From positions 1-64,000 of the forward strand of contig JABLUY010000059.1 in assembly GCA_013306675.1 (NCBI GenBank): a DNA stretch of 64,000 nt, written 5' to 3'. The translations under genes and the position numbers were made by a program. Shown here piece after piece: positions 1 to 64,000 of this stretch (position 1 is its first letter; each line of letters starts with the position of its first letter). Source of the stretch: Thraustochytrium sp. TN22 (taxonomy: Eukaryota; Sar; Bigyra; Thraustochytrida; Thraustochytriidae). A model generated the notes under the pieces. It did not search any database. It had not been told where the DNA came from and saw only the letters and a list, made by a program, of their open reading frames with translations.

Positions 1-52
<52 letters not shown>

Positions 53-2580
53 CCCGCCCCCGGGCGCGCGCGGCCCCCCCCCCCCCCCCCCCACTGCACG
101 CACTCGCGCTCACCGCCCGCAGCTCGCTTCCCGCCAGGTCTTGGAGTCGACGCCGGCCGCCGCCGCCCGCTGCGCCCGCTGCGCCGCGCCGGCCCGCGCT
201 CGCGGCTCGCTCGCTCGCTCGCTCGCTCGCGCGCCAGCCCGCTCGCTCTCGCGCGCCTGGTCGCCCGCCGGGTCTGCCGGGCCGCGTCGCGCTTCGTTTG
301 CTTCTCTAGCTTGGCCGCTAGCTTTCGCGCGCGCTCTGCCCGGGAAGCTCGCAGCTCCAGCTTTGGCGCGCGCCAGAGCTCTAGCTCCGTTGCAGCAGGC
401 TGCGGGGAAGCTGGCGGCAAGCTAGCGGAAAGCTCGCACGGCGCGGCAGCTTTGCCCATCGACTGCGGGACCCGCAGCCTACTCTGCCTCCTCTTAGGTT
501 TCTCCCCGCAGCGGCGCGCTGCCATGCTGGCCGGAGCTGGCGGTGGCGGCCGCGGCGGCGCGCGGCCAACGACCCCGTAGCCGGTAGAAGGCAGGCTAGG
601 AAGCAGGGGAAGCAAGGGCAGGCGGGCGCGAGGAAGCGAGGGAGAGAGCAAGCGACCAGCAAGCGGCGCGGCGCTGGCCAGGTGGCTGCGAGCATCGCGC
701 GCCGTCCGCCAGTCGCCAGTCGCCAGCCGAGGCCCGGAGCGAGCGAGCCAGCAGGCCAGCCAGCCAGTCTCAGTCTCCGCCAAGGCGCGCAGCCCGGCCT
801 GCCGCAGGCGGTCGAGGGGGGGCAGTCGGAAGCGGGCGGGCCGACCATCGCGGCCCCGGCGTCGGAGCACTGCGCGCGCCGCCACTGGCCCGCAGAGCCC
901 GCGCTTCCCCGCAGCTCAGTTGACCCCGAGGAGGCTCGTCCTGCCGAGCCGCGCGGTGCGGCGGCAAGCCAGCCGCTCAATTCAGCAGCTGCGGGAGCTG
1001 CGGGGCTCCCCTCGCCCTCTGAGCGGCCTCGAGAAGCCGCGCGCGCCAGGCTCCAACGCTCTGCGGGAAACCAACCCACGCCCAATGCAAAGGCCGCGGC
1101 GCCACTGGTCAAGCTGCCCGGCCAGCTTCTGCAAGGCTTCCCTTGGCGCTCTCTGTCCACGCGCGCGATTGGCTCCCGGCCTGCGCGCCCCGCAGCGCGC
1201 CAGGGCGGGCGGATGGGCGCGCCTCCAAGTGCATCGCGTCGCCTAGCCATGGCGTTGCGTTGCGTTGCGCTCCGTCGCCTCGCGTCGCGTCGCGTCCCGT
1301 CGCGCGGCCGGACTCGGACGCCGCTGGACACGCCGCCAGTCAGGCCGGCCAGGCCGAGGTGCTGCGCTGGCCACGGTGGCTGCTGTTCAAGCTCCGCGCG
1401 GCCAAGCTAGCTTCGGCGCGCGGAAGCAGCCTGCTCGGCCCGGCTCGGGCTCCCCCGGCTCCAGGCAGGATTACAACGCGTTTGTAGCGTGCCCGGCCCG
1501 CCCCGGAGCCTGGTCTGGCGCGGTCTGGCTGGCCGTGGCCACCAGCCGGGGCGTGACCCTGCGCGGGGGGAGCCGCCAGGCCTCTTCCCCGCTGCTCAGC
1601 GCTGTGCAGAAGCTGGATGCTGGCGGCGCGGCTGCCGGCGGGAAGCAGCCTGCTTCACGCCACAGTTTTCTGTGGGCCGCCTCGGCGCCTGCGCGCGACT
1701 GGCCTGGCCAGCCGGTGGCAGGCAGGCCGGCAGCAGGGCCGCCGCTGGCCGCAGCAGCGCTTGGCCGCCTCTGCCGGCGTGAAAGCAGGCCTCGCGCGAA
1801 CGCCTGGCCCTGGCCGCCTACCGCCGAGCCTGGCGGCTGTCCTGGCGGCCGTCCCGGCGGTCGCCGCGCGTCTGTCTTGGCTTGTCCTGGCCTGCCAGTC
1901 TAAAGAGAAGGAGCTAGCTCCTACTATCGTAGCCAGAGAGAATGAAACAAGACGCGCTCCTCGCCATCGAGCGGCGGTCGGCCCGTGGCGGCCTTCAACC
2001 CGCGAAAGTCCCGGGGGCCTCAGGCCGCATGCGGGACTCTCCGAAGGCACGTGCAGAATTCTGCCGATGCGAGATACGCTGCGGGGAGGGGCTGCGTCAC
2101 TGCGGGCGGTGGCTGCCCCGCAGCGCAGCCGTCGCATCCCCGCACTGCCCGCAGCGCAGCCGCCGCCGCAGCGATTCCCCGTGCAAGCTTCTCGCGCGCC
2201 GCCGCGCTTCCCGCCGCAGCCCGGCCGCGCGAGAGGCGCGGTTCCTGCGCGCGCGCAGGAGCGCGGGCGAGCGCAGGGCTGCGCGCAGGGCTGGTGGCCA
2301 CCGGCCGCCGCCGCGCCCGCCACAGCAGCCCGCCAGCAGCCCGCGGCACAAGGCCAAGCGGGGCAAGGCGCGCGCGTCCCCGGCCGGGGAGCCTCGGCGG
2401 CCGAGCCGCCGCGACCCGCGAGGCCGGTACCGGGCCCAAGTGCCGGAAAGAGGGACCACGCCGGGGCGCGCTGCGGCAGGGTCCCGGTCCCGGGATCCGG
2501 GATCGCGGAGCGCGTGCGAAGTACGCGCGCGGCGTGGGCGGCGACGGGGAGCGCAGGTACGAGTTGGAGCCGGAGGCGGC
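1..2580. other. Gene-free GC-rich leader with poly-C run
   Basis: No convincing gene. The first 50 bases are pure C, followed by a second C run near 76-92, then CTCG-type tetramer repeats (about 203-232) and low-complexity GC-rich DNA. Open frames here overlap on both strands and translate to Ala/Arg/Pro/Gly-rich sequence without recognisable domains, as expected from GC-rich DNA with few stop codons. The last few hundred bases must contain the promoter and 5' UTR of the GET3-like gene. The poly-C could be a real homopolymer or an assembly or sequencing edge. Confidence 0.6.
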
Positions 2581-3813
2581 ATGGCGGAGGCAGAGCTGGT
2601 GCGGGCGGTGGGCGGCGCGCGGTACGTGTTCGTGGGCGGCAAGGGCGGCGTCGGCAAGACGACCACGGCGGCGAGCCTGGCGCTAGCGCTAGCGCGCGGC
2701 GGCCAGCGCGTGCTGCTGGTGAGCACGGACCCGGCGCACAACCTGGGCGACGTGCTGTGCTGCCAAGACGTCGGCGCGGAGATCAAGCCCGTGCAAGGAT
2801 GCGAGAACCTGTGGGCCGTGGAGAGCGACCCGGCCGCAGGCCTGGAGCACTTCCTGCGCAGACACGCCGCTGCCGGCGCGGCGGCAGACGGGCAAGCGGG
2901 GGATCCGCTCGCAGGCGCCTTTGACGAGATGCGCGACTGGCTGTCCAGGCTGCCGGGCGTCGACGAGGCAGCCGCGCTTGTGCAGCTCTTCGGCTCGGAC
3001 CAGAACAAGCTGGACTTCGACCGCATCGTGCTCGACACCGCGCCTACCGGCCACACGCTCAAGATGCTCCAGCTCCCGCGCGTGCTCGAGATCGGCATTG
3101 CCCGCCTCGAGAGCTGGCGCACGCGCCTCAGCGGCTACCTCAGCATGGCCGCGCTCTTCCTCGGCGGTGGAGGCGGTGCCGGCGGCCCGCCGCCCAACGC
3201 ATCTGAGATCATGGCCGCGCGCATGCGCGAGCTCCGCGCTGGCATTCTTCGTCTGCGCACACTGCTGCAGGACCCGGAGGCCTGTACCTTCGTCTGCGTC
3301 GGCATCGCGGAATCGCTCAGCGTGCTGGAGACCGGCCGCCTCGTCGCCTCACTGCGTGAGGCCAAGGTCGACTCCCACCTCATGATTGTCAACAAGCTGC
3401 TTACCGGCCTCTTTCCGGAGCTACCATCCGCGGACGCTCCTGCTCGGCCCGATGCAGACCAAGTCCAGGTCGGCGCCAAGCGCCCGGCGGATCAAGTCGC
3501 GCTTTCCGAGCCTCCCGCCAAGCAGCCGCGCGCAGACCTGGCCGCCGCCGCCGTTGGCGCGGACGCGGACGCGGGTGCGGAAACCGGTACAGAGACGGCT
3601 GTGGACGCGGCCACCCTTGCCTTGCGCCTTTGCAAGGCTCGCGCCGTCTCCCAGCGCAGGCATCTCGCCACGCTGCGCGGCGCGCACGCCGACACGCACC
3701 ACATCTTCGGCGTGCAGGAGCTCGCCGAGGAGCCCAGCGGGCCCGATGGCCTCGCCACTTTCATGAAGGCGCTCGAGCCCATCTCCCGGCCCCCGCGCTC
3801 GGGCGCCCAGTGA
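2581..3813 (+). CDS. GET3: GET3/ArsA-type tail-anchored protein targeting ATPase
   Basis: 410 aa. Members of this family bind tail-anchored membrane proteins in the cytosol and hand them to the ER or another membrane in an ATP-driven cycle. The start is the ATG followed by MAEAELVRAVGG, which puts the deviant P-loop GGKGGVGKTT at residues 19-28, as in the family. Switch I (STDPAHNLGD) and switch II (DTAPTGHTLKML) are present, and the C-terminal LATFMKAL matches the conserved end. Two oddities: a hydrophilic insert of roughly 70 residues (about 280-350) rich in Ala/Asp, and loss of the CxxC zinc motif, where the alignment position reads L348-R-L-C351. Eukaryotic cytosolic Get3 uses that motif for its zinc-linked dimer; organellar and prokaryotic relatives often lack it. 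No obvious transit peptide is visible. Its 3' end faces the hydroxylase gene 137 bp away. Family assignment is firm; cytosolic versus plastid/mitochondrial type is open. Confidence 0.9.
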   Translation: MAEAELVRAVGGARYVFVGGKGGVGKTTTAASLALALARGGQRVLLVSTDPAHNLGDVLCCQDVGAEIKPVQGCENLWAVESDPAAGLEHFLRRHAAAGAAADGQAGDPLAGAFDEMRDWLSRLPGVDEAAALVQLFGSDQNKLDFDRIVLDTAPTGHTLKMLQLPRVLEIGIARLESWRTRLSGYLSMAALFLGGGGGAGGPPPNASEIMAARMRELRAGILRLRTLLQDPEACTFVCVGIAESLSVLETGRLVASLREAKVDSHLMIVNKLLTGLFPELPSADAPARPDADQVQVGAKRPADQVALSEPPAKQPRADLAAAAVGADADAGAETGTETAVDAATLALRLCKARAVSQRRHLATLRGAHADTHHIFGVQELAEEPSGPDGLATFMKALEPISRPPRSGAQ

Positions 3814-3950
3814 AGGAGGCTGGGACTAGACCTCCTTGCTAGCGCGCGAGCGCGTTGCCACTAGCGGCACCGGCCCGACCTCGCCTCCTCCTCCTTCTCC
3901 TCCCTCCTCCTAAAGGGAGGCCACCTCGTGTACCAAGCCTCCCATCTTGT

Positions 3951-4799
3951 TTATTTATAAAAGAAGTCGTCTAGGTAGCAGAAGAACTGCTGGTAATACC
4001 GTTTGCCCGTGGCGTGATGCTCCTCATGGCGCGGTGGTCCGCCCAAGACACCGCTCGGAAGCACGCGGTGCAGCATCCAGGGGCAGTCCAAGCCCGAGTG
4101 CGACTCCGTCAGCAGGTATGTGATGACCGCATTGTATACCATGCGCGTCATTGGGTGCAACCCCAGCACATTCAAGGTGGCCACGTTCGTCGCCACCTGC
4201 AGGCTGCCATCCACGAAGGAGTGCCTCAGCACCTCCGTCGAGTACAGCGCCTGGGCGGAGTGGTGCTCTGCATGCAGAGGCCGTAGTCGCTTCACGCGGT
4301 GCAGTGCCACGTGCACGGGGAAAAAGAGCAAATCATACACGAAGAGGCCACCGGCCACGCCCAGAACGACTCGCGCCAGCGACCCGGGCCCACACTCCGG
4401 CAGGCGCCGCCGCGGGAAGAGAGCGTCGAATGTCAGGATGACGCCCAGGTACACGCCACCGGCTCGGTACGGCACGCCTGTGTAAAAGTCCACCTTGCGC
4501 TGCTTCGGGTTGATGAGGTAGGCCTCCCAGCCCAGCCACGTGTCCACAATCGTGAACCAGTTGAGCCAGACGCCGAAGCAAAGGGTCGCCCAAACAGGCT
4601 CGAACGAGTCGTGCTGGAACCACCACTGCGAGCGCAGCCACTGCCAGTTGCTCTCCACGGCTGCGTCCGCCTCCTTGTGATACGCAGCGAGCACCACTGC
4701 GCCCGCCAAGGCCACGGCGCGAGCAAGCCACACTCGGCGTCGAAAGCCGCGTTCGTCAGCCCTGTTTTCGGCCGCGCCGCAGCTGGTGCGCTGGCACAT
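3951..4799 (-). CDS. Fatty acid hydroxylase / sterol desaturase family membrane enzyme
   Basis: 282 aa from the first in-frame ATG (MCQRTSC); the frame stays open upstream without another ATG. The three histidine clusters that bind the di-iron centre are visible: HVALH at 163-167, HAEHH at 176-180 and HEEHH at 258-262, with a further His at 244. Hydrophobic stretches at about 24-40, 70-90, 112-128, 143-162 and 205-230 fit an ER integral membrane oxygenase. Family members hydroxylate or desaturate sterols, fatty acids, sphingoid bases or alkanes using O2; the substrate cannot be read from sequence. The protein ends only 20 residues after the third His box, short for the family. The gene is convergent with the GET3-like gene, and the T/A-rich 137-bp gap must carry both 3' ends. 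Confidence 0.85.
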   Translation of the reverse strand: MCQRTSCGAAENRADERGFRRRVWLARAVALAGAVVLAAYHKEADAAVESNWQWLRSQWWFQHDSFEPVWATLCFGVWLNWFTIVDTWLGWEAYLINPKQRKVDFYTGVPYRAGGVYLGVILTFDALFPRRRLPECGPGSLARVVLGVAGGLFVYDLLFFPVHVALHRVKRLRPLHAEHHSAQALYSTEVLRHSFVDGSLQVATNVATLNVLGLHPMTRMVYNAVITYLLTESHSGLDCPWMLHRVLPSGVLGGPPRHEEHHATGKRYYQQFFCYLDDFFYK

Positions 4800-5373
4800 G
4801 TGGCCGACCGCAAGTGGCGAGCGCGTTTGCAGGCGCTGATGCGCGCCGCGCCGCGCGCCACGAGCCGCGCATGCTGGGCGCGGCGATTTTGGTTTTGGGC
4901 GCGTAACGTTATGTATGGCTGCTACGTACGTATGCGCTGGAATACAATCGTGCCGAAGTGCCGGCAAGTGCCGGGCATTGCCGGGCAGTGCCGGCAAGTG
5001 CCGGGCAGTGCCGGCAAGTGCCAGAAGCGCCGGTCATTTCTTCAAGTGCGGACTCGGACAGCCAGCGCGGCAGCGCCGCAAGTGCCGCAAGGACAAACAG
5101 AAGGATGGATCTCTCGATATGATGAGTGGTACTATTTTGGGCGTGGAAATGAGTAAGTCTCGAGATAGAGAGAAGAGTCTTGTTCGTAGAAACACCTGTG
5201 CGAGCTGAGAAGCGCCCGCGTCGCTGCAGCACGTTTAAAATTAAAAGCTTGTACCATAATAAAATGTGGCCACCCCTGGCCGCCAGTTTGCTAGCATCTG
5301 AAAGAAAAACTTCGCTTGCTCATGAGCCGCTCGCTGTATCTCTTGACCTCTTTTATCAGCTTGGCCATCAAGT
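4800..5373. other. Intergenic DNA upstream of hydroxylase gene
   Basis: Contains the 10-bp minisatellite (4957-5030) and then an AT-richer stretch around 5100-5370 with AATAAA-like sequence near 5260. No gene is supported. The AT-rich part may be the 3' flank of the small minus-strand open frame at 5374-5595. Confidence 0.5.
4957..5030. repeat. 10-bp minisatellite upstream of hydroxylase gene
   Basis: About seven copies of a 10-mer alternating between AGTGCCGGCA and AGTGCCGGGC. It lies 160-230 bp upstream of the hydroxylase start codon, in its presumed promoter or 5' UTR. Confidence 0.85.
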
Positions 5374-5595
5374 TTAGCAGCCAGCTCTCGTGAGGTTCTC
5401 CACGTGAACGATGACGCGACAAGCAGCACGCAGATCCTGGTCAACCCACTTGCGGCGCCACGTGCGCGGCGTCTTTGCCGCGTCCGCTGCGCGTGCCGCA
5501 TCAACCGCCGCCGCCACGAGCCGCGCACGTGAGAGCACCATGTCGGCCTCGTCGGCGCCCTCCTGCTCAAGCGCCTTGCTCAGAGGGCAGCCCAT
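5374..5595 (-). CDS. Possible small N-acylated protein
   Basis: 73 aa, beginning MGCPLSKALE. Gly2 followed by Cys3 and Ser6 is the pattern for dual N-myristoylation and palmitoylation of membrane-tethered small proteins. The rest is a charged, helix-prone sequence (DEADMVLSRARLVAAAV) with G/C-ending codons, unlike the AT-richer DNA that follows the stop. No family is recognised. A short alternative reading beyond the stop exists in other phases, but its AGA/ATA-type codons are unlike local genes, so I end the gene at the first stop. It could be a chance open frame. Confidence 0.35.
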   Translation of the reverse strand: MGCPLSKALEQEGADEADMVLSRARLVAAAVDAARAADAAKTPRTWRRKWVDQDLRAACRVIVHVENLTRAGC

Positions 5596-6045
5596 GGCGC
5601 TCCGCTCCAGCTGTCTAGCTAGCTAGCTAGCTCTCCCTAAAGCAAGCAAGCAAGCTTGCTAGCTTTATGGCTGGCCAGTGCTTCGTCGTCCGCTGGAGCA
5701 CCGCTTGCGCGCGCCCCAACGCTGTACTCCGCTCGCGCGCTCGCGCGCGCCGCCGCCTGCGCGCCGCCGATCACCCCTGTGCGCGCCGCGCTTGGTTCGC
5801 TTTTTGCGGCGTGGCTCGCAAACGGTGTGCACGCGCCGCTCTCCGAGTCCGAGTCCAGGGCAGGATCTGAAGCCGTTGGTCCTCGACGTCACTGCAAAGC
5901 TAGGGTCACTGCGCTCACCTCTCTGCCTGCGCGCGTACGGGGTCGAGCGCCAGCTCGAGCAGCTCGAGCTCGAGTTTGGGGGGGGGGGAGCTTGGAGGCT
6001 CGAGAGGTCAAAGCTCGAGAGCTCCAGCGCAAGAGCTCAACCAAC
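5596..6045. other. Intergenic DNA before the helical-repeat protein gene
   Basis: Contains CTAG/AGCT tetramer repeats (about 5616-5665), a CTCGAGCT-rich patch and a run of ten G near 5979-5988. The frame of the downstream gene is open through here but has no ATG before 6046, and the encoded sequence is low complexity, so I treat it as 5' flank. Confidence 0.5.
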
Positions 6046-9000
6046 ATGGGCAGGTCGTGCGCACGGGCGCCGCGGCGCGTGGCTGTACAACGACGACGCG
6101 CGACGCAGGCGGAGGCGGCACGCTTAGCCGGGTTGGCGCACCAGGCGGAGGAGAGCGCGGCGGCCGCCGCTCGCGTGCGGGCGCTCCTGGGGCTCGCGCG
6201 GACGTGCGAGCTGTGCAGCGCTGCGGGCGGCTCGCGCAGCGCGCGCGTGGAGAAGGCTGCCTTTGCGCTGCTGCGCGCTCTGCTGTGCGCAAGCAACCGG
6301 TTCGAGGAGCCCGCGGAGCGCGCCGCCTTCGTGACATGGTGCGCGCAGCTCGAGGCGGACGTGCGGGAGGCCGGCGTGCGTGTGCGGACGGCGGCCGAGG
6401 CGCCGCCCATCGCGCGCTGCGTGCGCGTGGTGGCATTGCGGCGGTACCTGGGCCAGGCCGCCGCGACACTCGAGGCGCTGCTGGTCACCTACGTGGAGCG
6501 CTTCCTGCCCCAGCTGGATGTGAGCGAGCAACGGCGCGTGCGGCAGGTGCTGGAGTGCGTGCGCGAACACTACGCCACCTACGAGGTGGAACGCGACATG
6601 CGCGTGCGCGACATGCAAGAGGACAAGCTAGCTGCCGCCGTGCGGCTCAAGCTGGAGGCGCTGCACCGACTCGCGCTGCGGCGGAGCGCGGAGCTCCGCA
6701 AGCAACACGAGATGGAGCAGGCGCGCTGCGCGCGCATCCTCAAGCGCATGGACTCGCTAGGCGTTGAGAAAAGCAGCCTGGGCGCGGCGGCCGTCGTTCG
6801 CCTGGAGCCACTGCCCACCTCACCGCGCCTTCTAGGGCACTCGCTGGCCGCCACGCACGCCGACCGCCGCGCGGAGATCGAGCGTCTGCGCAGCGTGCCA
6901 GACGACGCGCGCATCCGCTTTCCAGACGTCAACAACCACTTGTACGAGCCGGCCACCAAAGGACCGGCGTCGCCCGTGGCGGGCATTCAACTCACCCCGG
7001 CTGCCGCTGCAATGCTGCCGCGACGCAAGGCACTGGATGACTTCTGGGAGACCATCGACTGGGCGCTCGCCGAAGACCACCGGCTGCTGCTCGAGGCGCT
7101 GGCCACGACCTGCGCCTGCAGTGCCGCGGAGGTCGTGGAGCAGCTGCAGGCGCTGCCGCCGGGGGAGCTCGGCTTTGCTGTGCAGCACCTCTCGGCCGTG
7201 CCACTCGAAGCCCGTCCCACCAAGGGCGTGGTCTTTGCGTACTTGCGCATGGCCGGGTCCACGGCCAAGTATTCCATCTCGCTCACGCACCAGCGCGAGG
7301 ATCGTCCCGACGAGGAGGCCGAGGCGGCCAAGGCCAAGGCGGAGGCGGCGGCCCAGGCGCTCGACCCGTGGGCCGAGCGCGACGCCGGCGACGACGCCGG
7401 CGAGGTGGCGCGCCGCGCCGAAATGGAGCGCGTGCGCCGCGTCATCTGCCATACGCTCAACATCGAGCACTTCTCGCGCCTCCTGAACGAGTCGCGCGGC
7501 AACCGCACCATCCGCAGGCTCGACGACGTGCACGCCGGCGACACCATCGCCGTCGACGCGCTCGAGGACCAGCTGCGCACCAAGCTACACGTGCATTTGG
7601 CGCAGAACAATGCGCACGAGGTCATGGATTTGCTGGCGCGGCACCTCGATCATGCGCGCCTGGTGGCCGTGGCCTGCCGCGGCCTCACGCAGCTGCTGGC
7701 GGCCGATGACTTCGCCGGCTCGGGTGACCCAGTGCGCCGCGCCTTCCTCGCGGAAGGTGGCGTCAACATGTTGCTGAGCATTGTGGACGCCTACCGAACG
7801 AGCGCGGCACGTGCGCGAGACGCAAGCCTCGAAGAGGACGAGCACAAGGACGAGGACGAGCATGCCGCGCCGTCGCGAGATCTGCAGGAGGCGACCGCCG
7901 CCGCCGACGCGCTTGGGGCCGCCTTGGAGGCGCTGCACACCGTGTCACGCTGGCGCCGCGCCGAGCTTCTGGACGAGCTCCTCCTGCACAGCGCCGTGGC
8001 GCGGTGCGCAGTGGTGCTCTGCGAGCTGAGCGGTCTTTCGTATCCAGTGGAGCACGCCTGTGGCGTGGTGCGCGTGCTCACCGAGGTGGAGCCCGGGCGC
8101 GACGCCGTGGCGTCTCTCGCGGGCGGGCCGTCCTTTCTGTGCAAGGCGCTCCTGTCCTGCCCGGTCAAGCGTGCCTTCGCGGTGGGCCAGCGCCTGGCTT
8201 GCGAGGCGGTGGCCAACTCGCTCCTGGACCACCCGGGCAACGCCGCGGCGCTGGCGCGGGACAAGCGCGACGCCGGCCCGCGCTTCCTAGCCGAGGTCTT
8301 CACGCGCGCGCCGGGCAACCAGGTGGTCTACCGCACGGCCTGTTCAGCGCTCGCGCGGTTCGCGCGGTTCCAGGGGCGCGCGCTGCTGCGACGGGATGCG
8401 GTGGCGCTTCAGGCCGTGGTGCACGCCATGACCCGGTTCCACGCGGACGAGCACATCCAAAGCCATGGGCTCATGGCGCTCGCTTACACCCTGCAGCACG
8501 CGCCGCGCAGCCACGCGTACATTGTAGGGCCGGCACACGGCTTCGTACGCGTCATGGCCGTACTGCGCAGCTCGAACCTGGCGCAGGCGCACTGGCGCGC
8601 GGCGTATGCGCTATGTGAGCTCGTGCGGGGTCGCGGCGCGCAGCGCCGTTGTTCCCGGGCCGTGCTGGAGCGCCTCCGCGTCGACGGCGTCGTGCAGTGC
8701 CTGGTCGACACTGCCCTGGCGCCGGCGCCGCAAGCGACCGAGGCTGCGCGTATGCATGCCCGGCTGCTGCAGTGGACCTTTCGCTTTCTGCGGTACCTCG
8801 TGCGCACCTGCACGCAGGAGGTCCTGGTGCGCCCCACGGTGGACGGCGCCACGTACCTGGACACGTCCGAGAGCGAGGCTGCCTCAAGCGAAGAGGAGGA
8901 GGGCGGCGACGAGGCCGATGCCGCACTGCGGATGCGCCGGCGGCTGCAGGAGGATGCCGAGGCGCCGGCGTTGCCGGCGCCGCCGCCGGAGCCCGAGGCG

Positions 9001-9756
9001 CTCAAGCGCGGCAAGGACGAGAGCCTGGCAGCCTTTCTGAAGCGGCAGGCGGCCGTGGAGGCCAAGGCGCAGGCGGCGCGTGAGGCGTATGCGCGCGCGC
9101 TCGAGGAGGCCAAGCTGCCGCCCGTGGAGCTGCGCGAGGCGTGGCGCGCACTCCTGCAGACCGTGGGGCCGCGGCAGCTGCAGGTCTTCCGGCGCGCCGT
9201 GGCCGCACTCCAGGCCGTCGAACTGGACCCGCGCGCAACGCGCGAGGGCGTGCACTTGGTCTTCGTCTGGCTGCAGGCGAACGAGGCCGAGCTCCAGGAC
9301 GCCGCCGTCGCGGACCTGGTCGCCTTCCGCCTCGCTCGCGCGCTGTACACGTGCCGCGCTGAGGAGCCCGTCGTGGAGATGCTGGTGCAGGCGCTGCACC
9401 TCGCCTTGGAGCTCGCGCTGGCCGGCCTCGGCGCGCGCCTACAGCAGCAGCGCGAGCACGCAGATCTCGTCGCGGAGCGCCGCCGCGAGCGCGAGCGCCG
9501 CGCGGCCGAGGCCGCGTCCTCGGTCTTCGGCGACGTGCTGCGGCAGCTGGACGCCGCGGCCGACGAGGCCGCCGCGCCGCCGCTCGCGCCGCCGCCCGCC
9601 TGGGTCATTGCCCTGGTCGCCGCCGCGCGCCGCGCCGCGCTGCCCGCGCACCTCGAGGCCGCGCGCGTGCGCTTTGCCGCCGCGCCGCCGCTCGTCGCCT
9701 CGCTCGCCTGCCTGCAGGCGGCCTTGGCGCGCATCGAGGCCTGCCTCGCGGCCTGA
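6046..9756 (+). CDS. Large alpha-helical (armadillo/HEAT-like) protein, function unknown
   Basis: 1236 aa from the first ATG (MGRSCARAPRR). It has no transmembrane segment and no catalytic motif that I recognise. Residues about 100-240 are charged helix or coiled coil (e.g. DMRVRDMQEDKLAAAVRLKL). Residues about 500-920 look like right-handed helical repeats of the ARM/HEAT kind: repeated 40-residue helix pairs such as LVAVACRGLTQLLAADD and EHACGVVRVLTEVEPGRDAVASL. An acidic Ser/Glu patch (ASSEEEEGGDEAD) near 945-960 is followed by a charged Ala/Glu/Lys helix. This is probably a cytosolic scaffold; in protists such proteins are often ciliary or cytoskeletal, but nothing here proves that. It is a single exon of nearly uniform GC3-rich codon use. 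Confidence 0.8.
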   Translation: MGRSCARAPRRVAVQRRRATQAEAARLAGLAHQAEESAAAAARVRALLGLARTCELCSAAGGSRSARVEKAAFALLRALLCASNRFEEPAERAAFVTWCAQLEADVREAGVRVRTAAEAPPIARCVRVVALRRYLGQAAATLEALLVTYVERFLPQLDVSEQRRVRQVLECVREHYATYEVERDMRVRDMQEDKLAAAVRLKLEALHRLALRRSAELRKQHEMEQARCARILKRMDSLGVEKSSLGAAAVVRLEPLPTSPRLLGHSLAATHADRRAEIERLRSVPDDARIRFPDVNNHLYEPATKGPASPVAGIQLTPAAAAMLPRRKALDDFWETIDWALAEDHRLLLEALATTCACSAAEVVEQLQALPPGELGFAVQHLSAVPLEARPTKGVVFAYLRMAGSTAKYSISLTHQREDRPDEEAEAAKAKAEAAAQALDPWAERDAGDDAGEVARRAEMERVRRVICHTLNIEHFSRLLNESRGNRTIRRLDDVHAGDTIAVDALEDQLRTKLHVHLAQNNAHEVMDLLARHLDHARLVAVACRGLTQLLAADDFAGSGDPVRRAFLAEGGVNMLLSIVDAYRTSAARARDASLEEDEHKDEDEHAAPSRDLQEATAAADALGAALEALHTVSRWRRAELLDELLLHSAVARCAVVLCELSGLSYPVEHACGVVRVLTEVEPGRDAVASLAGGPSFLCKALLSCPVKRAFAVGQRLACEAVANSLLDHPGNAAALARDKRDAGPRFLAEVFTRAPGNQVVYRTACSALARFARFQGRALLRRDAVALQAVVHAMTRFHADEHIQSHGLMALAYTLQHAPRSHAYIVGPAHGFVRVMAVLRSSNLAQAHWRAAYALCELVRGRGAQRRCSRAVLERLRVDGVVQCLVDTALAPAPQATEAARMHARLLQWTFRFLRYLVRTCTQEVLVRPTVDGATYLDTSESEAASSEEEEGGDEADAALRMRRRLQEDAEAPALPAPPPEPEALKRGKDESLAAFLKRQAAVEAKAQAAREAYARALEEAKLPPVELREAWRALLQTVGPRQLQVFRRAVAALQAVELDPRATREGVHLVFVWLQANEAELQDAAVADLVAFRLARALYTCRAEEPVVEMLVQALHLALELALAGLGARLQQQREHADLVAERRRERERRAAEAASSVFGDVLRQLDAAADEAAAPPLAPPPAWVIALVAAARRAALPAHLEAARVRFAAAPPLVASLACLQAALARIEACLAA

Positions 9757-9780
9757 CCGCCGCCGCGCCGCGCCGCGCAA

Positions 9781-9825
9781 GCGCCCGCGACGGCCAGCGC
9801 CCGCGACGGCCAGCGCCCGCGACAG
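9781..9825. repeat. 16-bp tandem repeat after the helical-repeat gene
   Basis: About 2.8 copies of GCGCCCGCGACGGCCA, beginning 24 bp after the stop codon, in the 3' UTR or intergenic spacer. Confidence 0.8.
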
Positions 9826-10093
9826 TGAGCTCTGGGTTTGGCGAGGCAGGCGAGTCGAGACGCGCCGAGAGGCCAAAGCTAGCCTCACATGTCAGTGAGC
9901 TCGAGACGCAGCTAGCTTGTGGACAGACAGACAGACCCCTCCACGCGGCGGCGGACACACGCGCCGCGCCAGCCCGGGCAGCCTCGCAAGGCCTGGTCGA
10001 GCGTCAGCTCACTCGCTCACTCGCTCGCTCGCTCGTTCGCTTGCTCGCTCGCTCACTCGCTCGCTCCCAGTGCCGGGCAAGGCAACGACCCCA
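9826..10093. repeat. 5' flank with (CTCG/CTCA)n tract
   Basis: The spacer before the MFS gene contains a 50-bp tetramer tract (about 10010-10068) of CTCG with CTCA/TTCG variants. It ends about 25 bp before the start codon, so it is probably in the 5' UTR. Similar tracts precede other genes in the window. Confidence 0.7.
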
Positions 10094-11767
10094 ATGTTGG
10101 CGGTCGCCATGGGCGGGCCGGAGGGCGCGCGGTTCGTGACGCTGGCGGCCTGCGTGCTGCTGGACTCGATCGCCGGGCTGCAGTACATCTACGGGACCTT
10201 CGCAGTGCCCATCAAGAACCGGTTCGCGCTGAGCCAGGGCGTGATCGACAACGGCGCGCTGGCGCAAAACTTCGGCAGCAACATTGGCCTGCTGGCTGGC
10301 CCGCTGCTGGACACGATCGGGCCCAAGCCGGTGGTCGTGGCCGCAGGGCTCGTGGGCGCGCTGGGCTACATGGCCATGTACCTAATGTACGGCGAGACGT
10401 GGCCAATCTCGTCACAGCACTGGATTCTCTACGTTGTGCTCTTCTTGCAGGGCCACGCGCAGATGCTGGCGGACATGTCCATCGTCGTGACGGTGTCACG
10501 CCGCTTCCAGGACTCGCGTGGGCTGGCGCTCGGGCTGTGCAAGGCCTTTCTTGGGCTGAGCGGGTCCATTGCGGGCCAGATTCAGATTATCTTCTTCCCG
10601 GAGCCCAGCGACGAGCCGGACAGCCTGCCTTTCGTGCTCTTTCTGAGCATCTACTTTATGGCCATTTGCTTCTTCGTGGCGATCTTCATCTCGGGCGAAG
10701 ACCCGGCGGCGCACCCGCTCAGCCTGGAGCAGCGCCACCGCCGCCGCCGCACGGCCACGCGCGTCATCACTGGCGCGCTGCGCGTCATGCCGCTCCTCAT
10801 TCTGCTGCTGCTCGCGTCCATGCTCTGGGAGAAGCTCAGCGCCGGCGCCTCGCGTGCGCTCGAGCTCGTACTCTTTGCGGCGGTCTTTGCCACCTTCGGC
10901 GCCGTTCTCGTCGTCCTGGCGCGGGGCAGGGACGACCCGGACACCGTGGATGGCGAAGCGGCACTCGAGGATGGCGGCGACGCCGGTGAGACGGCTCAAA
11001 GCGCCGAGGGCGGCGCGGCGAGCGGCGATCAGAACGACCTCGCGGAGCGCCTCCTTCCGAGCGCCGCCGCCACAACCACAGAGGGGGGGCAGGATGATGA
11101 GGCGGAGGCCGTGCCGGCACCAGATGTGAGTCTGGGCGAGGCGGTGCGCGACCCTGCGCTCTGGATTCAGGCAGCCACCCTCATGGCCAGCTGGGGCACC
11201 TCGCTCATGCTCATCAACAATGCTGGCCAGATCTGCCAGGTTGTCGGCCTCGCGCGCAGCAGCAAGGAGCTCCTGCCCAGCCTCATTTCCATCTTCAACT
11301 GCATCGGCCGCCTCGTCATTGGCTTCGTCTCCGACGACCTCGTGCGCCGTGGCGTGCAGCGCACCTCACTCTTTGGCCTCTTCGTCGTGCTCGTCGGCCT
11401 CGGCTCGTTGCTGCTCAGCGCCGCCACGCCGGCCGCGCTCTACGCGGCCACGGTCCTCATCGGCTTCGTCTACGGCGGCCTCAACGTACTCGGCCCGGCC
11501 ATTCTGGGCGACCTCTTCGGCGTCAAGAACATTGGTGCGCTCTACGCCACCGGCATGTTCTCTGTCATCGGCGGCGCTCTGCTCATCGCCAACAAGCTAT
11601 TCGCCGCCGTCTACGAGGCCCACGCTACCCGCGACGAGCACGGCCGCGAGTTCTGCGTTGGCGCGCCTTGCATTCAGACCTCCACGCGCCTTACCGCGCT
11701 CCTCTGCGTCTCCCTCGGCTCCATCTATCTCCTCTACTTTCGCTACTGCCGTCGCGTTCGCCGCTGA
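10094..11767 (+). CDS. Nodulin-like major facilitator superfamily transporter
   Basis: 557 aa from MLAVAMGGPEG; the second ATG five codons later is an alternative start. About twelve hydrophobic segments form two six-helix halves. The first half opens with the nodulin-like signature (LDSIAGLQYIYGTFAVPIK, then GVIDNGALAQNFGSNIGLLAGPL). The halves are joined by a long acidic hydrophilic loop (about 280-350: EAALEDGGDAGETAQSAEGG). The second half carries the conserved FNCIGRLVIGFVSDD and YGGLNVLGPAILGDLFGVKNIGALY segments. Family members are poorly characterised plasma- or vacuolar-membrane carriers, with monocarboxylates, metals or amino acids proposed; the substrate here is unknown. Single exon. 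Confidence 0.9.
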   Translation: MLAVAMGGPEGARFVTLAACVLLDSIAGLQYIYGTFAVPIKNRFALSQGVIDNGALAQNFGSNIGLLAGPLLDTIGPKPVVVAAGLVGALGYMAMYLMYGETWPISSQHWILYVVLFLQGHAQMLADMSIVVTVSRRFQDSRGLALGLCKAFLGLSGSIAGQIQIIFFPEPSDEPDSLPFVLFLSIYFMAICFFVAIFISGEDPAAHPLSLEQRHRRRRTATRVITGALRVMPLLILLLLASMLWEKLSAGASRALELVLFAAVFATFGAVLVVLARGRDDPDTVDGEAALEDGGDAGETAQSAEGGAASGDQNDLAERLLPSAAATTTEGGQDDEAEAVPAPDVSLGEAVRDPALWIQAATLMASWGTSLMLINNAGQICQVVGLARSSKELLPSLISIFNCIGRLVIGFVSDDLVRRGVQRTSLFGLFVVLVGLGSLLLSAATPAALYAATVLIGFVYGGLNVLGPAILGDLFGVKNIGALYATGMFSVIGGALLIANKLFAAVYEAHATRDEHGREFCVGAPCIQTSTRLTALLCVSLGSIYLLYFRYCRRVRR

Positions 11768-13115
11768 TGCGAGAGCAAAGCTGCGAGAGCAAGAGCAAGG
11801 CGAGGCCGCGAGAGCAAGGCGAGGCCGCGAGAATAAGGCCAGACAGCACCTTGCGCTCGTGTGCAGTCCAAGAGCGTGAGTCCTTTGCGAAGTCCACGGA
11901 GCTTGTTTAACAGGCCAACAAGCGCGTCCAAGTTAGTAGCACCACAGCCGTGTCGCAACTTACCTTAGCCCTGCCCTTTTGAGTGAATTTTTGTGTTTGC
12001 CTGAAAAAGCGCTGTGACGTTCGGATCACAGACGAGCCTTGGGACCGTCAAGCCGGCCCGGCCCACACAACAAGAGATCAGCACCGACGGCACGTGACCT
12101 GGCTCGAATCAGCGGCGTCTGCGGCGTCACGGTCTGCGGCGAACGTATTCCCGCGCCACCCGCAGCCTGCATCATGCTGGTCTCCGTTCAGAGCCTGCGA
12201 AGTCACATTCTACGCCGCCTTGCCCTGCGAGCAAGGCCGCGTCATGGGCTCGACGGCCCGCCCTGGTTGGCTTCGCTGTCCCGAGGCAGCTCGTATTCAG
12301 CGTCCCCGCAAGCCGCTCACGCGTCCAAGTCGCGCCCAAGGCACAATGGCGGTCCACAATGGCGCCCCCCTCCGGTCATCGACCTACATCACGCCCCACC
12401 GTCGCAGCGATGCGCAGGCCGCCCGGCCTGCAGTGGCCGGCCTGGCGGCGCGCCGCCACGCCGCGGTCGCCGAAGCTCCCTCCGCTCGCGCGCCCGGGAA
12501 GGCGCCTGCGGCCTGACCATGCGTTGATCAGCACTGCGACTCCGAGTCGCTCCCTCACGCTCAGTCAGCTCGCTCCCTCGCAGAACACGGCGCTCATCTC
12601 AAACCTTAGCATCGGCCCGAGTCCACGATTTGCGGCCCGCCAGGCCGTGGCGCTCGCGAGCTCGCAAGCGAGCTCGCACGCGCTCGGCGGGCAAGCGCCG
12701 GCGCGCTCGCCCGCGGCGCTCGCTCGGCGCGGGACCGGCAGGCGGGCCCTCCGCGCCAAGTCCCGTTCAGCTGGCAGGCAGGCCGGCTCGAGGGATGACT
12801 GCGACCAGCGAGACCGACTGCGAGCAGAGCAGAGCAGGGCAGCAGAGCAGAGCGCTGAGACCAAGTCCGCCGCCGGCGACGCCAACAAGCCACCCGCCCG
12901 GCAGCGGCGCGCCGCGCAGGCCGGCGCGGCAGACCCGCAAGCGGCGGCGGCGGCCGAGGGCGAGGCGCGCGGCGGCGCAAGCGGTACCGGGCTGGACTCC
13001 GCGGCGGCGGTGGCCGAATTTTGGAGGCAAGCGAAGCAGGCAGTGCTTGATCGGTGCGAGTGGCGCGGCGTGCCCCGCGCGAAGCAGGCGCGGCGCGGCG
13101 CGGGAGGGAGGGAGG
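11768..13115. other. Intergenic spacer without recognised gene
   Basis: 1.35 kb. It starts with a GAGCAAGGCGAGGCC-type repeat just after the MFS stop (about 11775-11835), then mixed-composition DNA. CTCG/GCGAGC-rich sequence from about 12530 resembles other 5' flanks. The sulfatase frame is open from about 12630 but the first plausible ATG with a signal peptide is at 13116. No gene supported. Confidence 0.5.
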
Positions 13116-16100
13116 ATGAGGGGCGCGGCGGGCCTGGCGGTCGCCGCGGCGACGCTGGCGCTGGCGGCGACGCAGGGCGAGGCGAGGCGGGGCGTGACGA
13201 CGGTGGTTCTGCGCGACTTTGGCGTGGACGACTTCGGCGCGCTGGACAGCGACGTGCAGGACGAGATCGAGGACCTGGTGCCGCATGAGGCGGACACGTA
13301 CCGCGCGGACAGCCCGGACTGGACGCCGAGCCTGGCGGGCCTAGTGACGGGGCGGCGGCCGGCGGAGCTCGGGATTCACCGGTCATACCCGATGGGCGAC
13401 GTCCAGCAGGAGCTTCCGGACGGCGGGCTGGAGCCGCTGCGCGGGCTCAAGGCGAGCGGGTACACGCTAGCGCACTTTGGCGTATGGCCGTTCAAGAACG
13501 ATGTGAGCGAGACCTTTGACACGAGCGTGGTGAGCAGCGACTTCTCGACAGTGGCGGCCGCCGCCAAGTCGTTCGCGGCGAGCCTGGGCGACGATGAGAA
13601 CTACTACATCCAGGTATGGCTGCCGCGCATCGACGCCACGGTGAACTTTGGCGGCAATTATTCCGAGGACGACTGGGACGCCGGCATTTTGGGCGTGTAC
13701 GAGCGGTCGGGCGACAGCAGCGGAGAGTGTCCCGATACGTTTCGCAGCGAGGGCGAGTCTGGCTCCTCATCGAGCTACGTGGCGCGCTACAAGAGCTGCC
13801 CGCGGCAGATTTATCTGGCGAATCGCGAGCACGAGACCACGGCCATGGTGAGCATGATGCAGAGCATGCAGGACTCGCTGGAGGGCTCCGGCGCCAACGT
13901 GCTGGTGCTGACCAGCACCAACGGTCCGGAGAGCGAGCAGGCGGACGCGCACTCGCGCGGCCGCGAGAGCTTCCGCGGCGCGAAGCGGTCCGTGTACGAG
14001 GGCGGCCTGCGCGTGCCGATGCGCTTCGGTTTCTTCGGCCCCGATACGGAGACCGCCGGCTGGACCGAGCCAGCCGAGGACGACATTGGTGCGGCGCCGC
14101 TGGCCGGCGTGGACATGCTGCCGACGCTCCTCTCGCTCATGACGAACGCGTCGCACGCTGCCTCGCTGGAGAGGCAGTTCTCGGGCGTGGACGCCGCCGC
14201 CTGCTGGGTGGGCGACTCGGCCTGCGAGGACGGCGCGCTAGAGCGTGCCAAACCGCTCCTCTTCGAGTGGCGATACCTCGCGCCGGGCATTTGCCTGCGC
14301 GAGTCGCCCAGGTACGCGCTAGTCATGGGCCCACTCAAGCTGCTGCACGAGCCGGGTCTGCGCACCGAGCTTTACAACCTGGATCTGGCGCGGTACGAGC
14401 TGGTCAACCTGTACAACGCTTCGCTGGAGGACTCGGAGGATCAGGCGCGCCTCGACACGGCCAAGGCCGTCATGATGGCCGAGCTACAAGCCTGGATGGA
14501 CTTTTTAGACGAGCTTGACGAGGTCAACGACTCGCCCGACCCGCCCGCGCAGGCGCACCCGGGCTGCGCGGGCCGCGGGCTGCCGCAGCTCACCTCGGGC
14601 GAGCCGGAGGCCGGCACGGAGCCCAGCGAGGCTTCGACGGCCTCGGGGCGTGCCAACGACCTGCGCGGCATCATCTTCATTGTTGCCGACGACATGGGCG
14701 TTGGCGAGGTCAGCGGCTACATGGGGAACCGCACGGCGCAGCTCGAGGAGGGCCTGGCGGATTCCGTCGCCTTTGAGCCGCTCACACCGGACCTGGACCG
14801 CCTCATGCGCGAGGGCACGACGTTCACACACTTTTATGCCACGGCGCCCGTGTGCAGCCCGAGCCGTGCCACCATCATGACCGGCCGCCTGCCGTCGCAC
14901 AAGCACGTGCGCTTCCACAACATCGTGTCCAAGAAGTCGGCCACCAACAAGGCGCTCGGCGTGCCCGACTATCTCGGGCTCGGCCTCAACTACAACAAGA
15001 AGCTCACCACGCTGCCGCGCTTCTTTCACGACCAGGGCTTTGTCACTGGCCACTTTGGCAAGTGGCACCTCGGCTACGACTACTCTGGCGTCGAGGACTA
15101 CAACGTCGATGGTGACATGTACGGCATTGACGAGTATATGACCTACGGCACGCTCGGCAAGTACCAGGAGGACGATGTGCTCTTCGACACCGCCAGCAAG
15201 GCGCACAACAACTACCTCAACAACAAAGACCTGCTCTTCGCGTCTTACGCGCAGCACGCGCTGGTCAACCGAACACTCGCCTTCCTCGAGGACCGTGCTG
15301 CCAACGACGAGAAGTTCTTCGTCAACCTCTGGCTGCAGAACCCGCACGCGCCGCTCAACCTGGCCGAGGACTACGACCAACCGGCCGCCAACGGCTACTC
15401 CTCCGACTTGAATCCGCTCCCCAACAGCGCGCCCAACGCCACGCTCAAGTCCTCCGTGGACAAGGACGTCCCGCTGCAGATCTACCGCACGCTCGTGCAT
15501 GACCAGGAAGTGCAGGTCGCGCGCCTGGTGGACTCCTTCCAGGGCCTCGGCTTTGGCGACAACGTCCTCGTCGTGTACATGGCGGACAACGGGCCTGAGG
15601 ACCGCACGCTCAACTTTGTCACGGTTGGCAATAACGACCCGTTTCGCGGCCAGAAGCGCTCCCTCTACGAGGGCGGCATCCGCGTGCCGCTCATGCTCTG
15701 GTGGCCGGGCGTCGTTGCGGCGGGCCGCAAGGTCACCTACCCGACCACGGCGGCCGATCTTTTTGCCACACTCGCTGGCCTGGCCGGTCTCGCGGACGAG
15801 TTCGAGGCTCTTCCGGACATCAAGCAGATCTCGTACAGCTCGCACGACCTCAGTTGCCTTGCGGCGGGCGTCTCGCAGTCCGGCGGCTTCTCCTGCGCAA
15901 AGTCCTGCTCCACGCTCGCCTGCGCGCAGGACACGCTCGGCGAGCGTCCGCTCTTCTTTGAGTACCGCGACTACACGCTCGGCGACTGCTTGGGCCGCGC
16001 GCCGCGCCTCGCGCTGCGTCGTGGCCGCTACAAGGTGCTTTGGGAGCCCAAGAACAAGAACAACATGTTTCCCTCCTCCTCAACCGGGACCATCCGCCTC

Positions 16101-16724
16101 GAGCTATACGATCTCTTCGCCGACCCGGCAGAGCTCAACAACCTTTTGCTTACGCACCCGAACAACGACCAGTACGCCGCGCTCGCCAAGGACCTCAAGG
16201 CCGACATTCTGGACTGGATCGGCGGCGGCCGCTACGACAAGGCCTACACGCCCAAGGCGTCGCAGTGCAAGATCCGCTACGACGAGACCTTTACAACCTT
16301 TTACGTTGGCGAGCAGTGCAGCACGCCGCCCGCCGACGGCAATGCGCCCACCTCGCTCTCCTTCTCAGCCTCCACTGCGCTCGCCGTGAACTGCTCGCTC
16401 TCCTACCTCTGTGATGGCGCCAGCTCCACGGCGCACCCGACCTACCCGGACGTGACCGCTGCGCCCACGAGCATTTCGGCCAAACCGGCACCCGCCACGA
16501 CGGCGCCCGCCTCGACGGCGCCCACGACCACCACCCCGCGAGGGAGCCCTGTTACGGACGCGCCCACGGGCACTGGCACTGTGGCGCCCACCACGGCTCA
16601 GCCCACACGCAGCCCTGCGGCGGCGGGCCTGTCGGAGACTGGGACTGAGGCGCCCAACGGCGCGGGCCGCTTGGCCAGCGTGGGCTTGGCACTGATTCTG
16701 AGCCTGATGAGCAGCCAGATATAG
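13116..16724 (+). CDS. Secreted double-domain sulfatase with degenerate first domain and GPI-like tail
   Basis: 1202 aa. The start was chosen because MRGAAGLAVAAATLALAATQ is a good signal peptide. Two sulfatase folds follow. The C-terminal one (about 520-1110) is canonical: FIVADDMG metal ligands, the formylglycine signature C580-S-P-S-R with TGR downstream, GKWHLGY, MADNGPE and RGQKRSLYEGG. It should hydrolyse sulfate esters, probably of polysaccharides, outside the cell or in the secretory route. The N-terminal domain (about 25-500) keeps the fold landmarks (TGRRPAELGIH, TNGPES, RGAKRSVYEGGLRVP) but reads W69-T-P-S-L where C-x-P-S-R should be, RDFG for the DD pair and TSTNG for the ADNG Asp, so it is probably non-catalytic. 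The C terminus is a Thr/Pro/Ala-rich linker followed by a short hydrophobic tail (LASVGLALILSLMSSQI), typical of a GPI attachment signal. Convergent with the FN3 gene. Confidence 0.92.
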   Translation: MRGAAGLAVAAATLALAATQGEARRGVTTVVLRDFGVDDFGALDSDVQDEIEDLVPHEADTYRADSPDWTPSLAGLVTGRRPAELGIHRSYPMGDVQQELPDGGLEPLRGLKASGYTLAHFGVWPFKNDVSETFDTSVVSSDFSTVAAAAKSFAASLGDDENYYIQVWLPRIDATVNFGGNYSEDDWDAGILGVYERSGDSSGECPDTFRSEGESGSSSSYVARYKSCPRQIYLANREHETTAMVSMMQSMQDSLEGSGANVLVLTSTNGPESEQADAHSRGRESFRGAKRSVYEGGLRVPMRFGFFGPDTETAGWTEPAEDDIGAAPLAGVDMLPTLLSLMTNASHAASLERQFSGVDAAACWVGDSACEDGALERAKPLLFEWRYLAPGICLRESPRYALVMGPLKLLHEPGLRTELYNLDLARYELVNLYNASLEDSEDQARLDTAKAVMMAELQAWMDFLDELDEVNDSPDPPAQAHPGCAGRGLPQLTSGEPEAGTEPSEASTASGRANDLRGIIFIVADDMGVGEVSGYMGNRTAQLEEGLADSVAFEPLTPDLDRLMREGTTFTHFYATAPVCSPSRATIMTGRLPSHKHVRFHNIVSKKSATNKALGVPDYLGLGLNYNKKLTTLPRFFHDQGFVTGHFGKWHLGYDYSGVEDYNVDGDMYGIDEYMTYGTLGKYQEDDVLFDTASKAHNNYLNNKDLLFASYAQHALVNRTLAFLEDRAANDEKFFVNLWLQNPHAPLNLAEDYDQPAANGYSSDLNPLPNSAPNATLKSSVDKDVPLQIYRTLVHDQEVQVARLVDSFQGLGFGDNVLVVYMADNGPEDRTLNFVTVGNNDPFRGQKRSLYEGGIRVPLMLWWPGVVAAGRKVTYPTTAADLFATLAGLAGLADEFEALPDIKQISYSSHDLSCLAAGVSQSGGFSCAKSCSTLACAQDTLGERPLFFEYRDYTLGDCLGRAPRLALRRGRYKVLWEPKNKNNMFPSSSTGTIRLELYDLFADPAELNNLLLTHPNNDQYAALAKDLKADILDWIGGGRYDKAYTPKASQCKIRYDETFTTFYVGEQCSTPPADGNAPTSLSFSASTALAVNCSLSYLCDGASSTAHPTYPDVTAAPTSISAKPAPATTAPASTAPTTTTPRGSPVTDAPTGTGTVAPTTAQPTRSPAAAGLSETGTEAPNGAGRLASVGLALILSLMSSQI

Positions 16725-16986
16725 TGATAGAACCCCCCCCCCCTTTTTCAGTGCCCTGCGGGCGCTGCTACATGCATAGATACTCTGATCTCTCTGAGAC
16801 ATTTCTGGTGTCCCTTGTCTCGCTCTTCTCTTTGCCCTCGTCATGCTGCTGACAGCCGGGAGAAAGGTGCAGAGGCGCAGGGACTCGGACACACACACAC
16901 ACATAAGAACTCTGATCTCTGTGATTATCTGCCTTGCCTTGCCTTGCAGTGCAGAAGCGAAAACAGCCATGACGCTGGGCACCTCA

Positions 16987-17469
16987 TCAGGAGATGGTGC
17001 ACTTCTTGGGCTTGGGGGTGCAATTGGCGACGGCCGTGTCGATGGTCATCTCCTCGCTGGCCGGGCCCTCGCCCTCACTCGTCACCGCGGCGATACGAAA
17101 CTGATACGTGGACGTGGGCTCGAGGTCCTCGAGCGTGAACTGCGTCTGGCTCGCCGGGATCGTGGTGGGGTTCGCCATATCCCAGTCCGCGGGGATCTTG
17201 CGCCTGTACAGCTTGTACGCCGTCGCGCCGTCCACCTTCTCCCAGCTGCACCCCCTCTCTCGCGGCCGTCAGTCTCCCTCTCGCTCCGACGCGGCGCGTC
17301 ACGTCACGTCCACGCAAGCCTGCGCGGCGCCTCGACGCGTGCACGCTCGCGCGCTCGCTCGCACGCTCGCTCGCTTCGCGCTTCGCAATCGCGGGCTCAC
17401 CTACCTCAGATCCACGGAGAACTCCGTCGGGTTCACGGCCTCGGGCCGCGCCATCTTGGGCGGCGCCAT
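16987..17469 (-). CDS. Single fibronectin type III domain protein (two exons)
   Basis: 107 aa from two exons: 17405-17469 and 16987-17245, joined across a 159-bp GTAGGT...CAG intron (17246-17404). The join restores a standard FN3 strand (VDLS/WEKVDGATAYKLYRR) and the reading phase. Almost the whole protein is one FN3 sandwich: the B-strand W, the LEDLEPTSTYQFRIAAV tyrosine-corner strand and SEGEGPASEE. It ends in a Lys/Cys-rich tail (CTPKPKKCTIS). No signal peptide or membrane segment is present, so it is probably an intracellular binding module, but no partner can be named. Its 5' end is 297 bp from the divergent TMEM151-like gene. Confidence 0.8.
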
Positions 17470-17628
17470 GCTGCCTGCCGGCCTTTCCCCGCGCCCGCCG
17501 CCGCCGCCGCCGCCGCTGCTGCCGTCGCCCGCGCGCGCGAGCGTCTCCGGTCTGCCTGCCGGGCGCCGGCGCGCGCGCGCGAAGTGGCGCAACTTTGAAA
17601 TTCAAACAAAAAAAAAAAGAAGGAAGGG

Positions 17629-17668
17629 CTTGAACTTGAACTTGAACTCAGCTTGAACTTGGACTTGT
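17629..17668. promoter_or_regulatory. (CTTGAA)n block in divergent promoter
   Basis: Three perfect CTTGAA hexamers in a row, a fourth after five bases, then two degenerate copies. It lies between the FN3 start (160-200 bp upstream of it) and the TMEM151-like start (about 100-140 bp upstream). A similar block lies 183-203 bp upstream of the B12D-like gene at 39742-39759. The regulatory role is inferred from position only. Confidence 0.4.
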
Positions 17669-17766
17669 CGAACTCACTCACATGTCAGGCGAAAGCAGAG
17701 AAAACGCGCTGGGAGTGGCGGCGAGGCAGAGCTCCAAGACGAGGCGCGCGGGCGCGCGGGCCGGCG

Positions 17767-17774
17767 ATGGGGCG

Positions 17775-17814
<40 letters not shown>

Positions 17815-18960
17815 CCGCATCCGCTGGCGACGCCGGTGATGGCGCGCGCGGCGGCGCTGGAGGAGCCGGGCCTCGCCGGCGCCGGCGCGGGCGCAGAGGC
17901 CGCGGAGGAACCGCTGCTGGCCGAGACGAAACGCGCCAAGGCGCCGGCGTACGCGAGCGTGGCGCGCGAGGTCGACGCGCGGGAGGCGCTGCTGGAGGCC
18001 GAGGAGCATGGCGAGGTGGCCGTGGTGTCTGTGGCGACGCCGCCGGAGAACCTTGCGGACGCTGGCGTGCCCACGGCCACGACCATGTGGGAGCCCGAGG
18101 AGGTGGCCTACAAGAGGCCCGGGTGGCACGCGGCGCTGCTGGTGCTGACGCTAGGCACGGCGCTCACGGGCGCCGGCCTGCTGAGCTCGCTCGCGCTCGA
18201 GGAGGACGAGAGGCTGCCGTGGGAGATCGCCTTTGGCATCTTTGCCATTCTCTACCTGGTGGAGGCGCTGGCCGCGCCCTTCGGCGCGCATTCGACGCTG
18301 CGCTTTTTGTGCAACATGGAGCACTCGCGCGCTTATGATCCGGAGCATGCGTACTTTAAAACGCTGCGCGAGACGCGGCCCCGCCTGCGCATGCATATCG
18401 AGTGCTACCACTACGAGACTCGCACGCGCTTCGTTCGCGAGTCGTACACGGATGCGGATGGGCGCACGAAGCATCGTACGCGGTCCGAGACGTATCGCGA
18501 GCGTGTGGTGAGCTTCAGGCGCTCGGGAGACAAGCAATTCGCGAGCTGGATGGACCTGAGCGGGCGCGGGCCGTCGCTGGCCGCCATCCCCAGCAAGTAC
18601 GTGGGCATCTTGGTGCACGTCTCCAAGCAGGTGGAGTTTGACGACGAGGCTACGGACGCGGACTTGCGGGAGCAGGGACGGCAATTTGAGGAGCGCTATC
18701 GCTACCACGACTCACACCACGACTATCGCGAGACCTTTGAGGTGGACGGATTCCGGCCGTCCGTCTTTCTACACGACCCGGACCGTACGCCGTGCTACGT
18801 GAGCTGGTACGCGTACGCGCTGGCCACGCTCCTGCTCTGCGCCTGGCCGTACCGCCTCTACGTGCAGACTCACGTTATGGACGCGCGCTTCCAGCTTCGG
18901 TCGCTCATTTCCAACCGCGCCGGGGCCTTTTCGGTCACGGACGCCATCGCGCAGGGCTGA
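17767..18960 (+). CDS. TMEM151-like multi-pass membrane protein
   Basis: 397 aa from the first ATG (MGRAGAGAG); ATGs a little further in are possible. The first 100 residues are Gly/Ala/Glu-rich and disordered. Two hydrophobic segments follow (about 121-142 and 157-180), then a long domain with CYHYETRTRF, a YTDADGRTKHRTRSETYRE segment and FASWMDLSGRGPSL, and a third hydrophobic segment near the C terminus (WYAYALATLLLCAWPYRLYV). This layout and the C-x-H-Y-E / W-x-D-L-S motifs match the TMEM151 family, whose biochemical role is unknown. The GGGCGC microrepeat at the start encodes the Gly-Ala run. Confidence 0.7.
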
Positions 18961-19379
18961 CGGGCGGCCGCCGGGCCGGCTCTCGCGGGCCCCGAGGCGC
19001 TCGATCTCCTGGCCGCAAGAACATTTCCCCTCCGCCACCCCCTTTTCCACGGCCTTGGCCGACATCCTAACCTTGTAAGTATAAAGTCCCCATGCTCTTC
19101 GCTTGATGGACCATGCGTGCTTCCAGCTGCTCGGGCTCGCCGCTCTTGGTCCTCGTGCGGCGCCGGCCCACGCCGGTCTGCGGATCCGTTCTGGGCGAGT
19201 CACCGAGTCACAACCGGCCGCGGCGACATCGGCGGCCGGGCAGCGCCGGGCGCTTTTGCTTGGCGCACACCGTCGCGCTGGAGTGGGAACCAAGCGCGCC
19301 CCTGCTGTTTGATGCGCACAAGCGCACAATCCGGCACAAGCGACACAATCCGCGCGGCGGAGCGCGGCGGCGCGGCGCC
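18961..19379. other. Intergenic spacer
   Basis: About 420 bp between the TMEM151-like stop and the next start. The in-frame open stretch upstream of 19380 has no better-supported ATG. Nothing recognised. Confidence 0.5.
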
Positions 19380-20396
19380 ATGGTGCGGCCGGCGCGTACG
19401 GCGGCGGGGGCGGCGGCGGCGCGTGAGGAGTTCGCGGCGATCCGAGTGTTCCCGCGGCTGGCAGAGGCGCACGAGGGCGCGGTGGCGAGCAAGTCCGCGG
19501 CGCTCGTGGTGGTGGAGGACGACCTCCTGCGTGCACAACGCGAGGCGCATGCGGCGGAGCGGGAGAAGCGCAAGACGGCCGCCGCGAAGCAGCGGCGGGC
19601 AGTGTCGAGCTTTCGGCCTACGACGGAGATCACCTGTCTATCGGATCTGCGCGAGCAGATCAAGCGGCGCACCACCAAGGTCAAGGCGGGCCGCAAGAAG
19701 ATGGAGGAGGTGCGCGCCGCGACGCTGCCGGGGAACAGCGGCAGCTATGGCCGCGGCAACAATGTCGTCGACAGCAGCGGCGGGCGCGCCGGTGCTGTGC
19801 CCTTTCGACCGTGCAACGCGCACGAGGCGCGCGCCATGCTGGAGGCGCCAGTAGGCGCGCTCGGCAAGAACCCGTACGGGCGAGACATCGCCTTTCCGCG
19901 CGAGCGCGAGGAGGACGCGGCACGGCGGCACCAGCCCACGCGGCCGGCAGCGCGGGCTGCGGCGCGGACCTGGGTTCCTGCGGCGGCGCGCGCCGGACGC
20001 CGCACCGACACCTATTTGCACGGGCCAGACGCCGAGTCGGCGCTGCGCGAGCGCCTGCGCATCGAGCGCCTGCGCGCACGCATGCTCGTAGAATTCAAGG
20101 ACCGCCTTATGGTGCGTACCGCGTCGGACCGCACGCGCACGCTTGTTGGCTACCTGGCCCGCGTCGAGGCACGCATGATGCGAGACCAGCAGGCGCGCGC
20201 GCTTGAGCAGGCGCGCGCGCGCGCCGAGGCGGCCTCGCTCACGGTTAGTGCTGCGGGGCTTCGCCGCCTGGGCACAGCCACGAGCACGAGCATGAGCATG
20301 AGCAAAGGTGCTGCTGGCGCGCGCAAGACGATTCAGCCAGCAACAGCAGCTGTAACTGATCATGGTGCGGAGGCGACGCGCACGTCAAGAGCTTAA
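19380..20396 (+). CDS. Hypothetical charged coiled-coil protein
   Basis: 338 aa from MVRPARTAAG. Not recognised. It is rich in Arg, Ala and Glu, with helical stretches at about 40-75 (DDLLRAQREAHAAEREKRK), 85-115 (LREQIKRRTTKVKAGRKKM) and 215-285 (ALRERLRIERLRARMLVEF, then RVEARMMRDQQARALEQAR). A segment at about 135-175 (VPFRPCNAHEARAML, LGKNPYGRDIAFPRE) looks like conserved linear motifs. No signal peptide or membrane segment. The length and RERLRIERLR-type helices would suit a ciliary or microtubule-associated protein, but this is a guess. It converges on the COX5c/7a-like gene with 263 bp between stops. Confidence 0.65.
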   Translation: MVRPARTAAGAAAAREEFAAIRVFPRLAEAHEGAVASKSAALVVVEDDLLRAQREAHAAEREKRKTAAAKQRRAVSSFRPTTEITCLSDLREQIKRRTTKVKAGRKKMEEVRAATLPGNSGSYGRGNNVVDSSGGRAGAVPFRPCNAHEARAMLEAPVGALGKNPYGRDIAFPREREEDAARRHQPTRPAARAAARTWVPAAARAGRRTDTYLHGPDAESALRERLRIERLRARMLVEFKDRLMVRTASDRTRTLVGYLARVEARMMRDQQARALEQARARAEAASLTVSAAGLRRLGTATSTSMSMSKGAAGARKTIQPATAAVTDHGAEATRTSRA

Positions 20397-20659
20397 GAGC
20401 CAGGCCATTTGGAAAAGAGTATAGTAGACAGACAGACAGCGTATGTGTTCGTACAATGCCAAAAGCTCGAGCAGGTGGGCGTTGGTCTTTCGGGGGCAGG
20501 CACACGCGCTCGCGCGCACATACGCTCGCTAGCTCGCTAGGGACGGCCCGCGAAGACGACACGCTTCCAGAGACGTCAGATTCGAGTGAGCCACGCGGGC
20601 ACTGGCCCGCGCCGCCGCACGAAGGCGCTGCACACGCTGTCTGGCTTCGAACGGCACCA

Positions 20660-21007
20660 TTACTGGGCCTTGGACGCGCGGAGCTTCTCGTTGAACTTGT
20701 CCATGCGCTTGAACTCGGCGCGGGCGCCCATCATCCACATGCCGGCGCCAACTGTGCGTCAAAAGCAACCGCATCAATGTCAGGTCAGCGCTCCGTCCGC
20801 AGTGGCCCTTGGCACGAAGGCAAGGCTAGACGTCTGGCGTCTCAGACGAGCCTGAGCCGAAGTCCAACGAAACGTACCGAAGGCAAGGCCAAGGCCCATG
20901 CCGATGTCTGCGGCGAGGCTCGGGTGGCTCTCCGGGGCCGCGGCGGTGGCGAAGCCGCGCTTGCCCGCGACGCGGACGGCCGCCTGGCGAACGAGGACGG
21001 AGTTCAT
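20660..21007 (-). CDS. Cytochrome c oxidase small subunit (COX5c/COX7a-like), two exons
   Basis: 73 aa from exons 20878-21007 and 20660-20751, joined across a 126-bp GTACGT...CAG intron (20752-20877). The N terminus is a mitochondrial-targeting-like, Arg-containing sequence without acids (MNSVLVRQAAVRVAGKRGFA). A single transmembrane segment follows (DIGMGLGLAFVGAGMWMMGA) and then a short charged matrix/intermembrane tail (EFKRMDKFNEKLRASKAQ). One membrane helix of the form GLxLGLAxxGxWxM plus a charged tail is the pattern of plant COX5c and related COX7a/Cox9 accessory subunits of complex IV in the inner mitochondrial membrane. The homology is short, so another small inner-membrane protein is possible. 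Confidence 0.6.
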
Positions 21008-21808
21008 CTTTCTGCGTGTGTTGTTGCTTGCAAAGACTGCGAGTGACTTCGCGCGCTACGTCAGCCCTTCTTCTCTCCAAACCCCACCCGCGCCCGCGCC
21101 AAGCCGGCGCCGGCGCCCGCGCCCGCGCCAACGCCCACGCAGCGAAGCACGCGCGCGCGCACAACGCGCCACCACCTCGTCCACCCATGCTCGCCCCATC
21201 CCCGCTTGGCTGACGCGCCCGCGGCCCAGCGAGCCGTCCAGGGCGGCGCGGGGCAGGGCGCGGCACCGCGCGCGCCCCGCCGCCGCCGCCGCCGCCGCGC
21301 GCCGCAGCCGCCGCGCGCACGTACCTGGCGAAGGAGGCTTCGATCTCCTTTGGTGGCGAGCCTCGGCGACGTTGCGTGGCAGCAGCTGCTGGGTGCAGCC
21401 AGAGCGTCCGCGGTCAGGGTCTGCGTCAGGGTCCGCCGGGCGCGGGGTTGCGCACCGGGACCGCGCCCGAGTGTCTCAAGACTCGGCCCTCGCCAGCTGA
21501 GCTTGAGCAGAGCAGAGCAGAGCAGAGCAAGCAACAAGCGAGCAATCACTCTCGCTCGCGCGCTTCGGGCTGGCGCGGTGAGGTAGGTAACTATCCTCGG
21601 CCTCCGGGCCCAGCAGTTCTTCTTGCACTCGGACAGCAGGCGCTGGAGCTCGGCAGTCGGGCCGGCGGCGGCACGAGGCCGCCTTCCAGGCTTGGGCGGA
21701 GGTCGCGGCCACGGCCACGGCGAGCGTGGCGGTGGCGAGCGTGGCGAGCGCGGCGAGCGCGCAGCGCGTGCAGGGCGTGCAGGGCGTTGCAAAGCTCCCG
21801 CGGCGAGG
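21008..21808. other. Divergent promoter region, GC-rich
   Basis: 800 bp between the divergent COX5c/7a-like gene and the polytopic membrane protein gene. It contains GCGCCC/CGCGCC hexamer-like runs (about 21085-21150), a CCGCCG run (about 21280-21300) and an AGAGC pentamer run (about 21508-21530). No gene supported. Confidence 0.5.
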
Positions 21809-23800
21809 ATGGGCGCGCGCGTGGCGGCGGTGGCAGCGGCGGCCGTGGCGGGCGCCGCGGTGCGGCTGGCGCTGTACCCGCAGTTCGTGCTGGGCGCCCT
21901 GCTGGTGAGCCTGAGCGTGGTGGTGAAGCTGTCGCGGAACCCGGCGGGCGTGGCGCTGCTGGCGGTGGCGGTGGTGGTAGCCGGCGTGCTGGCGCTGGCA
22001 TTCAATGAGCCGCTGCTGCGCGCGCTGCGGCGCGCGGCGCCGCCGCTGGGCAGGCAGGTGAAGCGCGTGGCGACGCGCGCGCAGGACGGCGCCACGGCGC
22101 GCCTCAAGGCAACGCCGCCGCACGTGTTCACGCTGGTGGCCTTTACGCTGCCGGCGGTGGCGCAGTTCCTCGGGTCCATGGGTACGGTGCGCATGCTGTC
22201 CAGCGTGGACGTCAAGCCGACCTCGCTGCCGGGCGCGGGCTTCGTCGCGATGTTCTCTGTGGTGTACCTGGCGACGCTGACGCTGGGCGTGTCGCGGACG
22301 TGGCTGCGGCCGAGCAAAATTAGCTTCTTGCTGCAGTCGATATGGGTGCTGGGGGCGCTCACAAGCTCGTCCGCCTCGGAACTGCGCTTCAACGAGTTCC
22401 TGCCAAGCGTGCTGGCCGGCTGGGGTGGCTTCTTGATCGGGCTTACGCCCGGCACGGCCATCGTGGCGGCGCTCAAGACGGCCGCGGCCACCGCCGCGTT
22501 CGCCGGCGCCGGCGTTGCCACCGTGGACGGCGTGCGCGCCGGCGCTGCGGCCATCTCCGCACACCGCCAGGGCGCCGTCGCTCTTCAGGACGTCACCGCG
22601 GAGGAGGACGAAAAGGAGAACGAGGTTGAGGACGAGAATGAGGACGACTGGGGCAGCCGCAGCAGCGCGACGAAGAAGCGCAAGCAGGGTCAGAAGCAGG
22701 CGCCCTTTTGGGAGCGCGCGGACGTGGCGCTGCGTGATGCCACGGCGCGGTGGCTGGACGGCGAGGTGTGGCGCGAGTGGGCAGTGGCAAACCTGTCGGT
22801 GGCAGCGCTGACGGCGCGCGGCGCGGCGCTGTGGCCCAAGGAAGAGGTGCAGCTCAAGGCGGACGCCGAGGCCGAGGCAGCCGTTGTGGAGGCGGAGGCG
22901 GAGGAGATCCAGGAGGACCTGACAGAGGCCGGCTTCGACGTCGGGTCGCTGGCGCCGCCCATCGAGCTGGCCGCGGCCGTGTCTCTCTTTCGCGCGTTGC
23001 CGACTTGCCTGACGCTCTTGCTGGGCGTTGGTATGAGCATCGTGAGCATCGCGACGGGGCAATTCAAGGTGGGCATGCTGGCCATCCCGGTGGTGCTTTT
23101 CCCGTTCGCACTGGGCGAGGTGGTGGCACTGGTACGTCAGATGGGCGCGCGCAACGTGCTGCGTGGTGGGCCCCTGTCGCCAGCGTACCGTGCGGAGCTG
23201 CTTGAGAAGCATGGCGATGGCATGTCGCTGTTGCTGTGGGAGTCGCCGACGATGCTGCGTGCGTGGAAGTCAGCCAGCTCGCTGAGCGAGAAACTGCAGA
23301 CCGGCTCGCTTGTGGAGGAGCTGGCCGATACGCCGCGCCGCGTGCTGAACCCGGACGAGGCGGCCATGCAGGCGGCTCCGCAGCTCTCGGGCTGGATCGT
23401 CGCGCAGCTAATGCTTTCCGTGGTGCTTGACATCATCGGCGCGAGCTCCTACGCCATCCCGGCGCTCGGCGAGCTCTCGGACTTTGTCTGGGCGCCCACG
23501 CAGGCCTACTTGGTGCACCACATGTATGGCGTGAGCTGGCTGACGTGGGTCTCGATGCTGGAGGAGATCTTGCCCTTTACGGATGTGCTGCCGTCCGCCA
23601 CGATCGGCTTTGTGGTCACGTACGGCGTGTACTTTCCGGTGTGGGCGAAGCGCGGCTGGCGCGCCGTGACCGACACGGCGCGCTTCCGTCACACGATGCC
23701 GCTGCTTAAGAAGAAGCGCCGGTCCACGGCGGCGTCGGCGGCTCTCGAGGATGAGGCTGCTGCGGCGTCGGTGGTCGCGACGCACGACAAGGAGGACTGA
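21809..23800 (+). CDS. Polytopic membrane protein, function unknown
   Basis: 663 aa from MGARVAAVAAAAV. Hydrophobic segments occur near the N terminus (about 2-70), in the first half (LVAFTLPAVAQFLGSMG, MFSVVYLATLTLGV, FLPSVLAGWGGFLIGL, AAATAAFAGAGVATVDG), in the middle (LPTCLTLLLGVGMSIVSIA, VGMLAIPVVLFPFALGEVV) and at the C-terminal end (WIVAQLMLSVVLDIIGASSY, SATIGFVVTYGVYFPVW). A hydrophilic loop at about 260-300 is very acidic and then Lys-rich (EEDEKENEVEDENEDD, TKKRKQGQK). The C-terminal block with DIIGASSYAIPALGELSDFV and EEILPFTDVLPSATIGF resembles a domain I associate with uncharacterised plastid or mitochondrial membrane proteins of algae and plants; this is recollection, not a search result. 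Transport or membrane-organising roles are possible. Convergent with the kinase gene (164 bp between stops). Confidence 0.7.
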   Translation: MGARVAAVAAAAVAGAAVRLALYPQFVLGALLVSLSVVVKLSRNPAGVALLAVAVVVAGVLALAFNEPLLRALRRAAPPLGRQVKRVATRAQDGATARLKATPPHVFTLVAFTLPAVAQFLGSMGTVRMLSSVDVKPTSLPGAGFVAMFSVVYLATLTLGVSRTWLRPSKISFLLQSIWVLGALTSSSASELRFNEFLPSVLAGWGGFLIGLTPGTAIVAALKTAAATAAFAGAGVATVDGVRAGAAAISAHRQGAVALQDVTAEEDEKENEVEDENEDDWGSRSSATKKRKQGQKQAPFWERADVALRDATARWLDGEVWREWAVANLSVAALTARGAALWPKEEVQLKADAEAEAAVVEAEAEEIQEDLTEAGFDVGSLAPPIELAAAVSLFRALPTCLTLLLGVGMSIVSIATGQFKVGMLAIPVVLFPFALGEVVALVRQMGARNVLRGGPLSPAYRAELLEKHGDGMSLLLWESPTMLRAWKSASSLSEKLQTGSLVEELADTPRRVLNPDEAAMQAAPQLSGWIVAQLMLSVVLDIIGASSYAIPALGELSDFVWAPTQAYLVHHMYGVSWLTWVSMLEEILPFTDVLPSATIGFVVTYGVYFPVWAKRGWRAVTDTARFRHTMPLLKKKRRSTAASAALEDEAAAASVVATHDKED

Positions 23801-23964
23801 CTGTGACTGGAGGCCGCGCAGCGATGGCTTTGTACCACTTTGCAAAGTCTTGCAAGGAAACGATGGAGGTTCACAGTGTTCGAACGTGCGTGTGCGTTGT
23901 TTTGTGAGGCGTATGATTAGTAAGATGTATCAGGGATGAGATTCATCAATCGAAAGTTACAATT

Positions 23965-25962
23965 TCAGAGAAAGAGAGCGTCTTCGTCAACAATGTGCGG
24001 GCCGTAGCCGCGTTTGCGCGCCTTGCGCATGTACGTCTGATTCTTGCGGTTCTCCAGCACATAGGGCTCGCGGCGCTTGACAACGGCGGCAACCTTTTGC
24101 ACGGAGCCGCGCACGCGCGAGGCGTCGACCCACGCGTGGCGCATGACATCCTTGAGCGAGAAGCGGTGGTCTGGCGAGAGGCAGAGCATGTTGAGGAGGA
24201 GGTCCTTGGCCTCGGTAGAAATGACGACGTCGCGCTGCAGCAGGTTGGGCATCGTCCAGGCCACAAGTGTGGCCTCGTCCTCGGTGCTGAGGTCCGTTGT
24301 GTCGGTCTCCGTGTCAGCATCGGCGTCGGCGTCGCCATCGGCACGGCTGCCGGAGGAATCCTCGGCGCCGAGGCGGCCGAGGCGCTCGTAATAGTCGCGG
24401 CGGCGGATCCACTCGCCCTCCTCAAAGGGCAGCACGCCAAAGAGCATGACGTGCAGCACGACACCGAGGCTGTAGACGTCCGCCTTCGAGCCGCAGTAGC
24501 GGCCCTTGGCGACCTCGGGCGCCTGGTAGGAGAGCGTGCCGGAGCGAGAGCTTACAACGAGCGCCGGCGTCTTGTAGCGCGCCACGCTACGACTGCTTTG
24601 CGAGTGCACGCTGCCCTCGCTGTCGAGGCTCGAGATGGACTGATAGCTGACGGACTTGTTGCCGAGGCCGTCCAGGGCGGTCATGCCGCCGCGCAAGGAT
24701 GAGGTGGAGGAGATGCCGTTGCCGCCGTGGTAGTGCGAGGCGAGATTGGACATGGAGCTGGAGCCGCGAAGCGACGAGGACGAGGTGGGCGAGCCGAGGC
24801 CCGAGGGCGCGCGCGGCGACGCCAGGTCGGCGTCGCTGGCCGCGGCAGCCCGGCGCGTGCGGCCCGTGCTGATGGCCGCGAAGAGCTGCTCGTCCTCGCG
24901 GGCGCCCCCGGCGGCCTGGGAGGTGGTCAGCACCGTGCCAGTTGCCGTTGTCGCGGCCGTGCTGGGCGAGCTGTCGAGGTCATAGATGCCGTCGCCGGCC
25001 CTGGCGGCCGCTGCGGCATCGAGCGAAGACACCGACAGGGAGTGCAGTCGACCGCGCGAGGCCCCGAGCGTGAGCCCGGAGCCGGGCGGGAAAAAGTGCA
25101 CGAGCGGTGAGGGTGAGGGCGAGGTGGACTCGAGCGAGGCGGTCGAGGAGTTCATGCTCTCGAGCGAGGTGAGCGAGGCGACCGTGCGGATGTTGGCGGC
25201 CGAGGAAGGCAGGCGGCGACGCAGTCGCGAGCCGGAGCCGAAGCCCGAGCTGGTGCCTGCGACCGAGGCGGACCCGCTGACCGAGCCCGACAGCGAAAAT
25301 GTGCCGGAGCGGTGCCGTTCTGATGGCGAGGAGGCGGCCGAGGAGGCCGAGCCGACCAGGCGGTGCTGGCGGCGATGGCGGTGACTCCTGTCGCGCGAGC
25401 GCAGGGGTCGCACCACCTCGGAGAGGCCAAAGTCAGTGATCTTGACGATGCCGTTCTTGCCCAGCAGAATGTTCTCCGGCTTGAGGTCCAGGTGCACGAC
25501 GCCGTGCTTGTGAAGGTGCGAGAGGCCGCGCACGACCTGCTGGAAGACGGCGCGCGCCGTCTCCTCGTTAAAGGGGATGCCCGAGCTCAGATATGAGAAA
25601 AGGTCACCCGAGTCCATGTACTCGGTGACGATGACGCTCACGCGCCGCACGTCGTACGAGGATTTGGGCCCGTGCTTGCTGGGGAACTCCACGTCATGCA
25701 GCACGGTGACGAGCCCGCTCACGTTCGGGTGCCGGTTCTGCGGCTCCCCAAAGTAGCGCAGAATTTCCAGCTCACGCTGCACTTCGGCTGACTTGAAGGT
25801 CTCTGGGTCCATGATCTTGAGCGCCACCAGCTGCCCTGTGAGCCGGTGCTTGCCGCACTTGACCTTGCTCGACATGCCTTCTCCCAGCGTCTCGCCCACC
25901 TCAAAGTCGCCCAGCGTGCGCTTGTTGCCGCTGCCCGCGACGCTGAACAAGAACGACGCCAT
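23965..25962 (-). CDS. CAMK-like Ser/Thr protein kinase with giant activation-loop insert
   Basis: 665 aa from MASFLFSVAGSGN, the ATG 18 codons before the glycine-rich loop. Kinase landmarks: G27-E-G29 loop, VALK with Lys49, VVHLDLKPENILL with catalytic Asp159 and Asn164, and D177-F-G. The HLD variant of HRD is typical of MLCK/DAPK-type CAMK kinases. The P+1/APE segment (GTLSYQAPEV) appears only at 475-484, so about 270 extra residues, very Ser-rich with Arg/His patches, lie inside the activation segment. The C-lobe continues with DVYSLGVVLHVMLFGVLPF, a second acidic Asp/Ala insert (about 540-560) and HRFSLKDVMRHAW. A basic tail ends VDEDALFL. No calmodulin-binding or EF-hand segment is obvious. 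Activity is expected; substrates and upstream inputs are unknown. Confidence 0.88.
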   Translation of the reverse strand: MASFLFSVAGSGNKRTLGDFEVGETLGEGMSSKVKCGKHRLTGQLVALKIMDPETFKSAEVQRELEILRYFGEPQNRHPNVSGLVTVLHDVEFPSKHGPKSSYDVRRVSVIVTEYMDSGDLFSYLSSGIPFNEETARAVFQQVVRGLSHLHKHGVVHLDLKPENILLGKNGIVKITDFGLSEVVRPLRSRDRSHRHRRQHRLVGSASSAASSPSERHRSGTFSLSGSVSGSASVAGTSSGFGSGSRLRRRLPSSAANIRTVASLTSLESMNSSTASLESTSPSPSPLVHFFPPGSGLTLGASRGRLHSLSVSSLDAAAAARAGDGIYDLDSSPSTAATTATGTVLTTSQAAGGAREDEQLFAAISTGRTRRAAAASDADLASPRAPSGLGSPTSSSSLRGSSSMSNLASHYHGGNGISSTSSLRGGMTALDGLGNKSVSYQSISSLDSEGSVHSQSSRSVARYKTPALVVSSRSGTLSYQAPEVAKGRYCGSKADVYSLGVVLHVMLFGVLPFEEGEWIRRRDYYERLGRLGAEDSSGSRADGDADADADTETDTTDLSTEDEATLVAWTMPNLLQRDVVISTEAKDLLLNMLCLSPDHRFSLKDVMRHAWVDASRVRGSVQKVAAVVKRREPYVLENRKNQTYMRKARKRGYGPHIVDEDALFL

Positions 25963-28900
25963 CGCGCTGCCGCTGCCGCTGCCGCTGCCGCCCGGCGGCG
26001 AAGTCGCCGCCGCTACGCCCGCCACGCGCGCGCGCGCGCTGCGCAGCGGGGCCGTGAAACCAGGTGAAAGCGCGGGTCGCACCGCTGACGAACCGCGTCG
26101 TCAGCCACGCGCGCGCCTGGACGGGACGCTGACGCCTGTTGCCGAGGCGCCGCCGGTCAAGGGCGTGCTTCGCGCGGGCCCGGCACGCACCGTGGCCGCA
26201 GCGCGCCGCGCTGCGCTGCGCCGCGCCGCGCCGCGCCGCGCCGCACCGTCGCCGCGCCGCACCGCGCACTCGCGCGCGGGTCGGCTGGTCGCTGCGCAAC
26301 GAGGCGCGAGATGCAACGAGACGAAACCTGAAATGACACTGGTCACGTTGCGGTCACCACAGCGCGCGCCGCCACCAAGCTCCGCGCTTCGCGCGCTCGC
26401 CTCGCCCCGCCGCGCCTCGCCTCGCCGCGCCGCGCCGCGCTCTGCAAGCGCCGCCCTGCCGCCACCGCCGCGCCTCCGTGCGCCCGCTTGCCCGCGTTGC
26501 GTGCGTGCGCGCGAGCGTGCGCAGGGCTGCGCCTCTCTCGCCTCCCCGATCCGAGTCCGCGTCGGCGGGTGCAGCAGCAAGCTCGCTCGCTCGCTCTCGC
26601 CGCGCGGCGCCGCGCCGCGCCGTGCCGCGCGCGCCGCTCGCCGCAGGCCGCTGCCGCGCCGCGACGCGCCGCCGCGCCGCCGCCGCCTGCCGCCGCGGTC
26701 CCGTTTTCGCTCTGCCGCCTCCCTGTTTCCTGCTCAGGCTGCCTAGCTAGGCAGGCCTGCCTGCTTCTCCGCGTCAGACTCCGCCGCTCTCCCTCCCTCC
26801 TCCTCTCGCCCCTGCCGCGTCGCGCGACCTGCCCCGGGCTGGCGCGCCGCGCTCGGGCGCGGTGCGCGCGCGCGGGCGAGCGCGCGGGCGAGCGCGCGAG
26901 CGAGCGAGCGGCCGGCCGCGGCTCGGAGCGGGCGTCGCGGCGCCGAGGGCGATAAAGGTCTGGTTTGAACTTGAACTCAACTCGGCTGGCGCCGGTCAGA
27001 GCCCGTTTGAAGACGACCAACGGGAGGACGAGGAGGAGCCAAACCGAGGTGGACTCCGAGTCGCCAGAGCGATGCGACGCGCAGCTACGAGCCGACGGCC
27101 GCGCGGGAGGAAGACAGCGCGGCGCGGCGGCCGGGCCCGGCAGGCGGACTCGAGGCTCGCGCCTCCTCCGGAGCCAAGGGTGGCTTGCTTCGCTTCGCGC
27201 GGGCTGCGGCCGAGCTGCGCCGATGACGCGGGGTCGGCAGCCTGGCTGCTCCAACTTCCTTCCTGCTCGTCGCCGCGGCCCCGGCCGAGCGCGGCAGCTG
27301 ATGCGCAGGCCGCGGCAGGCGAGGCCAAGCAGACCTGAGCCGACCCGAGCGTCGCCGCGGAGCTTCAACGCGCGGCTGAGCCAGCCAGTCAGGCGGCCTC
27401 CAATGCACGGGCGTCGCAGGTCGCCGGCGGGACCTGCGACGCTGCGAGGCAAGGATCGCGTTGTTTGTGGGGGTGTGCGCCACGCGGACACCCGCGAGGC
27501 CAGGTGACGCCAGGTGACGAGCCGCCGATGGCGAGTCTCGGACACCAGCTTTGATTCCAAGCCTCGCCGGCATTGCCTGGCAAAGCCGGCTTTGAGGCTT
27601 GCTTCCAGCACAGCTCCGAGCGCCTCCAGTCCACAGCCGCCACGGCCTCGACGGCCGGGTCATCGCGCCGCCGCTCGGCTCGGCTCGAGTCGACTCGACT
27701 TGACTCGACTCGACCCGGCTCGGCTCGGTGCGGCGGTGCAGTGCGTGGCTGGTTGGCTGCGGCTCGGTGCGGCTCGGTAGACCGCGCCTCCGGCGCCGCG
27801 CTCGCAAGCGGTGGCGGCGCAGTGGCGGACGGGCCTCGCGTACGTACGTGTGAGGCTGGAGAAACTAGCTAAGAGAGAGCGGACTGCGCACAGCCGCAGC
27901 GGCAGTCCTTCGCTGCCACGCGTGGACTTGGAGGACTTGCCCTCGTACCTGCTTACTTCGCTAGCCGTGACGAGCCATGTCATGAGCATTCGCGGATGCG
28001 GCCGCAAGTGCACGACGGCGCGCGCGGCCGCGTGCGGCCGCAGCCTCGCGGTGAGGAGGCAACCTGGAGCAGCCAGCCAGCCGCGGGGGCGTCGTCGGGC
28101 AGCCAGCTTCGATCAGACTTGCGCAGGCTCCAGCCACAGCAACCTCGAGCAAGCCGAGCAAAGTTCAACTCAAGTTCCAGCGTTCACGGCGCCCCAGCCC
28201 TGACAGTGAGCCGGGTACCAGGGGGTAAAAACTTAGTACGTAGTAGCCACCGTGTGACGTAGCCACCGCCACAGTCAGTCCCCTGCAGTGCACCACGCCT
28301 CCCCGCACTTGGGCGCGGAAGTCCGCGTTGCGTTTCATGATAGGGTACTAGGATACCGCAGGCCGTTCAAGTGACGCTGAGCGCCGCGCATCTGAACGCC
28401 TTCGAGCATCGCGAGCATCCCGAGCATCGCGAGCATCGCGAGCATCGCGAGCATCGCGAGCATTTCTCGCCCAGTCTTCTCGTCCGTGGCCGCACGCGTC
28501 AGGCAGTCGCGCGTCCATGGCCAGGGTCCAGCGGCCGACGATCCGCCACCCTGTCGATCCGCATTGACGCCGCCGGGCTCGCATCCGAGTCGGCGCCGCC
28601 GCCTCGCATCGGGTCCGAGCGAACGTTCTCTCTTGTTCTAGTGCGGGCTCGCCTCGGCCCGTACCATCGTTCCGGGCCAGCGTTCTCGCCGTTGGCGCGC
28701 CGCGGCTCGAGCTACTAGCTGACAGTGAGGGCGGCGGCAAGCTGGGCATCATCAGCAAACGCGGCGCGGCGCGGGCGGGGCAGACGGGCGGCGGCGGCGG
28801 CGCGAGCGAGCGGCGGCGCGAGCGGCCAGCGGCCAGCGGCGGCGGGCCCGTGGCGGCGAGAGCGGCCGTCCGGCAGCGGCAGGCAGGCAGGTAGGCAGGC

Positions 28901-28967
28901 AGGCAGGCTTCGCGCGCGTGAGGTCGAGGTCGTCTTCGCGGGCGAGCAGAAGAGCAAGGGCCCCAGG
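25963..28967. other. 3-kb spacer without recognised gene
   Basis: The first part is the kinase promoter, with CGCGCCG-rich low-complexity DNA at 26190-26260 and 26390-26450. (GCTC)n/(GAGC)n tracts lie at 26577-26600 and 26870-26915. A TTGAACTTGAACTCA block at 26965-26979 resembles the (CTTGAA)n block at 17629. A TCGAC/CGGCT pentamer tract lies at about 27670-27730 and a 9-bp repeat at 28403-28463. Open frames overlap on all frames and lack domains. Confidence 0.5.
28403..28463. repeat. 9-bp tandem repeat
   Basis: Seven copies of CGAGCATCG-type 9-mers (two with C/T variants). It is in-frame as Glu-His-Arg on one strand, but no gene context supports translation. Confidence 0.85.
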
Positions 28968-29621
28968 ATGGCGTCAGGAGCAGTGGCGGCGACGAGCGGC
29001 GAGCGCGGGGAGGATGCGCCCAAGTATAAGGAGTACCCGTTCGGCCTGGTGGAGGAGCGGTCGGAGCGCGGCATCCCCATGGTGCACTTCATCGAGGACG
29101 TGGCGGCCTTCATGCAGAAGCCCGGCGCGGAGCTCAAGACCGTGATGGAGGCGCTGGACGGACTGTACAATGAGCTGAAGCAGCTGGAGTCGCGGTTCGT
29201 GAATCTGAGGGCAATCCACAAGGCGCGCATCCCCGAGATTGAGGAGACTATTTCCGTGGTGGAGTTCCTGCAGCGCAAGGCCGACGAGGGCGACGCTGCC
29301 GAGATGATCACGAACTTCCAGCTGTCTGCCAGCATCTTCGCCGAGGCCAAGGTCAACTTTTCTGCCGGCACCGTTGTGCTGTGGCTCGGGGCGTCCACGG
29401 CCGCGGAGCTCACCTTTGACGAGGCGCTCGAGATCTTGCGCACCAACCTTCAGCGCAAGCAGGACCAGCTCGACCAGTGCGAGCAGGACCTTCAGCTCGC
29501 CAAGAAGCAGGTCACCACCGCCGAGGTCTGCATGGCCAGGGTCTACAACAACGACGTTAAGGAACGTCGTGCCAAGATGGCCAGCGAAAAGGAAGAGGCC
29601 GCTGCCGAGAAGGAGGAGTGA
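28968..29621 (+). CDS. PFDN3: Prefoldin subunit 3 (VBP1)
   Basis: 217 aa from MASGAVAATSG. It is the alpha-class subunit of the hexameric prefoldin co-chaperone, which delivers unfolded actin and tubulin to the cytosolic chaperonin CCT. Visible features: the conserved N-terminal GIPMVHFIEDVAAFM, the first coiled coil (about 45-100, with FVNLRAIHKARIPEIEETI), the central beta-hairpin region containing FSAGTVVLWLGA, and the second coiled coil (about 150-217, EILRTNLQRKQDQLDQCEQ). Length and order match the family (about 190-200 aa elsewhere). The final residues are Lys/Glu-rich. Single exon; the open frame upstream of the ATG is GC-rich flank. Confidence 0.93.
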   Translation: MASGAVAATSGERGEDAPKYKEYPFGLVEERSERGIPMVHFIEDVAAFMQKPGAELKTVMEALDGLYNELKQLESRFVNLRAIHKARIPEIEETISVVEFLQRKADEGDAAEMITNFQLSASIFAEAKVNFSAGTVVLWLGASTAAELTFDEALEILRTNLQRKQDQLDQCEQDLQLAKKQVTTAEVCMARVYNNDVKERRAKMASEKEEAAAEKEE

Positions 29622-29980
29622 ACGTCATCCATGCGTGAGCGTGGTGAGCAAGCAGACCGCCGCGAGGAGTTGGGACCGATCGGCAGTTCTGTATGAGCGA
29701 GCAGGCGAGCAGGTGAGTGAGCGGGCTCGAGCTTCGAATTTGAGGTAGTTAGTAAGGCTACTCGCGGCCTGTGTAGGGCCAGGTAGATGAATGTCATGAG
29801 CAAAACTTTCCTCCGTCAATGTTTAGTTCTAAAGGACGAAAAGGTCGGCCGAGCGCCTTCTTGCTTTAGCAAAAGTCTTGTCAGCGGGGCGCCGGCGGTG
29901 GTTGGGTGGGCTTCGGCCGCACCGGCAAGTCCGCCGCTGTCGTGCCTCAAAGCAAAACACCTTTTTTGCCAGTGGCAACC
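29622..29980. other. Intergenic spacer
   Basis: About 360 bp between prefoldin 3 and MSH2, AT-richer than the flanking genes (about 29730-29870), with GAGCAGGCGAGCAGG repeats near 29698. It holds the prefoldin 3' end and the MSH2 promoter. Nothing else seen. Confidence 0.5.
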
Positions 29981-32836
29981 ATGGAGGCGCTCGTGCGCTG
30001 CGCGGAGGAGGACGCTGGCGCGCGGCGCGGGGCGAGGCGTGGCGCGCCTCGCGAGGCCGGGAGCCAGGCCGGGGCCAGAGGCAGAGACAGTGGCGGCGAC
30101 GGCCAAGACGAAAGCAGCATCGAGCCCGAGCCTGCGCAGAATGAGGACGACGCGCTCGTGTACCGCTTCTTCGACAAGCGCGGCGACTACTTCCAGGTGG
30201 TAGGTGACGCGGCGCGGCAGGTGGCAACGCGCTTCTTTCACTCGAGCGCGGCGCTCAAGTTCGCCGACGTGCAGGGGCGGTCGGTGCCCTTCCTTTCGCT
30301 CAGCCCGGCGGTCTTCGTGAGCGTGGTGCGCACGCTCCTGTGCGAGCCAGCCACGGTGGTGCGCGTCTTCGCGTACGAGAATGGCGAGTGGAGGCTGCAG
30401 CGCGAGGGCTCGGCCGGCCGCGTGGACGAGTTCGCGGCTGAGATGGACTCGCTCGGCGACCTGGACCGCGCGAGCCTGGAGCAGGCCTGCGTGGCCTGCG
30501 TCTTCGTGCCGGCGGCTGTGGGCGAGCCACTGGGCGTGGCGCTCGCCAACACGACGCTGCGCACGCTGGGCGCCGTCTCGGTCGACCTGCACGCGCTCGG
30601 GGGCCTGCTCGCGCAGGAGGGCGCCACACAGTGCATCGTGGCCGGCAGCCGGGCGAGCCCGCAGACGCTGGCCGCCGTGGACCGCGGCCTGCGCGCCGCT
30701 GGCGTGCGCAAGCTCTCGCAGGTCGGGCGCCTTCCGCGCGGCGCGGCAGGCGCGGCCGCTGCTGCCGAGCCCGACGCGCTGCTGGACGCGCTGGCCACCA
30801 AGCTCGGGCGTGACGCCGTCTCGCAGGTGGACACCTTTCTGAGCGACGCGCTGCGACAGAGCACGAGCGTCGCCTCGGCGCTCGAGCTGCTCCTGAGGGA
30901 AATCAGCGCCGACGTGGCGGGGGACCAGCAGCCGTACCGCGTGGCACAGCCCGGTCTTGCCTCGTCCATGTACATTTCGCCCGGCACGCTTGAAGCGCTG
31001 GGTGTCGTGGCCAGGCGCGGCGGAATGCCGGCAGCCGCGGCGGAGACCGCAGCGAGAAAGCCGAGCGCCGCCGATTCGGTTTTCCACTGCCTGGGGCGCG
31101 GCTGCGCCACGCCCATGGGCATGCGGCTCCTGGCGCGCTGGCTGCGGCGGCCCTCGGCGGACCTCGCCGACATCTGCCGCCGCCACGCCGCCGTGGACGC
31201 CTTCGTAACCGACCCGGCTCTGCGCGAGGCCGCGGCCGAGGCCCTCCGCAAGCTTCCTGACGGGGAGCGCCTCGGCCTTAGCCTGGGCGCGCTGCGCCTC
31301 GAGGAGGGCGACGGCCTCTCGGCCATGAAGAGGGCTCTCAGCACGCTCGTTGGCCTCTTCCGCGTGGCGCGCGCAGCCCAGGCCCTACACGAGCTCTGCG
31401 GCGAGCACGCGCCGCTGCGTGAGCTGGCGGCGCACGCCGGCCCTGGTGAGACCGCCCTCCAGGACGGGGCGCGCTTCGCAGACCTCGTGGCGCGCGTCGT
31501 GGACGCGCGCGCACTGCGACCCAACTTTCGGCGGCGCGGTCTCGACGCCCGCGTCGCGCCGCACTGCTCGGAGCGCCTCGGTGAGCTGCACGAGGCGCTC
31601 CAGCGCGTGGACGCCAGCGTCCGCGCCCAGGCCAAGGCCTTCGCAGAGGCTGTCGGCGCCGACAGCCTGCGCATCCGCGGCCACGGCCAGTACGACGAGG
31701 CGCCCGTGCCCCTGAGTGCCGTGTCTGCCGCGGCGCCCAAGGGCCGCAAGCGCAGGCGCGCCGTCACGCTGCACCTGGAGCGCAACGCCGTGCATGGCAC
31801 GGTCTTTCGCGCCACGCGCGCCGACAGCCAGACGCTGCTACGCAAAGGCGGTCCGGCGCAGGCGCACCAGACGCGCGTGATTACGAGCGACAAGCAAGGG
31901 GTCAAGTTCACCTCAGCCGCGCTGCGGGACATTGTGCAGCGCTACGAGCAGCTTGATGCAGACTACCTGGATGCGCAGCTGCAGGTCGTGCGCGACACGC
32001 TCGACGCGGCGCGCCCGCTTGCGGACGGTCTCCTGCGCCTTGCCGACTTTGTGGCTCGCATCGACGTGCTCGTAGGCTTCGCCGCCGCAGCCACCGCACA
32101 CGAGTACTGCCGCCCCGAGATGGTGGTGGCCGGTGGCGAGGCTGATCAGGAAGCCATTCACCTGTCGAACCTGCGGCACATGCTCGCGGAGCAGCGCCTC
32201 GGGCGCGAGCTCTACATTGCGAACTCCTTCGATGCGGCCCGCTCCTCCATAAGTATCATCTCCGGGCCCAACATGGGCGGCAAGTCGACCTTCACCAGCA
32301 GCTTGGCCTTGGCCGCCCTGCTCGCGCAGGCGGGCGCCTTCGTGCCGGCGGACGCCGCTCGCCTGCCCGTCTTCGACGCGCTCCTGGCGCGCGCCGGCGG
32401 CGCTCAGGACGACTCCAGCACCGGGTCGTCCACCTTTATGGTCGAGATGCGCGACGTGGCGAGCATCGTGGCCGCCGCGACGCCGCGCTCACTCGTGCTC
32501 GTGGATGAGATCGGCCGCGGCACGAGCACGGACGACGGGTTTGCGCTCGCGCGCGCCATCGCCAGTCACCTCGTGCGCGACCTGCGCTGCACGGCGCTCT
32601 TCGCCACCCACTTCCACGAGCTCGCCGCCCTTGCCGACGAGTACCCGGGCAAGGCGCAGAACCTGCAGCTCGCCGCCCAAGTGCAAGGCGAGAATGTCGT
32701 CATGCTCTATCGCGTGCGCCCCGGCGCTGCCGACCGCTCCTATGGTATCTCTGTTGCCAAGATGGCCGGCTTCCCTGCGGCGATCGTCCGTGACGCGCAA
32801 TCAGAGCTCGAGCGTCTCATCCAGCCTGGGATATAA
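29981..32836 (+). CDS. MSH2: DNA mismatch repair protein MSH2
   Basis: 951 aa from MEALVRCAEED. MSH2 pairs with MSH6 or MSH3 to recognise mismatches and loops in nuclear DNA. The N-terminal domain carries VYRFFDKRGDYFQVVGDAA, the MSH2 form of the mismatch-binding domain, which lacks the Phe-x-Glu of MSH6. The connector, lever (LGRGCATPMGMRLLARWL) and clamp follow. The ATPase has Walker A GPNMGGKST at 762-770, the STFMVEM signature, Walker B LVLVDEIGRGTSTDDGF and ATHFHELAALA. The protein stops about 35 residues after the YGISVAKMAGFP segment, so the C-terminal helix-turn-helix dimerisation region (about 80 residues in animal or yeast MSH2) is missing or lies in an exon I cannot identify. There is an Arg/Gly-rich N-terminal extension of about 40 residues. 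Convergent with the FKBP gene. Confidence 0.93.
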   Translation: MEALVRCAEEDAGARRGARRGAPREAGSQAGARGRDSGGDGQDESSIEPEPAQNEDDALVYRFFDKRGDYFQVVGDAARQVATRFFHSSAALKFADVQGRSVPFLSLSPAVFVSVVRTLLCEPATVVRVFAYENGEWRLQREGSAGRVDEFAAEMDSLGDLDRASLEQACVACVFVPAAVGEPLGVALANTTLRTLGAVSVDLHALGGLLAQEGATQCIVAGSRASPQTLAAVDRGLRAAGVRKLSQVGRLPRGAAGAAAAAEPDALLDALATKLGRDAVSQVDTFLSDALRQSTSVASALELLLREISADVAGDQQPYRVAQPGLASSMYISPGTLEALGVVARRGGMPAAAAETAARKPSAADSVFHCLGRGCATPMGMRLLARWLRRPSADLADICRRHAAVDAFVTDPALREAAAEALRKLPDGERLGLSLGALRLEEGDGLSAMKRALSTLVGLFRVARAAQALHELCGEHAPLRELAAHAGPGETALQDGARFADLVARVVDARALRPNFRRRGLDARVAPHCSERLGELHEALQRVDASVRAQAKAFAEAVGADSLRIRGHGQYDEAPVPLSAVSAAAPKGRKRRRAVTLHLERNAVHGTVFRATRADSQTLLRKGGPAQAHQTRVITSDKQGVKFTSAALRDIVQRYEQLDADYLDAQLQVVRDTLDAARPLADGLLRLADFVARIDVLVGFAAAATAHEYCRPEMVVAGGEADQEAIHLSNLRHMLAEQRLGRELYIANSFDAARSSISIISGPNMGGKSTFTSSLALAALLAQAGAFVPADAARLPVFDALLARAGGAQDDSSTGSSTFMVEMRDVASIVAAATPRSLVLVDEIGRGTSTDDGFALARAIASHLVRDLRCTALFATHFHELAALADEYPGKAQNLQLAAQVQGENVVMLYRVRPGAADRSYGISVAKMAGFPAAIVRDAQSELERLIQPGI

Positions 32837-33217
32837 GCTGCTAGATAGCTATCGCGCAACTTCATTCATGCGCGAGCAGCGGCACGGGCAGCAGCAAGCT
32901 TTGCGTCGCTTCTCTCGGCGTAGGTGTTCAACGAGTCGAGCTTCGCAGTGAGCCCAGCCAGCAGCTCAAGGTGATCGTAGGTCACTTACTGTTAGCGCCG
33001 CAATTCTCCGGGTGGTGGCCGGTAGACGACCGACCGTCCAGCGCCTGTGACCAAAGAACAAACAAAGGTTGCTTCGCTTGCCATGCGAATTGCTCAAGCT
33101 CTGGGCACTACGAAGATAGAATAGAAACCGTTTCTTCAAAAAGAGACACCGCAGCCCGTCTCCTTTATAATTTCGTCACTCGATGTGGTTTTCCTTGCCA
33201 CCCAGCGGCAGTGCTGG
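32837..33217. other. Tail-to-tail spacer between MSH2 and FKBP genes
   Basis: 380 bp of moderate GC. It must contain both 3' UTRs. I looked for a short terminal MSH2 exon and found none I could support. Confidence 0.5.
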
Positions 33218-33760
33218 CTAGAGCGCTTGTGGGCTGTCCTTGCGCATCGCACGCAGAGTGAGCGCGAGGACGATGAGGGCGATAACCAGGAAGAAGGCCA
33301 TGCCGACGCCGCCCTGAGAGTCAGCGGAGGCCTCGCTGGCCTGCACGAGCTCAACCTCAAACTCGAGCGTGGCGTCGGGCGGGATGACGGGCGGCGCGCC
33401 GGACCGGCCGTACGCGAAGTCCGGTGCGCAGACCAGGATGGCCTTTTCTCCGACCTTCATGGAGGCGATACCCTGGTCCCAGCCGAGGATGACCTGGCGC
33501 CGGCCCACGACGAACTCGAGCGGGCGGCCGCGCGGCACGCTCGAGTCAAAGACGCGCCCGTCCGGGAACTTGCCCGTGTAGTGCACATGTACGTTCATGT
33601 TCTTGCCAATGGGTTCCCCCGTGCCCTCGCTAAGGATCTTCTTGCGCAGCTTGCCGTCCTGCGCCGACGTCAGGTCCACGAAGCCGTCGTCATCGTCGCC
33701 GTCGCCGCCCTTGCGCTGCCGCAGGTTCGACGTCTCGGGCAGCTCCTCGATCTCCACCAT
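33218..33760 (-). CDS. Tail-anchored FKBP-type peptidyl-prolyl isomerase
   Basis: 180 aa from MVEIEELPET. One FKBP domain (about 35-140) is clear: VHVHYTGKFPDGRVFDSS, PLEFVVGRRQVILGWDQGIASM, GEKAILVCAPDFAYG and PPDATLEFEVELV. The active-site aromatics and the Asp of the binding pocket are retained, with some deviations (PDFAYG is canonical), so prolyl isomerase activity is likely. A single hydrophobic helix close to the C terminus (GMAFFLVIALIVLALTL) followed by a short basic tail (RAMRKDSPQAL), with no signal peptide, makes it a tail-anchored protein facing the cytosol on ER or mitochondria, like FKBP8 but without TPR repeats. Such proteins are clients of the GET3 pathway. Confidence 0.9.
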   Translation of the reverse strand: MVEIEELPETSNLRQRKGGDGDDDDGFVDLTSAQDGKLRKKILSEGTGEPIGKNMNVHVHYTGKFPDGRVFDSSVPRGRPLEFVVGRRQVILGWDQGIASMKVGEKAILVCAPDFAYGRSGAPPVIPPDATLEFEVELVQASEASADSQGGVGMAFFLVIALIVLALTLRAMRKDSPQAL

Positions 33761-34214
33761 GCTTGGGCGCCTGCCGGCTGCTGGCGCGACCGCTGCCGCG
33801 GACCTCGCTACTGCTCCCGCTACTTTGCCGTCCGCAGCCGCCGCCGCCCGCCGCTGCTGCCGCCGCCGCCGCCGCCCCCTGGCTCCCGCCGCCGTCTACG
33901 CCGCCGCCGCGCTTGGCTATGCGGTCTGAGCCAGGCTGGGGCCAGGGCAGGCGGGACGAGAAGGCGGCGAGCGAGCGCAGATAGCCCTGGGGCGAAGCAG
34001 GCGCGGGCGCCGGACGGGGCGAACCAAGGCAGGGCGAGGCGACCGGCAAGGGAAGGCAAGGCAAGCTGAATGAGCATGTAGAGCACGACAGTGCGTGCGT
34101 GTCGCAACTGATCAGCGCACAGTACATTTGGGTATCTGAAGGTGAGATAGGTAGCAGGTCGCAGCAGCGGGACGCCGTCGCCTATGAGGCATGGTGAAGA
34201 ATGTAAATGCCAGC
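33761..34214. other. Spacer between FKBP and RPN12 genes
   Basis: About 450 bp. It is GC-rich near the FKBP 5' end (CCGCCG runs at 33840-33910) and AT-richer near the RPN12 3' end. Nothing else recognised. Confidence 0.5.
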
Positions 34215-35133
34215 TTAGACGATGCGCTCGAGCTCGTGAGCATAGTTGAGCGAGCTCTGGATGAGCGAGTGCGAGGGAATCTGGTCCGCGAGGTCCTTGA
34301 CGGGCTCGCCCTTGAAGATAATGTTAGAACCCTGAATCTCCCAGTTTTCCTTGCCGGCCATGTAGTCCGCGAGCTCCTTCTGGGAACCAAGGTTCATGAG
34401 CTTTTGTGCAGCGCTCTGCGGTAGTACACGCGCGATTTGAGTTGAGATGCGGGTTAGTCTGTCTGCCGACCTTTGAGTGTGTCTGCGCGAGTGCATCCAT
34501 GACGCTTCAAGTTGCTTCGTGAGAGGCGAGAAATCGTGGCAAGTAACGTACAACGCTAAGCGAGGCGTAGGAGACCTCAATGCAGCTGGCGATCTCCTCG
34601 CGCACGGTCTCCTCGAGGCTCTCAAGGAGCCAGGTGAAGGTTTTGCACGGGGTGCGCTTGCGCGCAGCGAGCACCTTGTTGTAGGAGCCCTCGCTGAGGA
34701 ACTGCTCGAGCTCCGTGACGAAGGTGATGCACTTGTCCGTGCGCTCCTTCATGGAGACAAGCTCCAGGAGCGAGTGGAACTCGGCAAGCTCCTGCTGCAC
34801 GAGCAGCACGAGCAGCTCGAGGCCGATCATCTCGCCCCGACGCGGCGAGTCGCCAATCTCGCTGCGGTAGTCAAAGGTAAAAGGCCGCAGCAGCTGCAGG
34901 TGGCGCGCGATGCCGGCCTTGTCCTGCGCTGCCACGCTCAGCACCGCCGCCGACTCATAGATGTCGCGCGCCAGCTGCCGCTCCTTCTTGCTCGTCCGGG
35001 TCACCGCCGCGCTCGGCGGCAGCGAATCCAGCTTGGTCAGCTCCAGCTTCGCCTTGCGCAGCAGCTCCTCGCCGCCGTCCACGCGGCCCGCATCCGCCGC
35101 CTTGCGCAGCTCCTTCGCCAGCGACTCCGCCAT
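34215..35133 (-). CDS. RPN12: 26S proteasome regulatory subunit RPN12/PSMD8 (two exons)
   Basis: 260 aa from exons 34552-35133 and 34215-34415, joined across a 136-bp GTACGT...CAG intron in phase 0. It is a lid component of the 19S regulatory particle in cytosol and nucleus. Matches to PSMD8: LARDIYESAAVLSVAAQDK, the MIGLELLVLLVQQELAEFHSLLEL helices, LEQFLSEGSYNKVLAARK, VREEIASCIEVSYASLSV leading into SAAQKLMN, and the conserved C terminus SSLNYAHELERIV. The second half is the PCI domain used for lid assembly. I start at MAESLAKELRK; a longer open frame with Arg/Ala-rich content precedes it. Length matches the 257-aa short form of human PSMD8. Confidence 0.92.
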
Positions 35134-36161
35134 CCTGCCCGCCGCCGCTGCCGCCCGCTGCTCCGCCCGCCGCGCGCGCCGCGCCCGCCGCTGCAGCCGC
35201 CGCCGAGCGAACTTCGCTCCTCGTTTGCAGCAACGCTGCGGCCCAGCCGCCGTCTCTTTTTTCATTCCATACGTGTCCCAGACAAGTTCCAGACGCTTTC
35301 CGGACGTTTTCGCATCACTGACCCTGGCACGGACAAGCAGTGGCTGCTGCGAGCGAGCGAGGAATCGTTGTGCCCTCGCCGTCCTCGTTCAACGGACCCT
35401 GTACTTTGGCTGGCACTCTCGCGCGAGCAGGCGTTGCCAAGCATGAATGCTTCAAGCAGCTACAATTGCTTCTGGGTACAATCGTATTGCGTACAAGTCT
35501 GGCCGCGTCTGCCATCAGTGCGCAAGCAACATGAAGTTCACCAACCACTAACCCTAGCTTAAAGTCTGATCCCTCAACCTTGAATGAACGCTTCAAGCCG
35601 GCTGCTACGTTTGCTGTCCGTGCTTCTAAGTTAGTGACCATGCGTCCTCGTCTCGCTCGCCTCGAGACTCGTCAGGCTTGTCGCCTGCATCTCAACTTGC
35701 ATCATCCACTCGCTCGCCAGCGCTCAACGTCATGGTCAGCTTCAACGCCCGCGGCGCTCGCCGGCACTCGTCATCAGCACCCGCGCACAGCCGCGCTCAA
35801 GCTCCCTCACAGTCAGGTTCTCCAAGTCCGCGACCGTCTGCGACCGCGTCCGCGACCACGTCCGCGACCGCGTCACGATCGGCGACCGCGTCCGCGACCG
35901 CGTCCGCGACCGTCCGCGACCGCGTCGGCGACGGCGTCCGCGACGGGTTCGCCGTCGGCCCGCCGGCGCCGTCGGGCCCGACGTCGGTGCTGACGGCCTT
36001 CCGTGTGCCTGTGATGCGTCAAAACGCGATTTGACTTCGCCCGCGCGACGGGGCGCGGCGCGGCGCGGCGGCAGTGCAGCGGCGAGGAGGGGGCGGCGAG
36101 CGCGCGCGCGGCTCGAAGCCGGCGGGCGGGCGAGCAGGCAAGCGGGCGCGGGAGCAAGAGG
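35134..36161. other. Divergent promoter region of RPN12 and lipoyl synthase
   Basis: 1 kb between divergent genes. AT-richer at 35260-35600, then a 12-bp tandem repeat (35829-35944), then CGGCGCG-rich sequence just upstream of the lipoyl synthase start. No gene supported. Confidence 0.5.
35829..35944. repeat. 12-bp minisatellite (GCGACCGCGTCC)n
   Basis: Roughly nine copies of GCGACCGCGTCC with substitutions and occasional shortened units, 220-330 bp upstream of the lipoyl synthase start. Confidence 0.85.
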
Positions 36162-37457
36162 ATGATGATGCAGCAGCTCGGGGTGGTCGCGAGGGCGGCG
36201 CCGCGGCGCGCAGGCGCAGGCGCAGGCGCACGCGCGGGCGCGGGCGCGGGCGCGGGCGCCGCGCGGCGGCTACTGAGCGGGGAGACGACGACGGCGACGG
36301 CGGGGGCTGCGGCGGAGGCGACGTCGGAGGCGGCGGCGGCTGTGGCGGGCGGGCGGCTGGCGGCGCTGCGCGCGCGGCTGGCCGCAGAGCGCGCCGAGGA
36401 GGCGGCGCAGCAGGCGCTGCGCGCGGCGTCGGTGGCGGCGAAGCGCGGCGAGGCGGCGGGAGGCGGCGGCGGCGGCCTGCGCAACAAGAAGAAGCTGCCC
36501 AAGCCGCGCTGGCTGAAGATCAACGCGGCGAGCGGCGAGAGCCGCGACAACTACGAGCGCCTGCGTGACACGGTGCGCGGCCTCGGGCTCGCCACGGTGT
36601 GCGAGGAGGCGCGGTGCCCGAACATTAGCGAGTGCTGGGGCGGCAAGGATGGCACGGCCACGGCCACCATCATGATCATGGGCGACACGTGCACGCGCGC
36701 GTGCCGGTTCTGCAGCGTCAAGACGAGCCGCGCGCCGGCCCCGCTGGACCCGGAGGAGCCGCAGAAGGTGGCGCGCGCCGTCACGGACTGGGGCCTGGGC
36801 TACGTCGTGCTCACGTCGGTGGACCGGGACGAGCTCGCGGACCAGGGCGCCAACCACTTCGCCGAGACCGTGCGGTACCTGAAGCAGTTCTCCGCCGAGC
36901 AGCGCCGCGCCAAGAAGGGCGGCAAGGAGGTGCTGGTGGAGTGCCTCACGCCGGATTTCCGTGGCGATCGCGACCTGATTCGCACTGTGGCTGGCTCCGG
37001 CCTGGACGTCTTCGCGCACAACATTGAGACCGTCGAGCGTCTCACGCCCAACGTGCGCGACCGCCGCGCTGGCTACCGCCAGAGTCTCGAGGTGCTCGGT
37101 TTCGTCAAGCAGGAGTTCCCGCACCTGGTCACCAAGACCTCGCTCATGCTGGGTCTCGGCGAGACGCAGGACGAGGTCGTGCAGACCATGAAGGACGCGC
37201 GCGAGATCGGGCTCGATGTCATCACCTTTGGCCAGTACCTGCGCCCCACCAAGGGTCACCTCCCGGTCAAGGCGTATGTGAGCCCGGAGGAGTTTGCTAC
37301 CTACAAGCAGATCGCGCAGGAGCTCGGCTTTCGCTTTGTCGCCAGTGGCCCGCTCGTGCGCAGCAGCTACAAGGCTGGCGAGCTCTTTCTGGAGAACATG
37401 ATTCGCTCCGAGAACCGCCACCTGCGCTCGGAGGGCGAGGCCCAGGCCAGCGCCTGA
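36162..37457 (+). CDS. LIAS: Lipoyl synthase, mitochondrial
   Basis: 431 aa. This radical-SAM enzyme inserts two sulfurs into octanoyl groups on lipoate-dependent enzymes (pyruvate and 2-oxoglutarate dehydrogenases, glycine cleavage H protein). The auxiliary cluster cysteines are C147, C152 and C158 ([12 protein letters not shown]); the radical-SAM cysteines are C177, C181 and C184 (CTRACRFC). The C-terminal RSSYKAGE carries the Ser that ligates the auxiliary cluster. An N-terminal extension of about 115 residues is rich in Arg and Ala, with a Gly/Ala repeat and almost no acids at its start ([18 protein letters not shown]), consistent with a mitochondrial presequence; a plastid address is also possible. 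Single exon. The stop is followed at once by an 8-bp repeat. Confidence 0.95.
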
Positions 37458-37834
37458 GCTGCTGAGCGCTGAGCTCCTGAGCTCCTGAGCTCCTGAGCTC
37501 TGAGCTCCTGAGCTCCTGAGCTCTTGAGCTCCTGAGCTGACAAGGAGAATTTGGGCGAGCGATTCGGGAGACCGGTAGCGCGCTCCGGCCCTCTTTCCTT
37601 GGCCTTTGCGAGCGCGTGTGAATTTGCGGCGGTAGCAGCCTTGGTCGTCGCAGCTGGTTGGAGCTGGTCGCTCGTTGCCTGCCCGCCCGCATGCATGTTT
37701 TGACAGTGAAAGATGAGATGAACCAAACAAACATTTGAAGTCCAGTCAGGCTGGTTGGCCCGTTCGAAATTAGCAACCTCGAATCGAAGGCAAATTCAAA
37801 TTGGAAGGCGGCTTCCAGGCGGCGGTCAACAGCC
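37458..37834. repeat. 8-bp repeat tract and spacer after lipoyl synthase
   Basis: From about 37466 to 37540 the sequence is eight or nine copies of TGAGCTCC (some trimmed or substituted), starting within ten bases of the lipoyl synthase stop, so it lies in the 3' UTR. The rest of the spacer, up to the next start, is moderate-GC DNA with no recognisable feature. Confidence 0.8.
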
Positions 37835-38995
37835 ATGTGGACGTCATCAGCCGGCGATCGACTCAAGAAGCGCGTCAAGCGGTCGGCCAGGGCCGAACCC
37901 GCGACGCAAAGACCCGCCAAGATGCGCAAGTCCAGGGCCCGTGCCGTGGACTGGATGCAGCGCTTCAAGTACGCGGCACCCGCGGCCGAGATGGACATTA
38001 CGCCACAGGCTGCGAGCGCCGCACCGAGCCCCGCACCCTCGTTGCTGGACGAGAACACAGAGCGGCTAGCCAACACGACGCCGCCAGCGACTGCGGCCGA
38101 CTCGTCCAAGGCGAACTTGAACACGCTGAGTCCGGCCGCGCAGAGCAAGGAGGACCCAGGCGGCGCGCTGGATGCGGCGCTGCCGCGCGCGTCCGAGCAG
38201 CGCCTCGCAAGGCGGCGCTGGACGCTGGACGCGGGAAAGCTGTACCCGCTGCTGAGCGAGTCGCGCCTCTTGCCTCCGCGGCCGGTCGTGGCCTCGAGCA
38301 ACACGGACGTCGACGTCGACATGGAGGATGTGGTGACCGACGAGGCCAAGGCTGCGCCGGCCGCCAGCCCGCGCAAGGGCAATCCGCAGCAACCCTGGGC
38401 CGAGGCAAGCATGGCCACCGACGCGAGCATGACGGCCGACATCGAAGACCTCTTCATGCAGGGGCCTGGCGGCATGCGCGCGGCTTCCGACTCGCACCTG
38501 GCCATCCAGCATTCCCCGCGACGCCACGAGCGCTTCTTTGCGGATGCCGCCCGCAATGACGCGTCCTGTGACGGTGGTGGTGGTGTTCGTAGTGGTGGTG
38601 GTGTTGGTGGTGGTGGTGGTGGTGACGGCGCCGGCGGCGGAGGGGTCCTCTTCTTCGATCAGCAGCGGCCGGTGGCGCCGCCGACCGGCAAGGAAGCGCA
38701 GGCACTCCCCGACGACTTCGAGGGGGCGCGGCGCGCCCAGCACACGCGATTGGCGCAGGTCCTTGCGGTCCTGCGTGCCGGCGAGGAGGACGTTTTCACG
38801 AGCTCGCTGGACATGTGCGAGCTCGTGGATGCCTGCACGGCACCCTCGGCGGACGAAGACCTCGCTGTCCAGGTGCTCTTCACCATGGCCGAGTCGCCCG
38901 CGGTGCGCTGGACGCCTGTGGCGCGCCAGTATGCGTCGCGCCGCACGCGGGAGCGCTTTCCTGGCCTCGGACGGCTCCACATGCACTATTCCTGA
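37835..38995 (+). CDS. Hypothetical low-complexity, probably nuclear protein
   Basis: 386 aa from MWTSSAGDRLKKRVKRSAR. Not recognised. The first 30 residues are strongly basic (KKRVKR, KMRKSRAR), a plausible nuclear localisation signal, followed by VDWMQRFKY. The middle is disordered and Ala/Pro/Ser-rich. A GGT/GTG repeat (about 38575-38635) encodes a Gly run near residues 248-268. The last 100 residues (about 285-386) look folded and helical: ARRAQHTRLAQVLAVLRAGEEDVF, SLDMCELVDACTAP, DLAVQVLFTMAESPAVRWTPVARQYASRR. No enzyme motif. It could be a transcriptional or chromatin cofactor, but only the basic start supports this. Convergent with the B12D-like gene, 141 bp between stops. Confidence 0.6.
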   Translation: MWTSSAGDRLKKRVKRSARAEPATQRPAKMRKSRARAVDWMQRFKYAAPAAEMDITPQAASAAPSPAPSLLDENTERLANTTPPATAADSSKANLNTLSPAAQSKEDPGGALDAALPRASEQRLARRRWTLDAGKLYPLLSESRLLPPRPVVASSNTDVDVDMEDVVTDEAKAAPAASPRKGNPQQPWAEASMATDASMTADIEDLFMQGPGGMRAASDSHLAIQHSPRRHERFFADAARNDASCDGGGGVRSGGGVGGGGGGDGAGGGGVLFFDQQRPVAPPTGKEAQALPDDFEGARRAQHTRLAQVLAVLRAGEEDVFTSSLDMCELVDACTAPSADEDLAVQVLFTMAESPAVRWTPVARQYASRRTRERFPGLGRLHMHYS

Positions 38996-39136
38996 CTCTC
39001 CTGCGCGTCCTGCCCGTGCGTGGGCGCGCGTGAGAGCGCACGCCGTGACTTTGACGAACGAGAACAATCACAGACGAAATGAAAATGAATCTCTTGCGAT
39101 GGAAAAAAAGAGGACGATGCTACAGGATGCAATAAT

Positions 39137-39559
39137 TTAGTTCTTGTTGACGTAGCCACTGCCCGGAAGCGTGCGCATCGAGGCGCGGTGCTGCACGTTC
39201 GCCTTGGCGCGATCGGCGTTCTGCGTGAGCAGGGTGGACTTGCGCTGCGCCTTGTTCACCGTCACGTTGGGCGACGAGGAAAGATGGCGGAAGCCAAACC
39301 ACGAGCACAGCGTCAGCGCGCTACCGATGCAGACGCCCAGCGGCACGAGCTCCGGGCGCTTGAGGCGCTCCGGGATGAGGCCGTTGGCGCGCGGGCCAAA
39401 CAGGTGCGAGCGCAGCGAGTTGCGGCCCTGTCCATCTCAAAAGCGTCAGTCTCTCCTCTCCTTCATACAAGTCTCCCGCGTGCGCCTTTCGACGCTCGTC
39501 TCCGTCCCACTTACATCGGCCGTGATGTGCCGCGAGAGCTGCCGAGCGGGCGCCGCCAT
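39137..39559 (-). CDS. B12D/NDUFA4-like small mitochondrial membrane protein (two exons)
   Basis: 111 aa from exons 39515-39559 (15 codons, MAAPARQLSRHITAD) and 39137-39427, joined across an 87-bp GTAAGT...CAG intron in phase 0. The core RLKRPELVPLGVCIGSALTLCSWFGFRHL, followed by PNVTVNKAQR, has the B12D/MLRQ (NDUFA4) layout: a short basic segment, 'PEL(I/V)PL', one membrane helix, then a positively charged 'P-(D/N)-V-x-x-(N/D)' segment. Members are small inner-membrane proteins associated with complex I or IV. The C-terminal 40 residues are hydrophilic and lineage-specific. Start and splice sites were chosen by reading phase and splice consensus; without transcript data exon 1 is the less certain part. 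Confidence 0.7.
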
Positions 39560-41704
39560 CGTGCGAAAGGTGCTGCTGCTGCTACTGCTACTTTCTGCTC
39601 TGCTCTTGCTCGATCGATGCGGTTCTGCTGCTGCCGCCGCCGCCCGCGCGCGCCGCCTGCCTGCCCGCCTCCACTTGCCGCCTCCGACTGCCCGCGCCGA
39701 CTGTCACTCACACAGCACAGTCGGTGTGTCAGAGCAACGTACTTGAACTTGAACTTGAAGTGAAGACGCGTGAAGACAGTCACTGATCAGGCCGCCGTTC
39801 GAGCCGCCGTTCCAGGATCCCGCGCGACGCCGCGCGCGCGTCCCCGCTGGCGCCCCTGGCCGCCGGCCGGCGCGCAGGCCCGCCGCGCCGCGCCGCGCAG
39901 TCCGAATCGCGCGCGGGCGGTGCGATCCTCGCCGCGCAGGACGCGCGGCGGCGCCACGGGGCGAGCCTGCAGCGCCTGTGCGGGCTGCGCGCCAGGCTGC
40001 GGCAGGCTGCGCGCCTGCGCCCTGGGGCGGCTGCGTTCAAGTTTGTTTGCTTGCTTTCGTTCGTTCTCTGGGAGGGAGTCCGGCTGTGCCCGGCCTGGCA
40101 GCTCGCCTCGCGCGTGGCAAGCTCAGGACAAGTCCGCGGCGCGGGCGCGAGCGAGCGAGCGAGCGAGCGCGGGCGGGCGGGCGAGCGCGAGCGAGCGCGA
40201 GCGAGCGATCGAGCCGCCTCCGAGCGCGGAGGGAGGCTCGCTCTGCGAGCAGGCGGCGGCGCGAACAGCCTGGCTTGGCGAGCCGACGAGGCGGCGTCGG
40301 CGGCGGGGGCCCTGTGAGAGGCCCTGTGATGGGAAAGAGGGAGAGAGAGAGCGGTGAGCGCAGGCCGGTAGGACAGTGCGGAGCGCCGAGACGGTCTGCG
40401 ATTCGCTCGTGGTCGGCGGCGTGCGTTGGCTGGCGCCGCCGGCTGCCGGGGCGGTGCCAGCGGGCGGCGTGACGCCTCGGGCTCGGAGCGAGCGGCGCGC
40501 AGAAGGGGCGCGCGCGGCTCGGCCAGCGCTGGGCCGAGCTTGTGCCACGCTGGAGCGGCCAACCGCCCACGGCCGCGAATGAACTGCAAGCTGAGGCCGG
40601 AGGTGGACTGGCGGCGCAGGATTGGGTCTGCCCGGCTGACGATCTGCGAAGGAGCGTTGCGCTGCCGCCGCCTGATCTGCCAGCGTTGCGTTGCGCTGCG
40701 AAATGCGATGCGGTGCGTGGCATCGAAGGCTTGGACGACGGCGCGCGCGAGGCCCTGTTCTTCGTATGGTTATTTGTGCACCACTGGTGGGCTTATCGAA
40801 ATGAGCTCTACGGGAGGACCGCTGTAGAAGTATCACTGGCAAAAGACTTTGGCGAGAAAAGAGAACCTCAAGTTCTGGTAGAGCTTGAGCGAGCCACGTC
40901 GACGCGCAACGAACCGCGCACGCAGAAGCTTGCCAGAGCGCGCGTGCCGCCGCGTCGTCGCTGCATTGCGAGCGCCGGTTCACGTCCACGAACTCAAGCG
41001 TGGCGGGACCAGGCGGGCAAAGGCTTTTCCGCGACCAGTAAGTGGATGACGCGCTTGGCATCGGTCGAACGGCGCAAAACATGCCTAACCCATCTCATTG
41101 TATCTTGGCAACCGCTGTCACGGTGTGGCCAACGCCGGTGCAGAATCTGTGACCTCGCGTTGACCCATCGAGTTGCGGCACTTTGTCGTAAAACAAAACA
41201 AGCTGACGGCGCGTTGCTGAGAACTCTAACGCGCGCGACGTGCAAGGCTGTGCGAGGTTCATGGTCATGGTAAGACTCTTTTGCCCACCGGGCGCCGTGG
41301 CGCTCACCTGGAGGGCGAGCTCAGCCAGCACATGATGATCTTGCACTTGAGCATTCACGACCCGAAACCTGCGTCTGGCCCGCATCTGCGGCATCTGCGG
41401 CTCTAAGACCTGCTGCGGCGCGCTGTATGGCATTCGTGTTCGTCGACGAGGTCGGCTCCCAAGCTGTCCAAGGCCGCCACGGCCACTGGCACAAACGAGA
41501 AAAAATGCCCGTGCGGCCCAGGGAACAGAGGCAACCAGCAACAGAGGCTACTCTCCTGCAAGTGGCGCTCGGCGGGCAGCGCAAGTGGAGGCGGGGCGAA
41601 AAGGCGTTTTTCGCGCTCAGGTGGCGCGGCTGCCGTTGTGCGCGCGCAACCTCGGCAAAACCAAGCGTCCGGCCGGGCACTTGTGCGCGCGCGGCGGCGA
41701 CGCG
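39560..41704. other. Gene-free spacer with CTTGAA block and (GAGC)n tract
   Basis: 2.1 kb. Contains three CTTGAA hexamers at 39742-39759 (183-203 bp upstream of the B12D-like start), a GCGAGCGAGC tract at about 40145-40210, a GCGTTGC microrepeat near 40684-40695, and moderate-GC DNA at 40750-41500. The extended open frame upstream of the TMEM180-like ATG has no domain. No gene supported. Confidence 0.5.
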
Positions 41705-43279
41705 ATGACGGCGGCGGCGGCGGCGCCGGCGGCGGGGCCGGGGCCGGGGGCAAGGGCGCGGCGCGCGCGCAGGGCCGCGGCGCGGTGGGCCGTGGACCGC
41801 AAGGCTCTGTGGTTCGGGGTGGTCATGTTCGCGTCGACGGCCATGAACTCGTTGTTCGTGACGTACTACCTGGACCTGTACATGAACGTGGTGCGGCTGG
41901 ACGCGACGGCGTTCTACGTGGGGCAGGTGATCTTCATGGTGTGGAACTCGACGAACGACCCGGTGATGGGGTGGTTCTCGGACCGCGCTGGCGCGCGCGC
42001 AGGCGAGGTGGGACCCGTGCCGCGGCGGCTGCGCGTCATTCACTGGGGCGGCGTGCTCTGGGCCGCGGCGTTCTGGCTCGTGTGGACGCCGCCTGTGGAC
42101 GCGGGCGCGCGCCTTGGGGGGCTGTATTTCACCGTGGTGCTCTGCCTGTACGACGGCATGCTGACGCTGGTGGAGGTGAACCACTCGGCGCTGCTGGCGG
42201 ACATGAGCAGGGACGACGGCGAGCGCGCCACGATGAACGCCTACTCGGCGGCGTGCGCCGGTCTCGGCTCGCTGACCTCGCTGGTGGGCCATCAGTACTG
42301 GTCGCGTGCGCGTGACGACATGGCGGGCTTCCAGCGCGCCATGTTCTTCGTGGCGATCCTGGCGGCTGTGGCCGTGCACCTGGCGTGCGACGGCCTGCAG
42401 CGCGCACACGCCGAGACGTACGGCGACGCCGCGTACGCACCGCTGCATGCGCAGGGCGAGACGTGCCGTGAGCCCGGCTGCACGGCGTGCGGGCCAGGCG
42501 TGCACGCGCCGACCGGCCTGTCCGGTCCGGGCGTCAAGGCGCTGCCGACGACGACAAGTGGAGCGGACCCCGGCCTCCTTCGCAGCGTGGCGCACTTCGT
42601 CGGCGAGCTGGCGCAGCAGCGCAACTTCTGGCTCTTCCAGGTGCTCTACTTTATTCAGGTCTTCGACTGCACCTTTGAGAAGAACCACTTTAGCATTTTC
42701 TTGGCCGGCCTGTCGGGCGAGGCGCTCACGCCCTGGGCCCAGGGCGCCATCATCAGCGCCTCCTTCATGCTGCCGTGGATCGGCATGCTGATGCTCACGC
42801 CGGCCGTCCGGCGCCACGGCATCTACGCGGTCGTACAGGGCATTTTGCTCACGCGCCTGGCCTGGTGCGGCGCGTCCGCAGTGCTGGGCCCGGGCGCCGG
42901 CGCGCCGCGCTTCGCCGCCGCCTTCCTGCTCATCAACCGGGTCATGTCCGAGGCGGTGTGCCGGATTTGCCCGCTCGTCATCACCGATCTGGTCGACGAG
43001 GACCGCTACCTGCACAAGCGCCGCGAGTCCGTCAGCGCCACCATCGTGGGCGCCTCTGGCTTCCTCGGCAAGATGTCGCAGTCGCTCGCGCCCATGCTCG
43101 GCTTTCACGCGCTCCAGGACCAGGCCGACATGTTCGACCGCGCGCGCCTCTTCGCCATGCTCGTCTTCGTCCCGCTCGCCTGCGTCGCATTGCAGAATGC
43201 CGTCTGGCGCTTCTACTCCTTGCGCGGACGCTACCTGCGCAAGGTCAAGGAGATGGACCGCCCAGACTGGGTTGTTTGA
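41705..43279 (+). CDS. TMEM180/MFSD13A-type MFS membrane protein
   Basis: 524 aa from MTAAAAAPAAG. Twelve predicted membrane segments, with motifs that match animal TMEM180 (MFSD13A) in order: VTYYLDLYMNVVRLDATAF, MVWNSTNDPVMGWFSDR, LCLYDGMLTLVEVNHSALLAD, QRNFWLFQVLYFIQVFDC, and NRVMSEAVCRICPLVITDLVDEDR. The family belongs to the glycoside-pentoside-hexuronide/cation-symporter-like branch of MFS; its substrate is unknown. The central cytoplasmic loop (about 245-290) contains a short Cys-rich segment (CREPGCTACGPG) not typical of the family. The C terminus is charged (RYLRKVKEMDRPDWVV). Single exon. Confidence 0.9.
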   Translation: MTAAAAAPAAGPGPGARARRARRAAARWAVDRKALWFGVVMFASTAMNSLFVTYYLDLYMNVVRLDATAFYVGQVIFMVWNSTNDPVMGWFSDRAGARAGEVGPVPRRLRVIHWGGVLWAAAFWLVWTPPVDAGARLGGLYFTVVLCLYDGMLTLVEVNHSALLADMSRDDGERATMNAYSAACAGLGSLTSLVGHQYWSRARDDMAGFQRAMFFVAILAAVAVHLACDGLQRAHAETYGDAAYAPLHAQGETCREPGCTACGPGVHAPTGLSGPGVKALPTTTSGADPGLLRSVAHFVGELAQQRNFWLFQVLYFIQVFDCTFEKNHFSIFLAGLSGEALTPWAQGAIISASFMLPWIGMLMLTPAVRRHGIYAVVQGILLTRLAWCGASAVLGPGAGAPRFAAAFLLINRVMSEAVCRICPLVITDLVDEDRYLHKRRESVSATIVGASGFLGKMSQSLAPMLGFHALQDQADMFDRARLFAMLVFVPLACVALQNAVWRFYSLRGRYLRKVKEMDRPDWVV

Positions 43280-46200
43280 TCAGTATGAGGACGAATGCCG
43301 CTCCGAGTCCTCCGAGGCTCCAATCCTCCTCCAATCCTCCTGCTCCTCCTGCTCCCGAGCCCCCCTCCTCTCCTCCACCACCTGATGACCGCCTCGCTTT
43401 TCTGCTCGCTTTTCTGCTCGGGCGCACTGTCACTGGCAGGCCCCTTGAGTTCTTCAGTAGGCTAGTTCCCCTCGGGCCAGTCCTCACTCGCGGCGAGCTG
43501 GTACGGGTGGGGTAGCGTGGTATGGTACCATGATGGGTACCCGCCCTTCTCTCTTACCTAAGCTTACCACTAACTTGCATCTCAAATTCCGCATCGGTCG
43601 ACTTGAGAGGCCCTTGGTGGCATCAAGGCATTGTGTTCTTGCGTGCAGCTTTTGCACTCTGCGAAGCCCCCACCGTCCCGGACTCCGGCGCCGGCGGGCC
43701 GCTGCTCACACACCTCACCAGGCCACAACAAGCCCCATAGCTCGTGCGGCGGCCGACCAAACGCCCCCCTCGCTCAGGGTGTGCTCTTGCCGCCGCGCCT
43801 TGAAGAGCGTCCATCACCTCAGCCAGGGCCTCCCAGCTGCGCTGCGTCTCGGCCGCAGCCAGCTTCGCCGGGCTCCGACAACGAGCTAGCGCAAAGCTCG
43901 GACCGGGCCTTGGGGGAAGCGACAAGGCGCGCGGCGCGCGCAGCGCGCTGACACGTGAAGTCGTGGTCGAGACTCGATGCGAGCCGCACGGTCGGCTTTA
44001 AAGCCAGGCACCACAACCTTACGTGCTTGCCGTGCGGTGCGCTCGCCGCCAGGGCGCTTGCCTGCTCGCTCGCAGCAGCAACACCTCGAGAAGCGTCCCC
44101 GCAACGCCAGCAGCCTGGCACTGCCAAGGGAAGCGAGGCCCAAGCTGGGCCACTACGTCCAAGCAGGCCAAGCCATGGTGGAGAGTCTGGAGACCGCGAG
44201 GAATTTGATAAGCCCAGGGTACAGCTTGGTGGCTGGTGGCGTCGCCATCGCGGACGCGCTGGGACTGGATTCAGCCCCTTGAGCGCCCTGACAGTTGTTA
44301 TACACACTCACACATTGCGAGCGCAGGCCGCAAGAGGCCTACCCTCTGGCAAGCGACTCGGAGCGAGCAAGCGAGCAAGCAACTCGAAGCGAGCGAGCGA
44401 CTCGGGCGAGCGCGAGACTTGTTCAACGACTCAGGCTCATTGGATCGCGCGCGGCCAAACGGCACGAAATCGCGGCGCAGGAGCGACACGAGACTCGCCC
44501 GATGGCGGCCAGCGTTGCGTCGCGTCGCGTCGCGAGTCGCGCGTCGGGTCTCAGCCGAGCACGTTGATTTTCAGGTGCCATGCTATGAGCGGCGTACCAT
44601 GCCACTTGGTGGCCCACCAAGAACCCAGACTGCGTTCTTGCCTGCTGCCTGCACTCTTGCCGCGTCCCTCCCTTTCGGGACGAAAGTTGGGTGCGAAGTG
44701 GCGCGATGCACATCGGCTTAGTTGACTCGCATGTCGGGTGGCCGGACGCGGCACTGGCGGCGGCTGCGGCGGCCCATGGCACAACAAACACGGCGGACAG
44801 CAAGGCATGAGCTCAATGAGGATTCCTAACGCTCTATCGCATGCGTTGACCAACCAGCTACGGGGGCTAGCGTGCTTGCCTGTTGGGCGACCAGCGTCGT
44901 AGCGAGGCTTAAACGCCAGCGCAAATCGTGGCGTCGGCTACCAGCCAGCCAGCGCGATCCACGCCACCCCGTCCCAAGGCCTCGCGGCCTTCAGCATATA
45001 GCCGGCGTCCAGCCGCCACCGGGCGCAGGCTGCGCGCGGCCGGGGCGGCCACCGTCGGCCGCGCCGCGCGGTTCTTTTCCAGACTTGCGATGGCGCGTCC
45101 GTGCTCCTTCCGCAATGCTGCGCTCCGGGTCCCACAGCGCCAAAGTGGCCCTACCACAGCTATCATCAGGCCCACAGCTCGCACGCGCCCAAGCAGCACA
45201 ACTGGACAGAATTATGTGAGATGTGTGGGTGGGGACGCCAGACATTGTCCTGGTCAGAGCACAAGGGCGGCCGATGGCGGCCGAGGGCGGCCGAGCAAAA
45301 TGTAAGGAACAGGCCCGCGCTCCAACAGCCAGATGCGCGCGTCCAGCGCCGCTGCGCAGCCGCGCGGGGTATGGCGGGGGCTGGCCTGGCCTGTGCTGAG
45401 ACCCTGCCTGCCTGCGCGCGAGCCTCTCTGCCGCCCTGCCGGGCCGCTGCCTGCCAACGGCCGCTGGCGCGTTCGCGATTCTGGATGGGGGGCGTGGCAG
45501 CTTGCTTGAGCTGTGTGCTGCTATAGCTTATGCAGGAAGCTAGGAACGGAGGCAGGAGGGGCACTTGCCAAGCTGCAGACCCTGGCTGTAGAGGCTGCAG
45601 CTTGCCTTTGGGTGTGCTGCTGGTCAGTGCTCGTGCTTGGCGAGCGCCAAAGCCCCGGCAACTCGCGGCGCCCCCGACCTGCGTTCGCACCGGCGGGTCG
45701 TGGGCTCGGACCGCGGCCCGTAGCGCGCCGGCGCCGCGCGGCGCCCGCGTCGCTGGCGCGCGCAGCGTCCGCCGCCAGCCGCGCCGTTAAAGTGCGCGTA
45801 GCCTGGCCCCGGCCAGGTTTCCCTTCCCCCCCCGTGTTCCGGACGCATCCTGCGGACAGTGCAGACGCGCTGTGGCCAGGCTTCACCGGCGCTTGTAGCT
45901 AGGGCTTCAAGTTGTGAGTGCAGTTTGAGAAGCCCGCTGGCTGGCAGCCTGCTTGCCAGCGTGCTAGGCCCACTAGTAGAAAGCTAGCGGGAGGAGGGTG
46001 AGGCGCTGTGGAGGCCCCACGCGTCGCTAGGGCCTCCGCCGCGCCTCCCGAGCGGCCCAAGGCGCCGCAGACGGGCAAGCAAGCAAACACCGACGAGGGG
46101 GCGTCGAGCAAGTGGGCAGCGGCAGCAGATCGAGGCGGCCACGGCCTGCGGCGTGGCGCGACGCGAAGCGACGCGGCGCGGCGCAGCGCGGCGAGGGCCG

Positions 46201-46465
46201 GCGCAGCGCGGCGCAGTCGAGCGGCAGCGAGGTCCAACGACACGCCAACAGCAGGCGAGCGAGCGAGCAGGCGAGCGAGCGAAGCGAGGTGGCCGCAAGC
46301 CGACCATCCGCCAACCGAGGTTGGTTTGCGCTGCTCGAACCCTCGCCGGCGCGGCGGCGTACGCCGGCCTGCAGTAGCCGCTCGCTCCGGATGCGGGTTG
46401 CCTGCTCGTGATCTCTGCCGACAGCGAAAGCGAGCGGCACCGCTCTAGTCTGCTCGCTGCCACAG
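43280..46465. other. 3.2-kb gene-poor region upstream of AP2 cluster
   Basis: No supported gene. It shows a TCC/CCTCC tract just after the TMEM180-like stop (about 43320-43380), GGTA-rich sequence near 43500-43545, a GAGCGAGCAAGC tract at 44357-44413, a GCGTC pentamer run at about 44514-44545 and GCGAGC-rich DNA at 46140-46300. All open frames are short and overlap on both strands. Confidence 0.5.
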
Positions 46466-46985
46466 ATGGCTGACGGGAGGCAAGGAGGCCCCGGCGATGG
46501 CCACAGGCACGGCCCAAACGACGCCAATCAGCAACCAGGGTGGCACTCCTACCAGCAGCAGGCGCAGCACCTCCTTCAGCAGCTTCCTCTCCAACAACAA
46601 CAACAACAACAACAACAACGAATGCCTCAAGGCTTCGCGGCGCAGGGTCAAGCGCTCGCCGGAGGACAGCAGTTACAGACGTACATGGCGCCCAGTATCC
46701 CCTCCTCTTCCTCTAGCACCAGTAGCAGCAGCAACAGCAGCAGTAGCAGCAGCAACAACAGCAACAACGACAGCAACAACAACAACAGCCTCTTGCCTGG
46801 CGCCTCGTCATGGCAACCGACGTCCGCGAGCGGCTCGTCAGTCGGCATGTTCATGCAGACGCTACAGCGCCACTCCTCGAGTACATCCGAGGTGGGTGCG
46901 ACGGGCACGGTGCAGCGTGCTCAGTCCTCGTCCAGCTCCATGACCGCGCCCCCTTCGATGCAGTCCTCTTCTTTTGGCGCATGGC

Positions 46986-47019
<34 letters not shown>

Positions 47020-48574
47020 GCCAGCTAACCAGCCGCACGGTTGGACGCCGCCTGGCGCCACGCTCAAGGCTGAACCGCATACAGGCCAGGCCCTGCCACC
47101 TAACTTCCTGATGCAGGTTTTGCCACAACAGCAGCTCCAGCACCAGCAATTTCAGCAGCAGCTCATGCAGCAGCAATCGCAGTCGCACCAAGCTTTGCAA
47201 CACACGCCACAGCAGGCGCAGCCTTACTTTCTTCAGCTAATGCCAGCAGTGCAAATGGCTCCAAGTCTGCCGCAGCTGCAACACCACCACCAGTACCAAC
47301 ATCTGCTCTACAATTTCCCCGCAGGGACTTTGCTCCCGCAGCAGCAGCCAAGTCAGAGCTCGTCGTCAACATCCTACGCGCTCGTGCCATTTCCCGGCCA
47401 GCAGCAGCAACAACAGCAACAGCAGCAGACGCAGCAGACGCAGACGCAGCAGCAGCAGACGCAGCCGCAGACACAGCAGACACAGACACAGACGCAGACG
47501 CAGCCACAACAACAACAACAACAACAACAAGTCTTCATGGTTCTCCCACAGCAAATGCACTACATGCACGGGCAATCAATGCCGCTGCAACTGCCGCACT
47601 TCCCTCAACAGCAGGAGCCGGTTCTTTTGCCGCCGACCGACCAGTCGCAAGCTTTGGTAGCGTCCGGCATTGGAGTCATGCAGGCGGCGGCGCCCCCCTG
47701 GGCCAGCGGCGGCAGCACAGGCGCTGGCGCTGCGGCGCCATCGGATCCGCCGCGGCCGAAGCGGCGGCAACGCATGCGGCGTAGACGCAAGCCGGCAGCG
47801 GAGGGCGGGCCTGCAGAAGTTGCGGACGATGAACCCAGGTCATCCAAGTTCCGCGGCGTCTACTGGAACAAGACGTGCAAGGCGTGGCGCGCTCGCATCT
47901 GGGTCAATCAGCGCAGCGAGCACCTGGGCAACTTCGACGACGAAGAGGAGGCCGCGCACGCCTTCGACACGCGCGCTCGCTCGTTGCGCCGCTTCAGCAC
48001 CGTCAACTTCCCGGACCCAAACAACCCAGAAGAGGCAGCTGCGGCCGCGGCGCAGGCCGCCGCGGCCCGACGCGACGCAGACCTCGAGGAGGACAGCAGC
48101 TCTATAAGCAGCGGCTCGGGCGACGGTAAAGACGCCGTTCGCAACGAGACCGCCCGCGGGCAGGGCCGGGACCGTGGAGGCAGCGAGAGCAGCAGCGCCC
48201 ACAGCAGTGGCAGCAGCAGCGGCGGCGCCAAGAGCGGCGGCCCCAGAGACGCCGGCGCCGCAAGCCCTGGCTCGCGTGGCGACGGTCAGGAGGACCAGAC
48301 CCAGGACGACCGTCGCCGCCGCCTTGGCGGGTCGGCGCACCTGCCGCTGCCGTCGCCGCCGCCGCCGCGACGGCCGCCGCACGGTCCTGACTCTGTACGA
48401 AGCCCCGCGGACGAGGACGGCGAATCCCGCGTCGAGGCGGATGCCAGCCTGAGGGAGAGCCACCAGTCGAGCATCTCGTCCAAGCGCAAAGCGCCCAGCT
48501 TCACACAGTCTTCCCCTCCGAAGCGGCAGGGCTTCTCCACGGATTCGCCCGACTCTTCCTCGTCCTCTAGCTAG
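46466..48574 (+). CDS. AP2-domain transcription factor with poly-Q N terminus (paralogue 1)
   Basis: 702 aa. A long N-terminal region (about 1-400) is dominated by glutamine tracts encoded by CAA/CAG repeats, plus Ser/Asn runs near 80-110; such regions act as activation or condensate-forming domains in many factors. A basic patch (PKRRQRMRRRRK, about 430-442) likely serves as a nuclear signal and extends DNA binding. A single AP2/ERF-type domain follows at about 459-515: SSKFRGVYWNKTCKAWRARI, SEHLGNFDDEEEAAHAFDTR. The three-strand sheet and helix residues (RGV, W, W-x-A-R-I, LG-F, EEAAxAFD) are intact. The C terminus is disordered Ser/Gly/Pro-rich. Target genes are unknown. It is the first of three co-oriented AP2 genes. 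The stop is followed by an (AGCT)n tract. Confidence 0.92.
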
Positions 48575-51500
48575 AGCTAGAGCCAGCTAGCTAGCTAGCT
48601 AGCTAGCTACTAGCTCCCCAGCTCTGTGTTCTAGCTAGCTTGCTTGCCAGACTCAGGCACAGGGCAGCCTGACTGCGAGGCTGATCGAGGCCAAGTCAGG
48701 CAAGGCCAGGCCGGCCAAGGCCAAGGCCAGGCAGCCCGTCAGGGTGCCTGACCTTGAGCACTGTTGATCCGAGTCCGGCCGCCAGCGGCGGCGTGCCAGT
48801 GCCTGCGGCAGCCACACGAACCTCGACAAGTGGACAACCGTGGCACGTGCGTGGTGCCACGAACCTGAGCTCTGCGAGTCGAGACGAGCCACATCGAAGA
48901 CGTCGAGACCACAGTGACCACAGCGCCCATGCCAGCGGACGCGCCAGCCACGACGAGTGCCGCAGGACCGCGCCGCAGGTGGTGGTATAGAGGTCCGAGC
49001 CCAACGCCCCGCTCGCGGCCGGGCAACAAGGCTGCACAAGCCCTTTTTGCCAGTGCAGGCTGTGTCGCGTTGTCAACCACAAGCAAGAGCAACGGTGCGT
49101 ACGCCCGCTAGCTTCGGCTGGCGCACCGGCCGAGGTGCAGGTCTCGAGCACGACTCGGGTGCTGCCTCAGGCCGCGCGGTGCTGTGCTGTTGTTGCGGGC
49201 GCCCGTGCGTTTTGGACCGCGCAACGCGCGACCGATGTCGCCTGGCTGCTAGGAGAGCCTGCCAGTGAAGGCTCGCAGCCGCTGCGCAAGAAGCTGCAGA
49301 AGACGCAAGACTGACGCTGCGCCGCGACTCTGTGTGGACGGCCAGGCGTCACCGCCGGCGCGGTCCTGCGCGAAGCACAGAACGCCGGCCTGCGATATGC
49401 CGAAAACCTGCAGGAGGGAGGGAGCGCCGGCGCCGGAGCAGGCAGGCAGGCAGGCAGGCACCAGCGCTGGAACCGCGGGCAGCGGTGCTGGGATGGCAAC
49501 CAACACGGAAACGTGCTCTCTCTCTCTCCCTTCTCGCTCTGTCCCCGTCTTGTGCTCGCAGTGCTCGCAGGACGGGTGAGTTCTGCACTGCATCTGTCCG
49601 CGCGATGCCACACACATCATTGGCATGACATGTTGCTCGTCTGGCTACATCGCGCGTCCGACCAACTGACTGCCCACATCGCCGACCTGTGCCGCGTAGG
49701 TCGCGAAGGGCGGTGATTCTTTGCACGGCCAGCTTGAGGGGCGGCGTGCAAGGCGCCGGCTGCACTGATCTGCGTGGTCAAGGCGGCCCGGCCTGTGTGC
49801 CGCGCAGGCGCCACCGCAGTGCGCAGAGGTTTGCGCGGCTCTGTGCGCGGCAGCCTTGGCAGAGCAGACTGTGAGCCTACCGGCCACTGCACGCAAACAG
49901 GACACGAGCCGTGCATGACCATAGATAGCAAATGAGCGCCGCTCTCCGAGACGACAGTTCGGGGCGCGCGCTGAGACGCACCACGCGCGCGTTAAAAGAT
50001 GAAAGATGCCTGCATGTTTACCCAAATTTCCTTTGATGTCACAGCGAGTGGGAAACTTGACCGCCCAACGCCCGCGGCCCAGTAAGTTACTGGCCAGCCC
50101 GGTGGCCTTGGCTTGCCGAAATCAACCAAGGCTTGTCGGAATCAACAGCAGAGTTCGACCCAGGCATACTTTTAGCTCCACTTTGGTCAAGCTCTTCAAT
50201 GAGCAGCTGTACTTGGCTTCGCTCCTGACAGCGCGCACCGTGCAAGTTAAACCCGCCTTTGAACTTGACCAGCCTGAGATCAGACAAGATCTGACGGGTC
50301 AGATCAGCTCAAGCCTGGTAGCAGGGGGGTGGTACCCCACCACCACGTACAAGGTAAAAAACCACTGCAAGAAAAAATGGAGCACGGCCGCGGGAAAACC
50401 TCCGACACACCCTGAGCCTGAAAGCTCGACTCGACCGCGGAGGCCGGCGGTTGACCGCTTTCAGCTTTGGAGTTCGAGTTCGAAATTCGAGTTCTTAGTT
50501 CCCCTTGTCCACTGTCGGCCAGACATGTGTTCTCAACAAACTTAGAACAAATGGAACGAGACGTTGATTTGAAGTTCGTGACACAGCCTGACTTGGGCGA
50601 ACATTGGCAAGACTGCTGGCAAAGCACGTCGCAACCACGCGCTGCTCACGATGACCGCCTCCCAGCTGGTCCCGCGCCGCGGGCCAATCATCAACAATCA
50701 ACGCGATGCCAGAGGCGCACGCTCTGTGAGTCGTGGCAAGAGGTCGCGCAGCAACCACGGCGAGTGCAGTGTGGGCAAGTCGCGCCGCCAGCAGTGTGGC
50801 AACAGCCACCTGGCCACCACCAGCACCAGCACCACCAGCCTGCAAGCCTGCCCTACCACTGCGGCCAGCTGCGGCTGAGCTGCCGAGCTGCCCGCCCTCT
50901 TTTCTACAATTCGTTCCTTTCAAAGTTTCGCCAGGCTGCCAGTGCCGTTGAGGTGCTGCGCGCCCGGCGGTGGCACTGTCCCGTCTGAGATCAAGCCGCC
51001 CGACCACTGCCAGGTCGCTGCCGCTGCGACAGCACCGGGCTGGCGGCTGGTTGGCACTGGCAGCAGCCTGCCGTGCCCACCGTTCAAGCGGCGCCTGCAG
51101 CAGCGCAGAAGCTGTCAGCTTTGTCGCGGGGAGGGGGGGGGGGGTTGGCATGGGCGAGGAGGCCCGCAGAGGTCTCCCAGGCGGCGGCGCGGCCTCCCGA
51201 TCCATTGGAGCGGGGAAGGGCGTGGCTCGCGCGACGCAGCTACCGCGCCCTCGCCGCCCCGCCGCGAGCGCCCGGGACTGGCCGTACCACCGTGGCCGAT
51301 CAGCCTCACCATTCCTGTCAGGATGCACGGGACTGCCGCGCGACCGCCTGCCTCGGCCTGCCTTCGACGCGGAGGCACGGCGCGGGCGCGTCTGGCGAGC
51401 CCCGGGCGCGGCCAGGCGCTGGCAGGCGGTGGCCGTCCGCCAGCCAGCCTCGGCTTGTCGCGGAGCCAGGGAGGGCCCCGCGGCTGGCCTGGTCGAGCTG

Positions 51501-53181
51501 TTCGCGCCTTGGGGGTCCTGGCAGCGAGGCGGTGCAGCGCAGCCAGCTTCTCGCGAGGCAGGCGCGCGCTTGGGCGGCCGGGGCTGGCCAGCTTCGGGAG
51601 ACTCTGCGCAGCTCCTGCGCAGCTTCCGCCGGTTGCGCTCGGGCTGCACTCGCGCTGCGCTCGCGCTGCGCTCGTGGTTGTGGCGTTGCCGTGCCAGCGC
51701 CACTCGCGAGGACAACCAGCGCGGCGGCCCGGCTGGGCCGAGCTGGATGAAGCTGACCTGACCTGGCTGCTGGTTGGCATGCCATGCCTGCGCCTAGCTC
51801 GGCCAGGCCGTCGAGAGGCCGATGAGCAAGTTGAAGCGAGCGTCAGCAAGCGAGCGAGCGGCCTGGTCGCGACGCGAGCGGCCTGGTCCCGACGCGTCGC
51901 GACTAGGCCGCTCGCGTCGCGACTCGTCGGCCGGCCGACCCACGCGGGCCGCGCGGCTCGCTTGCTCCGCAGCGAGTGAGGGCGGCTCCACAGCGCGCGG
52001 CCGCCCTCCCTCCCGATCCACCCCGCTGCGCCCCGCTGCGATGCCCCGCGCTGCTCTGCGCTGCGGGGGGCGCGGCCGCAGCTGGAAAACGATTGGCGCC
52101 GGGGCCGCCAACCGAAGCAGTATGGCAAGGGCTCTTTTGAAGGGCGTACAAGAAGCTTTGCCGCGAAGGCTCCGGAGCGTTGCTGCAAGGCGCAGCTGCG
52201 GGGCCTCGAGGCACACTGCTGGCCGTCCTTCTACAGCTGCGCCTCTCTCCAACGGCCCGCAGTCCGCACTGCGATCGGGGCGTATTCCCGCAGCGCAGCA
52301 TTTCTACCCCGCAGTCGCGCCGCGGCTCCCACGAGCAAGCTGAATGGTTGCCTTATGTCCAGAAGTTGCGTCCGCGGGCGGCAAGTGTCGGCGCAACAGC
52401 GGAAACGTCTTGGAGCAGCCCATCCGCCCACATCGCAGCTCCACAGTTCCCGCACCGGGAAGTTGCTGCAGGCTACGCGCCGGGACCGCCCCTGCAAGGC
52501 CGCCGGCCAAAGCGTTGCGGCGGCTTGGCCGCGCCCGCAGCGAAGCTACTGCAGGGGGGAAGGGGAAAGCTACCAGCGGTGCAGCTCGACTGTCACGCCT
52601 CACTAAATCCCGATCCCGGCCAGTGACACACTGGCGGCGCCGCGCCTCGTGAGGCTGCTGCGGGGGACTTGGCCGCCCGTCCGGCCCTCTTGCAGGGCTA
52701 TAGCAGGGTCGCCAGGCAACCTTACAGCTTCCTCTGGGGCCAAGGCAGACCAGGGCAGGCCAAGCCGCGCGCGCGAGAGACCAAGCGCGCGAGGCCGCGA
52801 CGCGCAGCGCGCAGCGCAGCTGAGCGGGGCGGGGCGGGGCGCGCGCAGCTAGCGCAGCAGCGCCGCAGTTCGCCAAGGTGCCGCACGCCGCGCGCGAGCG
52901 AGAGCGAGAGAGCGACGGAGAGTGTGCCCGGCCGTGGCCAGGCGGGCAGCCAGGCAGGCCATCGCTGCCTTTATTTTCGCCGCGCCGCAGACGAGGGACG
53001 AGCTAGCCGCCGCCGACGACGACGACGACGGTGCCCGAGGGGGGGAGACAAGGAACTCCTCCTTCCCGCGCGGCTCCTTCTTCGTGCTGAGCGTGAGGCG
53101 CCTCCGGCGTTCGCGCTCTTGTGAACTTCGGGCGACCGGGCGTGTGAGCGGCCGCTGGCCTGCTTCGTGCCCATTCCCAAG
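48575..53181. other. 4.6-kb spacer between AP2 paralogues 1 and 2
   Basis: Begins with an (AGCT/CTAG)n tract (about 48570-48616), then AGGCCA-type GC-rich repeats (about 48690-48735), GCAG tetramers at 49438-49458, a run of twelve G at 51131-51142, and a 58-bp near-perfect hairpin at 51866-51923. Several long overlapping frames on both strands (e.g. about 50500-51980) are Ala/Arg/Pro-rich with no domain and no clear strand preference, so I call none of them. The last 200 bp form the 5' flank of paralogue 2. Confidence 0.5.
51866..51923. repeat. Near-perfect 27-bp inverted repeat (hairpin)
   Basis: Arms at 51866-51892 and 51897-51923 pair at 25 of 27 positions around a 4-base CGCG loop. Both arms are built on GTCGCGACGCGAGCGGCCT. 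Part of the left arm (GCGAGCGGCCTGGTC) also occurs as a direct repeat just upstream. Confidence 0.85.
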
Positions 53182-53628
53182 ATGGACGGCCAAAGCCGCC
53201 AACAGCAGCCGCAGCTCGGCCAACCCCAGTACCACCAGTTTGGCCAGCAGCAGCAGCAACAGCTGCAGCAGCAGCAGCAGCAGCAGCAGCCGTCCTTTCT
53301 GCAGGGCAACATGCAGAACTTTAACCAAGCCGTCATGCAGTGGCCTTTCCCTGGTATGAACCATCAGGACCAGACTCAGCAGCAGCAGCAGCCGCAACAA
53401 CAACAGCCGCAGCAACAGCAGCAGCAACAGCAGCAGCAGAACAACTTCCACTTCATCATGAATGATGGCTCCTCGACCAACGGCAACGCCGGCAACAGCA
53501 ACACTGGCGCCAACAACATGATGTACCAGCCGAACATCTTCTCTCAGTCAGGACCGGGCCAGTTCGTCCAGCAGAGTTTCCCCAGCAACCAGCAGCAACA
53601 GCAGTATGCCAGCCCGCAGCAAATGTAC

Positions 53629-53675
<47 letters not shown>

Positions 53676-54612
53676 ACAGCAGCAGCAGCAGCAAATGTTC
53701 CAAAACTACAGCATGCCGTTTCTCGTGCCGACGCAGAACTTTTCTAACGGCAACAGGCACATGCAGCTCAGCAACTTTGGGCCTCCCAATAGTGCGGCCA
53801 TGATGACCACGCAGCTGCCCTTCCCCAACAACTTCTCGCTCGTCGCGTCCAACCCATACGCGCGCGCGCAGACCACCTCATCCAAGTACCGTGGCGTCTA
53901 CTGGAACAAGAATTGCAAGGCCTGGCGTGCGCGCATCTGGGTGAACAGCAAAAGTGAGCACCTCGGCAACTTCGACGACGAGAAGGAGGCCGCTCGCGCC
54001 TTCGACCGCCGTGCTCTCGAGCTCAACCGCATCACCTCGCTCAACTTCCCCGATGAGGTCCCACGCCGAAAGAAGTCCTCCTCCAAGCGCCGCCACCACC
54101 ACCGCTCCCCATCCGCCTCCAAGCAGCAGCAGCAGCAGGAAGGCTCCGACATGGACACGGTGCGCGTGACCGAGGCCACAGACTCTCAGTCCTCCGAGCA
54201 GGACTCTGAGCAACAGAAGGACCGCATCCGTGACGCCGAGGTCGACGAAGTCGCGCGCGCTGAGCGGAAACGCCGCAAGACCGACATCCCCGTCGACCCG
54301 GCCAGCGCCTCCTCCACGGACTCCGCCAGCCGCTCTTCCAGCGCAGGTCGCGACAATAGCTCGCTCGACAAGAAGATCGTCAGCTCCGTGCAGAGTTCCA
54401 GCGCATCGGGCGACAGCGCCTCCACCAGCCCAAGCAGCAGCAGCCAATCCGCCGGCAGCGTGAGCGGCTCCGGCGACAGCGCTGGCGAGTCCAGCGGCCG
54501 CCATAGCTCGGGCGCAGGGGCTGCAGGAACCGCGGGGAGTTCCAGCGCCAACGACGACGACGACGAGACAAAGTGGGCTTCGGTCAAGTCCGAAGCAACA
54601 ACATCAGACTGA
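53182..54612 (+). CDS. AP2-domain transcription factor with poly-Q N terminus (paralogue 2)
   Basis: 476 aa from MDGQSRQQQPQ. Residues 1-215 are Gln/Asn-rich with several CAG-encoded Q tracts, the longest near residues 153-166. The AP2 domain is at about 233-290 (SSKYRGVYWNKNCKAWRARI, SEHLGNFDDEKEAARAFDRR), with all core residues intact. It is followed directly by a basic segment (RRKKSSSKRRHHHR), a likely nuclear signal. The C-terminal 180 residues are Ser/Asp/Glu-rich (SSSASGDSASTSPSSSSQSA), with an acidic end (NDDDDETKW). The AP2 core differs from paralogues 1 and 3 at only a few positions, whereas flanking regions are unrelated apart from composition. Probably a nuclear DNA-binding regulator; targets unknown. 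Confidence 0.92.
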
Positions 54613-55343
54613 GTGACTGACATCCATGGATATGCCCCGCGCGCACGACATGAGGAGAGACTGCCAGAGCGCCGCACACGGTCGACCCTTCGACCTGTGA
54701 CTTCTGTTTCTGCCTGCTCTTGCTCGTGTCGCTTGCCCACCTGATCTTCTTTACGATTTCGCCTGTCGATGCACTTTCCGTATTCTACATCTAAACCCGA
54801 ACCTGCTTTACCTTCTGTCTCGCAAGAACTGTGTTTCTCACCTCTCGCTTGGAATCGACGCAGGGCGTCTCTTCAGCCTGACATCTGTCTCTGTCTCAAG
54901 TAGGGCTAGATGCAGCCGACCCTGTTGCCCTGGCCTTCTTTGCCATTTGTCCGGGCCTCAGAGTCAGGCTCCCTTCAAATACCTTTTGTTGTTGCGGTCG
55001 TCTGGCTGGCTGATGTAAGTGCTGGCAGTGCTGCGCTCAGCTGCTGTGTGTTTGGTTCGCAACGATGATAATGCGCTCCTCGCGTGCGTTCTGCTTGCCA
55101 GTGTCATGTGTCCGTGCTCGCCTGCTGAGCTGAGCTGAGCTGAGCTGAGCTGAGCTGAGCTGAGCTGAGCTGAGCTGGGCTGGGCTGGGCTGGGCTGGGC
55201 TGGGCTGGGCTGGGCTGGGGCGGGGCGGGGCGCTCGCTCGTCACGAAGTTAAAGTTCATGCGCACCGTGACGCGACACTAGGCCTCGGCCTACTTGAACC
55301 ACAACAACACGATCCGAGCCAACCGTCGAAGGAGTAACTACTT
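54613..55343. other. 3' flank of AP2 paralogue 2, moderate GC
   Basis: About 730 bp with T-rich, lower-GC sequence than the rest of the window (about 54700-55060), then the pentamer repeat at 55126-55232. Probably 3' UTR and spacer. No gene. Confidence 0.5.
55126..55232 (+). repeat. TGAGC/TGGGC pentamer array with G-quadruplex potential
   Basis: Ten TGAGC units, then eight TGGGC units, then GGGGC units, without interruption. The second half has many GGG runs spaced by two bases on the + strand, which satisfies the usual G-quadruplex pattern. The sharp switch from A to G variant halfway suggests two rounds of expansion. Confidence 0.9.
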
Positions 55344-55347
55344 TTAA

Positions 55348-57271
55348 TAGGCCATCTCACCCTTAAGTGTACCACCAAAACGGGCGGAAAATCGAATTAT
55401 CGATTCTCGTGCGATGGCTTTCTGCTCGCCTGGGCGTGCGTAGGGAAGCCGACCCGGCCAGGGTTTCGCCCACCAAGTGGCTTGGACGTAGCTGGCTTGG
55501 TCGTTGAGAACGAGCGACTTGAGCATGCTGGTGACGGGCTCGAGCACGGTGTCGAGCAGGCCGGATTAGAGGCGCGCGACGGCGGCGCCACGCGCTGGAG
55601 GCGCTAGGGGCTCCCCTGGGAGCTTGCAGACGGCGAAACAGGCGCTGGGCTGCGCTCTAGGAGGCGGGGCGCCCCACCAAGGATGGCTCATCTCCATCAG
55701 CATGTGAAGGCGGGGACAAGGGCAACGACGAGGCGCGGGACGGCGCGAGCAAGGGCGACGACAGCGGTGGCACGCTGCATTATAGAGGCGGGCGCAAGCC
55801 TGGTGGATAGCCTGGCAAGCGCAAGATCCTGCAATTGCCACCGCGGGCGAAGCGTCATCGTGGCGCAGCGCTCGAGGCTTCACAGGCAATCAGGGCAGAC
55901 GCGGCGCCGAGCGTGGAGCTGGAGGACAATGCGAAGGAGAGGGGCAAGGACGATCGTCTCATCAAGGACATTCCGGACCTTCTTGCAGCCTTTGGGTTTG
56001 GTGAGAGCTTTCGCAAGAAGCCGCCCAGCAAGAAGGACCGTGAGGAGGGAGAGCTGCCGGAGGACCACTCACGGGTGCGAGCGGTGGTCAGCGACGTCTT
56101 GGCCGCGACCGTGCGAATGACGGAGCTCATGTATCCTGGCAAGACGGGCATCATTCAGCCGCTTGCTGGCCAGAGGCTCACTGGCGTCGGCGAGAAGTCC
56201 CGCGAGCTGTGCAGCCTGATCGAGGTGGCAACCACGGTCACCAGGCAGCCTCGAAACGCTCAAGTCAAGGCCGTACCGAGCGGGCGTTGCTCGTGAAAGG
56301 TGTCCTAAGGAAGACGCCGGAGGACTTGCGCAAGGCAAGAGAGGTCATCCTTAGCGGGAAGACTCGGCCAAAGGCGCAACATCACAACCTCGCGTGCGCT
56401 AATGGCGAGGTCCTTGCCACGGTTGAGCGCAGGCTGGAGAGCTTCGACAAAGACGCACGCGTCGCCGTCCGCTTCATGCTGGTGGCAGAGAATGTCGGCA
56501 CCATGGTCTGGGGTGCGAGAGACGTGCGCGCCTGACCAGGTGAGATGGTCGAGTCGCCCGTCCTGGTCCACAAGCAGACCCGAGAGCATCCTGTACGAGG
56601 ACTACTGCACGTGGGCAGGGAGCACAGAGACAGATCAGAGCGATCTTCGCCGACCTCATCGGCGTGAACAGCAAGAGCATGACCGACTCGCGGCTCAAGA
56701 ACGCCTCGACGCTGCTAGGAACAGGCACCAGGTCGCCACCTGACAGAACACGATTGTCCCATGAACGTCTCACTTCTCCACGAGCATGCACCATGTCCTT
56801 GAGGCTAGGAAGCCTCGGAGCTGCGCGCAGCGTGAGCTGGCGCACGTTCCTACCGCTTGGAGCCGCCTTGACCGCCGCGGCCCTCTGTGTCGGTCTCCAC
56901 CTCCCCGTCGCATCCACATCTCATTGCGCCATCGCCCGGATCGACACTCAACGCTCTCTTCCCGCGCTTTCCAGCCATCAAGCAAGGCTCTAGAAGGTGC
57001 CCGGGGCCTGCCCGAGGCTCCCCACGGTCTGGCGTGGCCTGTCGCAGCTCTCCGTCGCCTCCAGCCGCTTCTGCGAGAGGCGACTTTGGAGGCCTCGTTC
57101 TCGCCGACCATGCCGCCATCGACCGAGGAAGAAGCGGCCAGAGGGCCTCCTCCGTGTCCCCTAGCCCCCCCACGCCCGGATCACGCGAGGCGTTTCGCAC
57201 AAGAGTCGATGTATGCAAGGACCCGCCCATTCTGAGGCCTGTTTTGGACCACTTGAGGGGGAGATGGCCTA
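55348..57271. mobile_element. 1.9-kb DNA transposon with TIRs and TTAA target duplication
   Basis: The left end (TAGGCCATCTCACCCTTAAG) and the reverse complement of the right end (TAGGCCATCTCCCCCTCAAG) match at 18 of 20 bases; similarity continues through an A/C-rich stretch to about 38 bp. Both ends abut TTAA (55344-55347 and 57272-57275), as in TTAA-specific cut-and-paste elements such as piggyBac or Kolobok. The interior holds modest open frames (see 55835-56535) and no recognisable DDE transposase, so the copy is probably non-autonomous or decayed, or belongs to an unfamiliar family. It fills most of the spacer between AP2 paralogues 2 and 3. Terminal sequences are still clearly complementary, so the copy is not very old. 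Confidence 0.8.
55835..56535 (+). pseudogene. Coding-like remnant inside the TTAA element
   Basis: Two overlapping open frames in different phases (55835-56296, 153 aa; 56209-56535, 108 aa). Both translate to balanced, charged, protein-like sequence (e.g. RLIKDIPDLLAAFGFGESFR; LLVKGVLRKTPEDLRKAREV) rather than the Ala/Arg low complexity of the shadow frames. They may derive from one original gene of the element. No family recognised: no DDE residues, zinc knuckle or other catalytic motif seen. Could be an accessory gene, a captured host fragment, or a decayed transposase. Confidence 0.4.
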
Positions 57272-57411
57272 TTAAAAAACCTTAGTACTCGGCCGCCTGC
57301 TCTGGCACTGCTGGCCTGGCAGAGAGAAGAAGCCCGGCTGCCGGGGAAGAGGGCCACGCTGCGCTGCGCGCGCGCGGCGCTGCTTGCAAGCTGTGCGCGT
57401 CCGCGCACGTG

Positions 57412-57446
57412 CCTGCGAGCGAGCGAGCGAGCGAGTGAGTGAGCTA
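57412..57446. repeat. (GCGA)n/(GTGA)n tract in 5' UTR of AP2 paralogue 3
   Basis: Six or seven GCGA units followed by GTGA units, ending 16 bp before the start codon. Same class of tetramer tract as before the MFS gene at 10010-10068. Confidence 0.75.
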
Positions 57447-57461
57447 GCTGGTGACAACAAC

Positions 57462-58448
57462 ATGCCAAGCACCAAGCGCCCGCGTCGCGAGATGGGCACC
57501 ACGGAGGACAACAAGCACCGGCACGCGGGCCTCGCCTGGGACGCGCGCATCGAGGACAGCACTGCTACGCTCGCACGAGGCCCGCACGAAGCCACCCACA
57601 GCCACGATAACGACCCTGATCTCGCTCACAACGACAGCCTTCTCCACCACCACAACCACGAGCAAGAGCAGCAACAGCAGCAACAGGAGAATGAACACCA
57701 TCACGACGAGGCCGACGACGACCATACGGGTCGCACTGTGCCAGCAGCGCCAGTCGTAGCGGGACGCGATGCAGCAGTATCCGCAGCGGCAATTGATACA
57801 GTGCCAGCGACCGCGATGGCAGCGGCCGGAGCTGCCGAGGTGCAAGAACGCGCGACCGATGATGACGCCCCCCGCGGCGGGGATCCCGCGCAATCCGGTC
57901 AAGACCATGCAGGTATAGTAGCATCTGCGTGGGATGCCGCGCAGCTGGAGCCTGCAGATCCGGGTCTCCCGCTGCCTCAGCGCATGTTCGTCCCTGACAG
58001 CGCTCTCGCCCGCGACCCCAAACCCGTCTTCCCATCGCCCTTTGACCAAGAGCGTGCTGCGGCCCACCGCCTCGAAGCCAACTCATCCAAATTTCGCGGC
58101 GTTTACTGGAACAAGAACTGCAAGGCCTGGCGCGCACGCATATGGGCGGACGGCAAGAGCGAGCACCTTGGCAACTTTGACGACGAGACGGAGGCCGCAC
58201 GCGCCTTCGACATGCGCGCTTTCGAGCTTGGCCGCCAGACCGCCATGAACTTTCCGGACCAGAACTTTCCTTCCACCTTTCACTCTCGCCGAAAAGACCA
58301 TCGCCAAGTTCCCCTCCAGCCCGCCGTTTTGCAGTCTCCGGGTGATGGTGGTCCTGACGATGATGGAGATTCTCAGCCGCAACGGCATGCTCTGGAGCAA
58401 GAGGACCACATCAGCAACACCGCATCGCCCATGCTCGGCGTTGTCTGA
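57462..58448 (+). CDS. AP2-domain transcription factor (paralogue 3)
   Basis: 328 aa from MPSTKRPRREMGTTEDNKHR, which opens with a basic nuclear-signal-like motif (KRPRR). The N-terminal half is His/Asp/Gln-rich (LLHHHNHEQEQQQQQQENEH, about 60-85) and then Ala/Asp-rich; the Q tract is much shorter than in paralogues 1 and 2. The AP2 domain lies at about 208-265 (SSKFRGVYWNKNCKAWRARI, SEHLGNFDDETEAARAFDMR), followed by MNFPDQNF. The tail is short and acidic. The domain differs from paralogue 2 mainly in the ADG turn and after the helix. A GAGC tetramer tract and GTGAGTGAGC immediately precede the ATG. Nuclear regulator; targets unknown. Confidence 0.9.
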   Translation: MPSTKRPRREMGTTEDNKHRHAGLAWDARIEDSTATLARGPHEATHSHDNDPDLAHNDSLLHHHNHEQEQQQQQQENEHHHDEADDDHTGRTVPAAPVVAGRDAAVSAAAIDTVPATAMAAAGAAEVQERATDDDAPRGGDPAQSGQDHAGIVASAWDAAQLEPADPGLPLPQRMFVPDSALARDPKPVFPSPFDQERAAAHRLEANSSKFRGVYWNKNCKAWRARIWADGKSEHLGNFDDETEAARAFDMRAFELGRQTAMNFPDQNFPSTFHSRRKDHRQVPLQPAVLQSPGDGGPDDDGDSQPQRHALEQEDHISNTASPMLGVV

Positions 58449-60857
58449 TGACCGGGCATGCCGGACTCCGCTTTTGGTAAAGCAGGCCATGCCGCATTCG
58501 TTGCGGCTGCACGGGACACGATGCAACGAGTCCGAGCCGGGGGCTAACGCACGACAAGCCGCACGGCTTCTTCAGGCATAAGCCGAGGTCAAACTGCGAG
58601 TGGGGTCCAATTACGCCATGCCGTGCACTCTCTGGTCGCTGCGTTGTGACAAGGCCCTTGTCCGAGCACCCATCAGCCCGCCTGGCCCGCTACAAGGGCT
58701 CCAACCTCGAGTGATACGCCGCCATCGTCATCCTCTTCGTGCTCTACCGCCGCATGCGCGCTTGAGCTGGACTCCAACCCCGCTCCTTCCTCTGCGATGA
58801 TCTTATCTCATCATTCAGGTCCGAAGGCTGCTCAAATGAATGTATAAATGAGTGAAAGTCTCGTCCATGGCTGCTGCCGCCTCCTCGACTCGGCTTTCGT
58901 CGCTTCGGCCACCGATGCATGAATGTGGGAATGCCGCTGCCGTCGCATCGACCATGAGTATCGTCGCCCCGACTCGACTTTCGTTGCTTCGACGACCACT
59001 TCCGGCTAGCCTAGCCGCCTTCGTGATCGGCTCGCTCTCATTTATCGTTGTGCCCGCGCCACCTATCCGCGAACCTGCTCGGCTTTACCCTCGACTTCAC
59101 CGTCGCCTGGGCTCGGCCTCACCCGTAGCTCCTACTGATCTGTGGGCGAACACCAGGCTAACGAAGGCACGCGACGCTGCGCGAGCGAGCGCGCACGAGC
59201 AAGGTAAATACGAGGGAAGGCGCACAAGCGAGACCGCACGGGCGAGACCACGCTGGCGAGGTTGCGCTGGCGAGGCCATGAACGCTACGCAGGCCAGTGC
59301 GAGCATAATCGGCTGCTTATCTTCCCAAGGCGGGCCGGGCGGGAGTTATCTATAGCCGGGTGGCGACGCCCAGTGGCCACCTCGGCAGAGCGCGAAGAAG
59401 CGACTTGGCTCCACGGCGCCATGACGCGCAATAATAGCACGGTCAGGCGCCGCGCCGCGCGGCAACCTGACGCAGAGTGGAGGAGCGACCAGACGGAAGC
59501 GCGACACAACGCCGGCACGGTGAAGCTGGTGCGAAATGCTGTCACGCGCTTTTCGTGTAACGGGTGAGGCAGAAGCACGCAGGCGCCTTGTGGCGGCCAA
59601 GCTTGATGCCCGATGGACTCCGCACGAGGCAAGCTGAGGTGGGCAGAGGAGAAGTGCTGAACGTGAAGCGCTTTGCGCAAGCTCTGGAGCCTGGCGCTTG
59701 GCGCCCTAGGTGCGGCCCTCGTTTCGCGCGCCGCAGCGACGCCAACGACAATGCGTCCGCGCTTGGCGTCCGGCGCTGGCCCCGCCACCCTTGCCGCGCT
59801 CTTTCACGCGCAAGGCCCTGCCACCGCGTCGCTGGCCTGGGCTGGCTGGGTGGCTGGCTGACTGACTGACAGTTGCCCCTGGGACGGCCTGGGGTTTGTC
59901 CCCGTGCCTCGCTCTCATGGGAAAAACTAGGGCGTGGCGAGGCGAGGCAAGGCGAGGCGAGGCGCGGACGAGGCGAAGCGAGGCGCGCGCGGGCTCGACG
60001 CGCCTTCACAGCCAGGGCAGGTGGGCGTGGCAGCGGCTTACGGCACCCAGCGTGCCCGTCTTCGCCGCGCTCCCGGGGCAGAGCTGTGGCCGCAAAGGCC
60101 CGGACGGCGCCGGGAATGGGACGCGGGGCGCGGGACACACGTCAAGCAGGGCATCGAGATGTAGCATCAGGGCGACGCAACGGGGGGCATGGTGCGAAGT
60201 AGGTCGCGCTTCCCCAGTACGCGTCGCGCTTCGCTCGTGTTGAAGGCACATCCATGCACGGAGACCAAGCCGCAGACGCAGCCTTCTGGTGCCGCATGCA
60301 CCGGCCCGGGCGGTTGCACGCAAGTTTGAAAGTTCAAATGCCGGGCAGCACCTTGTGCGCGTCCGCTTGGGCCAAGCAGGACCCGTTGCACCACGCACCG
60401 TGAGCTGCCGGCCCAGACCGGAGACGACTGGACGGCGAGCGGGCGCAGCGACGCGGCGAGCGAGCACGAGAGCGCGCGCACGGGCTTCGTGGACGGCGAG
60501 ACGGCGGCGGCGGGCGGCGTAGCGGTGGCGAACGAGGCGGGCGGCACGAGGCTGGGGGAGGGCAGGGCGCTCTTTGCGCGCTGGGACACGCACGCAACAG
60601 GGCGGCGACGCGACGCGACGCGACAGGGCACGGCACGGCGCAGCGACGTTGCGAGCGAGGGCTACCCCGCGCTCAGGGACTCCATAGACGGCGAGGTGGG
60701 CACAGCGGACGGCGTGGTGGTGGCGTACAACAGTGCGAAGGTGGCGGAGCTCAGGACTTTTGCGGTCGCGCGTTGCAGCACTTGAGCGGGCGGGAACCGA
60801 CGGCGTGGTGGCGGGGCAAGCCGCGGACCTCGCCTCTCTGCGCACGCGGCTGGCGGC
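58449..60857. other. 2.4-kb spacer with decayed-looking repeats before the repeat-protein gene
   Basis: 58450-59560 is of moderate GC and shows no gene. GGCGA-type pentamers occur at about 59934-59985. From about 60420 to 60850 three segments share a GACGGCG...GTGGTGGCG...GAG/GAC-CTC pattern at roughly 90-200-bp spacing (60489, 60693, 60799), in different reading phases, as if a repeat had diverged by substitutions and indels. A 98-codon open frame at 60489-60785 covers two of them, but I do not call it a gene. The stop TGA at 60783-60785 bounds the frame of the downstream gene. Confidence 0.45.
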
Positions 60858-63800
60858 ATGGCTGAGGCCGCCGAAGGCGCGGCGACAGCCGACGGCCGGA
60901 GCGCGGCGGACAACTTCGATGCGATGATGGATGCGGTCTTCTTCAAGGAGATGATGAATGGTGACTTCATTGACGCGGAGCAGCAGCACGGCCCAAAGGA
61001 GGAGTCGCGCCATGTGGATGAAGACGGCGACGGCGACCGTGACGGCAACCACGACGGCGACCGCGACGGCGGCCGCGACGGCGACCGCGACGGCGGCCGC
61101 GACGGCGACCGAGACGGCGACCGCGACGAGCAGTCCCGCGCCGAGCAGCCCCGCGCCGGTGGCGGGTCCGCCACCAACAACATCACCTACAACATCACCT
61201 ACAACACCTTCGTCAGCAACTACTTCAGCAACAACTTCTTCCCCGCCAGCTACACCACCTTCGACGACAACACCAGTACCTATGTGGTCTACAACTTCAT
61301 CATCTCCGGCTCCGGCTGCCCGCGATGCAGCTGCTTCGAGTGCCAGGCTGGGCCTGGCGAGTTCCCGGCCTGGCAGGGCGAGCGTTCGTCCTGGTGCGAC
61401 GACTCGGACTGGCGCAGCGAGCGCGCGCCCCGGCGCGACGAGCGTCCAACGTGGGATGAGCCTCTTGCCGAGACCATGTCTGTCGCCAGCTGGGATGTGG
61501 ACGCCTTCTCGTACCCTCGCGATGCTTCGCTCGGAACTGACGACGCGAACGGCATCGGCGGCGCTCTTGAGACGTCGAACCCGAACATCGAGAATGTTGA
61601 TGTCGCCGAGCGCCACCTCGAGGGCGAGGTGACGGAGGATGCGGAGACCGCCGTGGTCTCTGCGCGCGGCACTGGTCGCGACGTTGGAAAGGGCCAGGCC
61701 GCCACCATGGCGCTCGATCTCGAGGCTGAGCTCGAGCAGGACATTGACTTTGTCAAGACGCTTGGCCTCGAGGCTGAGCTTGAGCAGGGCGCGGAGACCG
61801 ACATTGTTTCCGCGCTGGGCATCGAGGGCGAGGTCAACCAGGACGCGAGCACTGCCTCGGCGCTGGACCTCCAGGGCGAGGTCGACCAGGGCGCGGGCAC
61901 TGCCACGACGCTGGACCTCGAGGCCGAGGCTGGCCAGGGCGCGGACGTCGCCGCAGCGCTGGACCTCGAGGCCGAGGCTGGCCAGGGCGCGGACGTCGCC
62001 GCAGCGCTGGACCTCGAGGCCGAGGTCAACGAGAGCGCAGGCACTGCCACGAAGCTGGACCTCGAGGCCGAGGTCAACGAGAGCGCAGGCACTGCCACGG
62101 CGCTGGACCTCGAGGGCGAGGTCGGCCAGGACGCGGACGTCGCCGCGGCGCCAAACCTCGAGGCCGAGGTCAACGAGAGCGCAGGCGCTGCCACGAAGCT
62201 GGACCTCGAGGGCGAGTTCAGCCAGGACGCGGATGTTGCCGCGGCGCTGGACCTCGAGGCCGAGGTCGACCAGGACGCGGATGTCGCCGCGGCGCTGGAC
62301 CTCGAGGTCGAGGTCGGCCAGAGCGCAGGCACTGCCACGGCGCTGGACCTTGAGGGCGAGGTCAACCAGAGCGCAGGCACTGCCACGGCGCTGGACCTCG
62401 AGGGCGAGGTCGGCCAGGACGTGGTCGCCGCCACGGAGCTGGACCTCGAGGGCGAGGTCGGCCAGGACGCGGACGTCGCCGCGGCGCCAAACCTCGAGGC
62501 CGAGGTCAACGAGAGCGCAGGCGCTGCCACGAAGCTGGACCTCGAGGGCGAGTTCAGCCAGGACGCGGATGTTGCCGCGGCGCTGGACCTCGAGGCCGAG
62601 GTCGACCAGGACGCGGATGTCGCCGCGGCGCTGGACCTCGAGGTCGAGGTCGGCCAGAGCGCAGGCACTGCCACGGCGCTGGACCTTGAGGGCGAGGTCA
62701 ACCAGAGCGCAGGCACTGCCACGGCGCTGGACTTCGAGGGCGAGGTCGGCCAGGACGTGGTCGCCGCCACGGAGCTGGACCTCGAGGGCGAGGTCGGCCA
62801 GGACGCGGACGTCGCCGCGGCGCCAAACCTCGAGGCCGAGGTCAACGAGAGCGCAGGCGCTGCCACGAAGCTGGACCTCGAGGGCGAGTTCAGCCAGGAC
62901 GCGGATGTTGCCGCGGCGCTGGACCTCGAGGCCGAGGTCGACCAGGACGCGGATGTCGCCGCGGCGCTGGACCTCGAGGTCGAGGTCGGCCAGAGCGCAG
63001 GCACTGCCACGGCGCTGGACCTTGAGGGCGAGGTCAACCAGAGCGCAGGCACTGCCACGGCGCTGGACTTCGAGGGCGAGGTCGGCCAGGACGTGGTCGC
63101 CGCCACGGAGCTGGACCTCGAGGGCGAGGTCGGCCAGGACGCGGACGTCGCCGCGGCGCCAAACCTCGAGGCCGAGGTCAACGAGAGCGCAGGCGCTGCC
63201 ACGAAGCTGGACCTCGAGGGCGAGTTCAGCCAGGACGCGGATGTTGCCGCGGCGCTGGACCTCGAGGCCGAGGTCGACCAGGACGCGGATGTCGCCGCGG
63301 CGCTGGACCTCGAGGTCGAGGTCGGCCAGAGCGCAGGCACTGCCACGGCGCTGGACCTTGAGGGCGAGGTCAACCAGAGCGCAGGCACTGCCACGGCGCT
63401 GGACTTCGAGGGCGAGGTCGGCCAGGACGTGGTCGCCGCCACGGAGCTGGACCTCGAGGGCGAGGTCGGCCAGGACGCGGACGTCGCCGCGGCGCCAAAC
63501 CTCGAGGCCGAGGTCAACGAGAGCGCAGGCGCTGCCACGAAGCTGGACCTCGAGGGCGAGTTCAGCCAGGACGCGGATGTTGCCGCGGCGCTGGACCTCG
63601 AGGCCGAGGTCGACCAGGACGCGGATGTCGCCGCGGCGCTGGACCTCGAGGTCGAGGTCGGCCAGAGCGCAGGCACTGCCACGGCGCTGGACCTTGAGGG
63701 CGAGGTCAACCAGAGCGCAGGCACTGCCACGGCGCTGGACTTCGAGGGCGAGGTCGGCCAGGACGTGGTCGCCGCCACGGAGCTGGACCTCGAGGGCGAG

Positions 63801-64000
63801 GTCGGCCAGGACGCGGACGTCGCCGCGGCGCCAAACCTCGAGGCCGAGGTCAACGAGAGCGCAGGCGCTGCCACGAAGCTGGACCTCGAGGGCGAGTTCA
63901 GCCAGGACGCGGATGTTGCCGCGGCGCTGGACCTCGAGGCCGAGGTCGACCAGGACGCGGATGTCGCCGCGGCGCTGGACCTCGAGGTCGAGGTCGGCCA
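60858..64000 (+). CDS. Acidic 16-residue-repeat protein (3' end beyond window)
   Basis: At least 1047 codons, open to the window edge. First ATG after an in-frame stop: MAEAAEGAATADG. Order: a short N-terminal segment (FDAMMDAVFFKEMMNGDFID); a DRDG/GRDG repeat (about residues 55-91); an Asn/Tyr/Phe-rich block with NIT repeats (NNITYNITYNTFVSNYFSNN, about 105-150); a Cys cluster C154-P-R-C157-S-C159-F-E-C162; a Trp/Asp/Arg-rich link; and from residue 284 onward tandem 16-residue units of the type LDLEGEVGQDADVAAA. Nine early units (two of 18 residues) are followed by five complete copies and one partial copy of a 7-unit, 112-residue (336-bp) block starting at 62151. The protein is strongly acidic, with no signal peptide or membrane segment. 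No family recognised. The + strand is chosen because its frame gives regular acidic repeats with a sensible unique N terminus; the opposite strand is also open across the repeats. Confidence 0.75.
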   Translation, partial: MAEAAEGAATADGRSAADNFDAMMDAVFFKEMMNGDFIDAEQQHGPKEESRHVDEDGDGDRDGNHDGDRDGGRDGDRDGGRDGDRDGDRDEQSRAEQPRAGGGSATNNITYNITYNTFVSNYFSNNFFPASYTTFDDNTSTYVVYNFIISGSGCPRCSCFECQAGPGEFPAWQGERSSWCDDSDWRSERAPRRDERPTWDEPLAETMSVASWDVDAFSYPRDASLGTDDANGIGGALETSNPNIENVDVAERHLEGEVTEDAETAVVSARGTGRDVGKGQAATMALDLEAELEQDIDFVKTLGLEAELEQGAETDIVSALGIEGEVNQDASTASALDLQGEVDQGAGTATTLDLEAEAGQGADVAAALDLEAEAGQGADVAAALDLEAEVNESAGTATKLDLEAEVNESAGTATALDLEGEVGQDADVAAAPNLEAEVNESAGAATKLDLEGEFSQDADVAAALDLEAEVDQDADVAAALDLEVEVGQSAGTATALDLEGEVNQSAGTATALDLEGEVGQDVVAATELDLEGEVGQDADVAAAPNLEAEVNESAGAATKLDLEGEFSQDADVAAALDLEAEVDQDADVAAALDLEVEVGQSAGTATALDLEGEVNQSAGTATALDFEGEVGQDVVAATELDLEGEVGQDADVAAAPNLEAEVNESAGAATKLDLEGEFSQDADVAAALDLEAEVDQDADVAAALDLEVEVGQSAGTATALDLEGEVNQSAGTATALDFEGEVGQDVVAATELDLEGEVGQDADVAAAPNLEAEVNESAGAATKLDLEGEFSQDADVAAALDLEAEVDQDADVAAALDLEVEVGQSAGTATALDLEGEVNQSAGTATALDFEGEVGQDVVAATELDLEGEVGQDADVAAAPNLEAEVNESAGAATKLDLEGEFSQDADVAAALDLEAEVDQDADVAAALDLEVEVGQSAGTATALDLEGEVNQSAGTATALDFEGEVGQDVVAATELDLEGEVGQDADVAAAPNLEAEVNESAGAATKLDLEGEFSQDADVAAALDLEAEVDQDADVAAALDLEVEVG
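61023..61130 (+). repeat. GACGGCGACCGC microrepeat encoding DGDR/DGGR units
   Basis: Imperfect 12-bp (and 6-bp) repeat within the repeat-protein gene, encoding alternating Asp-Gly and Asp-Arg pairs. Confidence 0.85.
61707..64000 (+). repeat. 48-bp tandem repeats organised into a 336-bp higher-order array
   Basis: Basic unit 48 bp (16 codons). Higher-order units begin at 62151, 62487, 62823, 63159, 63495 and 63831 (the last partial). Copies 2 to 5 share TTC at the Phe of LDFEGEV, where copy 1 has CTC, so the later copies expanded from the Phe-bearing type. Otherwise the copies appear identical to my reading, implying recent amplification or active homogenisation. Confidence 0.92.

Follow-up and report, generated by a model that had tools for sequence, protein, structure and literature searches.

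Coding potential of a long, repetitive frame

Does the open frame at the right edge of this DNA, most of which is built from 16-residue repeats, encode a protein, and if so, what kind of protein might it be? The window, by which we mean the whole stretch of 64,000 nucleotides that we analyzed, corresponds to contig C408:1–64000, from an assembly of 37.9 Mb in 453 contigs. Its GC content is 64–74% in 4-kb steps. On the plus strand, a frame that begins with ATG runs from 60858 to 63998, or 1,047 codons to the window edge, just as an earlier, sequence-only reading had described (at least 1047 codons). The nearest upstream in-frame stop is at 60783, there is no earlier in-frame ATG between that stop and the ATG at 60858, and the context of the start codon is GCGGCATGGCT.

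The frame stays open past the window edge, as far as C408:64440, for a total of 1,194 codons. The last readable codon is directly followed by 6,127 N (C408:64441–70567), which are likelier to be an assembly gap inside the repeat than sequence that was withheld, although either would read as N. So, the downstream sequence that the earlier reading had called for did lengthen the frame, but the N run hides its true end. A second copy of the gene, on contig C43, also breaks off in N (see below), and the protein's true C terminus is absent from both contigs. The antisense strand is open over the same stretch as well (1,330 codons, minus strand, window 60009–63998, across the array and the N terminus), so open length alone cannot choose the strand.

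We tested codon usage with a model built from 2,811 codons that lie within or near the Pfam domains of eight genes. In a leave-one-out control, the correct frame scored +0.32 to +0.68 bit per codon for all eight genes, and none of 40 wrong frames exceeded +0.044. Residues 1–285 of the plus-strand frame, at +0.402 bit per codon, fall within the range of the true genes, as does the N terminus of the C43 copy (+0.409 over residues 1–285). The other five frames scored −0.197 to −1.197, and the maximum among 2,000 base shuffles of this region was −0.37. The signal is uneven: +0.572 for residues 1–150 and only +0.150 for residues 151–285. No coding signal was found in 60006–60857 in any of the six frames.

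At 0.570, the whole frame ranks first among the 59 stretches in the window that stay open for 285 codons or more, and these include stretches that hold seven of the eight training genes. This top rank owes much to the array, which repeats a few codons in many copies. The array could not identify the strand by itself, since its antisense mirror frame scores +0.45. The 1,330-codon antisense stretch as a whole (window 60009–63998, minus) scores 0.181, probably because it mirrors the GC-rich sense frame.

The sequence-only reading had argued that the array is translated because its periods are multiples of three. Codon usage supports translation, but the argument from phase does not reach significance. 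Among non-overlapping tandem arrays, the period is divisible by three in 4/4 within the frame and in 21/40 of those with periods of at least 10 elsewhere in the window (Fisher p = 0.09; 35/64 if all of the window's outside arrays are counted). We also compared the 16 distinct repeat units with each other. There was no sign of purifying selection between them: pN/pS was 1.27 in the coding frame, 0.62–0.69 in four other frames, and 1.34 in the remaining one. This is a weak test, given the small number of units, their relatedness, and their bias at third positions. Overall, the frame is probably a protein-coding gene.

Anatomy of the predicted protein

The part of the protein that precedes the array (residues 1–251; 60858–61610, plus strand) comprises an acidic head, a DGDRDG tract that is encoded by a 12-bp repeat (61023–61128), a NITYNITYN stretch (residues 107–153; 47 residues rich in Asn, Thr, Tyr, Phe, and Ser), a CPRCSCFEC cluster, and an acidic stretch that contains Trp. 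The NIT repeats and the cysteine-rich cluster that the earlier reading had pointed out are thus both present in the plus-strand frame. No hydrophobic leader is visible at the N terminus on inspection by eye, so the suggestion of a surface protein is not supported.

The array begins with degenerate units of 34, 16, and 18 residues (61611–61814), followed by six single units of 16 residues (61815–62102). Then come blocks of seven units, or 112 residues and 336 bp, from 62103 to 64000 and on to C408:64440. Tandem Repeats Finder reported both levels of this order, with a period of 48 over 61812–64000 and a period of 336 over 61822–64000. The units are of the type LDLEGEVGQDADVAAA. There are 53 units, of which 16 are distinct; those upstream of 62103 are more diverged, and one of them has 18 residues. 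The array carries a net charge of −235 over 943 residues, or about one net negative charge per four residues.

Full blocks begin at 62103, 62439, 62775, 63111, 63447, and 63783, with the last extending past the window edge. Pairwise, they differ by 0 or 1 nucleotides: the four blocks from 62439 to 63447 are identical to one another, and the other two (62103 and 63783) match each other exactly and lie 1 nt from these four. A seventh block (64119–64454) has 21–22 differing columns, but 14 of its 336 positions are N, which leaves 7–8 real differences. The earlier description of seven-unit, near-identical blocks therefore stands, with at most 1 of 336 nt varying across six full blocks. Its count of five and a half copies is correct for the window (62103–64000 holds about 5.6 blocks), and the contig has six full blocks and a diverged, cut seventh. 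The near-identity of the blocks also supports the view that they were recently amplified. The copy number depends on the assembler, as the assembly breaks inside the array.

Elsewhere in the window, at 55124–55231, there is an array of the pentanucleotides GCTGA/GCTGG, with about 19–21 copies and 96–98% matches.

A second copy of the 5' half

Contig C43 encodes the same N terminus on its minus strand. There, the frame is open for 385 codons and then runs into 5,566 N inside the array. Over the first 1,155 nt of the frame (60858–62012), the two copies show five differences and no indel. Three of the differences are at first codon positions (K30E, A223P, and D295H) and two are at third positions. 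Of the stretches that we compared, the region in common is about 58675–71238 on C408 and 22446–12783 on C43; the part that lies 5' of the frame, as aligned to C43, is 58675–60857.

Within this region, mismatches per bin of ~200 columns rise leftwards overall, if unevenly, from 1 in the frame to 2–4 beside the start codon and 18 in the 58800 bin. (The leftmost bin, with 41 mismatches, straddles the edge of homology and was left out of the count.) To the right of the N run, the contigs are 90.7% identical over 686 columns, and no such gradient is seen near the run. Divergence that falls towards the array would fit gene conversion around the array.

Because their upstream flanks differ, the two copies are likelier to be paralogues than plain alleles. 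We did not favor the idea that the C43 copy is a plain allele, as the matches listed for the two upstream flanks in this genome include no second long copy of either (one search scored 40 of 115 candidates). It is possible that C43 is a haplotype with different flanks.

In C408, the N run is followed by an Arg-rich open frame of 168 codons. It resembles 11 places outside of C408 and C43 at E ≤ 0.001 (19 matches were listed at E ≤ 1), so we considered it as a shared C-terminal domain. We rejected this: no frame there is coding-like (the best score is −0.491), most near-identical copies of the family switch frame near residue 153 (although one family member, on C67, stays open across the full 277 residues that were compared), and the variable sites among seven family copies are spread over the codon positions (7, 10, and 10). 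The sequence past the N run belongs, as a divergent member (~70% identical), to a dispersed repeat of ~1.14 kb. Given this, and the lack of a coding-like frame, the 168-codon frame is probably not the C terminus.

Close copies of the dispersed repeat are about 97.5–99.6% alike and other copies are 75–88% alike; the repeat is apparently non-coding. It occurs on C67 (L034, L035), C409, C331, C153, C222, C111, C33, and C400. Two copies on C67 meet head to head (L034:6264/6265), and directly after the copy at L035:3046–4185 there is an inverted repetition of a 39-bp segment from the left end.

Searches for relatives

With the whole protein as the query, just three Pfam families were reported at E ≤ 1. 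Two of these exceed their cut-offs: Ntox25 (PF15530), with 40.2 bits over five stretches (cut-off 25), and DNAJC11_beta-barrel, with 35.6 bits (cut-off 27) and no stretch that passes alone. The third, pAdhesive_6, is under its cut-off. When we searched with eight units alone, Ntox25 fell to 17.1 bits (cut-off 25; profile positions 7–88 of 168), DNAJC11_beta-barrel was not listed at E ≤ 1, and the reversed and scrambled eight-unit controls had no Pfam hits at E ≤ 1. The whole-protein scores are therefore sums over copies, and we rejected membership in both families, as neither has a match over its cut-off without such summing. Matches to ClfA and SdrC are far under their cut-offs, and the four PHROGs that matched have no assigned function. 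We judged all of these hits to be driven by repetition and composition. Nor did shorter queries yield a family: the N terminus alone hit TrAA12, at 17.1 bits (cut-off 30.9), and residues 252–351 alone hit two Pfam families, both under cut-off.

No RTX, collagen, PPR, TPR, or ankyrin family was found in Pfam at E ≤ 1, and a sequence search of the PDB gave no match, so the earlier statement that the array is unlike these common repeats holds in both searches. With tblastn, we found no relatives in bacterial or archaeal contigs, in viral contigs, or in phages (residues 1–285 for the phages). In the organism's own genome, convincing matches to the protein of window 61155–61640 and to the array are confined to C408 and C43. 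The DNA of the N terminus also matches 27 other short stretches, every one of them through the DGDRDG-type tract. Excerpts of published work on solenoids, intragenic repeats, thraustochytrid repeats, and acidic repeats do not include this protein. As far as these collections and its own genome show, the gene is probably restricted to the lineage of this thraustochytrid-like protist, and its product is best filed as a new coding-minisatellite repeat protein.

Large PUFA-synthase subunits of the PfaA kind mark thraustochytrids. This genome has a PfaA-like PUFA-synthase frame of 3,044 residues at C124:26703–41142, with 2,539.7 bits (summed over pieces) against a cut-off of 1,010.1. None of 14 control genomes passed the omega-3 PfaA cut-off. 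Near this frame, on the opposite strand, a 2,083-residue frame has a partial match to the same family, and a 5,691-residue open frame at C410:25857–39995 matches the PfaA profile in part, over several stretches. The light-harvesting family PF00504 has no matches in the genome; of the 14 control genomes, only Synechococcus elongatus matches it.

Possible fold and role

To describe the pattern within the unit, we averaged hydrophobicity over 13 distinct units. The 180-degree moment is 0.399. When the 16 positions were permuted 20,000 times, 336 permutations attained this value (473 of 20,000 if any harmonic is allowed). The helical harmonic is ordinary (reached by 12,943 of 20,000). The alternation is imperfect (the unit has Gln or Glu at position 9 and Ala at position 14), and because the units share one ancestor, it is close to one observation rather than thirteen. 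The alternation suggests strands that would have Leu, Val, and Ala on one face and Asp and Glu on the other. This suggests in turn that the stacked carboxylates of such a solenoid would need cations.

In a plot of charge against hydropathy, the array (R 0.250, H 0.491; boundary 0.503) falls narrowly within the disordered range, which counts against a firm beta fold. Furthermore, an excerpt of one study states that AF2 confidently draws false solenoids for perfect repeats, some of them with stacked charges (PMC11795689). On that account, AF2 is unsafe for perfect repeats, and we commit ourselves, with modest confidence, to no more than a putative spacer or scaffold that would be acidic, bind cations, and be prone to beta structure, and whose N terminus would self-associate.

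How might such a protein have arisen and work? Unequal crossing-over inside the array would spread the blocks, and the two copies would stay alike in their 5' half through gene conversion. The protein would be intracellular, given that no leader was seen by eye. Its Asn/Tyr/Phe-rich segment may promote self-association, and its long tail, from its charge and its alternation of hydrophobic and acidic residues, may act as a spacer or scaffold that binds cations and tends towards beta structure, with little depending on the exact number of repeats. Our preferred reading, which we hold tentatively, is that this is a real, mostly repetitive coding gene, lineage-restricted as far as searched, and that it would make an acidic, cation-binding, beta-prone repeat protein.

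The closest competitor, which we consider quite possible if not favored, accepts a translated gene and denies the tail a specific fold or job: the array would be a neutral coding minisatellite that stays in frame and encodes a disordered acidic tail. The pN/pS of 1.27 among 16 distinct units, the position in the charge-hydropathy plot, and the presence of four separate tandem arrays in one frame, as in a slippage-prone gene, all agree with this. Against it are the gene-like codon usage of both the array and the N terminus and the non-random hydrophobic alternation, although units of one ancestor carry any pattern for free. A stronger form of doubt is that the array and the frame are non-coding, and that a GC-rich minisatellite is open by chance on both strands. 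Both strands are indeed open in the window (1,047 and 1,330 codons), the multiple-of-three periods are not significant, and purifying selection is not seen either among the units or in the differences between C408 and C43. Still, we think this improbable, since residues 1–285 score about +0.40 when the 40 wrong-frame controls reach at most +0.044 and the 2,000 base shuffles at most −0.37, and the whole frame ranks first of 59.

The gene could instead be the cargo of a large mobile element of ~12 kb, whose right end would be the dispersed repeat beside the N run. C408 and C43 share only about 58675–71238 / 22446–12783 of the stretches compared, there is no long second copy of either upstream flank among the matches listed, and the sequence past the N run comes from a dispersed family, of which it is a diverged member. 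However, this family is found elsewhere without the gene's N terminus, and a mobile element seems as improbable to us as a non-coding array. The locus contributes an orphan tandem-repeat protein whose repeats are ordered at two levels, as well as a second genomic copy; exchange around the array may keep the two copies alike. Should the acidic ladders fold, the protein would be a modular solenoid of natural origin, switchable by cations, from a group of protists that is used in biotechnology. If they do not fold, the gene would be a clear coding minisatellite whose tail tolerates near-free turnover.

Comparison with known systems

Coding minisatellite genes have a period that is a multiple of three, near-identical DNA copies, and diverged edge units. 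This locus shares all three features, and its array sits in a frame with gene-like codon usage. It differs from such genes in its two-level order of 7 x 16 residues and in having a second genomic copy that is nearly identical over the 5' half.

The RTX beta-roll has its own repeat motif and depends on Ca2+. The repeats described here are likewise acidic and could need cations to fold. In contrast, their unit length and motif differ from those of RTX, and Pfam has no RTX family match at E ≤ 1.

Bacterial ice nucleation proteins have 16-residue repeats that were modelled as a beta-solenoid, with the consensus AGYGSTQTAGEESSLT, a TxT motif in all coils, and SLT and a Tyr ladder besides, according to an excerpt of PMC9418140. 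On this partial account, the likeness lies in tandem units of 16 residues (48 bp) and in a long array that comes after an N-terminal part, and the alternating residues seen here would fit one unit per coil. The C-terminal domain has no counterpart in view because the end of the gene is missing. Unlike those proteins, this one has no match to an ice-nucleation family in Pfam at E ≤ 1. Compared with AGYGSTQTAGEESSLT, as given in that excerpt, its LDLEGEVGQDADVAAA-type unit has acidic positions and a seven-unit order, and TxT occurs in just two of the seven units of the block (AGTATA type). By analogy, the protein might be a eukaryotic, intracellular, ice-nucleation-like solenoid, which we think unlikely; it would be very long and made of 16-residue coils, would have unbroken Asp/Glu ladders in place of Thr, would fold or assemble only once a divalent cation had neutralized these ladders, and would be extended in steps of 112 residues.
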